Shown here piece after piece: positions 1 to 39,868 of a DNA stretch of 39,868 nucleotides (position 1 is the first letter of the stretch; each line of letters starts with the position of its first letter). This DNA comes from Oscillospiraceae bacterium (lineage in GTDB: Bacteria > Bacillota > Clostridia > Oscillospirales > Oscillospiraceae). The notes under the pieces were generated by a model. The model had not been told where the DNA came from and did no database searches. It was given only the letters and a program-made list of their open reading frames with translations. A program made the position numbers and the translations under genes. Location of the stretch: NCBI GenBank assembly GCA_017537165.1, contig JAFYLI010000018.1, positions 1-39,868 on the forward strand. The letters are read 5' to 3'.

Positions 1-368
1 CCTTTGCCGGCACCGCCTTCACCGCTTACGGTCTTTTCTGGTGGTCCCTGGTTCTCATTTGGGTCAACCCCTTCAAGGGCATTGAGGGCGGCGACTCCAC
101 TTCCCTCGGCTTCTACCTGCTGCTTTGGGGCATCTTCACCGCATTCATGTTCATCGGCACCCTGAAGCACAACCGTGCAACTCAGGTTGTTTTCGGTTCT
201 CTGACCATCCTCTTCCTGCTGCTGGCTATCGGTGATTTCACCGGCATCCATGCTATCCACACCATCGCAGGTATCGAAGGTATCTTCTGCGGCCTCTCCG
301 CTATCTACAGCGCTATGGGCCAGATCGTCAACGGCGAATTCGGCAAGACCATCATTCCCCTTGGCTGA
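1..368 (+). CDS. satP: Acetate uptake transporter, GPR1/FUN34/SatP (YaaH) family, C-terminal part
   Basis: The gene is cut by the left edge; the frame is open from base 3 to the TGA at 366-368, about 121 residues. The visible part starts with an FAGTAFTAYGLFWWSL stretch typical of the SatP/YaaH family and holds about four hydrophobic segments. The family consists of small six-helix membrane channels that move acetate or succinate with protons. That would suit a fermenter that also has pyruvate:ferredoxin oxidoreductase further along, though the two genes are not linked in an operon. A strong hairpin follows 15 bases after the stop. The start and promoter are outside the window. Family assignment is fairly secure; the substrate is inferred. 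Confidence 0.8.
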   Translation, partial: FAGTAFTAYGLFWWSLVLIWVNPFKGIEGGDSTSLGFYLLLWGIFTAFMFIGTLKHNRATQVVFGSLTILFLLLAIGDFTGIHAIHTIAGIEGIFCGLSAIYSAMGQIVNGEFGKTIIPLG

Positions 369-383
369 TACTTACAGTAAAGC

Positions 384-418
384 AACAGCGCTATTCCTTT
401 CGGAATAGCGCTGTTTTT
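384..418. terminator. Bidirectional rho-independent terminator
   Basis: A perfect 14-bp stem (384-397 with 402-415) with a 4-base loop is followed by a T run on the + strand and by an A/T-rich flank on the other. It sits between the convergent satP and UROD-like genes and probably ends both transcripts. Confidence 0.85.
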
Positions 419-422
419 CTAT

Positions 423-1409
423 TTAGTGGTTCTTGTAATAATCTCTTACCTTGGTTTCGTAGAACTCGCGGATAAGCTTCTTCTTATGCATCTGGCCTTC
501 GTCGAAGCTGGCGCCCATTACGCTGGCGGAGAAGCTCCAGCCGCCGCCGGGAGCAAGCTCGGAAACCATCTTTTCCAGCGCCTCGATGAGCATATCGTCG
601 CTGCTGCCCTGCCATGTTGCGGGGCCGGTGGAATTCCAGCCGCCGATGATGCAGAGCTTTCGGCCGTACTTGGCCTTGATGCCCACCAGATCGTTGGAAG
701 TCTGGGCAGGATCCCAGCCGGAAATGCCAAGATCCATCCAATCCTCTATCTGATCCTCGCAGCGACCGCAGTTATGAATGCTGACGTAAAGGCCGTCGTT
801 GAGAGCCATATCGGTATGGAGCTTATAATAAGGCTTGAGCAGCTCGCGGTACATATCCATGGAAACGAAGGGATTAATGGAGGTAGCGGTGTCGTCAGTA
901 AGGTTCAGCGCAAGCAGGTTGCCGTACTTAGTGTACTGCCGCTGCACCTCAAGATAATACTTGCTTACGTACTCATAGAGTTCCTTTACCTCTTCGGGCT
1001 CCTCGAACAGAGCGCAAAGGCCGTTTTCAAAGCCCATGAACTTAACGATCAGCTGGAAATAGCCGTTATGAGTAGCGAGGAACAGAGGATTATTGGCGGG
1101 GTCGCGGTGCTCCACGTCCTTCTTTACTACCTTTTCCCAGTCCACGCCCGAAAGGTCGGGAGTTTTGATAACGTCGCGCCACTTGGTAATATCATCGAGG
1201 ATATACACGCCCGGCTTGGACATTGCGCCGCCGTCTGCCTCGGGAGAGGAAACGTACTCCACGCCGTAAATATCGAAGCCGCTGCCGTCGCGGTTAAGGC
1301 GCTGATGGTCGAAGGTGGGATAAAAGCGCCAGTTGGGCATATCGTAGGCGGGTATATATTCGGGCATCTCACCTGCCAGCAGGCGGCGGAAATTTTCTCT
1401 TTCGGTCAT
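423..1409 (-). CDS. UROD/MtaA-like (uroporphyrinogen decarboxylase family) protein
   Basis: This 328-residue protein has the UROD-family TIM-barrel pattern seen in corrinoid-linked methyltransferases (MtaA/CmuA type) rather than haem biosynthesis. The visible marks are an IHNCGRC motif near residue 213, whose H-x-C pair matches two zinc ligands of MtaA, and a DPAQTSNDL..IK..YG block followed by IIGGW. The distal third cysteine of MtaA is not obvious. No haem genes are nearby. It lies 3 bases after the Fe-S gene (stop TGA, CCC, ATG), with the AGGAGG ribosome site inside the end of that gene, so the two are translationally linked. A second UROD-like paralogue lies at 18616-19644. Methyl transfer to or from a corrinoid or thiol is an inference; the substrate is unknown. 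Confidence 0.75.
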   Translation of the reverse strand: MTERENFRRLLAGEMPEYIPAYDMPNWRFYPTFDHQRLNRDGSGFDIYGVEYVSSPEADGGAMSKPGVYILDDITKWRDVIKTPDLSGVDWEKVVKKDVEHRDPANNPLFLATHNGYFQLIVKFMGFENGLCALFEEPEEVKELYEYVSKYYLEVQRQYTKYGNLLALNLTDDTATSINPFVSMDMYRELLKPYYKLHTDMALNDGLYVSIHNCGRCEDQIEDWMDLGISGWDPAQTSNDLVGIKAKYGRKLCIIGGWNSTGPATWQGSSDDMLIEALEKMVSELAPGGGWSFSASVMGASFDEGQMHKKKLIREFYETKVRDYYKNH

Positions 1410-1412
1410 GGG

Positions 1413-2321
1413 TCAGCGAACCTCCTGCGCCGCAGCCGCACCCTTGGAGAGGCCGCGCTGCTTGAATTTTTCGTTCCAGTTGCCGATGGGGCAATATACC
1501 TGACACTTGCCGCAGTTATGGGAGGTAACGTGCTGCAGGCCCGACTGGTTGGCAGGCATTATCTGCTGGATAATATCTATCTCGTTGTCGGTGGGATCCT
1601 CGCTGGTTACGTAGTCGACCTTGCCGCCAAGCTTCTTATTAAGAGCGAGGGTAGCCAGCTGGCACTTATTGCGGTTGATATTACAATATGTATAGGTCTT
1701 GCCGCCGATATTGCAGACCTGAGGATTCTTATCCTCTGCGTAGGAACTGAGCGCGCCGGTGGGACAGATCTTGCTGCAGATGCCGCACTTTTCGGGGTCG
1801 CAGAGCTTGGGGCCGTCATACATGGGGTCGGGCTCGATCTCGGCGGTGGTGAGGATAACGCCGAAACGGTTTCTTGCGCCGAACTCGGGAGACACTACCA
1901 GACCCATCCAGGAGAACTCGCCAAGACCCGCTGCAACGGCAGCGTGGCGGATGCTCAGCTGTATGCCGTTGGTCATGGGGCCGGTGGACAGAGGCATACC
2001 GACCTCGCCCAGCTCGCACTCGATAAACTGAGCCAGCGCATAGCAGGCGTAGGTCAGCTCAAAATTGGGGAGCATTGCGTAGCCATAAGTGCCCCACAGA
2101 CCCTTCAGGTCGCGGCGACCATCTTCAAAGCAGCGGAAATTGGCCTGCACGATGCCGTCCAGCAGGCGGCGGCCAACAACTATAACGGACTTGCAGCCGG
2201 GCAGCAGCTCCTCAGGGTGCTTTCCCTTAGGGGACTCGCCAAAGCGGTCAACGCTTGCAATACCGCAAAGATCCATACCGTAACGCTTTGCAGCGTCTTT
2301 TATAAGCTTTTTAACGTCCAT
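1413..2321 (-). CDS. 4Fe-4S protein related to epoxyqueuosine reductase/reductive dehalogenases
   Basis: This 302-residue protein has a central RHAAVAAGLGEFSWMGLVVSPEFGARNR-type block (written here in shortened sense) shared with QueG and RdhA. Two iron-sulfur motifs follow: C-x4-C-x2-C-x3-CP near residues 185-198 and C-x2-C-x3-CP near the C terminus, with three further cysteines between them. QueG and RdhA use cobalamin plus 4Fe-4S clusters. Here it is first in a two-gene operon with a UROD/MtaA-like protein, so a role as electron donor or activator for corrinoid chemistry is plausible but inferred. The start is placed at 2321 because AAAGGAAAAGGAAG lies just upstream; an in-frame ATG at 2348 would make that ribosome site part of the protein. 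No signal peptide is seen. Confidence 0.7.
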   Translation of the reverse strand: MDVKKLIKDAAKRYGMDLCGIASVDRFGESPKGKHPEELLPGCKSVIVVGRRLLDGIVQANFRCFEDGRRDLKGLWGTYGYAMLPNFELTYACYALAQFIECELGEVGMPLSTGPMTNGIQLSIRHAAVAAGLGEFSWMGLVVSPEFGARNRFGVILTTAEIEPDPMYDGPKLCDPEKCGICSKICPTGALSSYAEDKNPQVCNIGGKTYTYCNINRNKCQLATLALNKKLGGKVDYVTSEDPTDNEIDIIQQIMPANQSGLQHVTSHNCGKCQVYCPIGNWNEKFKQRGLSKGAAAAQEVR

Positions 2322-2389
2322 CTTCCTTTTCCTTTCTCGCTTCGCCATGTTTCTTCGGACAGCGGAGCACCATAAATCTTATTGGCAAC

Positions 2390-2418
2390 AGAATACCACA
2401 GAGATAAGTAAAACACAA
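2390..2418 (-). promoter_or_regulatory. Promoter of the Fe-S/UROD-like operon
   Basis: On the minus strand TTGTGT (2413-2418), a 17-base spacer and TATTCT (2390-2395) with a TG one base before it form a sigma-A-type extended -10 promoter. It is 69 bases upstream of the start at 2321 and its -35 touches the conserved box of the divergent promoter. Confidence 0.55.
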
Positions 2419-2460
2419 TGAAAATAACTGTGGAAGTATACTCATTCAAATGATATACTG
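2418..2460 (+). promoter_or_regulatory. Promoter cassette of the lipoprotein gene, copy 1 of a duplicated cassette
   Basis: A 19-base box at 2418-2436 is repeated exactly at 3145-3163. In both copies an extended -10 follows at nearly the same distance; here it is TG-A-TATACT (TATACT at 2454-2459). A weak -35, TGGAAG (2431-2436), lies 17 bases upstream of it, inside the end of the box. The box could be a regulator site or simply a copied promoter. Confidence 0.55.
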
Positions 2461-2508
2461 CAGACAGGAAGTAAGCAAGCCGACCGACCCACGAAAGGAG
2501 ATATGACT

Positions 2509-3132
2509 ATGAAGCTCCGCAAATTACTCATTCTTTTTCTTTCTGCCGTTCTGCTCTTTTCTCTCTGCGCCTGCGCCTCCGAACCCGTAGTTTTAAGCGA
2601 AAGCGAAATCACCGCCCTGCGGGAAACTTACCCCACCATTGACACCATCCCAAATGGCGGCATATCCTTCGAGCAGGCAATCTATTCATTCGGTTCCATC
2701 GTTATTGCCGAAGTAAGCGGCGATTGGGAGACCTCCTACAGCAGGGCTTATCTCCCTCTTACGGTAGAAAAAGTTCTTTACGAAAACGATACTCTGTCCC
2801 AAGGCGACGAGATACGCATTTTCCAAGGCTCCACCCAGCTGTCCTCTTTCGAATATTACGATGTCAAGCTTGGCGGACGCTATATTTTCTTCATCTCCCC
2901 CGGCCAAGATAATTCCGCGTATTACGATGACAGCGTATTCGGTGGCAGCATAACCGCTGCAGCCTACATCACCGAGGGCGACTACGTCCTGCCCACAGCA
3001 GAAAACGGCCCCTTCGCCGAACAGGAAGGCTACGCCCTTGCATCTTATGAAGAAGTCCTCCCCAAGCTGATAAAGGCCGCGCAAAAGGCAAACGAGAACA
3101 AAACCCGCGAAGAAATTCTCTACGCAGAGTGA
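2509..3132 (+). CDS. Predicted lipoprotein of unknown function
   Basis: This 207-residue protein has a lipoprotein signal: MKLRKLLILFL, a hydrophobic stretch, then SLCAC-A, where the first or second cysteine would be lipidated. The mature part is acidic and probably beta-rich, with no motif I can name. It should be anchored to the outer face of the membrane. The ATG at 2509 is chosen over the one at 2503 because AAAGGAG at 2494-2500 gives 8 bases of spacing to 2509 and only 2 to 2503. It is alone between two copies of the same promoter cassette and has no terminator of its own, so it may read through the repeat into the aldo/keto reductase gene. A real gene is likely; the function is unknown. 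Confidence 0.75.
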   Translation: MKLRKLLILFLSAVLLFSLCACASEPVVLSESEITALRETYPTIDTIPNGGISFEQAIYSFGSIVIAEVSGDWETSYSRAYLPLTVEKVLYENDTLSQGDEIRIFQGSTQLSSFEYYDVKLGGRYIFFISPGQDNSAYYDDSVFGGSITAAAYITEGDYVLPTAENGPFAEQEGYALASYEEVLPKLIKAAQKANENKTREEILYAE

Positions 3133-3144
3133 TACCTTGCGCTT

Positions 3145-3188
3145 AATGAAAATAACTGTGGAAATCCCACTTGTATAATGATATAATG
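3145..3188 (+). promoter_or_regulatory. Promoter cassette upstream of the aldo/keto reductase, copy 2
   Basis: The same 19-base box as at 2418-2436 occurs at 3145-3163, followed by TG-A-TATAAT (TATAAT at 3182-3187). The likely -35 is TGGAAA (3159-3164), 17 bases upstream. It fires toward the gene at 3413 across an intergenic repeat, giving a leader of about 220 bases. Confidence 0.55.
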
Positions 3189-3195
3189 TGTACAG

Positions 3196-3352
3196 GCTTC
3201 GCCCCTTTGGGGAGAAGCTGTCGCGTAGCGACTGATGAGGGGAATCCGCAAAGCGGATAAAAATATCCGTTATCGCGGTACGGTATATGCTGCCTTCGGC
3301 AGGCCCCTCATCCGCCCTTTCAGGGCACCTTCCCCCCGAAGAGGGGAAGGCA
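3196..3352. repeat. Palindromic intergenic repeat, family 1, copy 1
   Basis: The ends are inverted (GCTTCGCCCC... and ...GAGGGGAAGG). Inside are a small hairpin GTCGC-GTA-GCGAC, the word TGATGAGGGG and its partner CCCCTCATCCG, and a hairpin TGCCTTCGGCA. Copies or parts recur at 6771-6934, 12394-12457, 36841-37007 and 38127-38150. It contains no gene. It would be transcribed as a branched hairpin in the leader of the reductase gene. Confidence 0.8.
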
Positions 3353-3412
3353 TAGAAAGTGCGCAGCTAACATTACGGAATCAATAAAATTTCGAAAGGA
3401 GCACATATAAAT

Positions 3413-4555
3413 ATGGATTACTTAGGCAAAGACATTCGCAAGCTGGGCTTCGGCCTTATGAGACTGCCCATGCTGGAGGGCGGCAAGATAGACGTTGAGC
3501 AGACCAAGACCATGGTCGACATGTTCCTCGACAAGGGTTTTACCTATTTCGACACCGCTTACGGTTATAATGCAGGTGCATCCGAAGCTGCCATCAAGGA
3601 AGCTCTCGTTGACCGCTATCCCCGCGATAAGTTCCAGCTGGCAACCAAGCTGCCCGCATGGGCAGGCGCAAACAGCGCAGAGGAAGCAAAGCAGATGTTC
3701 TACACCTCTCTCGAGCGTACCGGCGCAGGCTACTTCGATTTCTACCTGCTCCATAACCTCGGCGAGAAGCGCACCGCAGCTTTCGACAACTACGGCATCT
3801 GGGACTTCCTGAAGGAGCGCAAGGAAGAGGGCCTCATCAAGCACCTCGGCTTCTCCTTCCACGATAAGGCAGACGTTCTCGACGATCTGCTCACCAAGCA
3901 CCCCGACATGGAGTTCGTTCAGCTGCAGATCAACTACGCTGACTGGGAAAGCGGCTCCGTTGAGTCCCGCAAGTGCTGGGAAGTCGCCCGCAAGCACGGC
4001 AAGCCCGTCATCATCATGGAGCCCGTAAAGGGCGGCATCCTCGCCTCTCCCCCTCCCGCAGTTGAGGCCATCTTTAAGGAAGCCGATCCCAATGCTTCCG
4101 TTTCCTCCTGGGCAATCCGTTTTGCCGCCTCTCTCGAGGGCGTTATCACCGTTCTCAGCGGCATGAGCAACATCGCTCAGATGGAAGACAACCTCTCCTA
4201 CATGGCTGACTTCAAGCCCCTCTCCGAGGAAGAGCGCAAGGTTATGGACAAGGCTCAGGAAACTCTGGCCTCCATCCCCTCCATCCCCTGCACCTCCTGC
4301 GGCTACTGCATCCCCGGCTGCCCCATGAACATCAACATCCGCGGCATCTTCACCGCCATGAACATGAACCTCGTATACGGCAATCTGGACAACGCACGCT
4401 TCAACTACAGCTTCCAGACCGCATTCCAGGGCATGGCAGGTGCATCCGCCTGCGTGGGCTGCGGCCAGTGCGAGGGCGTATGTCCCCAGCACATCAGCAT
4501 CATCGACGAGCTTAAGAAGTGCGCCGAGCTTCTCGAAGTTAAGCCCGCCAACTAA
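3413..4555 (+). CDS. Aldo/keto reductase with C-terminal double 4Fe-4S ferredoxin domain
   Basis: This 380-residue protein has an N-terminal aldo/keto reductase barrel (about 1-280). FDTAYGYNAG carries the catalytic Asp and Tyr, ATKLPAW the Lys and YLLHNLG the His. Two cluster motifs follow, CTSCGYCIPGCP near 298 and CVGCGQCEGVCP near 345. This architecture is common in clostridial predicted oxidoreductases, which are thought to reduce carbonyl compounds with electrons from the Fe-S domain or NAD(P)H; the substrate is unknown. The codons are strongly biased (AAG, CTG, GGC, ATC), as in nifJ, which suggests high expression. AAAGGAG lies 11 bases before the ATG. A hairpin terminator follows the stop. 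Confidence 0.85.
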   Translation: MDYLGKDIRKLGFGLMRLPMLEGGKIDVEQTKTMVDMFLDKGFTYFDTAYGYNAGASEAAIKEALVDRYPRDKFQLATKLPAWAGANSAEEAKQMFYTSLERTGAGYFDFYLLHNLGEKRTAAFDNYGIWDFLKERKEEGLIKHLGFSFHDKADVLDDLLTKHPDMEFVQLQINYADWESGSVESRKCWEVARKHGKPVIIMEPVKGGILASPPPAVEAIFKEADPNASVSSWAIRFAASLEGVITVLSGMSNIAQMEDNLSYMADFKPLSEEERKVMDKAQETLASIPSIPCTSCGYCIPGCPMNINIRGIFTAMNMNLVYGNLDNARFNYSFQTAFQGMAGASACVGCGQCEGVCPQHISIIDELKKCAELLEVKPAN

Positions 4556-4573
4556 ACACCTATATTAATCACA

Positions 4574-4604
4574 AAATCATGGCGGCTCTGCCGCCATGAT
4601 TTTC
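4574..4604 (+). terminator. Rho-independent terminator after the aldo/keto reductase
   Basis: A 12-bp perfect stem (4574-4585 with 4591-4602) and CTCTG loop is followed by a short T run. It lies immediately before the ribosome site of the phosphoesterase gene, so that gene is either attenuated or has a promoter I did not resolve. Confidence 0.75.
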
Positions 4605-4623
4605 TACCGAAAGGAGGAGGAAT

Positions 4624-5481
4624 ATGTCTAAACGTCGAAAGCGCAGGAAAGCAAGGCGCAGAGGCTTTGCGCTGTTCATCCTCCTTGCGGTGCTGGTTCT
4701 CTATGCTTTCAATTACAGCAACAGCACCATCATCTTTGACGAATACGAAGTAAGTATGTCGGATCTGCCCGCAGCCTTTGAAGGCTACCGCATCGCCATC
4801 ATCTCCGACGTTCACGGCAACACTTTCGGCGAAGGCAACGAAGACCTGCTCACGCCTCTGCGGGAAAGTCGCCCCGATATGATCGCCATCACGGGCGACA
4901 TCTGCGACAAAAAGTACCCGCCCGACGCCATCCCCGGCCTGCTTGCGCAGCTGGTGGAGATAGCGCCCGTATATTACGTTACGGGCAACCATGAATGGGC
5001 CGCGCACTACGTGGACACCATGATGGAATACTGCACCCAACTGGGCATAACCCCTCTGCGCAACGAATATATTCTCCTGCAGGAGGGCGACGAAAGCCTT
5101 ATTCTTGCAGGCATCGAGGACAAAAACGCCTACGCCGATATGAAGACGCCCGAGCAGCTTATGGCTGAGATAGTCGCAGACCACGGCGACGAGCCCACGG
5201 TGCTGCTCTCCCACAGACCCGAGCTCAGCCGCGATTTCTGGGACATGGGTTATGATCTCGTTCTTTCGGGCCATGTTCACGGTGGAGTGGTGCAGATCCC
5301 CAAGGTGGGCGGTCTTGTATCGCCGTACCGCAAGCTTTTCCCCGAATTCAGCAAAGGACTTTACACCGACCCCGACGGCAGTTCTCTTGTAGTCTCGGCA
5401 GGTTTGGCAGGACATATTATGCCGCCGAGACTTTTTAACCCCCTGCACGTACCCGTTGTTATACTGAAAGGAGCGGAATAA
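4624..5481 (+). CDS. Membrane-anchored calcineurin-type metallophosphoesterase (YkuE-like)
   Basis: This 285-residue protein starts with a basic segment (MSKRRKRRKARRR) and one hydrophobic helix (about 16-31), so the catalytic part should face outward. All metal-binding motifs are present in order: SDVHGN near 60, TGDICD near 90, GNHEW near 121, SHRPE near 195 and GHVHGG near 216. The family hydrolyses phosphodiesters or lipid-linked phosphates; YkuE of Bacillus is the closest type I recognise. The exact substrate is unknown. AAGGAGGAGGAAT precedes the ATG. The stop overlaps the next gene's start by one base (TAATG), so it is cotranscribed with the M16 peptidase. Confidence 0.85.
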   Translation: MSKRRKRRKARRRGFALFILLAVLVLYAFNYSNSTIIFDEYEVSMSDLPAAFEGYRIAIISDVHGNTFGEGNEDLLTPLRESRPDMIAITGDICDKKYPPDAIPGLLAQLVEIAPVYYVTGNHEWAAHYVDTMMEYCTQLGITPLRNEYILLQEGDESLILAGIEDKNAYADMKTPEQLMAEIVADHGDEPTVLLSHRPELSRDFWDMGYDLVLSGHVHGGVVQIPKVGGLVSPYRKLFPEFSKGLYTDPDGSSLVVSAGLAGHIMPPRLFNPLHVPVVILKGAE

Positions 5482-6737
5482 TGGAAAACTACGAAAAGAT
5501 CACGCTGCCCAATGGCGTGCGAATACTTTACGAAAGGATACCCTATGTCCGCTCGGTAAGCGCAAGCATTTGGATCGGCACCGGTTCCCGCTTTGAAAAA
5601 GCATCGGAAAGCGGCATTTCTCACTTTATCGAGCACATGGTCTTTAAAGGCACCGAGACCCGCAACGCCTCCGAGCTTGCCATGCTCATTGACGGCGCAG
5701 GCGGCCAGACCGATGCATTCACTTCCAAGGAAAGCACCTGCTTTTACGGTAAGGTGCTGGACACTCACCTCGACCTGCTGCTGGACGTGCTCTGCGATAT
5801 GTTCTTCAACTCCACCTTCCGCGAGGAGGACGTAGAGTCCGAGCGCGGCGTTATTCTGGAAGAGATAGGCATGTACGAAGACGCACCCGAGGATCTCTGC
5901 AGCGAACGCCTTTTCGCAGGCATTTACAAGGGTCATCCTCTCTCCCGCCCCATTCTCGGCAAGCCCTCCACCCTTTTCGCCATGAACGGCGAGATCATGA
6001 AGGACTACATGGCAAAGCATTATCGGGGCGGCAGCATAGTAATAGCTCTCTGCGGCAGCTTTGAGCAGCATCACATTGACTACATAGCCGAGCGCTTTTC
6101 CGCTGCCCTCCCGGGCGCGGAGATGCTGCCCAAGGCTCCCACATATATCCCCACAGTAACGGCAAAGCGCAAGCGCATAGAGCAGAATCATCTCTGCCTC
6201 GCCTTCCCCGCCTGCTCCTTCGACGCGCCCAACCGCTACTCCGTGCAGCTGCTGAACAACATTTTCGGCGGCGGCATGTCCTCCCGTCTGTTCCAGGCCC
6301 TCCGCGAAAAGCTGGGTCTTTGCTACTCCGTTTACAGCTTCACCAGCGGCCACTGCGACACGGGCATTCTCGGTCTCGGCACCGCCCTCGGCGAAGAAAC
6401 CGAAGCCGAGGCCATCTCCGCAATGGTCGGGGAGATCAAGAAACTGCTGGACGGCGGCGTTTCCGCCGATGAGGTCCAGCGCGCCCGCGAGCAGGTAAAG
6501 TCGAGCGTTCTCATGAGCCTTGAATCCACCTCCGCCCGCATGAACCGCCTTGCACGCGGCGAGCTTTTCCTTGGCGAGGTAGTTTCCTCCGAGGAGCTTA
6601 TCGAGCGCTACAACTCCATCACCGAGGAAGATATTCTCACTACCGCACGTGAGATTTTCCGCCCCGAGCTGGCAAGTCTTTCCACTGTAGGCCGCGTGCG
6701 CAGCGTTGACGAATACCGCAAGCTCATTGAATTTTAA
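5481..6737 (+). CDS. M16 family zinc peptidase (processing-protease-like)
   Basis: This 418-residue protein is the single-chain size of bacterial M16B peptidases. The inverted zinc motif H48-F-I-E51-H52 is followed by E128 in VILEEIGMYED, which gives the full ligand set, and E51 is the catalytic base. A second, non-catalytic half carries the GGGMSSRLFQALREKLGLCYS block (residues near 255-275) that is conserved for substrate binding. These enzymes degrade or process peptides in the cytoplasm, and the Bacillus YmxG type is the usual annotation. The start is fixed by the TAATG overlap with the phosphoesterase and a GGAG site 6 bases upstream. No inner-membrane segment or signal is seen. Confidence 0.88.
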   Translation: MENYEKITLPNGVRILYERIPYVRSVSASIWIGTGSRFEKASESGISHFIEHMVFKGTETRNASELAMLIDGAGGQTDAFTSKESTCFYGKVLDTHLDLLLDVLCDMFFNSTFREEDVESERGVILEEIGMYEDAPEDLCSERLFAGIYKGHPLSRPILGKPSTLFAMNGEIMKDYMAKHYRGGSIVIALCGSFEQHHIDYIAERFSAALPGAEMLPKAPTYIPTVTAKRKRIEQNHLCLAFPACSFDAPNRYSVQLLNNIFGGGMSSRLFQALREKLGLCYSVYSFTSGHCDTGILGLGTALGEETEAEAISAMVGEIKKLLDGGVSADEVQRAREQVKSSVLMSLESTSARMNRLARGELFLGEVVSSEELIERYNSITEEDILTTAREIFRPELASLSTVGRVRSVDEYRKLIEF

Positions 6738-6770
6738 AAACCGCAAAACTATGTTGAGCAAAAGCGATAT

Positions 6771-6934
6771 GGCAAGCCTTCCCCTTGGAGGGGAGGGTGG
6801 CAGTCGCAAAGCGACTGACGGATGAGGGGACGGCACGAAGTGCCGAAAGCATCGACAGCATATAGCCATTTTTGCCGCTTACGCGGACCCTCATCAGTCG
6901 GCTTCGCCGCCAGCTTCTCCCCAAGGGAGAAGCC
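6771..6934. repeat. Palindromic intergenic repeat, family 1, copy 2
   Basis: The ends run ATGGCAAGCCTTCCCC and GGGAGAAGCCAT, with internal GTCGC-AAA-GCGAC, GATGAGGGGA and ACCCTCATCAGTCGG. It is the same plan as 3196-3352 but with different loop sequences, including GGCAC-GAAG-TGCC. It fills most of the gap between the M16 gene and the terminator at 6994; nothing else is seen between 6738 and 7043. Confidence 0.8.
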
Positions 6935-6993
6935 ATACCGCATTCTCACTATCCGCAAAGTGCATTACTTTAATCCGTTTTTTACAAGACGCA

Positions 6994-7026
6994 AAAAACT
7001 CCCGCTTCGGTGAAGCGGGAGTTTTT
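6994..7026. terminator. Bidirectional terminator between M16 peptidase and HtrA-like gene
   Basis: A perfect 15-bp stem (6994-7008 with 7012-7026) with a GGT loop has A5 on one flank and T5 on the other, so it works both ways between the two convergent genes. Confidence 0.9.
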
Positions 7027-7043
7027 CTTTATTCGTTCTGATT

Positions 7044-8336
7044 TTAGCCCGGCAGGTGCTCTTTATAGCCTTCTTCGTCAAAGGTTATTGTGGTCTGGAA
7101 GTATTCGCCGTTGCGGAAAACTTCAAGAGTAGCACTGTCGCCTGCCACGTAATTTTTCTTGGCGAGGATAAGGTCGGAGCTGGACTTTATTACCGCATCG
7201 TCGATCTTTACGATAATATCGCTTTCCTGCAGACCTGCAGTCACAGCGCAGCTGTCCGCGTCGACTTCTACGATAAACGCACCCTCGACCCAGTTATAAT
7301 ACTCTGCAATAGCCTGAGTTACGGTTCTGACGGTAATGCCCATATATGCCTTACCGCGAACGAAGCCGTACTGGATAAGGTCATCAACGATCTCCATAGC
7401 ATCCTCGATGGGAATTGCAAAGCCAAGACCTTCAACACCGGTGGAGGAATACTTGGCGGAAGCGATGCCTATTACCTCGCCCTTATCGTTGAAAACGGGG
7501 CCGCCGGAGTTACCGGAATTTATAGCAGCGCTGAGCTGGAACATTCTGATGCTTACATTGGCTTCAACGGGGATCTCACGGTCAACTGCACTGACAATAC
7601 CGTCGGTAAGGGTATAGGTCAGTTCACCGAGGGGGTTACCGATAACGTAAACGTCCTGACCTACGACGAGGTTGCCGCTGGTATTGAGCACCAGTGCAGG
7701 CAGATTCTCTGCCTCTACCTTCAGCAGAGCAACGTCATTCTCAGCTTCTTTACCTACGATGACGGCTTTGTACTTATCGCCGGCGTAGGTGGTTACATTG
7801 ATTTCAAGGTCGTTTTCGTCGGCACGCTGAACAACATGGTAATTGGTGAGGATATAGCCGTCGGTGGAAATAATGAAGCCGGAGCCGCTGATAGCGGAGC
7901 TGCTGACCTGACCGAAAATATTGACAGCGGTAACGTCAACGGTAATACCTACGCAGGAGTTGACCGCCATATTATAAAGTTCGGGGGCAGAAAGAGACTC
8001 GCCGGTATAGGCACCGCTTGCCTCGGGAGCGTTATCACCGTCGGCTATCTGAGTATCAAGAACGATGCCGGAGGACGGGATCTCGGGAGTTTCAACGGGT
8101 GCGGGGGTTCCGTCAGGTGCGGGATTTCCCTTATCGGGAAGAGGCTTTGCGCTGCCGGCGCTTGTAACGGAAAGGCCGCTCATGCTTGCCACGAGCACAC
8201 CTACACCGGTACCTGCAGCGGCTGCAAAGATAACGAAGGCCAGGCAGAGCGCAATTATTCTGCCGTTCTTTTTATTTTTAGGTCTTTCAGGCTGACTATA
8301 GCTGTCATTGCCGTAATTTTCGGGTTTATAATCCAT
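7044..8336 (-). CDS. HtrA/DegP-like membrane-anchored serine protease with PDZ domain
   Basis: This 430-residue protein has a cytoplasmic tail rich in Pro, Asn and Lys, one transmembrane helix near 20-45, and a low-complexity Pro/Ala/Gly linker. The trypsin-like domain follows, with TNYHVV (His), NDVALLKVE (Asp) and NSGNSGGPVFN (Ser). A C-terminal PDZ domain starts near 335. HtrA proteins degrade or refold damaged secreted proteins at the outer face of the membrane. The start is set at 8336 because GAGGAGG lies 8 bases upstream; an in-frame ATG at 8369 would translate that site. It is monocistronic between a terminator and its own promoter. Confidence 0.92.
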   Translation of the reverse strand: MDYKPENYGNDSYSQPERPKNKKNGRIIALCLAFVIFAAAAGTGVGVLVASMSGLSVTSAGSAKPLPDKGNPAPDGTPAPVETPEIPSSGIVLDTQIADGDNAPEASGAYTGESLSAPELYNMAVNSCVGITVDVTAVNIFGQVSSSAISGSGFIISTDGYILTNYHVVQRADENDLEINVTTYAGDKYKAVIVGKEAENDVALLKVEAENLPALVLNTSGNLVVGQDVYVIGNPLGELTYTLTDGIVSAVDREIPVEANVSIRMFQLSAAINSGNSGGPVFNDKGEVIGIASAKYSSTGVEGLGFAIPIEDAMEIVDDLIQYGFVRGKAYMGITVRTVTQAIAEYYNWVEGAFIVEVDADSCAVTAGLQESDIIVKIDDAVIKSSSDLILAKKNYVAGDSATLEVFRNGEYFQTTITFDEEGYKEHLPG

Positions 8337-8403
8337 TATACGTTCCTCCTCGGGAAGAAGTTTACCCATTTTGAGTGATTGCTATTAAGATACCACAGAA
8401 TTA

Positions 8404-8432
8404 TGTATAATTCATGAATTGATTTCCAACAA
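8404..8432 (-). promoter_or_regulatory. Promoter of the HtrA-like gene
   Basis: On the minus strand TTGTTG (8427-8432), 17 bases and TATACA (8404-8409). An alternative TG-G-TATCTT extended -10 lies slightly further downstream near 8388-8396. Both are within 100 bases of the start. Confidence 0.45.
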
Positions 8433-8460
8433 TTTTTGAACAATACTTCTTAAAGGCCCG

Positions 8461-9087
8461 TTAAGCATCTATTTTTATGCCTTTCATAGAGGCTTCAAGG
8501 GCGTCAAGGCTGGGGTAGCCGTAAAGCTTTGCGGTATTTTCCACTATCTTCACGGAAAGATTTTCACCTTTCTCCTTTGCTTCGCGGGTATCGCGAAGGC
8601 AGAGAACCAGCGTAGGCTGGGAGTAGGTGAGCAGCTCGCTGTAAAGATAATTATCTATTGCCGCCCAACGTCCGCCCTGCTGAGAGGTCTGGGGACGTCC
8701 TACGCCGGAAACCAGAGGATATTTCTCCGCTTTCTCCTGCGCCCATACGGCGTGCATTTGGGCAATTTCATCCACTATATCTGTTTTTTCGGGGGTAATG
8801 GGAGGCAGCATGACCTTGATGACTTCGTATTCCTCGGGATAGGTAACGCGCATCATATAGCCATACTTGAATGCGACCAGATTTTCACCTCTGCCCATAG
8901 CTTCGCGCAGGTCGGCGCGGTAGCTGTCGAGAGTGTCCATAGCCCATATCATGTGCTGGCTGCGGCGCATTATCTCAAAAGTGGGCCAATCGTCCTGACA
9001 AGATGCACGGCCGCCGTTATTCTGAGTGGCGGTGAACATTCCCCATTCAAGGCGGATAACTTCGTTTATGAGTTCCTCTCTGGTCAT
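8461..9087 (-). CDS. DUF4125 family protein
   Basis: This 208-residue protein is recognised by the N-terminal block EWGMFTATQNNGGRASCQDD followed by TFEIMRRSQHMIW, the signature of DUF4125 as I know it. It is soluble, helical and rich in Trp, Tyr and Met, and has no signal or membrane segment. Its function is not known. It lies 12 bases after the DUF4037 gene and has an AAGGAGG site 8 bases before the ATG. These two families are usual neighbours, so they probably act together. No catalytic motif is evident; the conserved GGRASCQDD could be a binding site, which is a guess. Confidence 0.8.
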   Translation of the reverse strand: MTREELINEVIRLEWGMFTATQNNGGRASCQDDWPTFEIMRRSQHMIWAMDTLDSYRADLREAMGRGENLVAFKYGYMMRVTYPEEYEVIKVMLPPITPEKTDIVDEIAQMHAVWAQEKAEKYPLVSGVGRPQTSQQGGRWAAIDNYLYSELLTYSQPTLVLCLRDTREAKEKGENLSVKIVENTAKLYGYPSLDALEASMKGIKIDA

Positions 9088-9099
9088 GGTTATTCCTCC

Positions 9100-10026
9100 T
9101 TATTCGCTCCAAAGGGGCAGGCGGCGGAGAGTATCATCCTTTATGCGGGACTGGATCTCGGGGCCGTGGTCAAGCAGGAAGTCGGAATTGGAGCTGGTGA
9201 GGCCTTCCTTCTTGAGCTGCTCGATAATGACTTCGGAGATCTTCTCGATTATCTGAGCGGAGGCACGGACTTCGCTTGCGGAAATGAAGCCGTCCATATA
9301 CATTGCTACCTCTTCGCCAAGGATGGGCAGGGTCTTGAGGCTGCGGTGAGCCCATTTATAGAAGGGGCAGTACTTGTGGTTGATAAGGTGAACCATGGAG
9401 CAGGCATCCTTCATGAATTCGGATGCTGCCATCCATGCGGCAACGTACTCACCGCGGCGCATGCAGCGGGTATAGTTATACTGGCCGGACTGAGCCATGC
9501 TCATGCAGCGGGCAGCCATCTTCTTCATGCGCAGTTCCTCGGGATACTGACGCTGGAGGATCTTGCGGAACTTGGTGAAGCGGCCAAGCTCGTCGGAAAA
9601 TACCTCGCCGTTGGTTGCGATGGAGAGGTTTACTTCGGGGATCATGCGCCATTCCTGAATGGTTGCGGGAACGCGGTCAAGGCCGATGAAGCGGGAATAG
9701 AATCCGCCTACGGTGAAAACACCTTCGCGGCCGTCGCCGTACTGGCTCATGTTTACGCCCTGATAGCCCTTATACTCCTTGGTAACGGTCTCCATGAACT
9801 TCTGCAGATCGCGGCCAAATTCCTCAAAGTCCTCGGCGGTGAGCCAAATCTGTACGCGGGGGCCAAAGTCGTGATCCTGGCTTATCTCATCGTCGAAACC
9901 GTAGCACTCGGAGCCGTCGCCTACAAGGCCAAAAGCCATTTTATCTATCTTATCGCCAAACTTTTCTTCTATGGCAGGACGAACGATGTCCTCATAATAT
10001 CCTCTTGAAAGTTCCAGACCCTTCAT
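9100..10026 (-). CDS. DUF4037 family protein, nucleotidyltransferase-like
   Basis: This 308-residue protein carries GDGSECYGFDDEISQDHDFG at about 37-56. That fits the polymerase-beta nucleotidyltransferase pattern G-S-x11-D-h-D. A helical second half contains MRRGEYVAAWMAASEF and a HKYCPFYKW segment like the C-terminal helical domain of aminoglycoside nucleotidyltransferases. It may therefore transfer a nucleotide to a small molecule or protein; this is inference, since the family is annotated only as DUF4037. AAGGAGG lies 7 bases before the ATG. It is the first gene of a two-gene unit with DUF4125 and has its own promoter just after cobC. The context gives no further hint. Confidence 0.8.
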   Translation of the reverse strand: MKGLELSRGYYEDIVRPAIEEKFGDKIDKMAFGLVGDGSECYGFDDEISQDHDFGPRVQIWLTAEDFEEFGRDLQKFMETVTKEYKGYQGVNMSQYGDGREGVFTVGGFYSRFIGLDRVPATIQEWRMIPEVNLSIATNGEVFSDELGRFTKFRKILQRQYPEELRMKKMAARCMSMAQSGQYNYTRCMRRGEYVAAWMAASEFMKDACSMVHLINHKYCPFYKWAHRSLKTLPILGEEVAMYMDGFISASEVRASAQIIEKISEVIIEQLKKEGLTSSNSDFLLDHGPEIQSRIKDDTLRRLPLWSE

Positions 10027-10079
10027 ATCGGGACCTCCTTGTATATGTTAATACGTTTTTGTTTTTAATCTATCAGACA

Positions 10080-10108
10080 ATTATACATCAAATGCACTTA
10101 AAATGCAA
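10080..10108 (-). promoter_or_regulatory. Promoter of the DUF4037-DUF4125 unit
   Basis: On the minus strand TTGCAT (10103-10108), a 17-base spacer and a perfect TATAAT (10080-10085). The -35 directly follows the cobC stop codon, so the pair can be transcribed apart from the cobalamin operon; no terminator separates them. Confidence 0.7.
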
Positions 10109-10684
10109 TCATAGCTCACGCAGGACTCGCAGATGCTCGCCTTCGGGTTCCACCACATAGCCGCAGCAGTTTTTGGTCTGCCAATCGTAGTAGCCTCTTT
10201 CGGGCAGGCCAAGGGCCGCAAGAAGCGTCATTATGGTGCCGCCGTGGGCCACCAAGGCTATCTGCTCGGAATAATCCTGCAGCATTATGTCAAGAATCAT
10301 CTTGCCGAAGCCCTCAAGCACGCGCTCCTTTACGGTCATAAGGCTTTCGCCGCCGGGTATGGGGCCGGTGCCGCTGCTTTCCAGCCAGGCAATATAGTCG
10401 GGATCGTCCTTCAGTTCTTCGTAAGTTTTATACTCAAACTTGCCGAAGTCAGTTTCCTGAAGGCCGTCGATGATTATGGGAGTTTTTCCCGGGAAAAGTA
10501 TTTCTGCCGTTTCGCGGCAGCGGAGCATGGGGCTGGAGTAAACGAGGTCGGGCATAAGCAGGAACTGAGCCTTCTGCTCCGCCAGTTCTATGCCCTCGGG
10601 GCAAAGGCCCTCGTCTGTGCGCCCAACGTAACGGCGCTGAAGATTTCCCGCCGTCATGGAATGACGGATAAGCATTATTTCCAT
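10109..10684 (-). CDS. cobC: Histidine phosphatase, probable alpha-ribazole phosphatase
   Basis: This 191-residue protein of the phosphoglycerate-mutase-like superfamily has the phospho-accepting MLIRHSMT motif near residue 4 and VAHGGTIM near 148. By its place at the end of a cobalamin operon it most likely removes the phosphate from alpha-ribazole-5'-phosphate or adenosylcobalamin-5'-phosphate (CobC role). From sequence alone a general phosphatase cannot be excluded. The start at 10684 follows TAAGGAG by 7 bases; the frame is open further upstream into the preceding gene, but that part lacks a site. The gap to the short cobU-like gene is 11 bases. Confidence 0.8.
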   Translation of the reverse strand: MEIMLIRHSMTAGNLQRRYVGRTDEGLCPEGIELAEQKAQFLLMPDLVYSSPMLRCRETAEILFPGKTPIIIDGLQETDFGKFEYKTYEELKDDPDYIAWLESSGTGPIPGGESLMTVKERVLEGFGKMILDIMLQDYSEQIALVAHGGTIMTLLAALGLPERGYYDWQTKNCCGYVVEPEGEHLRVLREL

Positions 10685-10695
10685 ATTGTTTCTCC

Positions 10696-11064
10696 TTACT
10701 TTATCCGCAGGGGGAGGCCGCAGAGGATACGCTCCACGCTCTCTGCTTGCTTTGCCAGCTCGCAGCAGATGCGACCCGTGCGCTCGCGCCATTCGCGGTC
10801 AAAGCGCTCCACGGGAACGACACCGCAGCCCAGCTCGCGGCATACAATGATTATATCGGGGTTAGCCTCGCAAATCTCCGCCACGATAGCTTCGGGTTCG
10901 ATGCCTTCGCGCAGGCAGCGGGCAACTTCCTCCTCAAGGCCGTAAAGCAGGCGGGCGGACTTTGCCGCTGCCAGCTCGCCCGTCATTTCCTCGGGAGCTA
11001 TATTATAGGCCGCGGCAGCGTAATCGCGCTTGCCCTGAGCCTTTCCACCTATTATAAGACGCAT
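10696..11064 (-). CDS. Short CobU-like protein (cobinamide kinase/guanylyltransferase homologue)
   Basis: This 122-residue protein begins with a P-loop, MRLIIGGKAQGKRDYA. It ends with ELGCGVVPVERFDREWRER.GR and VERILCGLPLRIK, the C-terminal half-pattern of CobU. Compared with about 175-190 residues for CobU it lacks the middle part with the guanylylated histidine (RHxxR). The longer CobU two genes upstream has that histidine but a divergent C-terminal block. This short form may retain only part of the reaction or work with the long one. AAGGAG overlaps the cobS stop and gives 8 bases of spacing. Family placement is good; the activity is uncertain. Confidence 0.75.
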   Translation of the reverse strand: MRLIIGGKAQGKRDYAAAAYNIAPEEMTGELAAAKSARLLYGLEEEVARCLREGIEPEAIVAEICEANPDIIIVCRELGCGVVPVERFDREWRERTGRICCELAKQAESVERILCGLPLRIK

Positions 11065-11076
11065 AGCTATGTCTCC

Positions 11077-11844
11077 TTAAAAAATCTTTTGGGCCAGCAC
11101 GGCAAAGGCCACGCAGACCAGTTCACAGAGCTGGAGGAACCAACCCGCAGTATCGCCCGTGATACCGCCGAACTGACGGTAGGCAAAAACGCGGTAGAAG
11201 CCGAACATCACCAGTCCGCCCACAAGGGCAGCAGCGCCTGCGGTTGCGCCCAAAAGCACCATAGCCACGGCGGCGACAAGCGCCCACAGCACCATGACCA
11301 CACGCACATTCTTGCTGTCGGCAGCCTTGGAGAAGGTGGCAAGCAGGCCGCCCGTACGGGCATTTTTAAACGTAACCACGCCGAAACCGCTGAAAGCGCG
11401 TGAAAGAACGGGGATAATCGCCAGCGCAGCCATTGTTTTTACGTTCAGTTCCGCTTCCGTCCAAAAGGCCACGTAAACCAGCAAATATGCGCAGCAGGAA
11501 ATTACGGCAAATGCACCCGCCGCGGAATCCTTCATTATCTCCAGCTTACGCTCGCGGCTCTGGTGGGATGCCAGCGCATCGCAGCAATCGCAGAAACCGT
11601 CAAGATGTATGCCGCCGTTTACAGCAACGGGCAGCAGCACCGCGCCCACGGCGAAGAGCAGCGCGCCAATATTCAGCGCGGAGCAGAAAAGATACCACAG
11701 CACGAGGATAATGCCTTCAAGCAGACCCACAACGGGGAAAAAGCCCATAGCGTAAGCCATATTCTCGTCCTTCCACTCCACCTGCGGCATAGGCACGCGG
11801 GAATACATAAGGAAAGCCATGGCCAGGGAACGCAATATTCTCAT
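11077..11844 (-). CDS. cobS: Adenosylcobinamide-GDP ribazoletransferase (cobalamin synthase)
   Basis: This 255-residue integral membrane protein has about six or seven hydrophobic helices. It carries the conserved HLDGFCDCCDAL motif near residue 65, where acidic residues bind metal, and an FGGITGDTAGW segment near 213. CobS joins activated cobinamide to alpha-ribazole(-phosphate) at the membrane, the last assembly step of the cobamide. The start at 11844 overlaps the cobU stop as ATGA, and AAAGGGGAAG lies just upstream within cobU, so the two are translationally coupled. The overlap decides the start against an in-frame ATG at 11880. Confidence 0.93.
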   Translation of the reverse strand: MRILRSLAMAFLMYSRVPMPQVEWKDENMAYAMGFFPVVGLLEGIILVLWYLFCSALNIGALLFAVGAVLLPVAVNGGIHLDGFCDCCDALASHQSRERKLEIMKDSAAGAFAVISCCAYLLVYVAFWTEAELNVKTMAALAIIPVLSRAFSGFGVVTFKNARTGGLLATFSKAADSKNVRVVMVLWALVAAVAMVLLGATAGAAALVGGLVMFGFYRVFAYRQFGGITGDTAGWFLQLCELVCVAFAVLAQKIF

Positions 11845-12362
11845 TTCTCTTCCCCTTTCCACTTGATAGGAATGCCGCACACCACTTCGTACACGAAGTC
11901 CGCCTTGGCAGCAATGCGGCGGTTTATCTCGGCCAGCACGGCAAGATATTTTTCGGTAAGCTCGGGATAGTCAACGCCGTCGCCGAAAACCTCGTTGGTA
12001 ACGATGACCACGTCCTTCGCAATACGGCAAAGGCGCTCCACACCTTGCATAATGCGCTCTTCCACGCCCTCGAAGCCGATTTCGCCGAAGCATTCGTTGG
12101 CGCAGAGGTTTGACATACATTCCAGCAGAGCCAAGCAGCCTTCGGGTATCTCTGCCTGAGCAAGACCCGTTGGGCATTCAAGGGTATCGAAGCCCTTTTG
12201 GGCGCGCATGGCACGGTGGCGCGCCACTCGCTTCTCGCCCTCTTTGTCATAGACCTGCATGGTGGCTATGTACAGTCTGTTTTTATTTTCCGCGGCCACT
12301 ACAAGACTTTCGGCAAATTCCGATTTACCCGAAGCCGAGCCGCCGGTTACTACTGTGAGCAT
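11841..12362 (-). CDS. cobU: Adenosylcobinamide kinase/adenosylcobinamide-phosphate guanylyltransferase
   Basis: This 173-residue cytosolic enzyme has the P-loop GGSASGKSEFAE near residue 6 and VARHRAMR near 45, whose His carries the GMP intermediate. TNEVFGDGVDYP lies near 124, with a C-terminal EVVCGIPIKWK. It phosphorylates adenosylcobinamide and then activates it with GTP to the GDP form used by CobS. The start at 12362 follows TTGAGGT by 8 bases; an earlier ATG at 12416 lies in the intergenic repeat remnant and has no site. It overlaps cobS by 4 bases. Confidence 0.9.
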   Translation of the reverse strand: MLTVVTGGSASGKSEFAESLVVAAENKNRLYIATMQVYDKEGEKRVARHRAMRAQKGFDTLECPTGLAQAEIPEGCLALLECMSNLCANECFGEIGFEGVEERIMQGVERLCRIAKDVVIVTNEVFGDGVDYPELTEKYLAVLAEINRRIAAKADFVYEVVCGIPIKWKGEEK

Positions 12363-12393
12363 TGATTTTACCTCAAATTCGAAAATTATATAA

Positions 12394-12457
12394 TCCGCCT
12401 CGCGGACGCACCTCATCAGACAACTTCGTTGACAGCTTCTCCCCGAAGGGGCGAAGC
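12394..12457. repeat. Half copy of family 1 palindromic repeat between cobT and cobU
   Basis: It has the hairpin TCCGCCTCGCGGA, then CACCTCATCAGACAA and a small stem AACTTCGTT. The usual right end GCTTCTCCCCGAAGGGGCGAAGC follows. Only the right half of the family is present. Because it sits inside the cob operon, it is transcribed and could affect message stability or the relative output of cobT and cobU. Confidence 0.7.
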
Positions 12458-12468
12458 CGTGATTTGGC

Positions 12469-13527
12469 TTACGTCAAATGTTCGTAAGCGTCGATGTTTA
12501 TATCCTCAAAGGTGCTCATACCCTCATACACTGCCAGCGCCATATCCAGCAGGGGAATAACAGCCACCGCGCCTGTGCCTTCGCCAAGGCACAGATCCGC
12601 ATAGAGGAAAGGACGGGCGCCCATAGCTTCCGTTACGAGGACACCTGCAGGCTCCTTGGAAGCGTGGCTGGCCAGCACATAATCTGCCGCAGCAGGGCAA
12701 ATGCGCTGCGCCACGATGGCGGAAACGCAGGAAATAAATCCGTCTGCCAGCACGGGGATACCGAATACCGCACCGCCTATGAACACACCCGCAAGCCCCG
12801 CAATATCTAAGCCGCCCACCTTGGCAAGGACGTCGATGGGGTCGTTCTTATCGGGCTTATTGAGCTCTATTGCGCGCTCAATGGCGCCTATCTTCTTTTT
12901 AAGACCCTCGCTGCTCAGTCCCGCTCCGCGGCCCGTTACCTCGGCAGGTTCTTTATCCAGCAGGACGGAAGTGATGGCAGCGCTGGTGGTGGTATTGCCT
13001 ATTCCCATTTCGCCGGTCGCAAGGAGGGTATATCCCTCTTCGGCAAGCTCACGGACGATATTGATACCCACTTCGATTGCGCTAATGGCCTCTTCGCGGC
13101 TCATTGCAGGGCCAACTGCCATATTGTCGGTGCCTCTGCGAATCACCCTCTGACGGATTTTATCGCCCACAACGGGACGGCACACACCGATATCCACGGG
13201 CACAACGTCGGCACGGGCGGCGCGAGCCATACAGCACACGCTGGTATCGCCCGAGGACATATTCTCGGTTACCACGGCGGTAACCTCCTGTCCAGACTGG
13301 GTAACACCTTCGGCAACGACGCCGTTGTCCGCGCACATAACTACCACGGCGCGCTTATTTATATCAAACTTTGAACTGCCCTTCATGGCTGCCATGCGGC
13401 AGACAGCTTCCTCCATAAGGCCAAGGCTGCCAAGAGGCTTGGCTATGCTGTCCCAGCGCTTTTTGGCAGCTTCGTAGGCCGCCTTATCGGCAGGCTTAAC
13501 GGCAGCTATCGCTTCATTAAGAGTCAT
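12469..13527 (-). CDS. cobT: Nicotinate-nucleotide--dimethylbenzimidazole phosphoribosyltransferase
   Basis: At 352 residues it is the usual length of CobT. Visible marks are RWDSIAKPLGSLG near 25, FDINKRAVVVMCADNGVV near 53, and a GEMGIGNTT block near 172. LCLGEGTGAV near 313 contains the catalytic glutamate. It makes alpha-ribazole phosphate from a lower-ligand base and nicotinate mononucleotide. It is the first gene of the five-gene cobT-cobU-cobS-(short cobU)-cobC operon. No bza or bluB gene is here, so the base may come from elsewhere in the genome or be scavenged. No cobalamin riboswitch is seen upstream. Confidence 0.95.
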   Translation of the reverse strand: MTLNEAIAAVKPADKAAYEAAKKRWDSIAKPLGSLGLMEEAVCRMAAMKGSSKFDINKRAVVVMCADNGVVAEGVTQSGQEVTAVVTENMSSGDTSVCCMARAARADVVPVDIGVCRPVVGDKIRQRVIRRGTDNMAVGPAMSREEAISAIEVGINIVRELAEEGYTLLATGEMGIGNTTTSAAITSVLLDKEPAEVTGRGAGLSSEGLKKKIGAIERAIELNKPDKNDPIDVLAKVGGLDIAGLAGVFIGGAVFGIPVLADGFISCVSAIVAQRICPAAADYVLASHASKEPAGVLVTEAMGARPFLYADLCLGEGTGAVAVIPLLDMALAVYEGMSTFEDINIDAYEHLT

Positions 13528-13592
13528 TTGTATTCGCTCCTTTTTGCGGGCGGGCGCAATTGCCCATAGTAATCCACTATATCTATTTTCAT

Positions 13593-13621
13593 ATTATATA
13601 CAAAAGTAGATTGCTTGTCCA
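13593..13621 (-). promoter_or_regulatory. Promoter of the cobT operon
   Basis: On the minus strand TGGACA (13616-13621), exactly 17 bases and a perfect TATAAT (13593-13598). The leader is only about 60 bases long, too short for a cobalamin riboswitch. Its -35 abuts the -35 of the divergent promoter. Confidence 0.8.
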
Positions 13622-13650
13622 TTGCCTTGGAGCGCAAAATCTATTATAAT
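13622..13650 (+). promoter_or_regulatory. Promoter of the TIM-barrel gene
   Basis: TTGCCT (13622-13627), 17 bases and a perfect TATAAT (13645-13650), 23 bases before the ATG. It is back to back with the cobT promoter with no base between the -35 elements, so polymerase or a regulator bound at one should affect the other. Confidence 0.8.
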
Positions 13651-13673
13651 GTGCCCGAAAAGGAGCTGAGACC

Positions 13674-14645
13674 ATGTATCGACTCATAAACGCCGTGAGC
13701 GAAAACACAATACTTTCCCAATACGAAAACTCCGCCGCCCTTGAAGCCTATATTAAATCCTGCGGCTGCGACGGTCTGGAGGTCATTCGCTGCGGCGAGG
13801 ACGACAGAAAAATAGTTACCCCCGACATGGTCGTGGGCTGCCATCTGGTATTTTACTCCGACTGGGTGGACTTTTGGCTGGGCCGTCAGGACAGACTTCA
13901 GTATAAATTCGGCAGTCCCGAGGTAGTGAAGCAGATGTATATGTGCGATAACCGTGACGATTTCATCGCTCAGTTCAAGGCCGACATGGACTACGCTCAG
14001 CGCATGGGCGCAAAATATGCCGTTTTCCACGTTTCCGACGTTTCCATCGATGAGGGTTACACCTATACATGGGAGCACACGGACAAAGAGGTCATCGACG
14101 CATCCGTTGAGCTGCTGAACATCTGCACCGACGGCGCGGATTATTCATTCGAGCTGCTTTTGGAAAACCTCTGGTGGAAGGGTTTCTCCTTCACCGATCC
14201 CGACCTTACCAAATACATGCTGGACAAGGTGCATTACGAAAACAAAGGCATCATGCTGGACACCGGCCACCTGCTGAACGCCAACACCTCCATCCGCTCT
14301 CAGGCCGAGGGCTGCGACTACATCCACCGCTGTCTTGACGAGCACGGCGAGCTTTCCAAATATATCCGCGGAATGCATCTGCATCAGTCCGTCAGCGGCG
14401 CTTATGTGGAAGAGGCAATCAAAAATCCCCCTCCCCATGACTTCGATTATTTCCGCAGTTTCGCCGAGGCCTACGATCACATTCTCACCATCGACACCCA
14501 CAAGCCTTTCACCGACCCTGCCGTGCGCGGCGTGGTTGAAAGAATTGCTCCCGAGTACCTTTGCCATGAACTTTCGGCAAAGGACAACGATGAAAAAGCA
14601 GAGTTCACCCGCCTGCAAAATGCTGTTCTTGACGGGAAAATATAA
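13674..14645 (+). CDS. TIM-barrel protein of the sugar phosphate isomerase/epimerase type
   Basis: This 323-residue soluble protein resembles the xylose-isomerase-like/AP-endonuclease-2 barrel family. Candidate metal residues are the glutamate in FELLLENLWW near 162, the MLDTGHLLN motif near 198-206 and MHLHQS near 241. The DTGH and HLHQ words are typical of that family. Substrates of such proteins are usually sugars or hydroxy acids; none can be named here. AAGGAG lies 8 bases before the ATG. It is monocistronic and shares a tight divergent promoter with the cobalamin operon, which hints at linked expression but not at a known step. Confidence 0.75.
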   Translation: MYRLINAVSENTILSQYENSAALEAYIKSCGCDGLEVIRCGEDDRKIVTPDMVVGCHLVFYSDWVDFWLGRQDRLQYKFGSPEVVKQMYMCDNRDDFIAQFKADMDYAQRMGAKYAVFHVSDVSIDEGYTYTWEHTDKEVIDASVELLNICTDGADYSFELLLENLWWKGFSFTDPDLTKYMLDKVHYENKGIMLDTGHLLNANTSIRSQAEGCDYIHRCLDEHGELSKYIRGMHLHQSVSGAYVEEAIKNPPPHDFDYFRSFAEAYDHILTIDTHKPFTDPAVRGVVERIAPEYLCHELSAKDNDEKAEFTRLQNAVLDGKI

Positions 14646-14686
14646 GGCGTCTCAAGGAGAATTTTGCAATTTTTACATTCATGGCC

Positions 14687-14706
14687 TGCAGGAATGCCTG
14701 CATTTT
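14687..14706 (+). terminator. Weak terminator after the TIM-barrel gene
   Basis: TGCAGG-AATG-CCTGCA followed by TTTT, nested in a second short inverted repeat ATGGC (14681-14685) and GCCAT (14707-14711). The stem is short, so termination may be partial. Confidence 0.5.
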
Positions 14707-14763
14707 GCCATAACTGTATAACTTGTTCAATTTTATTCAATTTAGTTTGTGGCATTTCATATA

Positions 14764-14792
14764 TTTACATGATTAAACAAAAATGGTAGAAT
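14764..14792 (+). promoter_or_regulatory. Promoter of nifJ
   Basis: TTTACA (14764-14769), a 17-base spacer and TAGAAT (14787-14792) preceded by TGG, an extended -10. The surroundings are very A/T-rich, and the leader to the start codon is about 65 bases. Confidence 0.7.
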
Positions 14793-14863
14793 CCTTTTAT
14801 AGTGCCTAATAGCGCTTTTTACTCAGATAATAAAAAATTTCCTATATATATGGAGGTATTTTT

Positions 14864-17800
14864 GTGGCAAGAAAACTGAAAACCATGGACGGCAACACCG
14901 CTGCGGCTCACGTAGCCTATGCGTTTACCGATGTTGCTGCCATCTACCCCATCACCCCCTCTTCCGTTATGGCAGAGATGGTCGATGAATGGTCCGCTAA
15001 CGGACGCAAGAACCTTTTCGATCAGACCGTCAGAGTTGTTGAGATGCAGTCCGAGGGCGGCGCAGCAGGCGCTGTTCACGGCTCCATCGTATCCGGCGCG
15101 CTGACCACCACCTTCACCGCTTCTCAGGGTCTGCTGCTGATGATCCCCAACATGTATAAGATCGCCGGCGAACAGCAGCCCGGCGTTATCCACGTTTCCG
15201 CCCGCGCTCTGGCTTCCCATGCCCTTTCCATCTTCGGCGACCACTCCGACGTTATGGGCTGCCGCAGCACCGGTTACGCTATGCTCTGCGCCAACAGCCC
15301 CCAGGAAGTAATGGACCTGGGCGCAGTTGCTCACCTTGCAAGCATCAAGGGAAGAGTTCCCTTCCTCCACTTCTTCGACGGTTTCCGCACCTCTCACGAG
15401 CTGCAGAAGATCGAAGTCTGGGATTACGATGAACTGGGTGAAATGCTGGATAAGGATGCCGTTGCCGCATTCCGCGCCGGCGCAAACATGCCCGCTCACC
15501 CCGTCCTCCGCGGCTCCGCCCAGAACGGCGACATCTTCTTCCAGAACCGCGAGGCAGCCAACACCGCTTACAACAACCTCCCCGCTGTTGTTGAAGAATA
15601 CATGAACGAAGTCAACCGCCGCCTGGGCACCGACTACAAGCTCTTCAACTACTACGGCGCTCCCGACGCAACCGAAGTTATGGTAGCTATGGGCAGCGTT
15701 TGCGATGCAGCTGAGGAAGTAGTTGACTACCTCAACGCCAAGGGCGAAAAGGTCGGCCTTGTAAAGGTTCGCCTGTACCGTCCCTTCAGCATCGAGCACT
15801 TCGCAGCTGCTCTGCCCGAGACCGTTAAGACCGTTGTTGTTCTTGACCGCACCAAGGAGCCCGGCAGCATCGGTGAGCCCCTTTATCTGGACGTTACCAC
15901 CGCTCTTGCACGCGCAGGCCGCGGCTGCGTGACCACCATCGGTGGCCGCTACGGTCTTGGCAGCAAGGACACCACTCCCGGCGCCATCATCTCCGCTTTC
16001 ACCAACGCCAAGAGCGACAAGCCCGTAAACTCCTTCACCATCGGCATCGTGGACGACGTTACCAACCTGTCCCTGCCCATCACCGAGGAGCCCAACTGCA
16101 CTCCCGATGACGTTGTTGCCTGCAAGTTCTGGGGTCTCGGCTCCGACGGTACCGTTGGCGCTAACAAGAACAGCATCAAAATCATCGGCGACCACACCGA
16201 CAAGAAGGTTCAGGCCTACTTCCAGTATGACTCCAAGAAGTCCGGCGGCGTAACCATCTCCCACCTGCGTTTCGGCGACAGCGCCATCAAGTCCACCTAC
16301 TATGTCAACAAGGCTGACTTCGTCGCCTGCCACGCTCCCTCTTACATCGAGCGCTATGACATCGTTCAGGATATCAAGCCCGGCGGCACCTTCCTGCTCA
16401 ACTGCGGTTGGGGCGTTGAAGAGCTGACCACCCGCCTGCCCGCCGCCACCAAGAAGTACCTTGCCGAGAACAACATCAAGTTCTACACCGTGGACGCAAT
16501 CAAGATCGCACGCGAGATCGGTCTTGGCGGCCGCACCAATATGATCCTCCAGTCCGCATTCTTCAAGCTCTCCGGTATCCTCCCCATCGAGGACGCTGTA
16601 AAGTACATGAAGGACGCTATCGTTGCTTCCTACGGCCACAAGGGCGAGAAGATCGTCAACATGAACAACGCTGCAGTTGATGCAGGTCTTGAAAGCCTCG
16701 TTGAGATCACCATCCCCGAGTCCTGGAAGAATCCCGCTCCCGACGCCGTTCCCGGCGTTACCGATACCGACCGCGTCGACCTGAAGAAGTACGTTGACGG
16801 CATCATGACTCCCGTAAACAACATGCGCGGCGACTTCCTGCCCGTTTCCGCATTTATGGATATGGCTGACGGCGCAGTTCCTCAGGGCTCCGCTGCCTTT
16901 GAGAAGCGCGGCATCGGCGTTGAGGCTCCCCAGTGGATCCCCGCAAACTGCATCCAGTGCGGCCAGTGCTCTCTGGTCTGCCCCCATGCAGCTATCCGCA
17001 CCTTCGCTTACAGCAAGGAAGAGATCGCAAACGCTCCCGCAGGCACTCAGCATCGCCAGCTTAACGGCAAGGGCTGCGAGGAATACGAGCTGGTCATCAT
17101 CGCATCTCCCATGGACTGCACCGGCTGCGGCTCCTGCGTCAACGTCTGCCCCGCAAAGAACAAGGCTCTGGTCATGAAGCCCATCGACGAGATGGCTCAG
17201 TATCAGCCCATCTTCGACTATGCAGCAAAGACTTCCGAGAAGGAGCTGCCCTTCGCTCTGAGCACCGTAAAGGGCACCCAGTTCAAGAAGCCTCTCTTCG
17301 AGTTCTCCGGCGCCTGCGCAGGCTGCGGCGAGACTCCTTACGCAAAGCTCATCACCCAGCTCTTCGGCGACAGAATGCACATCGCCAACGCTACCGGCTG
17401 TTCCTCCATCTGGGGCGGCAGCGCACCCAGCACTCCCTACACCGTAAACTCCAAGGGACAGGGCCCCGCATGGTCCAACTCCCTCTTCGAGGATAACGCA
17501 GAGTTCGGCCTTGGTATGCTCCACGGCGTAACTCAGCGCCGCGAGGGTCTTGCAGCAGCTATCTCCCGCCTGACCGAGATCGAGTACGCCGACGAGGAAC
17601 TCATCGGTCTTGCAAAGGCTTGGCTGGACGCCAAGGACGACGGCGAAGGCAGCAAGGCTGCCGCTGCTGACCTGCTTGCAAAGTGCAAGGAGCTTGACGC
17701 ACGCGACTTCACCGGCACTCCCTTCGAGAAGCCCTGGCTTGAGAACGGCAAGAAGTGCCCCTGCGAACCCTGCACCATCGTTCGCCGCATTATCAGCGAG

Positions 17801-18481
17801 GCCGACCTGCTGGTTAAGCCCTCCGTATGGTGCTTCGGCGGCGACGGCTGGGCATACGACATCGGTTACGGCGGTCTTGACCACGTTATCGCTTCCGGCG
17901 AGGACATCAACGTATTCGTCTTCGACACCGAGGTTTACTCCAACACCGGCGGTCAGGCTTCCAAGTCCACTCCCACCGGCGCAGTCGCTCAGTTCGCAGC
18001 AGCCGGTAAGAACGTAAAGAAGAAGGATCTGGCTCAGATCGCTATCTCCTACGGCTACGTTTACGTTGCTCAGATCAGCATGGGCGCTGACTACAACCAG
18101 ACCATCAAGGCTATCCGCGAGGCTGAGGCATACAAGGGTCCCTCCCTCATCATCGCTTACGCTCCCTGCATCAACCACGGCTCCAAGAACGGCATGGGCA
18201 AGAGCATGAGCACCGCCAAGGCAGCCGTTGAGGCAGGCTACTGGAACCTCTTCCGCTTCAACCCCGACCTTGAGGCCGAGGGCAAGAATCCTCTCTCCGT
18301 TGACAGCAAGGCTCCCACCGCCGACTACAACGACTTCATCATGAGCGAGGTTCGTTACAGCTCCCTGAAGCTCAGCTTCCCCGAGCGCGCAGAAGAACTC
18401 TTCAAGAAGGCTTCCGACAACGCCACCACCAAGTACAATAACCTCCTGCGCCAGCAGGCAATGTACGAAAAGAAGGACTAA
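14864..18481 (+). CDS. nifJ: Pyruvate:ferredoxin (flavodoxin) oxidoreductase
   Basis: At 1205 residues it is the full single-chain form, which converts pyruvate and CoA to acetyl-CoA and CO2 while reducing ferredoxin. Order of parts: an N-terminal pyrimidine-binding domain (AYAFTDVAAIYPITPSS), the CoA and gamma-type domains, and then a two-cluster ferredoxin insert. The insert has CIQCGQCSLVCP near 700 and CTGCGSCVNVCP near 755. The thiamine domain follows, with CAGCGETPY near 825 and GDGWAYDIGYGG near 995, and VYSNTGGQ just after it. The start codon is GTG, set by GGAGG 7 bases upstream. Codon bias is extreme, suggesting very high expression. It is monocistronic between its own promoter and a strong terminator. 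Confidence 0.97.
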   Translation: MARKLKTMDGNTAAAHVAYAFTDVAAIYPITPSSVMAEMVDEWSANGRKNLFDQTVRVVEMQSEGGAAGAVHGSIVSGALTTTFTASQGLLLMIPNMYKIAGEQQPGVIHVSARALASHALSIFGDHSDVMGCRSTGYAMLCANSPQEVMDLGAVAHLASIKGRVPFLHFFDGFRTSHELQKIEVWDYDELGEMLDKDAVAAFRAGANMPAHPVLRGSAQNGDIFFQNREAANTAYNNLPAVVEEYMNEVNRRLGTDYKLFNYYGAPDATEVMVAMGSVCDAAEEVVDYLNAKGEKVGLVKVRLYRPFSIEHFAAALPETVKTVVVLDRTKEPGSIGEPLYLDVTTALARAGRGCVTTIGGRYGLGSKDTTPGAIISAFTNAKSDKPVNSFTIGIVDDVTNLSLPITEEPNCTPDDVVACKFWGLGSDGTVGANKNSIKIIGDHTDKKVQAYFQYDSKKSGGVTISHLRFGDSAIKSTYYVNKADFVACHAPSYIERYDIVQDIKPGGTFLLNCGWGVEELTTRLPAATKKYLAENNIKFYTVDAIKIAREIGLGGRTNMILQSAFFKLSGILPIEDAVKYMKDAIVASYGHKGEKIVNMNNAAVDAGLESLVEITIPESWKNPAPDAVPGVTDTDRVDLKKYVDGIMTPVNNMRGDFLPVSAFMDMADGAVPQGSAAFEKRGIGVEAPQWIPANCIQCGQCSLVCPHAAIRTFAYSKEEIANAPAGTQHRQLNGKGCEEYELVIIASPMDCTGCGSCVNVCPAKNKALVMKPIDEMAQYQPIFDYAAKTSEKELPFALSTVKGTQFKKPLFEFSGACAGCGETPYAKLITQLFGDRMHIANATGCSSIWGGSAPSTPYTVNSKGQGPAWSNSLFEDNAEFGLGMLHGVTQRREGLAAAISRLTEIEYADEELIGLAKAWLDAKDDGEGSKAAAADLLAKCKELDARDFTGTPFEKPWLENGKKCPCEPCTIVRRIISEADLLVKPSVWCFGGDGWAYDIGYGGLDHVIASGEDINVFVFDTEVYSNTGGQASKSTPTGAVAQFAAAGKNVKKKDLAQIAISYGYVYVAQISMGADYNQTIKAIREAEAYKGPSLIIAYAPCINHGSKNGMGKSMSTAKAAVEAGYWNLFRFNPDLEAEGKNPLSVDSKAPTADYNDFIMSEVRYSSLKLSFPERAEELFKKASDNATTKYNNLLRQQAMYEKKD

Positions 18482-18499
18482 TTCTTCAATAAATGCACT

Positions 18500-18535
18500 T
18501 ACCCCCGCACATCAGCGATGTGCGGGGGTATTTTT
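18500..18535 (+). terminator. Rho-independent terminator of nifJ
   Basis: A perfect 14-bp stem (18500-18513 with 18517-18530), AGC loop and five T residues. Confidence 0.92.
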
Positions 18536-18543
18536 ACGCAGAA

Positions 18544-18587
18544 AGCCGCCCGAAGAAGAATCTCGCACAGTTCTTCTCCGGGCGGCT
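18544..18587 (-). terminator. Terminator of the second UROD-like gene
   Basis: A long stem of 17 bases (18544-18560 with 18571-18587, one mismatch) lies just past the stop of the minus-strand gene and is followed on that strand by CTTTCTG. It faces the nifJ terminator tail to tail. Confidence 0.75.
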
Positions 18588-18615
18588 GTTGGTTTACAAT
18601 ATAAGCTTTTCGGAA

Positions 18616-19644
18616 TTACTTCCAGATGTCGAGGCCGTAGCTCTCAACAACCTCGGTCATCCAGCGGTTGCGGCTGTTGAACAGCTCGTTATCGGGATCG
18701 CCGAAGAGCCAGTGGTTGAATACGAAGAAAGCATTCTCCTTAAGGAGGTCGATATTATCGCGAACATCCTGCTTGAACTGCTCCTCGGGATAGTTGGGGC
18801 TCAGCTGCTCGCCGAGAACGTCGAAGCCGCCGCAGAGGATGAGGTTATTGCCATACTTCTTCTGGATGCTTACCAGATCATTGCAGGACTGGGGAGGATC
18901 CCAATACTTAACGCCGAACTCTACCCAATCGTCAACCAGCATATCGCACTTACCGCAGCAGTGCATCGCTATGGGCTGATCTGCATCTCTACCGATCTGG
19001 CTTTCGCGGATCTGGAAGGGCTTGATAAGCTCACGATACTGAGTGGGGGAAACGAAGGGTGCGCCCCATGCAGCAACGTCGTCGGTGATCAGATACATAT
19101 CGGCATTATAATACTTGTAGGACTTCTTGGCTACTTCTTCATAGAAGGAGCACAGGTAATCGAAGAGGGCGGCAACTTCTTCAGGCTCTTCCTGAATGGC
19201 GCAAAGACCCTCAACGAAGCCCATGAAGGCCATGAGCTGCTGGAAATAGCCGGTGTGGAGAGAATAGGTGGTGGCGCTTTCGTTGGGGTTCATGCCATGC
19301 TTTGCAAGATTGTCAAGGTCCATCTTTGCGACCTTTTCCCAGTCGATACCGGAGATATCGGGAGCCTTTATAACGTCACGCCACTTGGTGATATCGTCAA
19401 GAATGAAGTTGCCGGGTTCGGGCAGAGAAGCAAAGCCGGCCTCGCGGTTGGAAACATAGGGAACACCCCACATATCACGGCCTTCGCCTTTCATACCGCG
19501 AAGAACAGAGGGGCCCAGGCCGATATTGAGGGCAGGACGCTTGGAATGGGGGTTACCGCCATAAGTATACTGGAGAAGGAAATCGGGGGCTTCGCCCTTG
19601 ATCATACCGAGGAAGTTTTCCTTCATTGTACGGGTTGCTGCCAT
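18616..19644 (-). CDS. UROD/MtaA-like protein, paralogue 2
   Basis: This 342-residue UROD-family barrel is clearly related to the protein at 423-1409. Shared blocks include DDITKWRDVIK, W-E-K-V, HTGYFQ/HNGYFQ, GLCA.xEEPEEV, the H-C-C-G-K-C metal motif (near 225) and WDPPQSCNDLVSIQKKYG. The third MtaA-type cysteine is again absent. It probably handles a methyl or carboxyl group with a corrinoid or thiol partner; the substrate is unknown. It has no Fe-S partner gene beside it, unlike paralogue 1. The start at 19644 follows AAAGGAG by 8 bases. Divergent to the fusion gene at 19901, with a separate promoter. Confidence 0.75.
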   Translation of the reverse strand: MAATRTMKENFLGMIKGEAPDFLLQYTYGGNPHSKRPALNIGLGPSVLRGMKGEGRDMWGVPYVSNREAGFASLPEPGNFILDDITKWRDVIKAPDISGIDWEKVAKMDLDNLAKHGMNPNESATTYSLHTGYFQQLMAFMGFVEGLCAIQEEPEEVAALFDYLCSFYEEVAKKSYKYYNADMYLITDDVAAWGAPFVSPTQYRELIKPFQIRESQIGRDADQPIAMHCCGKCDMLVDDWVEFGVKYWDPPQSCNDLVSIQKKYGNNLILCGGFDVLGEQLSPNYPEEQFKQDVRDNIDLLKENAFFVFNHWLFGDPDNELFNSRNRWMTEVVESYGLDIWK

Positions 19645-19717
19645 ATTATTGACTCCTTTCGCTGTGCGCTTTTGTCTTTTTGCACAAAGCAAAGCATTAT
19701 TTTATATTTCTTTTTCA

Positions 19718-19746
19718 AGTATATCACAAACAATTTATTTCTTCAA
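19718..19746 (-). promoter_or_regulatory. Promoter of UROD-like paralogue 2
   Basis: On the minus strand TTGAAG (19741-19746), 17 bases and TATACT (19718-19723) with TG one base before it. The leader is about 70 bases. Confidence 0.65.
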
Positions 19747-19829
19747 GGACATCTGATGTGCCTATTGTTAGATTTTTAGGCCATATTTTTGTACACTTTG
19801 GCACTTTACAGGTTGAAAGCACTATATCC

Positions 19830-19858
19830 TTGCATTGCCCTCGCAACTTTGTTATACT
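19830..19858 (+). promoter_or_regulatory. Promoter of the Rossmann-glycosidase fusion gene
   Basis: TTGCAT (19830-19835), 17 bases and TATACT (19853-19858). A second TATACT-like word lies at 19864-19869. About 35 bases of leader precede the AAGGAGG site. Confidence 0.65.
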
Positions 19859-19900
19859 ATCGCTATACTGTATTAAAAAAATCTACCAAGGAGGCAGTTT

Positions 19901-22279
19901 ATGAAAATAGCAGTTATCGGAGCATCCGGTAAAGCCGGCTCTCTCATCGTTTCCGAGGCTCTCGGCAGAGGCCATCAGGTTACCGCCATCATTCGCCGCG
20001 CAGACGCGATAGTTCCTCAGGGCGCAGAAATTCTGCAGAAGGATCTTTTCGACCTCACCGCCGAAGATCTTAAGGATTTTGACGCCGTTGTAAGCGCCTT
20101 CGGCACCGGCAGAGCGCCCGCAGAGGCGGCCCGCCACATCGACGCCACCAACCATCTCATCTCTGTATTCAAGCTCATTCCTCAGGTTCGCCTGCTGATG
20201 ATCGGCGGCGCTTCCAGCCTGTATACCGACGAGACCAAGGAACACATCCTGCTGGAATCCTTCCCCAGACAGTTCAGCTCCATTCCCGAAAACCAGAAGA
20301 TGGCACTGGACATCATCCGCGAAAGCGACATCAACTGGACTTTCTTCAGCCCCGCTGCTCACTTTGATCCCAACGGTGTCCGCACCGGCAAGTACGAGCT
20401 TGGCGGCGACGTTCAGATCACCAACAAGATCGGCCTGAGCTACCTCTCCTACGCCGACTATGCAGTTGCCATGGTGGACGAGATCGAGAACAACAAGCAT
20501 CCCCGCCAGCGCTTCACCGCTGTTTCCACCGATCCCTACTTCCGCAATGCTCCTCAGTTCTATAACCTGCCCGTCAGCATGTTCTCCCGTGCAGGCGCAT
20601 GGATGGGTCTGGCTGTAAACAGCGTAAAGTACGGTCAGGCAGCGCTCCACCTTATCACCAGCCGTGGTATGCGCAACCACAACCGCATTCCCGATGGCAG
20701 AAACCTTTTCCGCATTTACCCCACCTATGACGGCAAGCGCGTTCCCTTTGCCGCTCAGGTTACCGAATCCGAGCTTACCCTCCACACCCTTTGGGGCGAC
20801 GTCCGCTTCACTTGGGCAGATGCCAACAAGCTTATGGCAGAAGGCGACAAGGGCATGGGTCTGCTTTGGACCAGAACTACCGAGGCTTACGAGCTGGTAA
20901 AGCCCCGCAAGAACGGCGGCTGGGAATCCGCACTGCGCAGCGCTGCTCCTCTCTGCTTCAAGGGTCTGGAAGGCTCCGAGTTCCGCTTCGACGATACCTG
21001 GGATTGGTACGAGCTCAACTGCGGCCAGCTGATGGGTAAGACTTATCCCGGCCCCGACGGCACCTTCACCATGGTCTGCGAAGAGTTCCTTTACGCAGTC
21101 AAGGTTCGCGACAGTTATCCCACCTATGCCGAGGCAAAGGCAAGCATGCAGGCCGATTGGGAAGCTTTCCTTGAAAAGATCCCCCACTTCATCGAGCCTT
21201 ACGAGTCCAAGCGCGTTGACACCGCTTACTTCCTTTGGACCCACCTGGTCGCCCCCACTCAACTGACTCCCAAGTGGATGATGCTCATGTTCCCCGGCGA
21301 GATGGACACCTCCTGGCAGCTGGTTCAGAACGGCGCAGCTCTGCAGGATAACACCGCGCTTTCCCGCGAACTGCTGCTGGCTCCCCTGTATCGTCAGGGT
21401 GAGGACGGTCAGCTGGCCGACGGCTATGACGAAGCATACATCTCCACCGGCAGCTACAAGCCTCCCGTATACGGTTTCGCTCTCAAGAACATTCTCGCTC
21501 ACCACGATATGAGCAAGGAATGGCCCCGCGAAGAGCTTGAAATGCTCTATGAGGGTGCAGGCAAGTGGGCCGATTGGATCATGGAATACCGCGATGACGA
21601 CGAAGACGGTCTCCCCGGCTTCGAAGGCGGCAACGAGGACGGCTTCGACGAAGTTACCACCTATTGGGAGCAGCTCTCTCTCGCAACTCCCGACCTCTGC
21701 GCTCAGCAGGTACTGAACTTTGAGGCTCAGGGCGACCTTGCAAAGCTTCTTGGCAAGCCTCAGGAGGAGATCGACAGCTGGTACGCAAAGTCCACCACCC
21801 TCCTCAACCGCATGATCGAGAATATGTGGGACGGCGAGCACTTCTGCGCTCTCAAGCCCTACACTCACGAGAAGATCTTCGCAGGCTCCCTCATCCATTA
21901 CATTCCTCTGGTTCTGGGCGAGCGTCTGCCTCAGAACATCATTGACAAGATGACCGCCGACCTCATGGTCGAAGGCAAGCTCCTCAGCCCCTACGGTCTG
22001 GCCAGTGAAAACATGGACAGCGACGTATTTGAATTCTCCGGCGTAAAGATGGGCTGCGGCCCCATCAATCCTCCCGGCCAGCTCTTCATCCTTTACGGTA
22101 TGTGGCAGGCAGGCAAGAAGGCCGAAGCCAAGATGATCATCGACCGCTACCTCGGTCGTCTTATGAACGGCGGCTTCTCTCACTTCGTTGACCCCGTCAA
22201 CGGCGACGGTTCTCCCTTCTGGGGCACCTGGTGCCGTGCCGTATTCCTCATTCTCGCACGTATGGTTTCCGAAGGCTGA
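19901..22279 (+). CDS. Fusion of NAD(P)-binding Rossmann domain and (alpha/alpha)6 glycosidase-like domain
   Basis: This 792-residue protein is open throughout. Residues 1 to about 210 form a complete NAD(P)H-binding domain of the atypical SDR type: MKIAVIGASGKAG (GxxGxxG), a FGTGRAP turn near 68 and an IGGASSLY strand near 107. A hinge with a hydrophobic helix (about 222-250) and a beta-rich stretch lead to a helical barrel from about 400. Its glycosidase marks are PGEMDTSWQLVQNGAA, SYKPPVYGFAL, and DEDGLPGFEGGNEDGFDE near 568-585. The last of these holds the expected acid Asp of GH63/MGH-type enzymes. GPINPPGQLFILYG and FSHFVDPVNGDG lie near the end, and in the latter His stands where family members have the base Glu. 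No signal peptide, so cytoplasmic. AAGGAGG precedes the ATG; monocistronic. Substrate unknown. Confidence 0.75.
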   Translation: MKIAVIGASGKAGSLIVSEALGRGHQVTAIIRRADAIVPQGAEILQKDLFDLTAEDLKDFDAVVSAFGTGRAPAEAARHIDATNHLISVFKLIPQVRLLMIGGASSLYTDETKEHILLESFPRQFSSIPENQKMALDIIRESDINWTFFSPAAHFDPNGVRTGKYELGGDVQITNKIGLSYLSYADYAVAMVDEIENNKHPRQRFTAVSTDPYFRNAPQFYNLPVSMFSRAGAWMGLAVNSVKYGQAALHLITSRGMRNHNRIPDGRNLFRIYPTYDGKRVPFAAQVTESELTLHTLWGDVRFTWADANKLMAEGDKGMGLLWTRTTEAYELVKPRKNGGWESALRSAAPLCFKGLEGSEFRFDDTWDWYELNCGQLMGKTYPGPDGTFTMVCEEFLYAVKVRDSYPTYAEAKASMQADWEAFLEKIPHFIEPYESKRVDTAYFLWTHLVAPTQLTPKWMMLMFPGEMDTSWQLVQNGAALQDNTALSRELLLAPLYRQGEDGQLADGYDEAYISTGSYKPPVYGFALKNILAHHDMSKEWPREELEMLYEGAGKWADWIMEYRDDDEDGLPGFEGGNEDGFDEVTTYWEQLSLATPDLCAQQVLNFEAQGDLAKLLGKPQEEIDSWYAKSTTLLNRMIENMWDGEHFCALKPYTHEKIFAGSLIHYIPLVLGERLPQNIIDKMTADLMVEGKLLSPYGLASENMDSDVFEFSGVKMGCGPINPPGQLFILYGMWQAGKKAEAKMIIDRYLGRLMNGGFSHFVDPVNGDGSPFWGTWCRAVFLILARMVSEG

Positions 22280-22296
22280 TTTGAATAATTTAATTA

Positions 22297-22331
22297 AAAA
22301 ACGCAGGACTGGCTTTCAGTCCTGCGTTTTT
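22297..22331 (+). terminator. Terminator of the fusion gene
   Basis: A 15-bp stem (22297-22311 with 22317-22331) ending in T5, 17 bases after the stop codon. Confidence 0.9.
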
Positions 22332-22377
22332 GTTCGCCATGAGGTTCCTACGGGTATATCTGTGCATATAAAGCAAG

Positions 22378-22405
22378 CGCCCCGACCGTCGAAACGATCG
22401 GGGCG
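22378..22405 (-). terminator. Terminator of the ABC exporter operon
   Basis: CGCCCCGA (22378-22385) pairs with TCGGGGCG (22398-22405), with further pairs inside the loop. On the minus strand it follows the exporter gene stop and leads into CTTGCTTT. Confidence 0.7.
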
Positions 22406-22420
22406 TTGTTTATGGTTTTT

Positions 22421-24487
22421 TTATTCGACTTCCTCGAAGTTACCGGTATAGAGCTGGTAATACTTACCCTTCTGCTCGATAAGTTCATCGTGGTTGCCGC
22501 GCTCGATGATGCGGCCGTTTTCGAGAACCATGATAACGTCGGAGTTCTGAACGGTAGAAAGTCTGTGGGCGATAACGAAGGTGGTACGGCCCTGCATGAG
22601 CTGGTCCATACCCTTCTGTACCAGAGCCTCGGTACGGGTATCGATGGAGCTGGTAGCCTCGTCGAGGATCATTACGGGAGGATCGGCAACGGCGCAGCGG
22701 GCGATAGCCAGCAGCTGACGCTGACCCTGAGACAGGCCGGAACCGTCACCGGAAAGGACGGTATCGTAGCCGTCGGGCAGCATGGAGATGAAGCCGTGGG
22801 CGTTAGCCAGCTTTGCTGCTGCGATGATCTCCTCGTCGGTAGCGTCCAGCTTACCGTAGCGGATGTTCTCGCGGACGGTGCCGGTGAAGAGGTTAACATC
22901 CTGCAGAACGATGCCGAGGGAGCGGCGCAGGTCAGCCTTCTTGATGTTCTTTACGGGGATGCCGTCATAAGTGATGGTACCCTCCTGAACGTCATAGAAG
23001 CGGTTGATGAGGTTGGTGATGGTGGTCTTACCTGCACCGGTAGCACCAACGAAGGCAACCTTCTGGCCGGGCTCTGCAAAGAGGTTGATGTTGTGGAGAA
23101 CACGTCTTTCATCGGTGTAGCCGAAGTCTACGTCGGTGAGGACAACGTGGCCGGTGAGCTTAGTATAATCGTAACCGCCGGCAGCGTTGGGGCACTTCCA
23201 TGCCCAAACGTTGGTGCGCTTATCGGTCTCGGCGAGAGTGCCGTCTGCGTTCTCAACAGCGTTGACCAGAGTTACCTCGCCGTCGTCAATTTCAGACTCT
23301 GCATCCAGCAGCTGGAATACGCGGCCTGCACCCGCCATAGCCATGATGACGGAGTTGACCTGCTCGGAGAGCTGGGTTACGGGCATGGTGAAGTTTCTGG
23401 AAAGCTGGAGGAATGCGGCGATATTACCAAGGGTAATACCTGCGCCTGCTACTGCAAGGGCGCCGCCGGCGATAGCAACAACTGCGTACTGGAAGTTACC
23501 CATATTGCCGAGGATAGGCATGAGAACGCTTGCCAGAGTGTTTGCAGTGGTGGCATTCTCCCAAAGCTCATCGTTACATTCGTCGAACTCGCGCTTTGCG
23601 GTCTCTTCGTGGCAGAATACCTTAACGACCTTCTGACCGCTGATCATTTCCTCAATGTAGCCGTTTACGACAGCGAGAGAATACTGCTGCTTAACGAAGA
23701 ACTTGGAGGAAACGCCGCCGATCTTGCCGGTGACGAAGAGCATGAATGCAACGAAGGCGAGAACTACCAGAGTGAGCCAGAAGCTCTGGCTGACCATGGA
23801 AACGAATACTACCACGATGGTGATCATGGAAGAAAGAGTCTGGGGAATAGTCATGCTGATAAGCTGACGAAGAGTATCGGTATCGTTGGTGAAGTGGCTC
23901 ATTACCTTACCGTAGGTATGAGTATCAAAATACTTGATGGGCAGGCTCTGCATATGGTCGAACATACTGTTTCTTATGTCGCGCAGAACGCCCTGACCCA
24001 AGGTTATCATAAGCCACTGACGCAGCCATTCCGTAATGATACCCAGCAGGAATACGCCTGCCATGACCATTATGGCTCGGAACAGACCGGAGAAATCGGG
24101 ATTAACGGCAGTTGCCAGAGGCATGATATATCCGTCGATGAGCTTACCGAGGAAGATACCGGAAGCCGCGGAAACGACAGCACTGGCAATAATGCAGAGG
24201 ATAACCAGAACAATACGGGCAAAATAGGGCTTTACAACGTAACCCCAAATGAGGCGCTTTATAAGGGCCTTGATATCGTCGGTCATCTTCATCTTGGGAC
24301 CACGGTGGCCGCCTCTGGGGCCGGGGCCGTGACCGCCGCGGAGGGTGGGATTGACGCGCATACGCCGGCTGGCTGCGCTCTTACCCTGAGGCATTTCGAT
24401 ACCCAGATCCTTGAACTGGTTGGGAACGTCCTTCTCATCGCGAGGAGGCATATTGGGAACTTTCTTCATATTATCCTTGTTCGCCAT
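22421..24487 (-). CDS. ABC exporter subunit with canonical ATP site (half-transporter B)
   Basis: This 688-residue half-transporter has a six-helix membrane domain (about 90-390) and a C-terminal ATPase. The ATPase has Walker A GATGAGKTT near 470, Q-loop LQDVNLFTG, signature LSQGQRQL and Walker B VMILDEATSSID with the catalytic Glu intact. The N-terminal tail is 80 residues, rich in Lys, Gly and Arg. It pairs with the gene at 24471, whose ATP site is degenerate, making a heterodimeric TM287/288 or LmrCD-like exporter for drugs, lipids or peptides. The ATG at 24487 overlaps the partner by 17 bases behind GGGAGG; an ATG at 24469, just past the partner's stop, is an alternative start. Confidence 0.9.
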   Translation of the reverse strand: MANKDNMKKVPNMPPRDEKDVPNQFKDLGIEMPQGKSAASRRMRVNPTLRGGHGPGPRGGHRGPKMKMTDDIKALIKRLIWGYVVKPYFARIVLVILCIIASAVVSAASGIFLGKLIDGYIMPLATAVNPDFSGLFRAIMVMAGVFLLGIITEWLRQWLMITLGQGVLRDIRNSMFDHMQSLPIKYFDTHTYGKVMSHFTNDTDTLRQLISMTIPQTLSSMITIVVVFVSMVSQSFWLTLVVLAFVAFMLFVTGKIGGVSSKFFVKQQYSLAVVNGYIEEMISGQKVVKVFCHEETAKREFDECNDELWENATTANTLASVLMPILGNMGNFQYAVVAIAGGALAVAGAGITLGNIAAFLQLSRNFTMPVTQLSEQVNSVIMAMAGAGRVFQLLDAESEIDDGEVTLVNAVENADGTLAETDKRTNVWAWKCPNAAGGYDYTKLTGHVVLTDVDFGYTDERRVLHNINLFAEPGQKVAFVGATGAGKTTITNLINRFYDVQEGTITYDGIPVKNIKKADLRRSLGIVLQDVNLFTGTVRENIRYGKLDATDEEIIAAAKLANAHGFISMLPDGYDTVLSGDGSGLSQGQRQLLAIARCAVADPPVMILDEATSSIDTRTEALVQKGMDQLMQGRTTFVIAHRLSTVQNSDVIMVLENGRIIERGNHDELIEQKGKYYQLYTGNFEEVE

Positions 24488-26234
24488 CGAAATCGCCGCC
24501 TCCCTTCTGCTGAGACATGAATACCTCGCGGTATATTTCGTTGTTTTCAAGCAGCTCATCGTGAGTGCCGAAGCCGTTTACCTGACCGTTTTCAAGAACG
24601 ATGATCTTGTCAGCTTCCTGAACGGAGGAAATACGCTGAGCGATGATGAACTTGGTTGTATCGGGGATCTCTTCGCGGAACGCGCGGCGGATAGACGCAT
24701 CGGTTGCGGTATCAACGGCGCTGGTAGAGTCGTCAAGAATAAGTATCTTGGGCTTCTTAAGCAGAGCTCTTGCGATACAGATACGCTGCTTCTGACCGCC
24801 GGAAACGTTGGAGCCGCCCTGCTCGATAAAGGTATCGTAACCTTCGGGCATAGCGCTGATGAAGTCATGAGCCTGAGCAAGCTGGCAGGCATGGATCATT
24901 TCCTCATCGGTAGCGTCTTCCTTACCCCAGCGGAGGTTATCCTTAAGGGTACCGGAGAAGAGAACGTTCTTCTGCAGAACCACGGAAACGGCATCACGCA
25001 GAACGGTCATATCGTAGTCACGGACGTCAACGCCGCCAACTTCGATGCTGCCGCCGGTAACGTCGTACAGACGGGGAATGAGCTGAACCAAAGTGGACTT
25101 GGAAGAACCGGTACCGCCGATGATACCTATGGTCTGACCGGAAGCAATGTCAAGATTGATATCGGTAAGGCAGAGGCGACCGTCGCCGGTGCGGCCATAA
25201 CCGAAGTTTACGTTCTTGAACTTTACGCTGCCGTCCTTGACCTCCATAACGGGATCTGCGGGGTTCTGGATGTCGCCCTTCTCGGTCAGGATCTCGTCGA
25301 TACGGACAGCGCTGGCCTTGGACATGGTGATCATAACGAAAACGTGAGAGAGCATCATAAGGCTCATGAGCAGCTGGGTAGCGTAGCTCATGAAGCTGGT
25401 GAGAGTACCGACGGTCATCTCGGTGCCGCCGCTGTTAACGATGATCTGAGCACCAAGCCAGTAAACCAGAAGCTGGCAGGTATACATACAAACCATCATG
25501 AGAGGACGGTTGAAGGAGAGGATACGCTCTGCGGTAACGAACTCGTGGAAAATATCGTTGGAAGCGGTCTTGAACTTATTACGCTCAAAATCTTCACGAA
25601 CGAAGGACTTTACCACGCGGATACCGCGCAGGTCTTCCTCGACAACTTCGTTGAGTCTGTCATACTTCTTGAATACGCGCTCGAAGATGGGGTGGGCGTG
25701 GGTCATGAGGATGAACAGACCAACAGCCAGAACGGGCACGGCGCAAAGGAAGATAAGGGTGATTCTTCCGTTGATGCGCAGGCAGAAGAACAGAGCAAAG
25801 ATCATCATCAGCGGGCATCTTACCAGAACGCGGACGATGGTCATAAGTGCCTGCTGAACGTTGTTTACGTCGGAAGTCAGGCGGGTAACGATACTCGCAG
25901 TGCTGAATTTATCAATGTTTGCAAAGGAGTACTCCTGTACCTTATGGTACATATCATGTCTGAGGTTTCTTGCAAAACCCGCAGACGCGCGGGATGTGGC
26001 AACACCGCAGCAGGCGCCGAAAATAAGAGAAACGAGGGCGCAGGCTGCTATGAGCAAGCCGTACTTCAGTATCTGTCCCATATCGCCGCCGGGAACGTTG
26101 ATACCCTTATCCAAAAGCTGAGCCATCAGATAGGGAGTCAAAACCTCGAGGAAAACCTCAAGACCGACGAAGATGGGTGCAAGAATGACGTACACCTTGA
26201 ACTCGCGTATTGCACCGGCTATACGCTTGATCAA
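24471..26234 (-). CDS. ABC exporter subunit with degenerate ATP site (half-transporter A)
   Basis: This 587-residue half-transporter has six membrane helices (about 15-300) followed by an ATPase domain. Walker A is GGTGSSKSTL near 375 and the signature is VSGGQKQR. Walker B reads ILILDDSTSAVD, with Asp where the catalytic Glu normally stands. This change is usual for the inactive site of heterodimeric exporters and so supports the pairing with the downstream subunit. The start codon is TTG, placed by GGAGGTG about 8 bases upstream; no ATG is nearby in frame. It is first in a two-gene operon with a palindrome at the transcription start. The transported substrate is unknown. Confidence 0.9.
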   Translation of the reverse strand: MIKRIAGAIREFKVYVILAPIFVGLEVFLEVLTPYLMAQLLDKGINVPGGDMGQILKYGLLIAACALVSLIFGACCGVATSRASAGFARNLRHDMYHKVQEYSFANIDKFSTASIVTRLTSDVNNVQQALMTIVRVLVRCPLMMIFALFFCLRINGRITLIFLCAVPVLAVGLFILMTHAHPIFERVFKKYDRLNEVVEEDLRGIRVVKSFVREDFERNKFKTASNDIFHEFVTAERILSFNRPLMMVCMYTCQLLVYWLGAQIIVNSGGTEMTVGTLTSFMSYATQLLMSLMMLSHVFVMITMSKASAVRIDEILTEKGDIQNPADPVMEVKDGSVKFKNVNFGYGRTGDGRLCLTDINLDIASGQTIGIIGGTGSSKSTLVQLIPRLYDVTGGSIEVGGVDVRDYDMTVLRDAVSVVLQKNVLFSGTLKDNLRWGKEDATDEEMIHACQLAQAHDFISAMPEGYDTFIEQGGSNVSGGQKQRICIARALLKKPKILILDDSTSAVDTATDASIRRAFREEIPDTTKFIIAQRISSVQEADKIIVLENGQVNGFGTHDELLENNEIYREVFMSQQKGGGDFDGEQG

Positions 26235-26293
26235 TTAAAACACCTCCATTAAGCGCAGTATAATAAAACGCTTAATTTAATTTACTTAACAAA

Positions 26294-26313
26294 TACCGTC
26301 ATTACAGACGGTA
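26294..26313. promoter_or_regulatory. Perfect inverted repeat, probable operator of the ABC exporter operon
   Basis: TACCGTC (26294-26300), six bases, GACGGTA (26307-26313). It begins about 8 bases after the -10 element, covering the expected start point. A TetR-, MarR- or PadR-type repressor would fit, but none is encoded in the window. Confidence 0.6.
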
Positions 26314-26320
26314 CACAATA

Positions 26321-26348
26321 AGTATAATAAAAATCAACCGATTGTCAA
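26321..26348 (-). promoter_or_regulatory. Promoter of the ABC exporter operon
   Basis: On the minus strand a perfect TTGACA (26343-26348), 16 bases and TATACT (26321-26326), one of the strongest promoters in the window. This suggests that control is by repression at the adjacent palindrome. Confidence 0.8.
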
Positions 26349-26470
26349 TAGAATTTTGCTAAAAACACTGCACAAAGCTTATTAATTTTGCATATATCCC
26401 TTTGTAAAAACCTTACACGGCAGCCGTTTTTGAACATTTTCCGAATTTGTTCGGTTTTGCCGAAAAGAAG

Positions 26471-26501
26471 TGCACTCTCCGTTATATAAGCGGAGAGTGC
26501 A
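26471..26501 (-). terminator. Hairpin after the KduD-like gene
   Basis: An 11-bp perfect stem (26471-26481 with 26491-26501) with loop TTATATAAG lies 8 bases after the stop, followed on the minus strand by CTTCTTTTC. The T run is broken, so strength is uncertain. Confidence 0.6.
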
Positions 26502-26508
26502 GCGCAAC

Positions 26509-27303
26509 TCAAACAAGTTTGGTGGAAAAGCCGCCGTCAACCTTGATGTCCGCCCCGTTGACGTAATCGGAAGCGCGGGAGGCAAGGTAAACGATAGTGC
26601 CCATAATGTCAGCAAGGTTGCCCCAGCGGCCCGCGGTAATGCGGCGGGTGATGCGGTCGGTGAAGTCGTCGTCAGAGGCCAGACCTCCGATAACACCCGT
26701 TTCAATGAAGCCGGGGCAGACCGCGTTGGTCTGGATATTATGCTTGCCCAGCTCGTTGGCAAAGGAGCGGGTAAGGCCGATGATGCCGTGCTTTGCGGTA
26801 ACGTAAGAGGGGCAGCGCTCGTCGGCGGTATAGGAGAGCACGGAACCGATATTGATTATCTTGCCGCTGCCCTGCTTTATCATAATTTTTGCTACCTCAT
26901 GGCTGAGGAAATATACGGAGTTGAGGTTGGTGTTGATAACGCGCATATAGCCGTCGTCGGGGAAGTCCACGAAATCTTCAAAGCAGTTGGTGCCCGCGTT
27001 GTTGACCAGAATATCTATTCTGCCGTAGGCGGCCATGCAGCCCTCCACGATGGCTTGGATATGCTCCATATCGGTCAAATCACCCTGAATGAACTCCACG
27101 CGGCGGCCTTCTGCCTCAATGAGGCTCTTTACCTCCTCAATATCGCCGCTGCGGTAGGGCAGGTAAATATCCGCGCCTGCCTTGGCAAGAGCCACGGCAT
27201 AGCCCATGCCGAGACCTTTATTTGCACCCGTAACGATGGCGACCTTGCCGTCAAGGCGGAAATAATTCAAGCTAAAATCCTTTATGAGTTCAATATCGGA
27301 CAT
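26509..27303 (-). CDS. Short-chain dehydrogenase, KduD/gluconate 5-dehydrogenase-like
   Basis: This 264-residue classical SDR has the cofactor motif TGANKGLG near 25, VNNAG near 101, Ser in NIGSV near 150 and the catalytic pair in SYVTAKHG near 167-171. C-terminal CPGFIETG and VDGGFSTKLV complete the pattern. The LDGKVAIVTGANKGLG start and overall spacing resemble 2-dehydro-3-deoxygluconate or gluconate 5-dehydrogenases, NAD(H)-linked enzymes of sugar-acid breakdown. No sugar-acid genes are adjacent, so the substrate is uncertain. It has its own promoter and a GGGAGG site 8 bases before the ATG. Confidence 0.82.
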   Translation of the reverse strand: MSDIELIKDFSLNYFRLDGKVAIVTGANKGLGMGYAVALAKAGADIYLPYRSGDIEEVKSLIEAEGRRVEFIQGDLTDMEHIQAIVEGCMAAYGRIDILVNNAGTNCFEDFVDFPDDGYMRVINTNLNSVYFLSHEVAKIMIKQGSGKIINIGSVLSYTADERCPSYVTAKHGIIGLTRSFANELGKHNIQTNAVCPGFIETGVIGGLASDDDFTDRITRRITAGRWGNLADIMGTIVYLASRASDYVNGADIKVDGGFSTKLV

Positions 27304-27336
27304 GATAATTCCTCCCGAAATTTATTTTATGCAATT

Positions 27337-27365
27337 ATTGTAGCACAGTTGCACCCTATCGGCAA
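27337..27365 (-). promoter_or_regulatory. Promoter of the KduD-like gene
   Basis: On the minus strand TTGCCG (27360-27365), 17 bases and TACAAT (27337-27342) preceded by TGC, an extended -10. Confidence 0.65.
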
Positions 27366-27379
27366 CGGCACATAGAAAA

Positions 27380-27411
27380 ATCACCGCAGAACCTTGGCGT
27401 TCTGCGGTGAT
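27380..27411 (-). terminator. Terminator of the efflux-SLH operon
   Basis: A perfect 13-bp stem (27380-27392 with 27399-27411) ending in T5 on the minus strand, 14 bases past the SLH gene stop. It almost touches the -35 of the KduD-like promoter. Confidence 0.88.
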
Positions 27412-27424
27412 AACTTTTACTGTA

Positions 27425-29665
27425 TTACTCCGCAACCACAACACGGATCTTGCCGCCCTTGGCGGGATCGCGGTCATAGTAAACCGTGAGCACAGAGGAG
27501 AAGCGGCGGGCATCGTCCAAAGAGTCGAACCACTCACCTGCGGCAGCGTTATAACACTGTACGTTATCTGCCACGGGGTAGCTGATGCCATTTGCGGTGA
27601 GAACAACCTGACCGTCCACCGTCTTGAAGTCGGAGCGGCTTACGTTTTTAATGCGGCTGAGCTCCACGCCTGCAATAACGCGGGAGCCGTCAAGGGAGAG
27701 AACTATACCGCCGTAGGAGTTATTCTTGATAATATTGATGGGGAAAAACTTACTGCTTACGCTGCCTTCGCTGTTGGCAAGGGTCATGCTGTACTCGGTG
27801 CCATCCGAAGAGTCATCACCCTCCGTGATCTTTACGGTAGTTTTGCCATAAACGTAGCCGTTACCCGTTACATCATTAAGGATAAGCATATCCACGCGGC
27901 CTGCGTAGTCCGTTCCCGCATAGATAACATCGGCTCTTGCGAGGGTCGCAGGCAGGTCGGAGAGGGAAACTCTCAAGGGCATAGCTTTGCCGACACGGTC
28001 AAAGACATTTACAGCAGGGCTGATGGCAAGGCTGCCGTAGGTCATATCGGCAATGCTGATTTTATCTGCTCTGATGCTTTCGCTAAGATTGCGCAAGGAG
28101 AGTTCGCCCGAAGGAGTACCGTAAACGGTAACCAGTTCGCCCTGCATATTGACACTGTTTTTAACGCTTTTTCCGCTGAGCACGATGCCCTCACGGAGGG
28201 AGGACAGAAGCTCTACGCTGACAGAGCCGCCACCGTAGGCGGTAACGATACCCACGGCGGTGCTGCCTGCTTCGCGGGAAGTAACCGCGCCAACAACGCG
28301 CATATCGGAGGTAAAGAGCAGGGTCATCGTATCGCCCAGCTCAAAGTTTCCAAGGCTGTCCCATGCGCAGGGAAGAACGTCCCAAAGGCGGCCCATAAAC
28401 TTTATCTGCTCGGGAGCTGCAGGGCCCGGATAGGCATTTTCGTAAGTACCCGTAAGGCGGGTATCGTTTATGCGGAGCTGCTTCGCTGCCTTATCGTACT
28501 CCGCCACGTCATAGCGGCGGATGTCTGCGGCAGTTGCGGGAGCGCCGTTTTTATATATCTCAACGTCGTTGGGAAGGCCAAGCAGAGAGGTGAAGGGATT
28601 ACCCTTCACCTCGTTCATTGCAACGGCTACTCTGCCGTCAGCGGCAGAGGTGGCGAAAAAGATGGCCTCTATGCTGCCCTTGGCGTCAAAATACACGGTT
28701 ATGTTGCTGCCGGAAGGTATATCCAGCCATACCTCGTTCCATACGCTTCTTGCGCTCTCGGTATACACTGCGGTATCGGCGGCAACGGTGTAGCGGCTGC
28801 CCTCGGAGGTCTTGAACCATCCGCTTTCAGCCAAAGAAACGGAGAATGTGCGGCTGCTTGTATCGGTAGGGATGAACACTACCAGCTTGCCGTCAAAGGT
28901 GGCAATGGTGCCGCGCTTGCCGACGGTGGAGTCGGCAACGGGAACGTCGGTCTTATAGGACCCTGCGGAGGTATAAACCGCTCCGCTGCTGCCGTCGGCA
29001 GCCACTGCGTCATTGGAAAGGATGATTACGTTCTCGGTAACGCTGCCGAAACGGCCGAGATACTCTCCGCCGCTCTTGGTATTGCAGAGAAGCATTTTGG
29101 CAAAGAGGCGGGCCGCCTGAGCGCGGGTAATAGCGGCATTGGGGGCAATATCAAACTCCTTGGTAAGGCCGATGCTGTCAGCCAAGGTCAGGTATCCCTC
29201 GGGCCACTGCATATTGGTATCGCTGTCGCTGTAACCCAGCAGGCGGACAAGGATAGTTACCGCCTGAGCAAAGGTTATATATTCATCGGGGGCAAACTTG
29301 CCGTTGCCCATGCCGGAAATGAACTTTTCTTCGCCCGATGCAGCCAGATTTATGTAGCCTCTGGCCCAATGCTTAGAGCTTACGTCGGTGAAGATGGTGC
29401 GGTTGCGGTAACCGGGCTCAAGATCCTCGATGCCCATCATTACTATTGCCATCTTGCAGAACTCTGCGCGCTTAAGGTTGCCCGCAGGATTGAACTTGCC
29501 GCCGCCAACTCCGTCGACTACGCCCAGCTGACGGAGTATCTCCGCAGCCTGCGCGGTGGCTTCATCGGTAATATCGGTGAAAGAACCTTCCGCTGCCAGC
29601 GCCGTCGGCATGACCGACACAAGAAGAACAAGAGCCAGCAGCAGGGAAATTATCTTGCGTTTCAT
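27425..29665 (-). CDS. S-layer homology (SLH) domain surface protein
   Basis: This 746-residue secreted protein has a signal peptide (MKRKIISLLLALVLLVSVMPTALA, cleaved after ALA, residue 24). Three SLH repeats follow between about 27 and 215, seen as FTDITDEATAQAAEILRQLG with VVDGVGGGKFNPAGNLKRAEF, FTDVSSKHWARGYINLAA with FISGMGNGKFAPDEYITFAQA, and a third weaker copy ending in ITRAQAARLFAKML. SLH domains hold proteins to pyruvylated wall polymers. The remaining 530 residues are probably beta-rich, without a motif I recognise. The gene starts 17 bases after the efflux permease stop, with GAGGAGG 7 bases before the ATG, so it is the last gene of the efflux operon. Confidence 0.88.
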   Translation of the reverse strand: MKRKIISLLLALVLLVSVMPTALAAEGSFTDITDEATAQAAEILRQLGVVDGVGGGKFNPAGNLKRAEFCKMAIVMMGIEDLEPGYRNRTIFTDVSSKHWARGYINLAASGEEKFISGMGNGKFAPDEYITFAQAVTILVRLLGYSDSDTNMQWPEGYLTLADSIGLTKEFDIAPNAAITRAQAARLFAKMLLCNTKSGGEYLGRFGSVTENVIILSNDAVAADGSSGAVYTSAGSYKTDVPVADSTVGKRGTIATFDGKLVVFIPTDTSSRTFSVSLAESGWFKTSEGSRYTVAADTAVYTESARSVWNEVWLDIPSGSNITVYFDAKGSIEAIFFATSAADGRVAVAMNEVKGNPFTSLLGLPNDVEIYKNGAPATAADIRRYDVAEYDKAAKQLRINDTRLTGTYENAYPGPAAPEQIKFMGRLWDVLPCAWDSLGNFELGDTMTLLFTSDMRVVGAVTSREAGSTAVGIVTAYGGGSVSVELLSSLREGIVLSGKSVKNSVNMQGELVTVYGTPSGELSLRNLSESIRADKISIADMTYGSLAISPAVNVFDRVGKAMPLRVSLSDLPATLARADVIYAGTDYAGRVDMLILNDVTGNGYVYGKTTVKITEGDDSSDGTEYSMTLANSEGSVSSKFFPINIIKNNSYGGIVLSLDGSRVIAGVELSRIKNVSRSDFKTVDGQVVLTANGISYPVADNVQCYNAAAGEWFDSLDDARRFSSVLTVYYDRDPAKGGKIRVVVAE

Positions 29666-29682
29666 TTTGTTTCCTCCTCTTT

Positions 29683-30882
29683 TTAGTCTGCACGCAGCGC
29701 CTCAACGGGCTGCATGGACGAGGCTTTTATGGCAGGGTACAGGCCGAACACAATGCCGAGGACTACGGAGAAGCCCACAGCGCCGATGGTCATGCCCACG
29801 CCGGGGGTAAGCACCATATCCATTATCAGCTTGCCCGCCACAAGGGTTCCCAAGACGCTCACCGCCAATCCCAATATGCCGCCAACGGCACAGATAACGG
29901 CAGCCTCAATAAGGAACTGCAGGATTATGGAGGCGCGGGAAGCGCCGATAGCCATGCGTATGCCTATCTCGCGGGTACGCTCGGTAACGGTAACCAGCAT
30001 AATATTCATAATACCGATACCGCCGACCAGCAGGGATATGCCCGCAATGCCGCCTACTACAAGGCTGAGCATATCGGTATAGCTCTGGTCGCTTTCCATC
30101 CACTCATTCTGAGAATATACGGAATAATAACCGTTGTTGCTGTCAATAAGGGCAGAAAGGAAGGAGTCCAGCATGGTAATGGCTTTGGTGGTAGCTTCCT
30201 TGCTGACAGCCTTTACGATGAAGCTGTCGAAGGTAACACTCTTATTGAGCAGTCGGTTGAGGGAATAGGGCACCACGGCCATATTGTCCATAGACCATGC
30301 CGAGTCGGGGTCCTTGGCGGCGTATACGCCGATTACCTCAAACTTATGGCCGTCTATATTGACAGTCTCGCCTATGGGATCGCGGTAGGGGAAAAGATAT
30401 TCTGCCACGCGGGCGCCGAGGACGATGACCTGATTATAGTTCTGCACGTCCAGATAGCTGATGTCGCGGCCCTTTTCAAGGGTAAAGTTATTGCAGACGG
30501 CATATTGATCGCTGCCCAAGTATACCTGCGGCGAGCCGTACTCCATATTATTGGTGGTGGTAGTGCCGTACTTTATGCCGTTTTGCGCCCAATAGTAACC
30601 CTGAGGGGTTACGCCCATGACCAGGTCGGAAAGGCCGAGGCAGTAATCGTAAAGTTCGTCGCTTACGTCCTTACCGTTCCACTGGTAAGCATAGACCTCT
30701 ATCTTGTTGGTGCCCATACTTTCGTAGTATTCCTGCATCTGCTTATTGGAACCTTGCACAATGGAAACCATTATTACAACGGCTGCCACGCCGATGATGA
30801 TGCCAAGCATGGTGAGCACGGAGCGGGCCTTTTTGCCCCAAATGGACTTGAGCGCCATCTTGAAGCTCTGTCTTAAATTCAC
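29683..30882 (-). CDS. MacB-like ABC transporter permease (FtsX/MacB fold)
   Basis: This 399-residue protein has one N-terminal helix in the MLGIIIGVAAVVIMVS context (after the typical ALKSIWGKKARS start), then a large outer domain of about 220 residues. Three C-terminal helices follow, with the conserved VTERTREIGIRMAIGA motif near 300. It transmits ATPase movement to the outside rather than forming a classical channel. The start is the GTG at 30882, which overlaps the ATPase stop as GTGA and has GAGGAGG 10 bases upstream. A TTG further up (30909) would read through that site. It works with the adjacent ATPase and adaptor. Confidence 0.9.
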   Translation of the reverse strand: MNLRQSFKMALKSIWGKKARSVLTMLGIIIGVAAVVIMVSIVQGSNKQMQEYYESMGTNKIEVYAYQWNGKDVSDELYDYCLGLSDLVMGVTPQGYYWAQNGIKYGTTTTNNMEYGSPQVYLGSDQYAVCNNFTLEKGRDISYLDVQNYNQVIVLGARVAEYLFPYRDPIGETVNIDGHKFEVIGVYAAKDPDSAWSMDNMAVVPYSLNRLLNKSVTFDSFIVKAVSKEATTKAITMLDSFLSALIDSNNGYYSVYSQNEWMESDQSYTDMLSLVVGGIAGISLLVGGIGIMNIMLVTVTERTREIGIRMAIGASRASIILQFLIEAAVICAVGGILGLAVSVLGTLVAGKLIMDMVLTPGVGMTIGAVGFSVVLGIVFGLYPAIKASSMQPVEALRAD

Positions 30883-31580
30883 AGTGCACTCGCCTCCTCT
30901 CTCGGGCAATCCATAATTATCTTACCGTCGGATATTTTCACGATGCGCTCTGCCGTGGAGGCTATCTTGCTGTCGTGAGTTATGAGGATTATGGTAGTAC
31001 CCTCTTCGTGAAGGCCGTGGAGTATCTCCAGCACGTGGGCACCGGTACGGGAGTCCAGCGCGCCGGTAGGCTCGTCGGCCATTATGATGGGCGCCTTGGT
31101 AGCAATGGCGCGGGCAATAGCCACGCGCTGCTGCTGGCCGCCTGACATTTCCGCGGGACGGTGGTCGGCGCGGTCGCCCATGGCTACGCGTTCAAGGGCC
31201 TCCATAGCCATATCGTAGCGCTTCGAGCCGCTTATGCCCTGATATATAAGGGGCAGCTCCACGTTTTCTATGGCTTTCAGCTCGGTGATAAGGTTATAGC
31301 CCTGAAAAACAAAGCCTACGTCTTTATTGCGGATCTTGGCAAGCTCGCGGTTAGAGAGTTCGGAAACATCCTCACCGTCCAGATAGTATTCGCCGTAGGT
31401 GGGAATATCCAGACAGCCGAGAATATTCATAAGAGTGGACTTGCCCGAACCCGATGCGCCGACAACTGCCACGAACTCACCTCTGTCGATACTCAGCGAA
31501 ACGCCGTCCAACGCGCGGACTTCGTTCTCCATGCCCTCGTTATATATTTTATATACGTCCTTGAGTTCGATAAGCTTCAT
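30879..31580 (-). CDS. MacB/LolD-like ABC transporter ATP-binding protein
   Basis: This 233-residue ATPase has Walker [10 protein letters not shown] near 39, Q-loop FQGYNLI, signature MSGGQQQR near 143, Walker [13 protein letters not shown] near 163 and switch His in LITHDS near 199. The intact DE pair shows an active enzyme. This is the subgroup that powers MacB/FtsX-type exporters. The ATG at 31580 lies 4 bases after the adaptor stop (TGA GCCT ATG), with a GGTGGTGAG site overlapping that stop; a GTG at 31595 is an alternative. It is coupled by a 4-base overlap to the permease. Confidence 0.93.
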
Positions 31581-31584
31581 AGGC

Positions 31585-33234
31585 TCACCACCCACCGTAG
31601 GCCTGGTTGGTCATATACTGCATAAATACTTCCGTGCCTTCCTCTACGCCCTCAACGATCTCGGCGCTGGTATTGTCGGAAAGGCCGACGGTAACGGGAA
31701 CTGCATAGTAGCCTTCGGGAACTTCTATGCCCAGCATCTCTGCATCAAAGGAGTTCTCGGGATCGCTGTCGGCCTTGACAAAGAGGCAGGTGCCCTGCTC
31801 GGTGTACTTGACCGCCTGAACGGGAACAAGCAGACAGTTCTCGGACTGAGAAGCCAGCAGGCTGTAATCTATGTACATACCCGACATAAGGGTGCCGCTG
31901 GGGTTAAACACGGTGATAACCGCGGGGAAGTAGGAGAATCCGTTTTCGAACTTACCTTCCATGCTGACGGTGCTGACGGTACCCATGAAGTACTCCTGAC
32001 CGTTTCTGCCGTACTGATAAACATCTACGGTCATGCCGGGCTTTACGTAGGCGATGTTCATCTCGTCTATCTGTGCTTCAACGGTCATGACGGAGGTATC
32101 GGCAACGGATACGGCGGTAAAGCCTGCGTTAACAGCCATACCGGGCTGGAGAGCGCAGGAAAGGACGGTGCCGCTCATGGGAGATACTGCGCTGAAATCG
32201 TCAAGGCGGGCAACAGCCTCGTCCAGTTTTTCCTGAGCAGCCTGCATGGTGGCCTTGAGCGCGGTTATTTCCGCATCCATATCGCCTGCGGCTACGGTCA
32301 TAAGCACAGCGCCTTCGCCAACGCGGAGGTGGTTTTTAAGATTGGTGTAAGTTATCTCGCCGTGGACGCGGCTGGTAACGTCCAGCTTGCGGGCAAACTT
32401 CATTTCGCCGGAATTATAGGGGTAAATATCGCTGCCGTCGGCTGCATAAAGCACCGCGGAAGCTGCGGTACCTTCGGTAAAGGTGCCGGGATTGGGCACG
32501 GAGAGAACTACCTCGAAGAAGCGGCCGCCCTCGGTGGAAACGAAGTCAACGTAGCTTATCTCCTTGACGGAGCCCTGCACCTGACTCATGGAGGAGGGCA
32601 CGGTTACGGTTGCGCTCTGGCCCACATAGATGCTGTTTTCGTAAGCATAGCTGAAGTAAAGGGAGAGTTCCATCTGAGAATCATCGACGAGGGTGGTGAT
32701 CCTTGCGCCGCTGCCTACATTCTCGCCTATATTGTACTCGCCCACGTTCATGAGCTTGCCTGCAAAGGGCGCGGTAATGGTGAGGTTAGCGTAATTGTTC
32801 ATCAGCACGTCCATCTGCTCCTGATAGTTATCCACAACTTTCTGAGCAGCCTCTACGGCCTCCTTGGCCTCGGTGGAGTCGATGACGTAAAGGGGATCGC
32901 CTTCGTTTACCCAGTCGCCGTCCTTTACGAAGACTTCCTGAACAGTACCCGAGGCGGAGAGAACGATGGTGGTGGAGTCATTGGGTTTGGTAACACCGCT
33001 GCCCGTTACCATGCTCTGAATGGAGCCCATATAGACGAAGCCGGACATAATTTCCTTTTCGCCTGCTTCGGGCTTCTTGAAAAGGCTATACATGCCAAAA
33101 GCTATACCGCCGAGGATGGCAAGAACGATAACGATGGAAATGATTTTACGCACTATCTTTTTCTTTTTGCGTTTTTTCTTTTTCTGCGCCTGCATATCGG
33201 GCGCGGTCTGAATGACGGTGTCCTTGGTGTCCAT
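31585..33234 (-). CDS. MacA/HlyD-like efflux adaptor with apparent second lipoyl/hairpin module
   Basis: This 549-residue protein has a very basic cytoplasmic start (KKKKRKKKK), one membrane helix (about 29-48) and a long outer part. The first lipoyl half (GTVQEVFVKDGDWVNEGDPLYVID, about 94-117) runs into a short hairpin (EAAQKVVDNYQEQM) and a second half (APFAGKLMNVGEYNIGENV). A second set follows: a hairpin (TALKATMQAAQEKLDEAVARLDD, about 321-343) and a lipoyl half (SPMSGTVLSCALQPGMAVNAG, about 349-369). Beta-barrel and proximal domains end the chain. Usual adaptors have one such set in about 350-450 residues. It links the MacB-like pump to the outer face. AAAGGAG precedes the ATG. First gene of the operon. 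Confidence 0.85.
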   Translation of the reverse strand: MDTKDTVIQTAPDMQAQKKKKRKKKKIVRKIISIVIVLAILGGIAFGMYSLFKKPEAGEKEIMSGFVYMGSIQSMVTGSGVTKPNDSTTIVLSASGTVQEVFVKDGDWVNEGDPLYVIDSTEAKEAVEAAQKVVDNYQEQMDVLMNNYANLTITAPFAGKLMNVGEYNIGENVGSGARITTLVDDSQMELSLYFSYAYENSIYVGQSATVTVPSSMSQVQGSVKEISYVDFVSTEGGRFFEVVLSVPNPGTFTEGTAASAVLYAADGSDIYPYNSGEMKFARKLDVTSRVHGEITYTNLKNHLRVGEGAVLMTVAAGDMDAEITALKATMQAAQEKLDEAVARLDDFSAVSPMSGTVLSCALQPGMAVNAGFTAVSVADTSVMTVEAQIDEMNIAYVKPGMTVDVYQYGRNGQEYFMGTVSTVSMEGKFENGFSYFPAVITVFNPSGTLMSGMYIDYSLLASQSENCLLVPVQAVKYTEQGTCLFVKADSDPENSFDAEMLGIEVPEGYYAVPVTVGLSDNTSAEIVEGVEEGTEVFMQYMTNQAYGGW

Positions 33235-33268
33235 TTCATTTTCTCCTTTACCGATAGATTTTCACATA

Positions 33269-33313
33269 AACAAACAAAAGTGCTCCGCCCTCTGCCTGAA
33301 AGGGGTGGGGCAC
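33269..33313 (-). promoter_or_regulatory. Terminator-like hairpin in the efflux operon leader (possible attenuator)
   Basis: On the minus strand GTGCCCCACCCC (33302-33313) pairs with GGGCGGAGCAC (33280-33291 region, with G-T wobbles). TTTTGTTTGTTT follows. It lies after the promoter and about 35 bases before the adaptor start, so it could stop or slow transcription of the operon. A 23-codon frame (33248-33319) spans it and ends at the ribosome site, but has no clear site of its own. Confidence 0.5.
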
Positions 33314-33353
33314 TGTCATGAACGGAAAATATATTGCGCTGCGGCCTCCCGCA

Positions 33354-33378
33354 ACTGTATTATCGTTATTAATACAGT
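33354..33378. promoter_or_regulatory. Perfect inverted repeat over the efflux operon -10, probable operator
   Basis: ACTGTATTA (33354-33362), seven bases, TAATACAGT (33370-33378). The 9-base arms overlap the -10 element and start point of the minus-strand promoter, a typical repressor position. The sequence differs from the palindrome at 26294, so a different regulator is likely. Confidence 0.6.
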
Positions 33379-33402
33379 ATCATTAACTCCATTTTGTGTC
33401 AA
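33374..33402 (-). promoter_or_regulatory. Promoter of the MacAB-SLH operon
   Basis: On the minus strand a perfect TTGACA (33397-33402), 17 bases and TACTGT (33374-33379) with TG one base before it. The leader is about 130 bases. Between this and the cdsA promoter (33403-33538) I see only A/T-rich sequence with a small ATGGGG/CCCCAT hairpin. Confidence 0.65.
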
Positions 33403-33538
33403 GACCTATTATATACTATATATGACGCTTATGGGGCACTAAATGTTTCCCCATTTTAAAATATTTTTCCGTTATTTACGGCCGCTGTCGGCAAATTTGA
33501 ACATTTGGTCAATTTTGTCCTTCTCCGACGTAATTCGA

Positions 33539-33567
33539 TTGACCTTCGAATACATTTTTAGTATAAT
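33539..33567 (+). promoter_or_regulatory. Promoter of the cdsA-dxr-rseP-ispG-polC cluster
   Basis: TTGACC (33539-33544), exactly 17 bases and a perfect TATAAT (33562-33567), 38 bases before the ATG. It makes cdsA the first gene of this transcript. Confidence 0.85.
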
Positions 33568-33605
33568 TATAAATTGAATTCATATGTGTTGCGGGAGGTT
33601 CCCAA

Positions 33606-34424
33606 ATGAAATCACGTCTTCTTGTGGCCGCCGTGGGCGTGCCGCTTACCTTCATAATGTTGGTGCTGCTGCCCGATATTGGCGCGGCAATATTCTGCGC
33701 CGCAATTTCCTGCATTTCCGTGCAGGAAATGTTCTCGGCAGTGGGCGTAAAATATATATCCGCCATTGCTCTCGGCTGCGTTTCCGCGCTGGTGATAACC
33801 GCTATGGCCTATTTCGGCGCGTCCGCTTCCGCGGCGCTGGCATGGTGCGTTGTCTACTGTCTGCTTCTTTTCTTCCTTTGGGTGGCATACTATGAACGGG
33901 AAAAGGAATTCGGCTTTTCCGGCTTTGGCGGCGGCCTGATGGCAGGCCTTATCATTCCCGGGGGAATGGCAGCGCTGGTTCTTCTGCGCCTTGCTCCCTA
34001 CGGACGCTACGCCGTACTGCTGCCCATCATCATCGCCTACGCAGGCGACGGCGGTGCGCTCTTTGCGGGCATGCTCTTCGGCAAGCACAAGCTGGCTCCC
34101 CGCACCAGTCCCAAAAAGACCATCGAAGGCGGCATCGGCGGCCTCGTTGTTGCCGTAGGTCTCAGCCTTCTTTACGGCATTCTGCTCCGCTTCGCCTTCT
34201 CTGTTAACGTCAACTTCCTTATGCTGGGCCTTACCGCTCTGGTAACGGGCTTTGCTTCGCCCCTCGGCGATCTGGCCTTCTCCCTTATCAAGCGCGAGTT
34301 CGGCGTAAAGGATTACGGCAAGCTTCTGCCCGGACACGGCGGCGCCCTTGACCGCTTTGACAGCACCGTTTTCTCTGCTCCCGTGGTTTACCTGATGCTT
34401 ATGGCGCTGAACGTACTGGGCTAA
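33606..34424 (+). CDS. cdsA: Phosphatidate cytidylyltransferase
   Basis: This 272-residue membrane protein has about seven or eight helices. It carries the family signature near 225-249: SLIKREFGVKDYGKLLPGHG, then GALDRFDS. It makes CDP-diacylglycerol from phosphatidate and CTP, the branch point for membrane phospholipids. GGGAGG lies 7 bases before the ATG. In many Bacillota uppS and frr precede cdsA; here a promoter precedes it directly and those genes are not next door. Two hundred bases of palindromic repeats separate it from dxr. Confidence 0.95.
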   Translation: MKSRLLVAAVGVPLTFIMLVLLPDIGAAIFCAAISCISVQEMFSAVGVKYISAIALGCVSALVITAMAYFGASASAALAWCVVYCLLLFFLWVAYYEREKEFGFSGFGGGLMAGLIIPGGMAALVLLRLAPYGRYAVLLPIIIAYAGDGGALFAGMLFGKHKLAPRTSPKKTIEGGIGGLVVAVGLSLLYGILLRFAFSVNVNFLMLGLTALVTGFASPLGDLAFSLIKREFGVKDYGKLLPGHGGALDRFDSTVFSAPVVYLMLMALNVLG

Positions 34425-34433
34425 GACAGTGTC

Positions 34434-34620
34434 GGCTGAGGCACGCCTCAGCCCTACATTCATCGAATAAAACTTCCGCTTACACAGTAGGGCAGGGGCG
34501 CGCCCCTGCCGCAGTTTCCGCACAAAAATTAATCTTGTAGGGAACGCTCTTGAGCGTTCCGCGTGTGACGACACTTCCGGAAATAAACCGACAAGCGGAA
34601 TGGTCAAGACCATTCCCTAC
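34434..34620. repeat. Cluster of four palindromic repeats, family 2, between cdsA and dxr
   Basis: Four perfect inverted repeats lie in a row: GGCTGAGGC/GCCTCAGCC (34434-34453), GGCAGGGGCG/CGCCCCTGCC (34491-34510), GGAACGCTC/GAGCGTTCC (34541-34560) and GGAATGGTC/GACCATTCC (34597-34616). Units 2 and 3 are led by GTAG; units 1 and 4 are followed by its complement CTAC. The four are thus of one kind in two orientations, with unrelated stem sequences. No gene is seen in 34425-34639. The last unit ends 9 bases before the dxr ribosome site. Confidence 0.8.
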
Positions 34621-34639
34621 AAATGCAAGAGGTAGCATT

Positions 34640-35785
34640 ATGATAAGTATTCTCGGCAGCAGCGGCTCTATCGGCACACAGACCATAGAAGTCGCCTCCA
34701 AACTGAATATAGGCGTTGCCGCGCTGGCAGTGGGCAAAAATATCGCCCTTGCCGAAGAGCAGGCACGCATGCTCCGCCCCAAGCTGGTGGCGGTATACGA
34801 TGAAGAAGCCGCAAAACAGCTGAAAATCGCCCTTTCCGACACCGACATCCGCGTTGGCGGCGGCATGAGCGCCATTCTCGAGGCCGCAGCGCTGCCCGAG
34901 GCCGAAACCGTGGTTGCGGCAATGTCGGGCGCGGTGGGACTTATGCCCGCCATGACCGCCCTTGAGGAGAAAAAGCGCCTTGCCTTTGCAAACAAGGAAA
35001 CCTTGGTCTGCGCAGGCGAGATAGTGATGAAAAAAGCTGCCGAAACGGGCGCGGAAATACTCCCCGTTGACTCGGAGCACAGCGCCATTTTCCAGTGCCT
35101 GCAGGGCGGCGGCGCACTCAAGCGCCTTATCATCACCGCCAGCGGCGGGCCTTTCCGCGGCAAAAAGCGTGGCGAACTGGCGCACGTTACCCGCGCCGAC
35201 GCGCTGCGCCATCCCAACTGGAGCATGGGCGCAAAAATAACCGTAGACTCCGCGACCCTTATGAATAAGGGTCTTGAGTTCATCGAGGCCATGCACCTTT
35301 TCGCCGTGGCTCCCGAAGATATATCCGTTCTCGTTCATCCCCAGAGCATAGTCCACTCCATGGTGGAATATGCCGACGGCTCCGTTATAGCCCAGATGGG
35401 CGCGCCCGACATGAAGCTGCCCATTCAGCTGGCGCTCACTTGGCCCGAGCGCGTGGACGGCGCGGCAACTCCCCTTGATCTGCGCCTGACCCAACCTCTC
35501 ACTTTCGAAGAGCCCGACACGGACACTTTCCGCGCCCTGCCTTTGGCCATGGAGCTGGCCAAGCACCGCGGCACCGCCGACTGCTGCGTTATGAACGCAG
35601 CCAACGAGGTGGCGGCATGGGCATTCCTCGAGGACAAAATAGGATTCTTGGAAATTTACGACGTTGTCGAAAAAGTATGCGGTAAGCTGGCAGGCATGGC
35701 AGCAGCCGATCTTTCTGACGTGGCAGCCGCCGATGAGGCGGCAAGGAGGTATGCCTCGGAATGTATATCATCATTGCGATCCTGA
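34640..35785 (+). CDS. dxr: 1-deoxy-D-xylulose-5-phosphate reductoisomerase
   Basis: This 381-residue enzyme of the MEP isoprenoid pathway converts DXP to MEP with NADPH. Marks are ILGSSGSIGTQT near 4-15 for NADPH and FANKETLVCAGE near 119. The metal and substrate region includes PVDSEHSAIFQCL near 145 and ASGGPFRGK near 175. HPNWSMGAKITVDSATLMNKGLE near 200 and NAANEVAAWAF near 320 complete it. The start at 34640 follows AGAGGT; an earlier in-frame ATG at 34550 lies inside the repeat cluster and would add unrelated residues. The gene end overlaps rseP by 25 bases. Confidence 0.96.
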   Translation: MISILGSSGSIGTQTIEVASKLNIGVAALAVGKNIALAEEQARMLRPKLVAVYDEEAAKQLKIALSDTDIRVGGGMSAILEAAALPEAETVVAAMSGAVGLMPAMTALEEKKRLAFANKETLVCAGEIVMKKAAETGAEILPVDSEHSAIFQCLQGGGALKRLIITASGGPFRGKKRGELAHVTRADALRHPNWSMGAKITVDSATLMNKGLEFIEAMHLFAVAPEDISVLVHPQSIVHSMVEYADGSVIAQMGAPDMKLPIQLALTWPERVDGAATPLDLRLTQPLTFEEPDTDTFRALPLAMELAKHRGTADCCVMNAANEVAAWAFLEDKIGFLEIYDVVEKVCGKLAGMAAADLSDVAAADEAARRYASECISSLRS

Positions 35786-36816
35786 TTTTCGGTATTCTTA
35801 TTGCCGTTCATGAGCTGGGTCATTTCCTTGCGGCCAAAAGTGCGGGCGTAAAGGTAAATGAATTTTCCATAGGCATGGGCCCCGGCATTTTCAAAAAGCA
35901 GGGCAAGGAGACTCTTTATTCTCTGCGCCTGCTGCCCATAGGCGGCTACTGCGCCATTGAGGGTGAAAACGACGACAGCGACGATGAGCGCAGCATGGGC
36001 AAAAAGCCCCTTCTTGCGCGCCTTTTCATTCTTTTTGCCGGATCCATGATGAACTTCATAGCAGGTTTCCTCATAGTGCTTGTGATCGTTTCCGCCAGCC
36101 CCTATTATGCCACTCTCCAGCTTGGCGGCTTTATGGACGGTTTCCCCCAGCAGGAAGGGCAGGAACTCATGGCAGGCGACCGCATAGTCGCCGTTGATGG
36201 ACACAATGTCCATCTTGTAAGCGACTTTAATCTTCACATGGATCGCCGCACAAACCCCGAAACCGTGGATTTGGAAGTTATCCGCGACGGACAGCACGTA
36301 CTGCTTGAGGACCTCCCCCTCGTTCTCCGCGAATACGAGGACAACGGCAAGGTATCCATGAAATACGGCCTTTACTTCACCGCGGAACCCCGCACATTTT
36401 TCGGCATTTTCCGTCAGGCCTGGTATCACTCGGTCTACTTTGTAGAGATGGTGTGGATGGGTCTTGGCGATATCGTCACGGGCCGCGCCTCCCTCAACCA
36501 AATGTCGGGCGTTGTCGGTGCCGTGGCGGCCATAGGCGAAGCGGGCGCTAAATCCCCCACTATTTTTGAAGGCATTATCAACGTATTCTATTTGGGCGCA
36601 TTCATTGCGGTAAACCTTTCCGTAATGAATCTGCTGCCTATTCCCGGCCTTGACGGCGGACACATTTTCACCATGATAGTAGTCGCCGCCATCACCAAGA
36701 TCACAGGCCGCAAACCCAATCCCAAAATAGAGGCATACATCCACGCCGCAGGTCTCCTGCTCCTGCTGGCGCTTATGGCAGTGCTGCTGGTAAGCGACGT
36801 GGCGAAGCTGATATAA
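35761..36816 (+). CDS. rseP: RseP-like site-2 zinc metalloprotease
   Basis: This 351-residue intramembrane protease has H17-E18-L-G-H21 in the first helix and NLLPIPGLDGGH near 288-299, which supplies the third zinc ligand Asp. A PDZ domain between about 115 and 200 (GDRIVAVDGHNV) sits on the outer side. It cuts membrane-bound anti-sigma factors or leftover signal peptides. The start lies inside the end of dxr, behind AAGGAGG 11 bases upstream. An ATG closer to that site is in another frame and soon leads to a different reading. This is the standard neighbour order in Clostridia. Confidence 0.93.
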   Translation: MYIIIAILIFGILIAVHELGHFLAAKSAGVKVNEFSIGMGPGIFKKQGKETLYSLRLLPIGGYCAIEGENDDSDDERSMGKKPLLARLFILFAGSMMNFIAGFLIVLVIVSASPYYATLQLGGFMDGFPQQEGQELMAGDRIVAVDGHNVHLVSDFNLHMDRRTNPETVDLEVIRDGQHVLLEDLPLVLREYEDNGKVSMKYGLYFTAEPRTFFGIFRQAWYHSVYFVEMVWMGLGDIVTGRASLNQMSGVVGAVAAIGEAGAKSPTIFEGIINVFYLGAFIAVNLSVMNLLPIPGLDGGHIFTMIVVAAITKITGRKPNPKIEAYIHAAGLLLLLALMAVLLVSDVAKLI

Positions 36817-36840
36817 ATTGCGCAGGTGTAAAGCAACGGT

Positions 36841-37007
36841 ATGGCTTCCCCCTGGTGGGGAAGCTGTCGCGTAGCGACTGATGAGGGGAATTCGCGTAAG
36901 CGAATAAAAATGTATAACACCCGCAGTTCCGCACAAAGCTGCCTTCGGCAGACCCTCATCCGTCATTTGCTTTGCAAATGCCACCTTCTCCTCAAGGGAG
37001 AAGGCAT
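36841..37007. repeat. Palindromic intergenic repeat, family 1, copy 4
   Basis: Ends ATGGCTTCCCC and GGGAGAAGGCAT are inverted. The inside carries GTCGC-GTA-GCGAC, TGATGAGGGGAATTCGCGTAAGCGAATAA (described here by its parts), TGCCTTCGGCA and ACCCTCATCCG. It is very close to copy 1 in layout. It is transcribed between rseP and ispG; no gene or promoter is seen in 36817-37063. Confidence 0.8.
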
Positions 37008-37063
37008 CACAATACCAATTGCCGCAATAATTATAAGGCTTTTCATGAAAGGTCTGATACTCC

Positions 37064-38104
37064 ATGACAAAACAGATAATTGCAGGCGGAGTCGCCATCG
37101 GCGGCGGCGCGCCCGTAACCATACAGTCCATGTGCAACACGGACACCCGCGACGCAGCGGCCACCATCGCCCAGATAAAGGCGCTGGCCGCAGCGGGCTG
37201 CGAGATAGTGCGCGTAGCTGTGCCCGACATGGCTGCCGCAGAGGCGATAAGCGAAATAAAGAAGGAGTGCCCTCTGCCCCTTGTGGCGGACATCCACTTT
37301 GACTATCGCCTTGCTCTCGCCGCAGCCGAGCGCGGCGCGGACAAAATACGCATTAATCCCGGCAACGTGGGCGGCCCCGAAAACGTAAAGAAAGTCGTTG
37401 ACGCCTGCCGCGCTCGCAATCTGCCCATACGCATAGGCGTAAACGGCGGCAGCCTTGAAAAGCACCTTCTTGCCAAGTACGGCGGGGCAACTCCCGAGGC
37501 TATGCTGGAAAGTGCGCTGGGTCATGTGCGCCTGCTCAACGATTTTGATTTCGACGACATCTGCCTTTCCCTGAAGGCATCCAACGTGCCCGACACCGTG
37601 GCGGCCTACAAGCTGGCCCACGAAGCGGTGGATTATCCCCTGCACATCGGCGTTACCGAAGCGGGCGGCGGCGAGCTGGCGGTGGTCAAATCCGCCTGCG
37701 GCGTCGGCTCCCTGCTTTTGGGCGGCATAGGCGACACCCTGCGCGTTTCCCTTACCGGTGACCCCCTCCGCGAAGTTACCGCCGCAAAGGAAATTCTGCG
37801 CGCTGTCGGTCTGCGCACCGAGGGCGTGGAGATAGTATCCTGCCCCACCTGCGGCAGAACCGAGGTAGACCTTGAAAAAGTTCTCGCCGACGTTACCGAA
37901 GCGCTGAAGGACTGCAAGCGCAGCATCCGCGTGGCCGTAATGGGCTGCGTTGTAAACGGCCCCGGCGAGGCTCGCGAAGCCGACTACGGCGTGGCAGGCG
38001 GCAAGGGCTGCGGCATGCTTTTCCGCAAGGGCGAAATAGTCCGCAAGGTAAGCGAGGAGGAAATGGCCTCCGCCCTTGTGGCAATGATAAATAACGATGA
38101 GTAA
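37064..38104 (+). CDS. ispG: 4-hydroxy-3-methylbut-2-en-1-yl diphosphate synthase (flavodoxin/ferredoxin)
   Basis: This 346-residue enzyme catalyses the sixth step of the MEP pathway, reducing MEcPP to HMBPP with a 4Fe-4S cluster. The N-terminal barrel has VTIQSMCNTDTRD near 18, PLVADIHFDYRLA near 71 and KIRINPGNVG near 93. Cluster ligands are in SCPTCGRTEVD near 265 (two Cys) and VMGCVVNGPGEA near 297 (Cys and Glu). It is the compact bacterial form. Only a weak AAAGGT lies 11 bases before the ATG. Together with dxr it gives two MEP steps in this cluster. Confidence 0.96.
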   Translation: MTKQIIAGGVAIGGGAPVTIQSMCNTDTRDAAATIAQIKALAAAGCEIVRVAVPDMAAAEAISEIKKECPLPLVADIHFDYRLALAAAERGADKIRINPGNVGGPENVKKVVDACRARNLPIRIGVNGGSLEKHLLAKYGGATPEAMLESALGHVRLLNDFDFDDICLSLKASNVPDTVAAYKLAHEAVDYPLHIGVTEAGGGELAVVKSACGVGSLLLGGIGDTLRVSLTGDPLREVTAAKEILRAVGLRTEGVEIVSCPTCGRTEVDLEKVLADVTEALKDCKRSIRVAVMGCVVNGPGEAREADYGVAGGKGCGMLFRKGEIVRKVSEEEMASALVAMINNDE

Positions 38105-38126
38105 TTGAGTATTGAAAATCAGGACT

Positions 38127-38150
38127 AACCTTCTCCTTGAGGAGAAGGTT
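38127..38150. repeat. Solo hairpin resembling the end of family 1 repeats
   Basis: AACCTTCTCC (38127-38136), TTGA, GGAGAAGGTT (38141-38150) matches the CCTTCTCCTCAAGGGAGAAGG end of copy 4. It has no T run, so it is unlikely to be a real terminator. It lies between ispG and polC. Confidence 0.6.
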
Positions 38151-38200
38151 AACCTAAGCTCAGCAACAATTATCAACTCCCAATTTTATGTGAGGTAAGA

Positions 38201-39868
38201 ATGAACACAAAAGTACCGTTCAGAGAAATGTTCTCCTGCTGCACTTCGGAGGACGGATTTTTCTCCATACTGGACAAGTCCAACGTGGTTGGCATTTCGG
38301 TAGACAGAAAAACCGCTTCCATGCGGCTTAAAATAGAATTTCCCCAGACTCCCGCTCCCGTTATGGTAGGCCTCATTGAGGAAGGCATCGCCCGCGAGCT
38401 GGAGATAAACAAGGTAAGCGTAGAGGTATTCATCTCCGCCGCGGCAGTGAAGAAGAACGCGCCCGAGACCAAGCTCCCCCGCATGCTGGTGGGCAAGAAG
38501 ATAACGGGCAACGCCGTTCCCATCTCCGAGCTGAACGTTGAAACGGGCCGCTGCGTGGTTACGGGCGAGGTTTTCGGCACAGAGCTGCGCGAGGTTCGCA
38601 ACGGAACCGCCAAGATACTGGACTTCAACGTAACCGACTTCACGGGCAGCCTGCGCGTTTCCAAGTTCATCAAAGGCGAGGAGGACGCAGCCTTTGAGCT
38701 TATCAGCGACGGCATGTACATCACCGTGCAGGGCATGGTGAGCTACAACCGCTGGCATGGCGACATAAGCATGGAGCCCGCCAACGTCCGTCAGGAGGAG
38801 AAGCCTTCCCGCAAGGATAAGTACGACGGCGAGAAGCGCGTAGAGCTTCATTTCCACAGCCGTTACTCTTCCCTCGATGCGCTCACCGACATAAGCGCCG
38901 CCGTAAAAACCGCTGCCAAGTGGGGCCACAAGGCCATCGCCCTCACCGACCACGGTGTGGCGCAGGGTTTCCCCGAGCTTTGCAGCGCCGGCAAAAAGAA
39001 CGGCATCAAGGTCATCTACGGCGTAGAGGGCTATTACATAAACGACGTTGACGACCGCGTGGTGGTCCACGGCGACGGCGATTTCCCCCTCGACGGTGAG
39101 TTCGTTGCCTTCGACCTTGAAACTACGGGTCTTTCTCCCGAAAACGATCGCATCACCGAAATAGGCGCAGTCATTATCAAGGACGGCAAGGAGGCCGCCC
39201 GCTTCCAGACCTTCGTTGACCCCGGCAAGAGCATCCCCTTCGAGGTAACCAAGCTTACGGGCATCCGCGACAGCGACGTTAAGGGCGCGCCCAAGGAGGC
39301 CGAGGCAGTAGGCGAATTTATGAAGTTCGTAGGCGGCAGACCCATCGTTGCCCACAACGCAGACTTCGACACCGCCTTTATCGCCAACGCATGCGAGCGC
39401 ATGGGCATGGAATATGACCTGACCAGCCTTGACACGCTGGTGCTCGCTCAGAATCTGCTGCCCGAGCTGAAAAAGTTCACGCTGGACACGGTAGCCAACT
39501 ACCTCTCCCTCCCCGAATTCAATCATCACCGCGCATCCGACGATGCGCTCACCTGCGGTCTGCTGCTGCCCCATTTCTTCCGCAAGCTGAAGGAGCTGGG
39601 CGTAGAGCGGGTTGCCGCCATAAACGAGGCGATGATACCCCTGCGCAACAAGGGCAACAATCGCCGCCAGCCCAAGCACATCATCATTCTCGTCAAGGAG
39701 CAGAAAGGTATCCGCAACCTTTACGAGATCATCTCCCGCGCTCATCTTGAGCACTTCCGCAAGTACCCCATTATCCCCAAGAGCCTGCTGATGCCTGAGT
39801 GGAGCAAAGGAGAACCGCCCCGTTCTGACGGAGTGTATCGAATACTGCATCACCAACAAGGTACACAC
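38201..39868 (+). CDS. polC: DNA polymerase III PolC-type alpha subunit, N-terminal part
   Basis: The gene is cut by the right edge, with about 556 residues visible. The order is that of the Gram-positive replicase: an N-terminal domain and an OB fold near 105-160 (CVVTGEVFGTELREVRNG). The start of the PHP domain lies near 217 (ELHFHSRYSSLDA, ALTDHGVAQG). The proofreading exonuclease is inserted with FDLETTG near 304, VAHNADFDTAF near 386 and HHRASDDA near 444. NLYEIISRAHLEHFRKYP and IIPKSLLM continue the PHP part. From about base 39792 the usual REGLIIGSAC-type continuation is missing and a foreign sequence begins, although the frame stays open. GAGGT lies 5 bases before the ATG. Confidence 0.93.
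   Translation, partial: MNTKVPFREMFSCCTSEDGFFSILDKSNVVGISVDRKTASMRLKIEFPQTPAPVMVGLIEEGIARELEINKVSVEVFISAAAVKKNAPETKLPRMLVGKKITGNAVPISELNVETGRCVVTGEVFGTELREVRNGTAKILDFNVTDFTGSLRVSKFIKGEEDAAFELISDGMYITVQGMVSYNRWHGDISMEPANVRQEEKPSRKDKYDGEKRVELHFHSRYSSLDALTDISAAVKTAAKWGHKAIALTDHGVAQGFPELCSAGKKNGIKVIYGVEGYYINDVDDRVVVHGDGDFPLDGEFVAFDLETTGLSPENDRITEIGAVIIKDGKEAARFQTFVDPGKSIPFEVTKLTGIRDSDVKGAPKEAEAVGEFMKFVGGRPIVAHNADFDTAFIANACERMGMEYDLTSLDTLVLAQNLLPELKKFTLDTVANYLSLPEFNHHRASDDALTCGLLLPHFFRKLKELGVERVAAINEAMIPLRNKGNNRRQPKHIIILVKEQKGIRNLYEIISRAHLEHFRKYPIIPKSLLMPEWSKGEPPRSDGVYRILHHQQGTH
39792..39868 (+). other. Non-PolC tail; different frame reads like a serine recombinase fragment
   Basis: The frame starting at 39795, directly after a TGA at 39789-39791, reads LSGAKENRPVLTECIEYC followed by ITNKVH. 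This resembles the S-G-x-x-x-x-R-P-x-L-x-x-h-I stretch in the N-terminal domain of serine resolvases/invertases. In the polC frame the same bases give a Pro/Ser/Gly-rich stretch without PolC features. This may be the edge of an inserted element or a chimeric sequence end; only 77 bases are available, so the identification is tentative. Confidence 0.45.

Follow-up and report, generated by a model that had tools for sequence, protein, structure and literature searches.

What does a protein do that joins an NAD(P)-binding Rossmann domain to a glycosidase-like helical barrel with an altered catalytic site? The question was raised by a gene in a 39,868-nucleotide stretch of an Oscillospiraceae genome (the stretch is hereafter the window and the genome G000), for which a first-pass annotation had proposed that the product might not be a plain hydrolase. 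The gene, its signals, and the domains that it encodes are as follows.

19888..19894, plus strand: Shine-Dalgarno sequence AAGGAGG, read from the sequence, 6 nt 5' of the ATG at 19901
19901-22279, plus strand: the fused gene, an uninterrupted open reading frame of 792 codons
19901..20527, plus strand: N-terminal Rossmann domain, residues 1-209, NAD_binding_10 / NmrA-like, from Pfam, PDB sequence matches, and fold
20555..21100, plus strand: beta-sandwich domain of the GH63-like part, residues ~219-400, from the AlphaFold secondary structure and a YgjK alignment that starts at residue 219
21194..22276, plus strand: (alpha/alpha)6-type barrel, residues ~432-792, MGH1-like_GH, from Pfam and the structural match to TtMGH
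22300..22331, plus strand: probable intrinsic terminator, a perfect 12-bp hairpin with a T run, read by eye 3' of the stop

The single 792-codon frame was confirmed, its coordinates and length being exact, and GGAGG-type sites at equal spacing were also found in fused relatives of the window gene. Of the regulatory signals claimed earlier, the gene's own promoter was not supported: the nearest plus-strand consensus matches lie ~190 nt upstream, within an AT-rich stretch, and there are no others. The claimed terminator probably corresponds to the 12-bp hairpin followed by T's that was read by eye after the stop; the consensus scan has no match listed at 22300-22331. No signal peptide was evident by eye at either start. 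A long antisense frame (19883-22183, minus strand) is unsupported and probably arises from the codon composition. Elsewhere in the window, 14819-18481 holds two overlapping antisense frames of more than 1100 codons each, and the minus-strand frame scanned there had no Pfam match. The neighbors of the fused gene in the window, a divergent URO-D methyltransferase and convergent ABC transporters, form no clear pathway.

Both halves of the protein were recognized by profile and by structure. In Pfam, NAD_binding_10 matched residues 7-192 (66 bits against a cut-off of 27.2, E 5e-18), and MGH1-like_GH (PF22422, of the clan of six-hairpin glycosidases) matched residues 501-770 (57.7 bits against a cut-off of 27, E 2e-15); NCBIfam gave only weak matches far below cut-off and no equivalog above it. 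Structure was predicted by an AlphaFold run with 41 family sequences (mean pLDDT 93.3, pTM 0.87), and a single-sequence run (pLDDT 38) was discarded. In the model, residues 1-210 matched SP1627 (4r01) with a Z of 32.8 and an rmsd of 1.2 Å over 206 residues. Similarly, residues 219-792 matched Escherichia coli YgjK, a GH63 enzyme (Z 35.5, 544 residues, 3.7 Å, 14% identity), and the barrel alone (~436-787) matched TtMGH (4wvb; Z 34.6, rmsd 2.3 over 336 residues). These matches show that the earlier two-domain assignment was right, and they add to the glycosidase-type (GH) part the N-terminal beta-sandwich of YgjK. The protein thus has the two-domain fold, with an (alpha/alpha)6 barrel, of GH63-type inverting hydrolases, and it belongs by profile and structure to the MGH1-like/GH63 fold family. 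The Rossmann domain has the GxxGxxG motif that had been described, which reads GASGKAG (residues 7-13) and is degenerate only in the fusions of two genomes, G230 and G170. The PDB sequence relatives of the domain include SP1627 and Lmo0794 (3ew7), and these two and the L. casei protein 3h2s resemble residues 1-210 with 44-45% identity and keep the motif. Within the NmrA/NADH-flavin-reductase-like group, the Rossmann part is nothing out of the ordinary; SP1627-type proteins stand alone, whereas the domain of the window runs into a glycosidase-type protein with no linker between them.

Is the fusion real? The first-pass annotation had noted that, if the halves were always separate genes elsewhere, the layout might be an assembly join. 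A search for homologs with the same layout revealed a genuine fusion, present in 12 proteins from 11 genomes and 5 genera, all of one bacterial family, of which 400 genomes were searched. An assembly or annotation artefact has nothing in its favor beyond the unusual layout, and we rejected it as having a negligible probability in view of 12 fusions with a common junction in 11 genomes. Besides the window genome, these are G129, G199, G015, G218, G267, G341, G305, G168, G230, and G170; the fusion of G305 is cut by a contig end, and G168 (record L018, an Oscillospiraceae MAG from sheep duodenum) has two tandem copies. Beyond the family, samples from the order (394 genomes) and the class (391 genomes) yielded the halves as separate genes and no fusion. 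The junction is seamless, in that the end of complete lone Rossmann proteins falls approximately where, in the fused protein, the sequence corresponding to a lone GH protein begins. G373 encodes the halves in two adjacent genes (213 and 593 codons) with 61 nt between them.

The two halves tell different parts of this history. The fused Rossmann parts and the split copy of G373 form one clade against 18 stand-alone proteins (UFBoot 88, SH-aLRT 85), with a single change of state in 92% of bootstrap trees. In the GH tree, the fused rows are scattered, with five changes of state, of which at least four are forced. Most simply, the pairing arose once and domains were then lost or exchanged among tandem GH copies: in G341 and G267, a lone GH gene lies downstream of the fused gene and its close kin are the GH halves of the G015/G218 fusions.

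In most lineages, the Rossmann part is under purifying selection. Its dN/dS is ~0.10 in the close pairs G341/G267 and G015/G218 (0.05-0.10 for the GH part) and 0.11 between the tandem copies of G168 (0.22 for the GH part), which indicates that the domain is maintained by selection. The domain has decayed in G230 and G170, where the motif reads GAETALG, dN/dS is 0.41, and evolution is faster; the Rossmann part of G230 has no Pfam match. The redox function is therefore dispensable in those two.

We then asked which catalytic residues of the barrel are kept. A profile of the clade was aligned to the solved enzymes MhGgH, TtMGH, and YgjK, with the catalytic numbering and substrate-contacting residues of MhGgH taken from PMC6608630 (published numbers equal the chain index minus 2). 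Three positions define the site.

21317..21319, plus strand: Gln473, at the position of YgjK Asp324 / MhGgH Asp43, from alignments
21647..21649, plus strand: Asp583, at the general-acid position (MhGgH Asp182), from profile alignment
22181..22183, plus strand: His761, at the general-base position (MhGgH Glu419, YgjK Glu727), from profile alignments to three solved enzymes

The acid block GNEDGFDE is kept, as had been reported, and Asp583 corresponds to the general acid of MhGgH. The SHFVDP block also reads as described, with His761 exactly at the general-base Glu of MhGgH, TtMGH, and YgjK. A Glu aligned at this position was sought in three separate alignments, and each time His761 was found: the altered letter of the MhGgH E419A variant sequence falls in its column, and the base Glu of YgjK (PIQENYNP) aligns with it, in agreement with the MhGgH mapping. 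Asp324 of YgjK, the last residue of its W-P-W-D motif, pairs with the corresponding Asp of a canonical relative (L015), and both occupy the Gln473 column of the multiple alignment. In PDB entries, the D324N and E727A mutants of YgjK are titled glycosynthase. Overall, the window protein shares with YgjK (3d3i, 5gw7, 5ca3) the two-domain fold and the acid Asp, but it has His761 for Glu727 and Gln473 for Asp324, lacks the Tyr-Trp motif, and carries an additional Rossmann domain. The same holds against TtMGH (4wvb) and MhGgH (5ohc): the barrel is alike at residues 432-787 (Z 33-35, rmsd 2.3-2.6) and both enzymes are PF22422 members, whereas Glu419 and Asp43 are replaced, Tyr375-Trp376 is lost, and a beta-sandwich and a Rossmann domain are added at the N terminus. 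Since two catalytic features of GH63-type hydrolases, the base Glu and the supporting Asp, are missing, we did not file the protein as a GH63 hydrolase.

To see how widely this pattern extends, the site was surveyed in 65 sequences, namely 64 bacterial relatives and YgjK. All nine sequences that carry the base Glu have Asp473 and Tyr-Trp as well, whereas all 52 with Gln473 lack both the base Glu and Tyr-Trp; the rows are related by descent, so these counts are not independent events, and what matters is that the sequences divide cleanly into two types. The acid position of the Gln473 type is D in 47 of the 52 and E in 4. One Pfam family in gut and digester bacteria thus holds two clean types, a canonical one (D/E/YW) and a rebuilt one (Q/no Glu/no YW), and automatic annotation labels the latter glycoside hydrolases despite the missing base.

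The residue at position 761 follows the GH tree. The entire 20-row clade that holds most fusions has His, and the 17-row sister of that clade has Phe; other rows have Met, Leu, Val, or Ala, with Met in the decayed fusions of G230 and G170. Because these variants extend across a mostly unfused clade, loss of the base preceded the fusion and was independent of it; the loss is a mark of that whole clade. The earlier view of an altered base therefore stands as to the residue, but not as to its meaning: we rejected His761 as a new base specific to the fusion, and, since sister groups have Phe, Leu, or Met there, it is probably not the general base itself.

One way to reconcile a kept acid with a lost base is an ordinary inverting glycosidase whose base has been relocated, for example to Glu342 of the beta-sandwich or to Glu703, and which is joined to a housekeeping aglycone reductase. 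Glu342 occurs in 50 of the 52 clade members and is almost absent from the canonical ones, Glu703 is conserved in most, and the acid Asp583 is kept. However, Glu703 is also found in canonical members that have the normal base, and its aligned position lies outside the substrate-contacting residues of MhGgH (PMC6608630). We regard this explanation as unlikely, though less so than the other rivals considered below.

Alternatively, phosphate or another anion could replace the base as in GH65 and GH94 glycoside phosphorylases, with His761 helping to hold the anion. In maltose phosphorylase, a His reportedly stands in place of the glucoamylase base, a parallel given no weight here. Inverting phosphorylases need the acid alone, with phosphate in the base role (PMC8950772); within GH65, the phosphorylases have a phosphate site, which includes Lys, His, and two Ser, where the hydrolases have their base (PMC8626586). 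GH65 and GH94 enzymes resemble the window protein in the (alpha/alpha)6 barrel and beta-sandwich, the single acid, and the absence of a Glu base, and GH94 phosphorylases were among the structural matches (Z ~27). Yet GH63 and TtMGH match better (Z 35), and no sugar-phosphate mutase was recognized among the scanned neighbors. Moreover, His761 is unconserved beyond one clade, and the Phe, Leu, or Met of the sister groups means that it is no general phosphate ligand of the clade as a whole. A phosphorylase-like protein thus appears to us a slim prospect.

The joint loss of base and supporting Asp would also suit an NAD(P)-sensing, glycan-binding protein, in which the NmrA-type domain would report the redox state and the barrel would be a pseudo-enzyme or under allosteric control. 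NmrA-type proteins do include redox sensors. The retained acid (D or E in 51 of the 52) makes such a role less likely, and three further observations speak against it: the GH part is under strong purifying selection, a DNA-binding or signaling domain is absent, and the many unfused paralogs per genome are better suited to enzymes. We consider a sensor a slightly slimmer prospect still.

The genomic neighborhoods of the relatives were also read, with genes called by our own ORF caller. FAD_oxidored genes lie 3-21 nt from the GH gene on the same strand in G129/G199, beside a fused copy (at 3-6 nt), and in G015, G218, and G154, beside unfused copies. Other unfused relatives are adjoined by SDR genes (on both sides in G006, upstream in G149) or by a nitroreductase (G010). 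A different family is represented by G526, where ~280 nt separate a stand-alone gene of the window protein's Rossmann type (51% identity) from two related GH genes in tandem. For comparison, the window genome has 21 SDR matches (some of them fragments), 2 nitroreductases, and 2 NAD_binding_10 matches, including the fused gene. An oxidoreductase occupies 6 of ~27 distinct slots (p 1e-6 if the background is 1.3% and 0.005 if it is 6%), but the oxidoreductase families were chosen post hoc, so this statistic, and with it the association of GH loci with oxidoreductases, is suggestive only. Near relatives of the gene, we also found plant-fiber genes (GH67, glucuronyl esterase, GH120, and PF00756 esterase; GH127 and GH43), and at other loci housekeeping genes (PheS, GlnA, HisZ).

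Taken together, our best explanation, offered tentatively and with a little less than even confidence, is a cytosolic, redox-linked glycoside-processing enzyme whose barrel chemistry is rebuilt and non-standard. It is supported by the conservation of the fusion in 11 genomes, the selection on the Rossmann part, the redox neighbors of unfused relatives, and an acid kept while base and supporting Asp were lost together. The two-part protein would act on a small imported glycoside, likely plant-derived to judge from the neighboring genes. Its Rossmann part would bind NAD(P)(H) and carry out a redox step on the glycoside, the aglycone, or a released product, and the barrel would cleave or transfer the glycosyl group through Asp583, bypassing the standard GH63 route in which the C-terminal Glu activates water. 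Three chemical routes would then be open to the cleavage step: attack by phosphate or some other nucleophile, use of a base that has moved (Glu342 or Glu703, for instance), or action on a substrate already activated by redox chemistry. That the protein binds NAD(P)(H), that both parts are catalytic and serve one common pathway, and that cleavage departs from the Glu-water route are inferred from sequence. A bolder version, which we think improbable though less so than a phosphorylase, is that the redox step (or phosphate) replaces the base, with NAD(P)-dependent oxidation or reduction of the sugar or aglycone followed by acid-only cleavage in one polypeptide; if true, the clade would consist of redox-coupled, base-less glycosidases with a cleavage chemistry new to the GH63 fold. 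Many close GH relatives have no Rossmann part, so this part is not essential to the barrel. The proposal that the protein is not a plain hydrolase is strengthened by the Asp-to-Gln change at 473, the loss of Tyr-Trp, and the redox genes that adjoin unfused relatives.

In the NAD-dependent glycosidases GH4 and GH109, NAD sits inside the cleaving Rossmann-type domain. In the window protein, the presumed cleaving domain is GH63-like by fold and the NmrA-like Rossmann domain is separate. DgpA is a Gfo/Idh/MocA oxidoreductase. The DgpABC system of gut bacteria, which acts on puerarin (PMC10539306), shares the idea of a redox step coupled to sugar removal, but its fold differs, and a homologous set was not found at the loci analyzed. 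The first-pass annotation knew of no enzyme with this layout, and our literature search, which covered only a minority of subscription journals, likewise found no described Rossmann-GH63-like fusion. From the recurrence of the fused gene, we suspect an enzyme, as yet unstudied, that links its handling of sugars to redox chemistry; the natural fusion and the oxidoreductase neighbors point to a kind of partner reaction and make a large clade testable.

Several further gene families were noticed. The URO-D methyltransferase, a divergent neighbor in the window, is found in tight operons in G300 and G149; we do not claim it as a partner, because the genome has 17 URO-D matches and, by our own estimate, ~5 would be expected near the loci by chance. 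In the 2.0-Mb genome G000, these 17 matches to MtaA-like methyltransferases, of which the window holds two (423-1409 and 18616-19692 on the minus strand), far exceed the need of haem synthesis, a surplus that probably reflects corrinoid-dependent demethylation. The same genome encodes many ~660-residue Oxidored_FMN + Pyr_redox_2 proteins that resemble old yellow enzyme and enoate reductase and appear on various contigs as partial FAD_oxidored matches; the copy at C18:13940-15922 was confirmed by Pfam. MoaF-family genes (PF10703/PF17409) are recurrent beside or not far from Gln-type GH genes (L064:9873-10706, L124:2085-4662, L125:9999-11723, L049, and L072). They lie directly 3' of the GH gene in G129/G199 and G492, and in G526 two further MoaF-like genes follow the confirmed one; the MoaF-family protein is possibly a further pathway partner. 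Beside their Gln-type GH genes, two genomes from another family encode a 393-residue protein that starts MSDQTARIRKVFAENGGILRMVPNF (L125:6859-8040 and L127:8732-9913) and has no Pfam match.

Individual copies also show unusual features. In G168, the second tandem fusion (L051:10590-12869), ended by the contig edge, has Asn at the acid position and a GH part that evolves faster than its Rossmann part, and the fusion protein L029 carries the cysteine runs CCCC and CCC in variable loops at ~36-40 and ~115-120. Tandem pairs of diverged GH63-like genes occur on contig C18 of G000 (L056:1745-5070) and at L057:2842-6195; the first gene of the C18 pair has Cys in the acid Asp column, so its product may have become inactive or serve the second as a partner without catalysis of its own.
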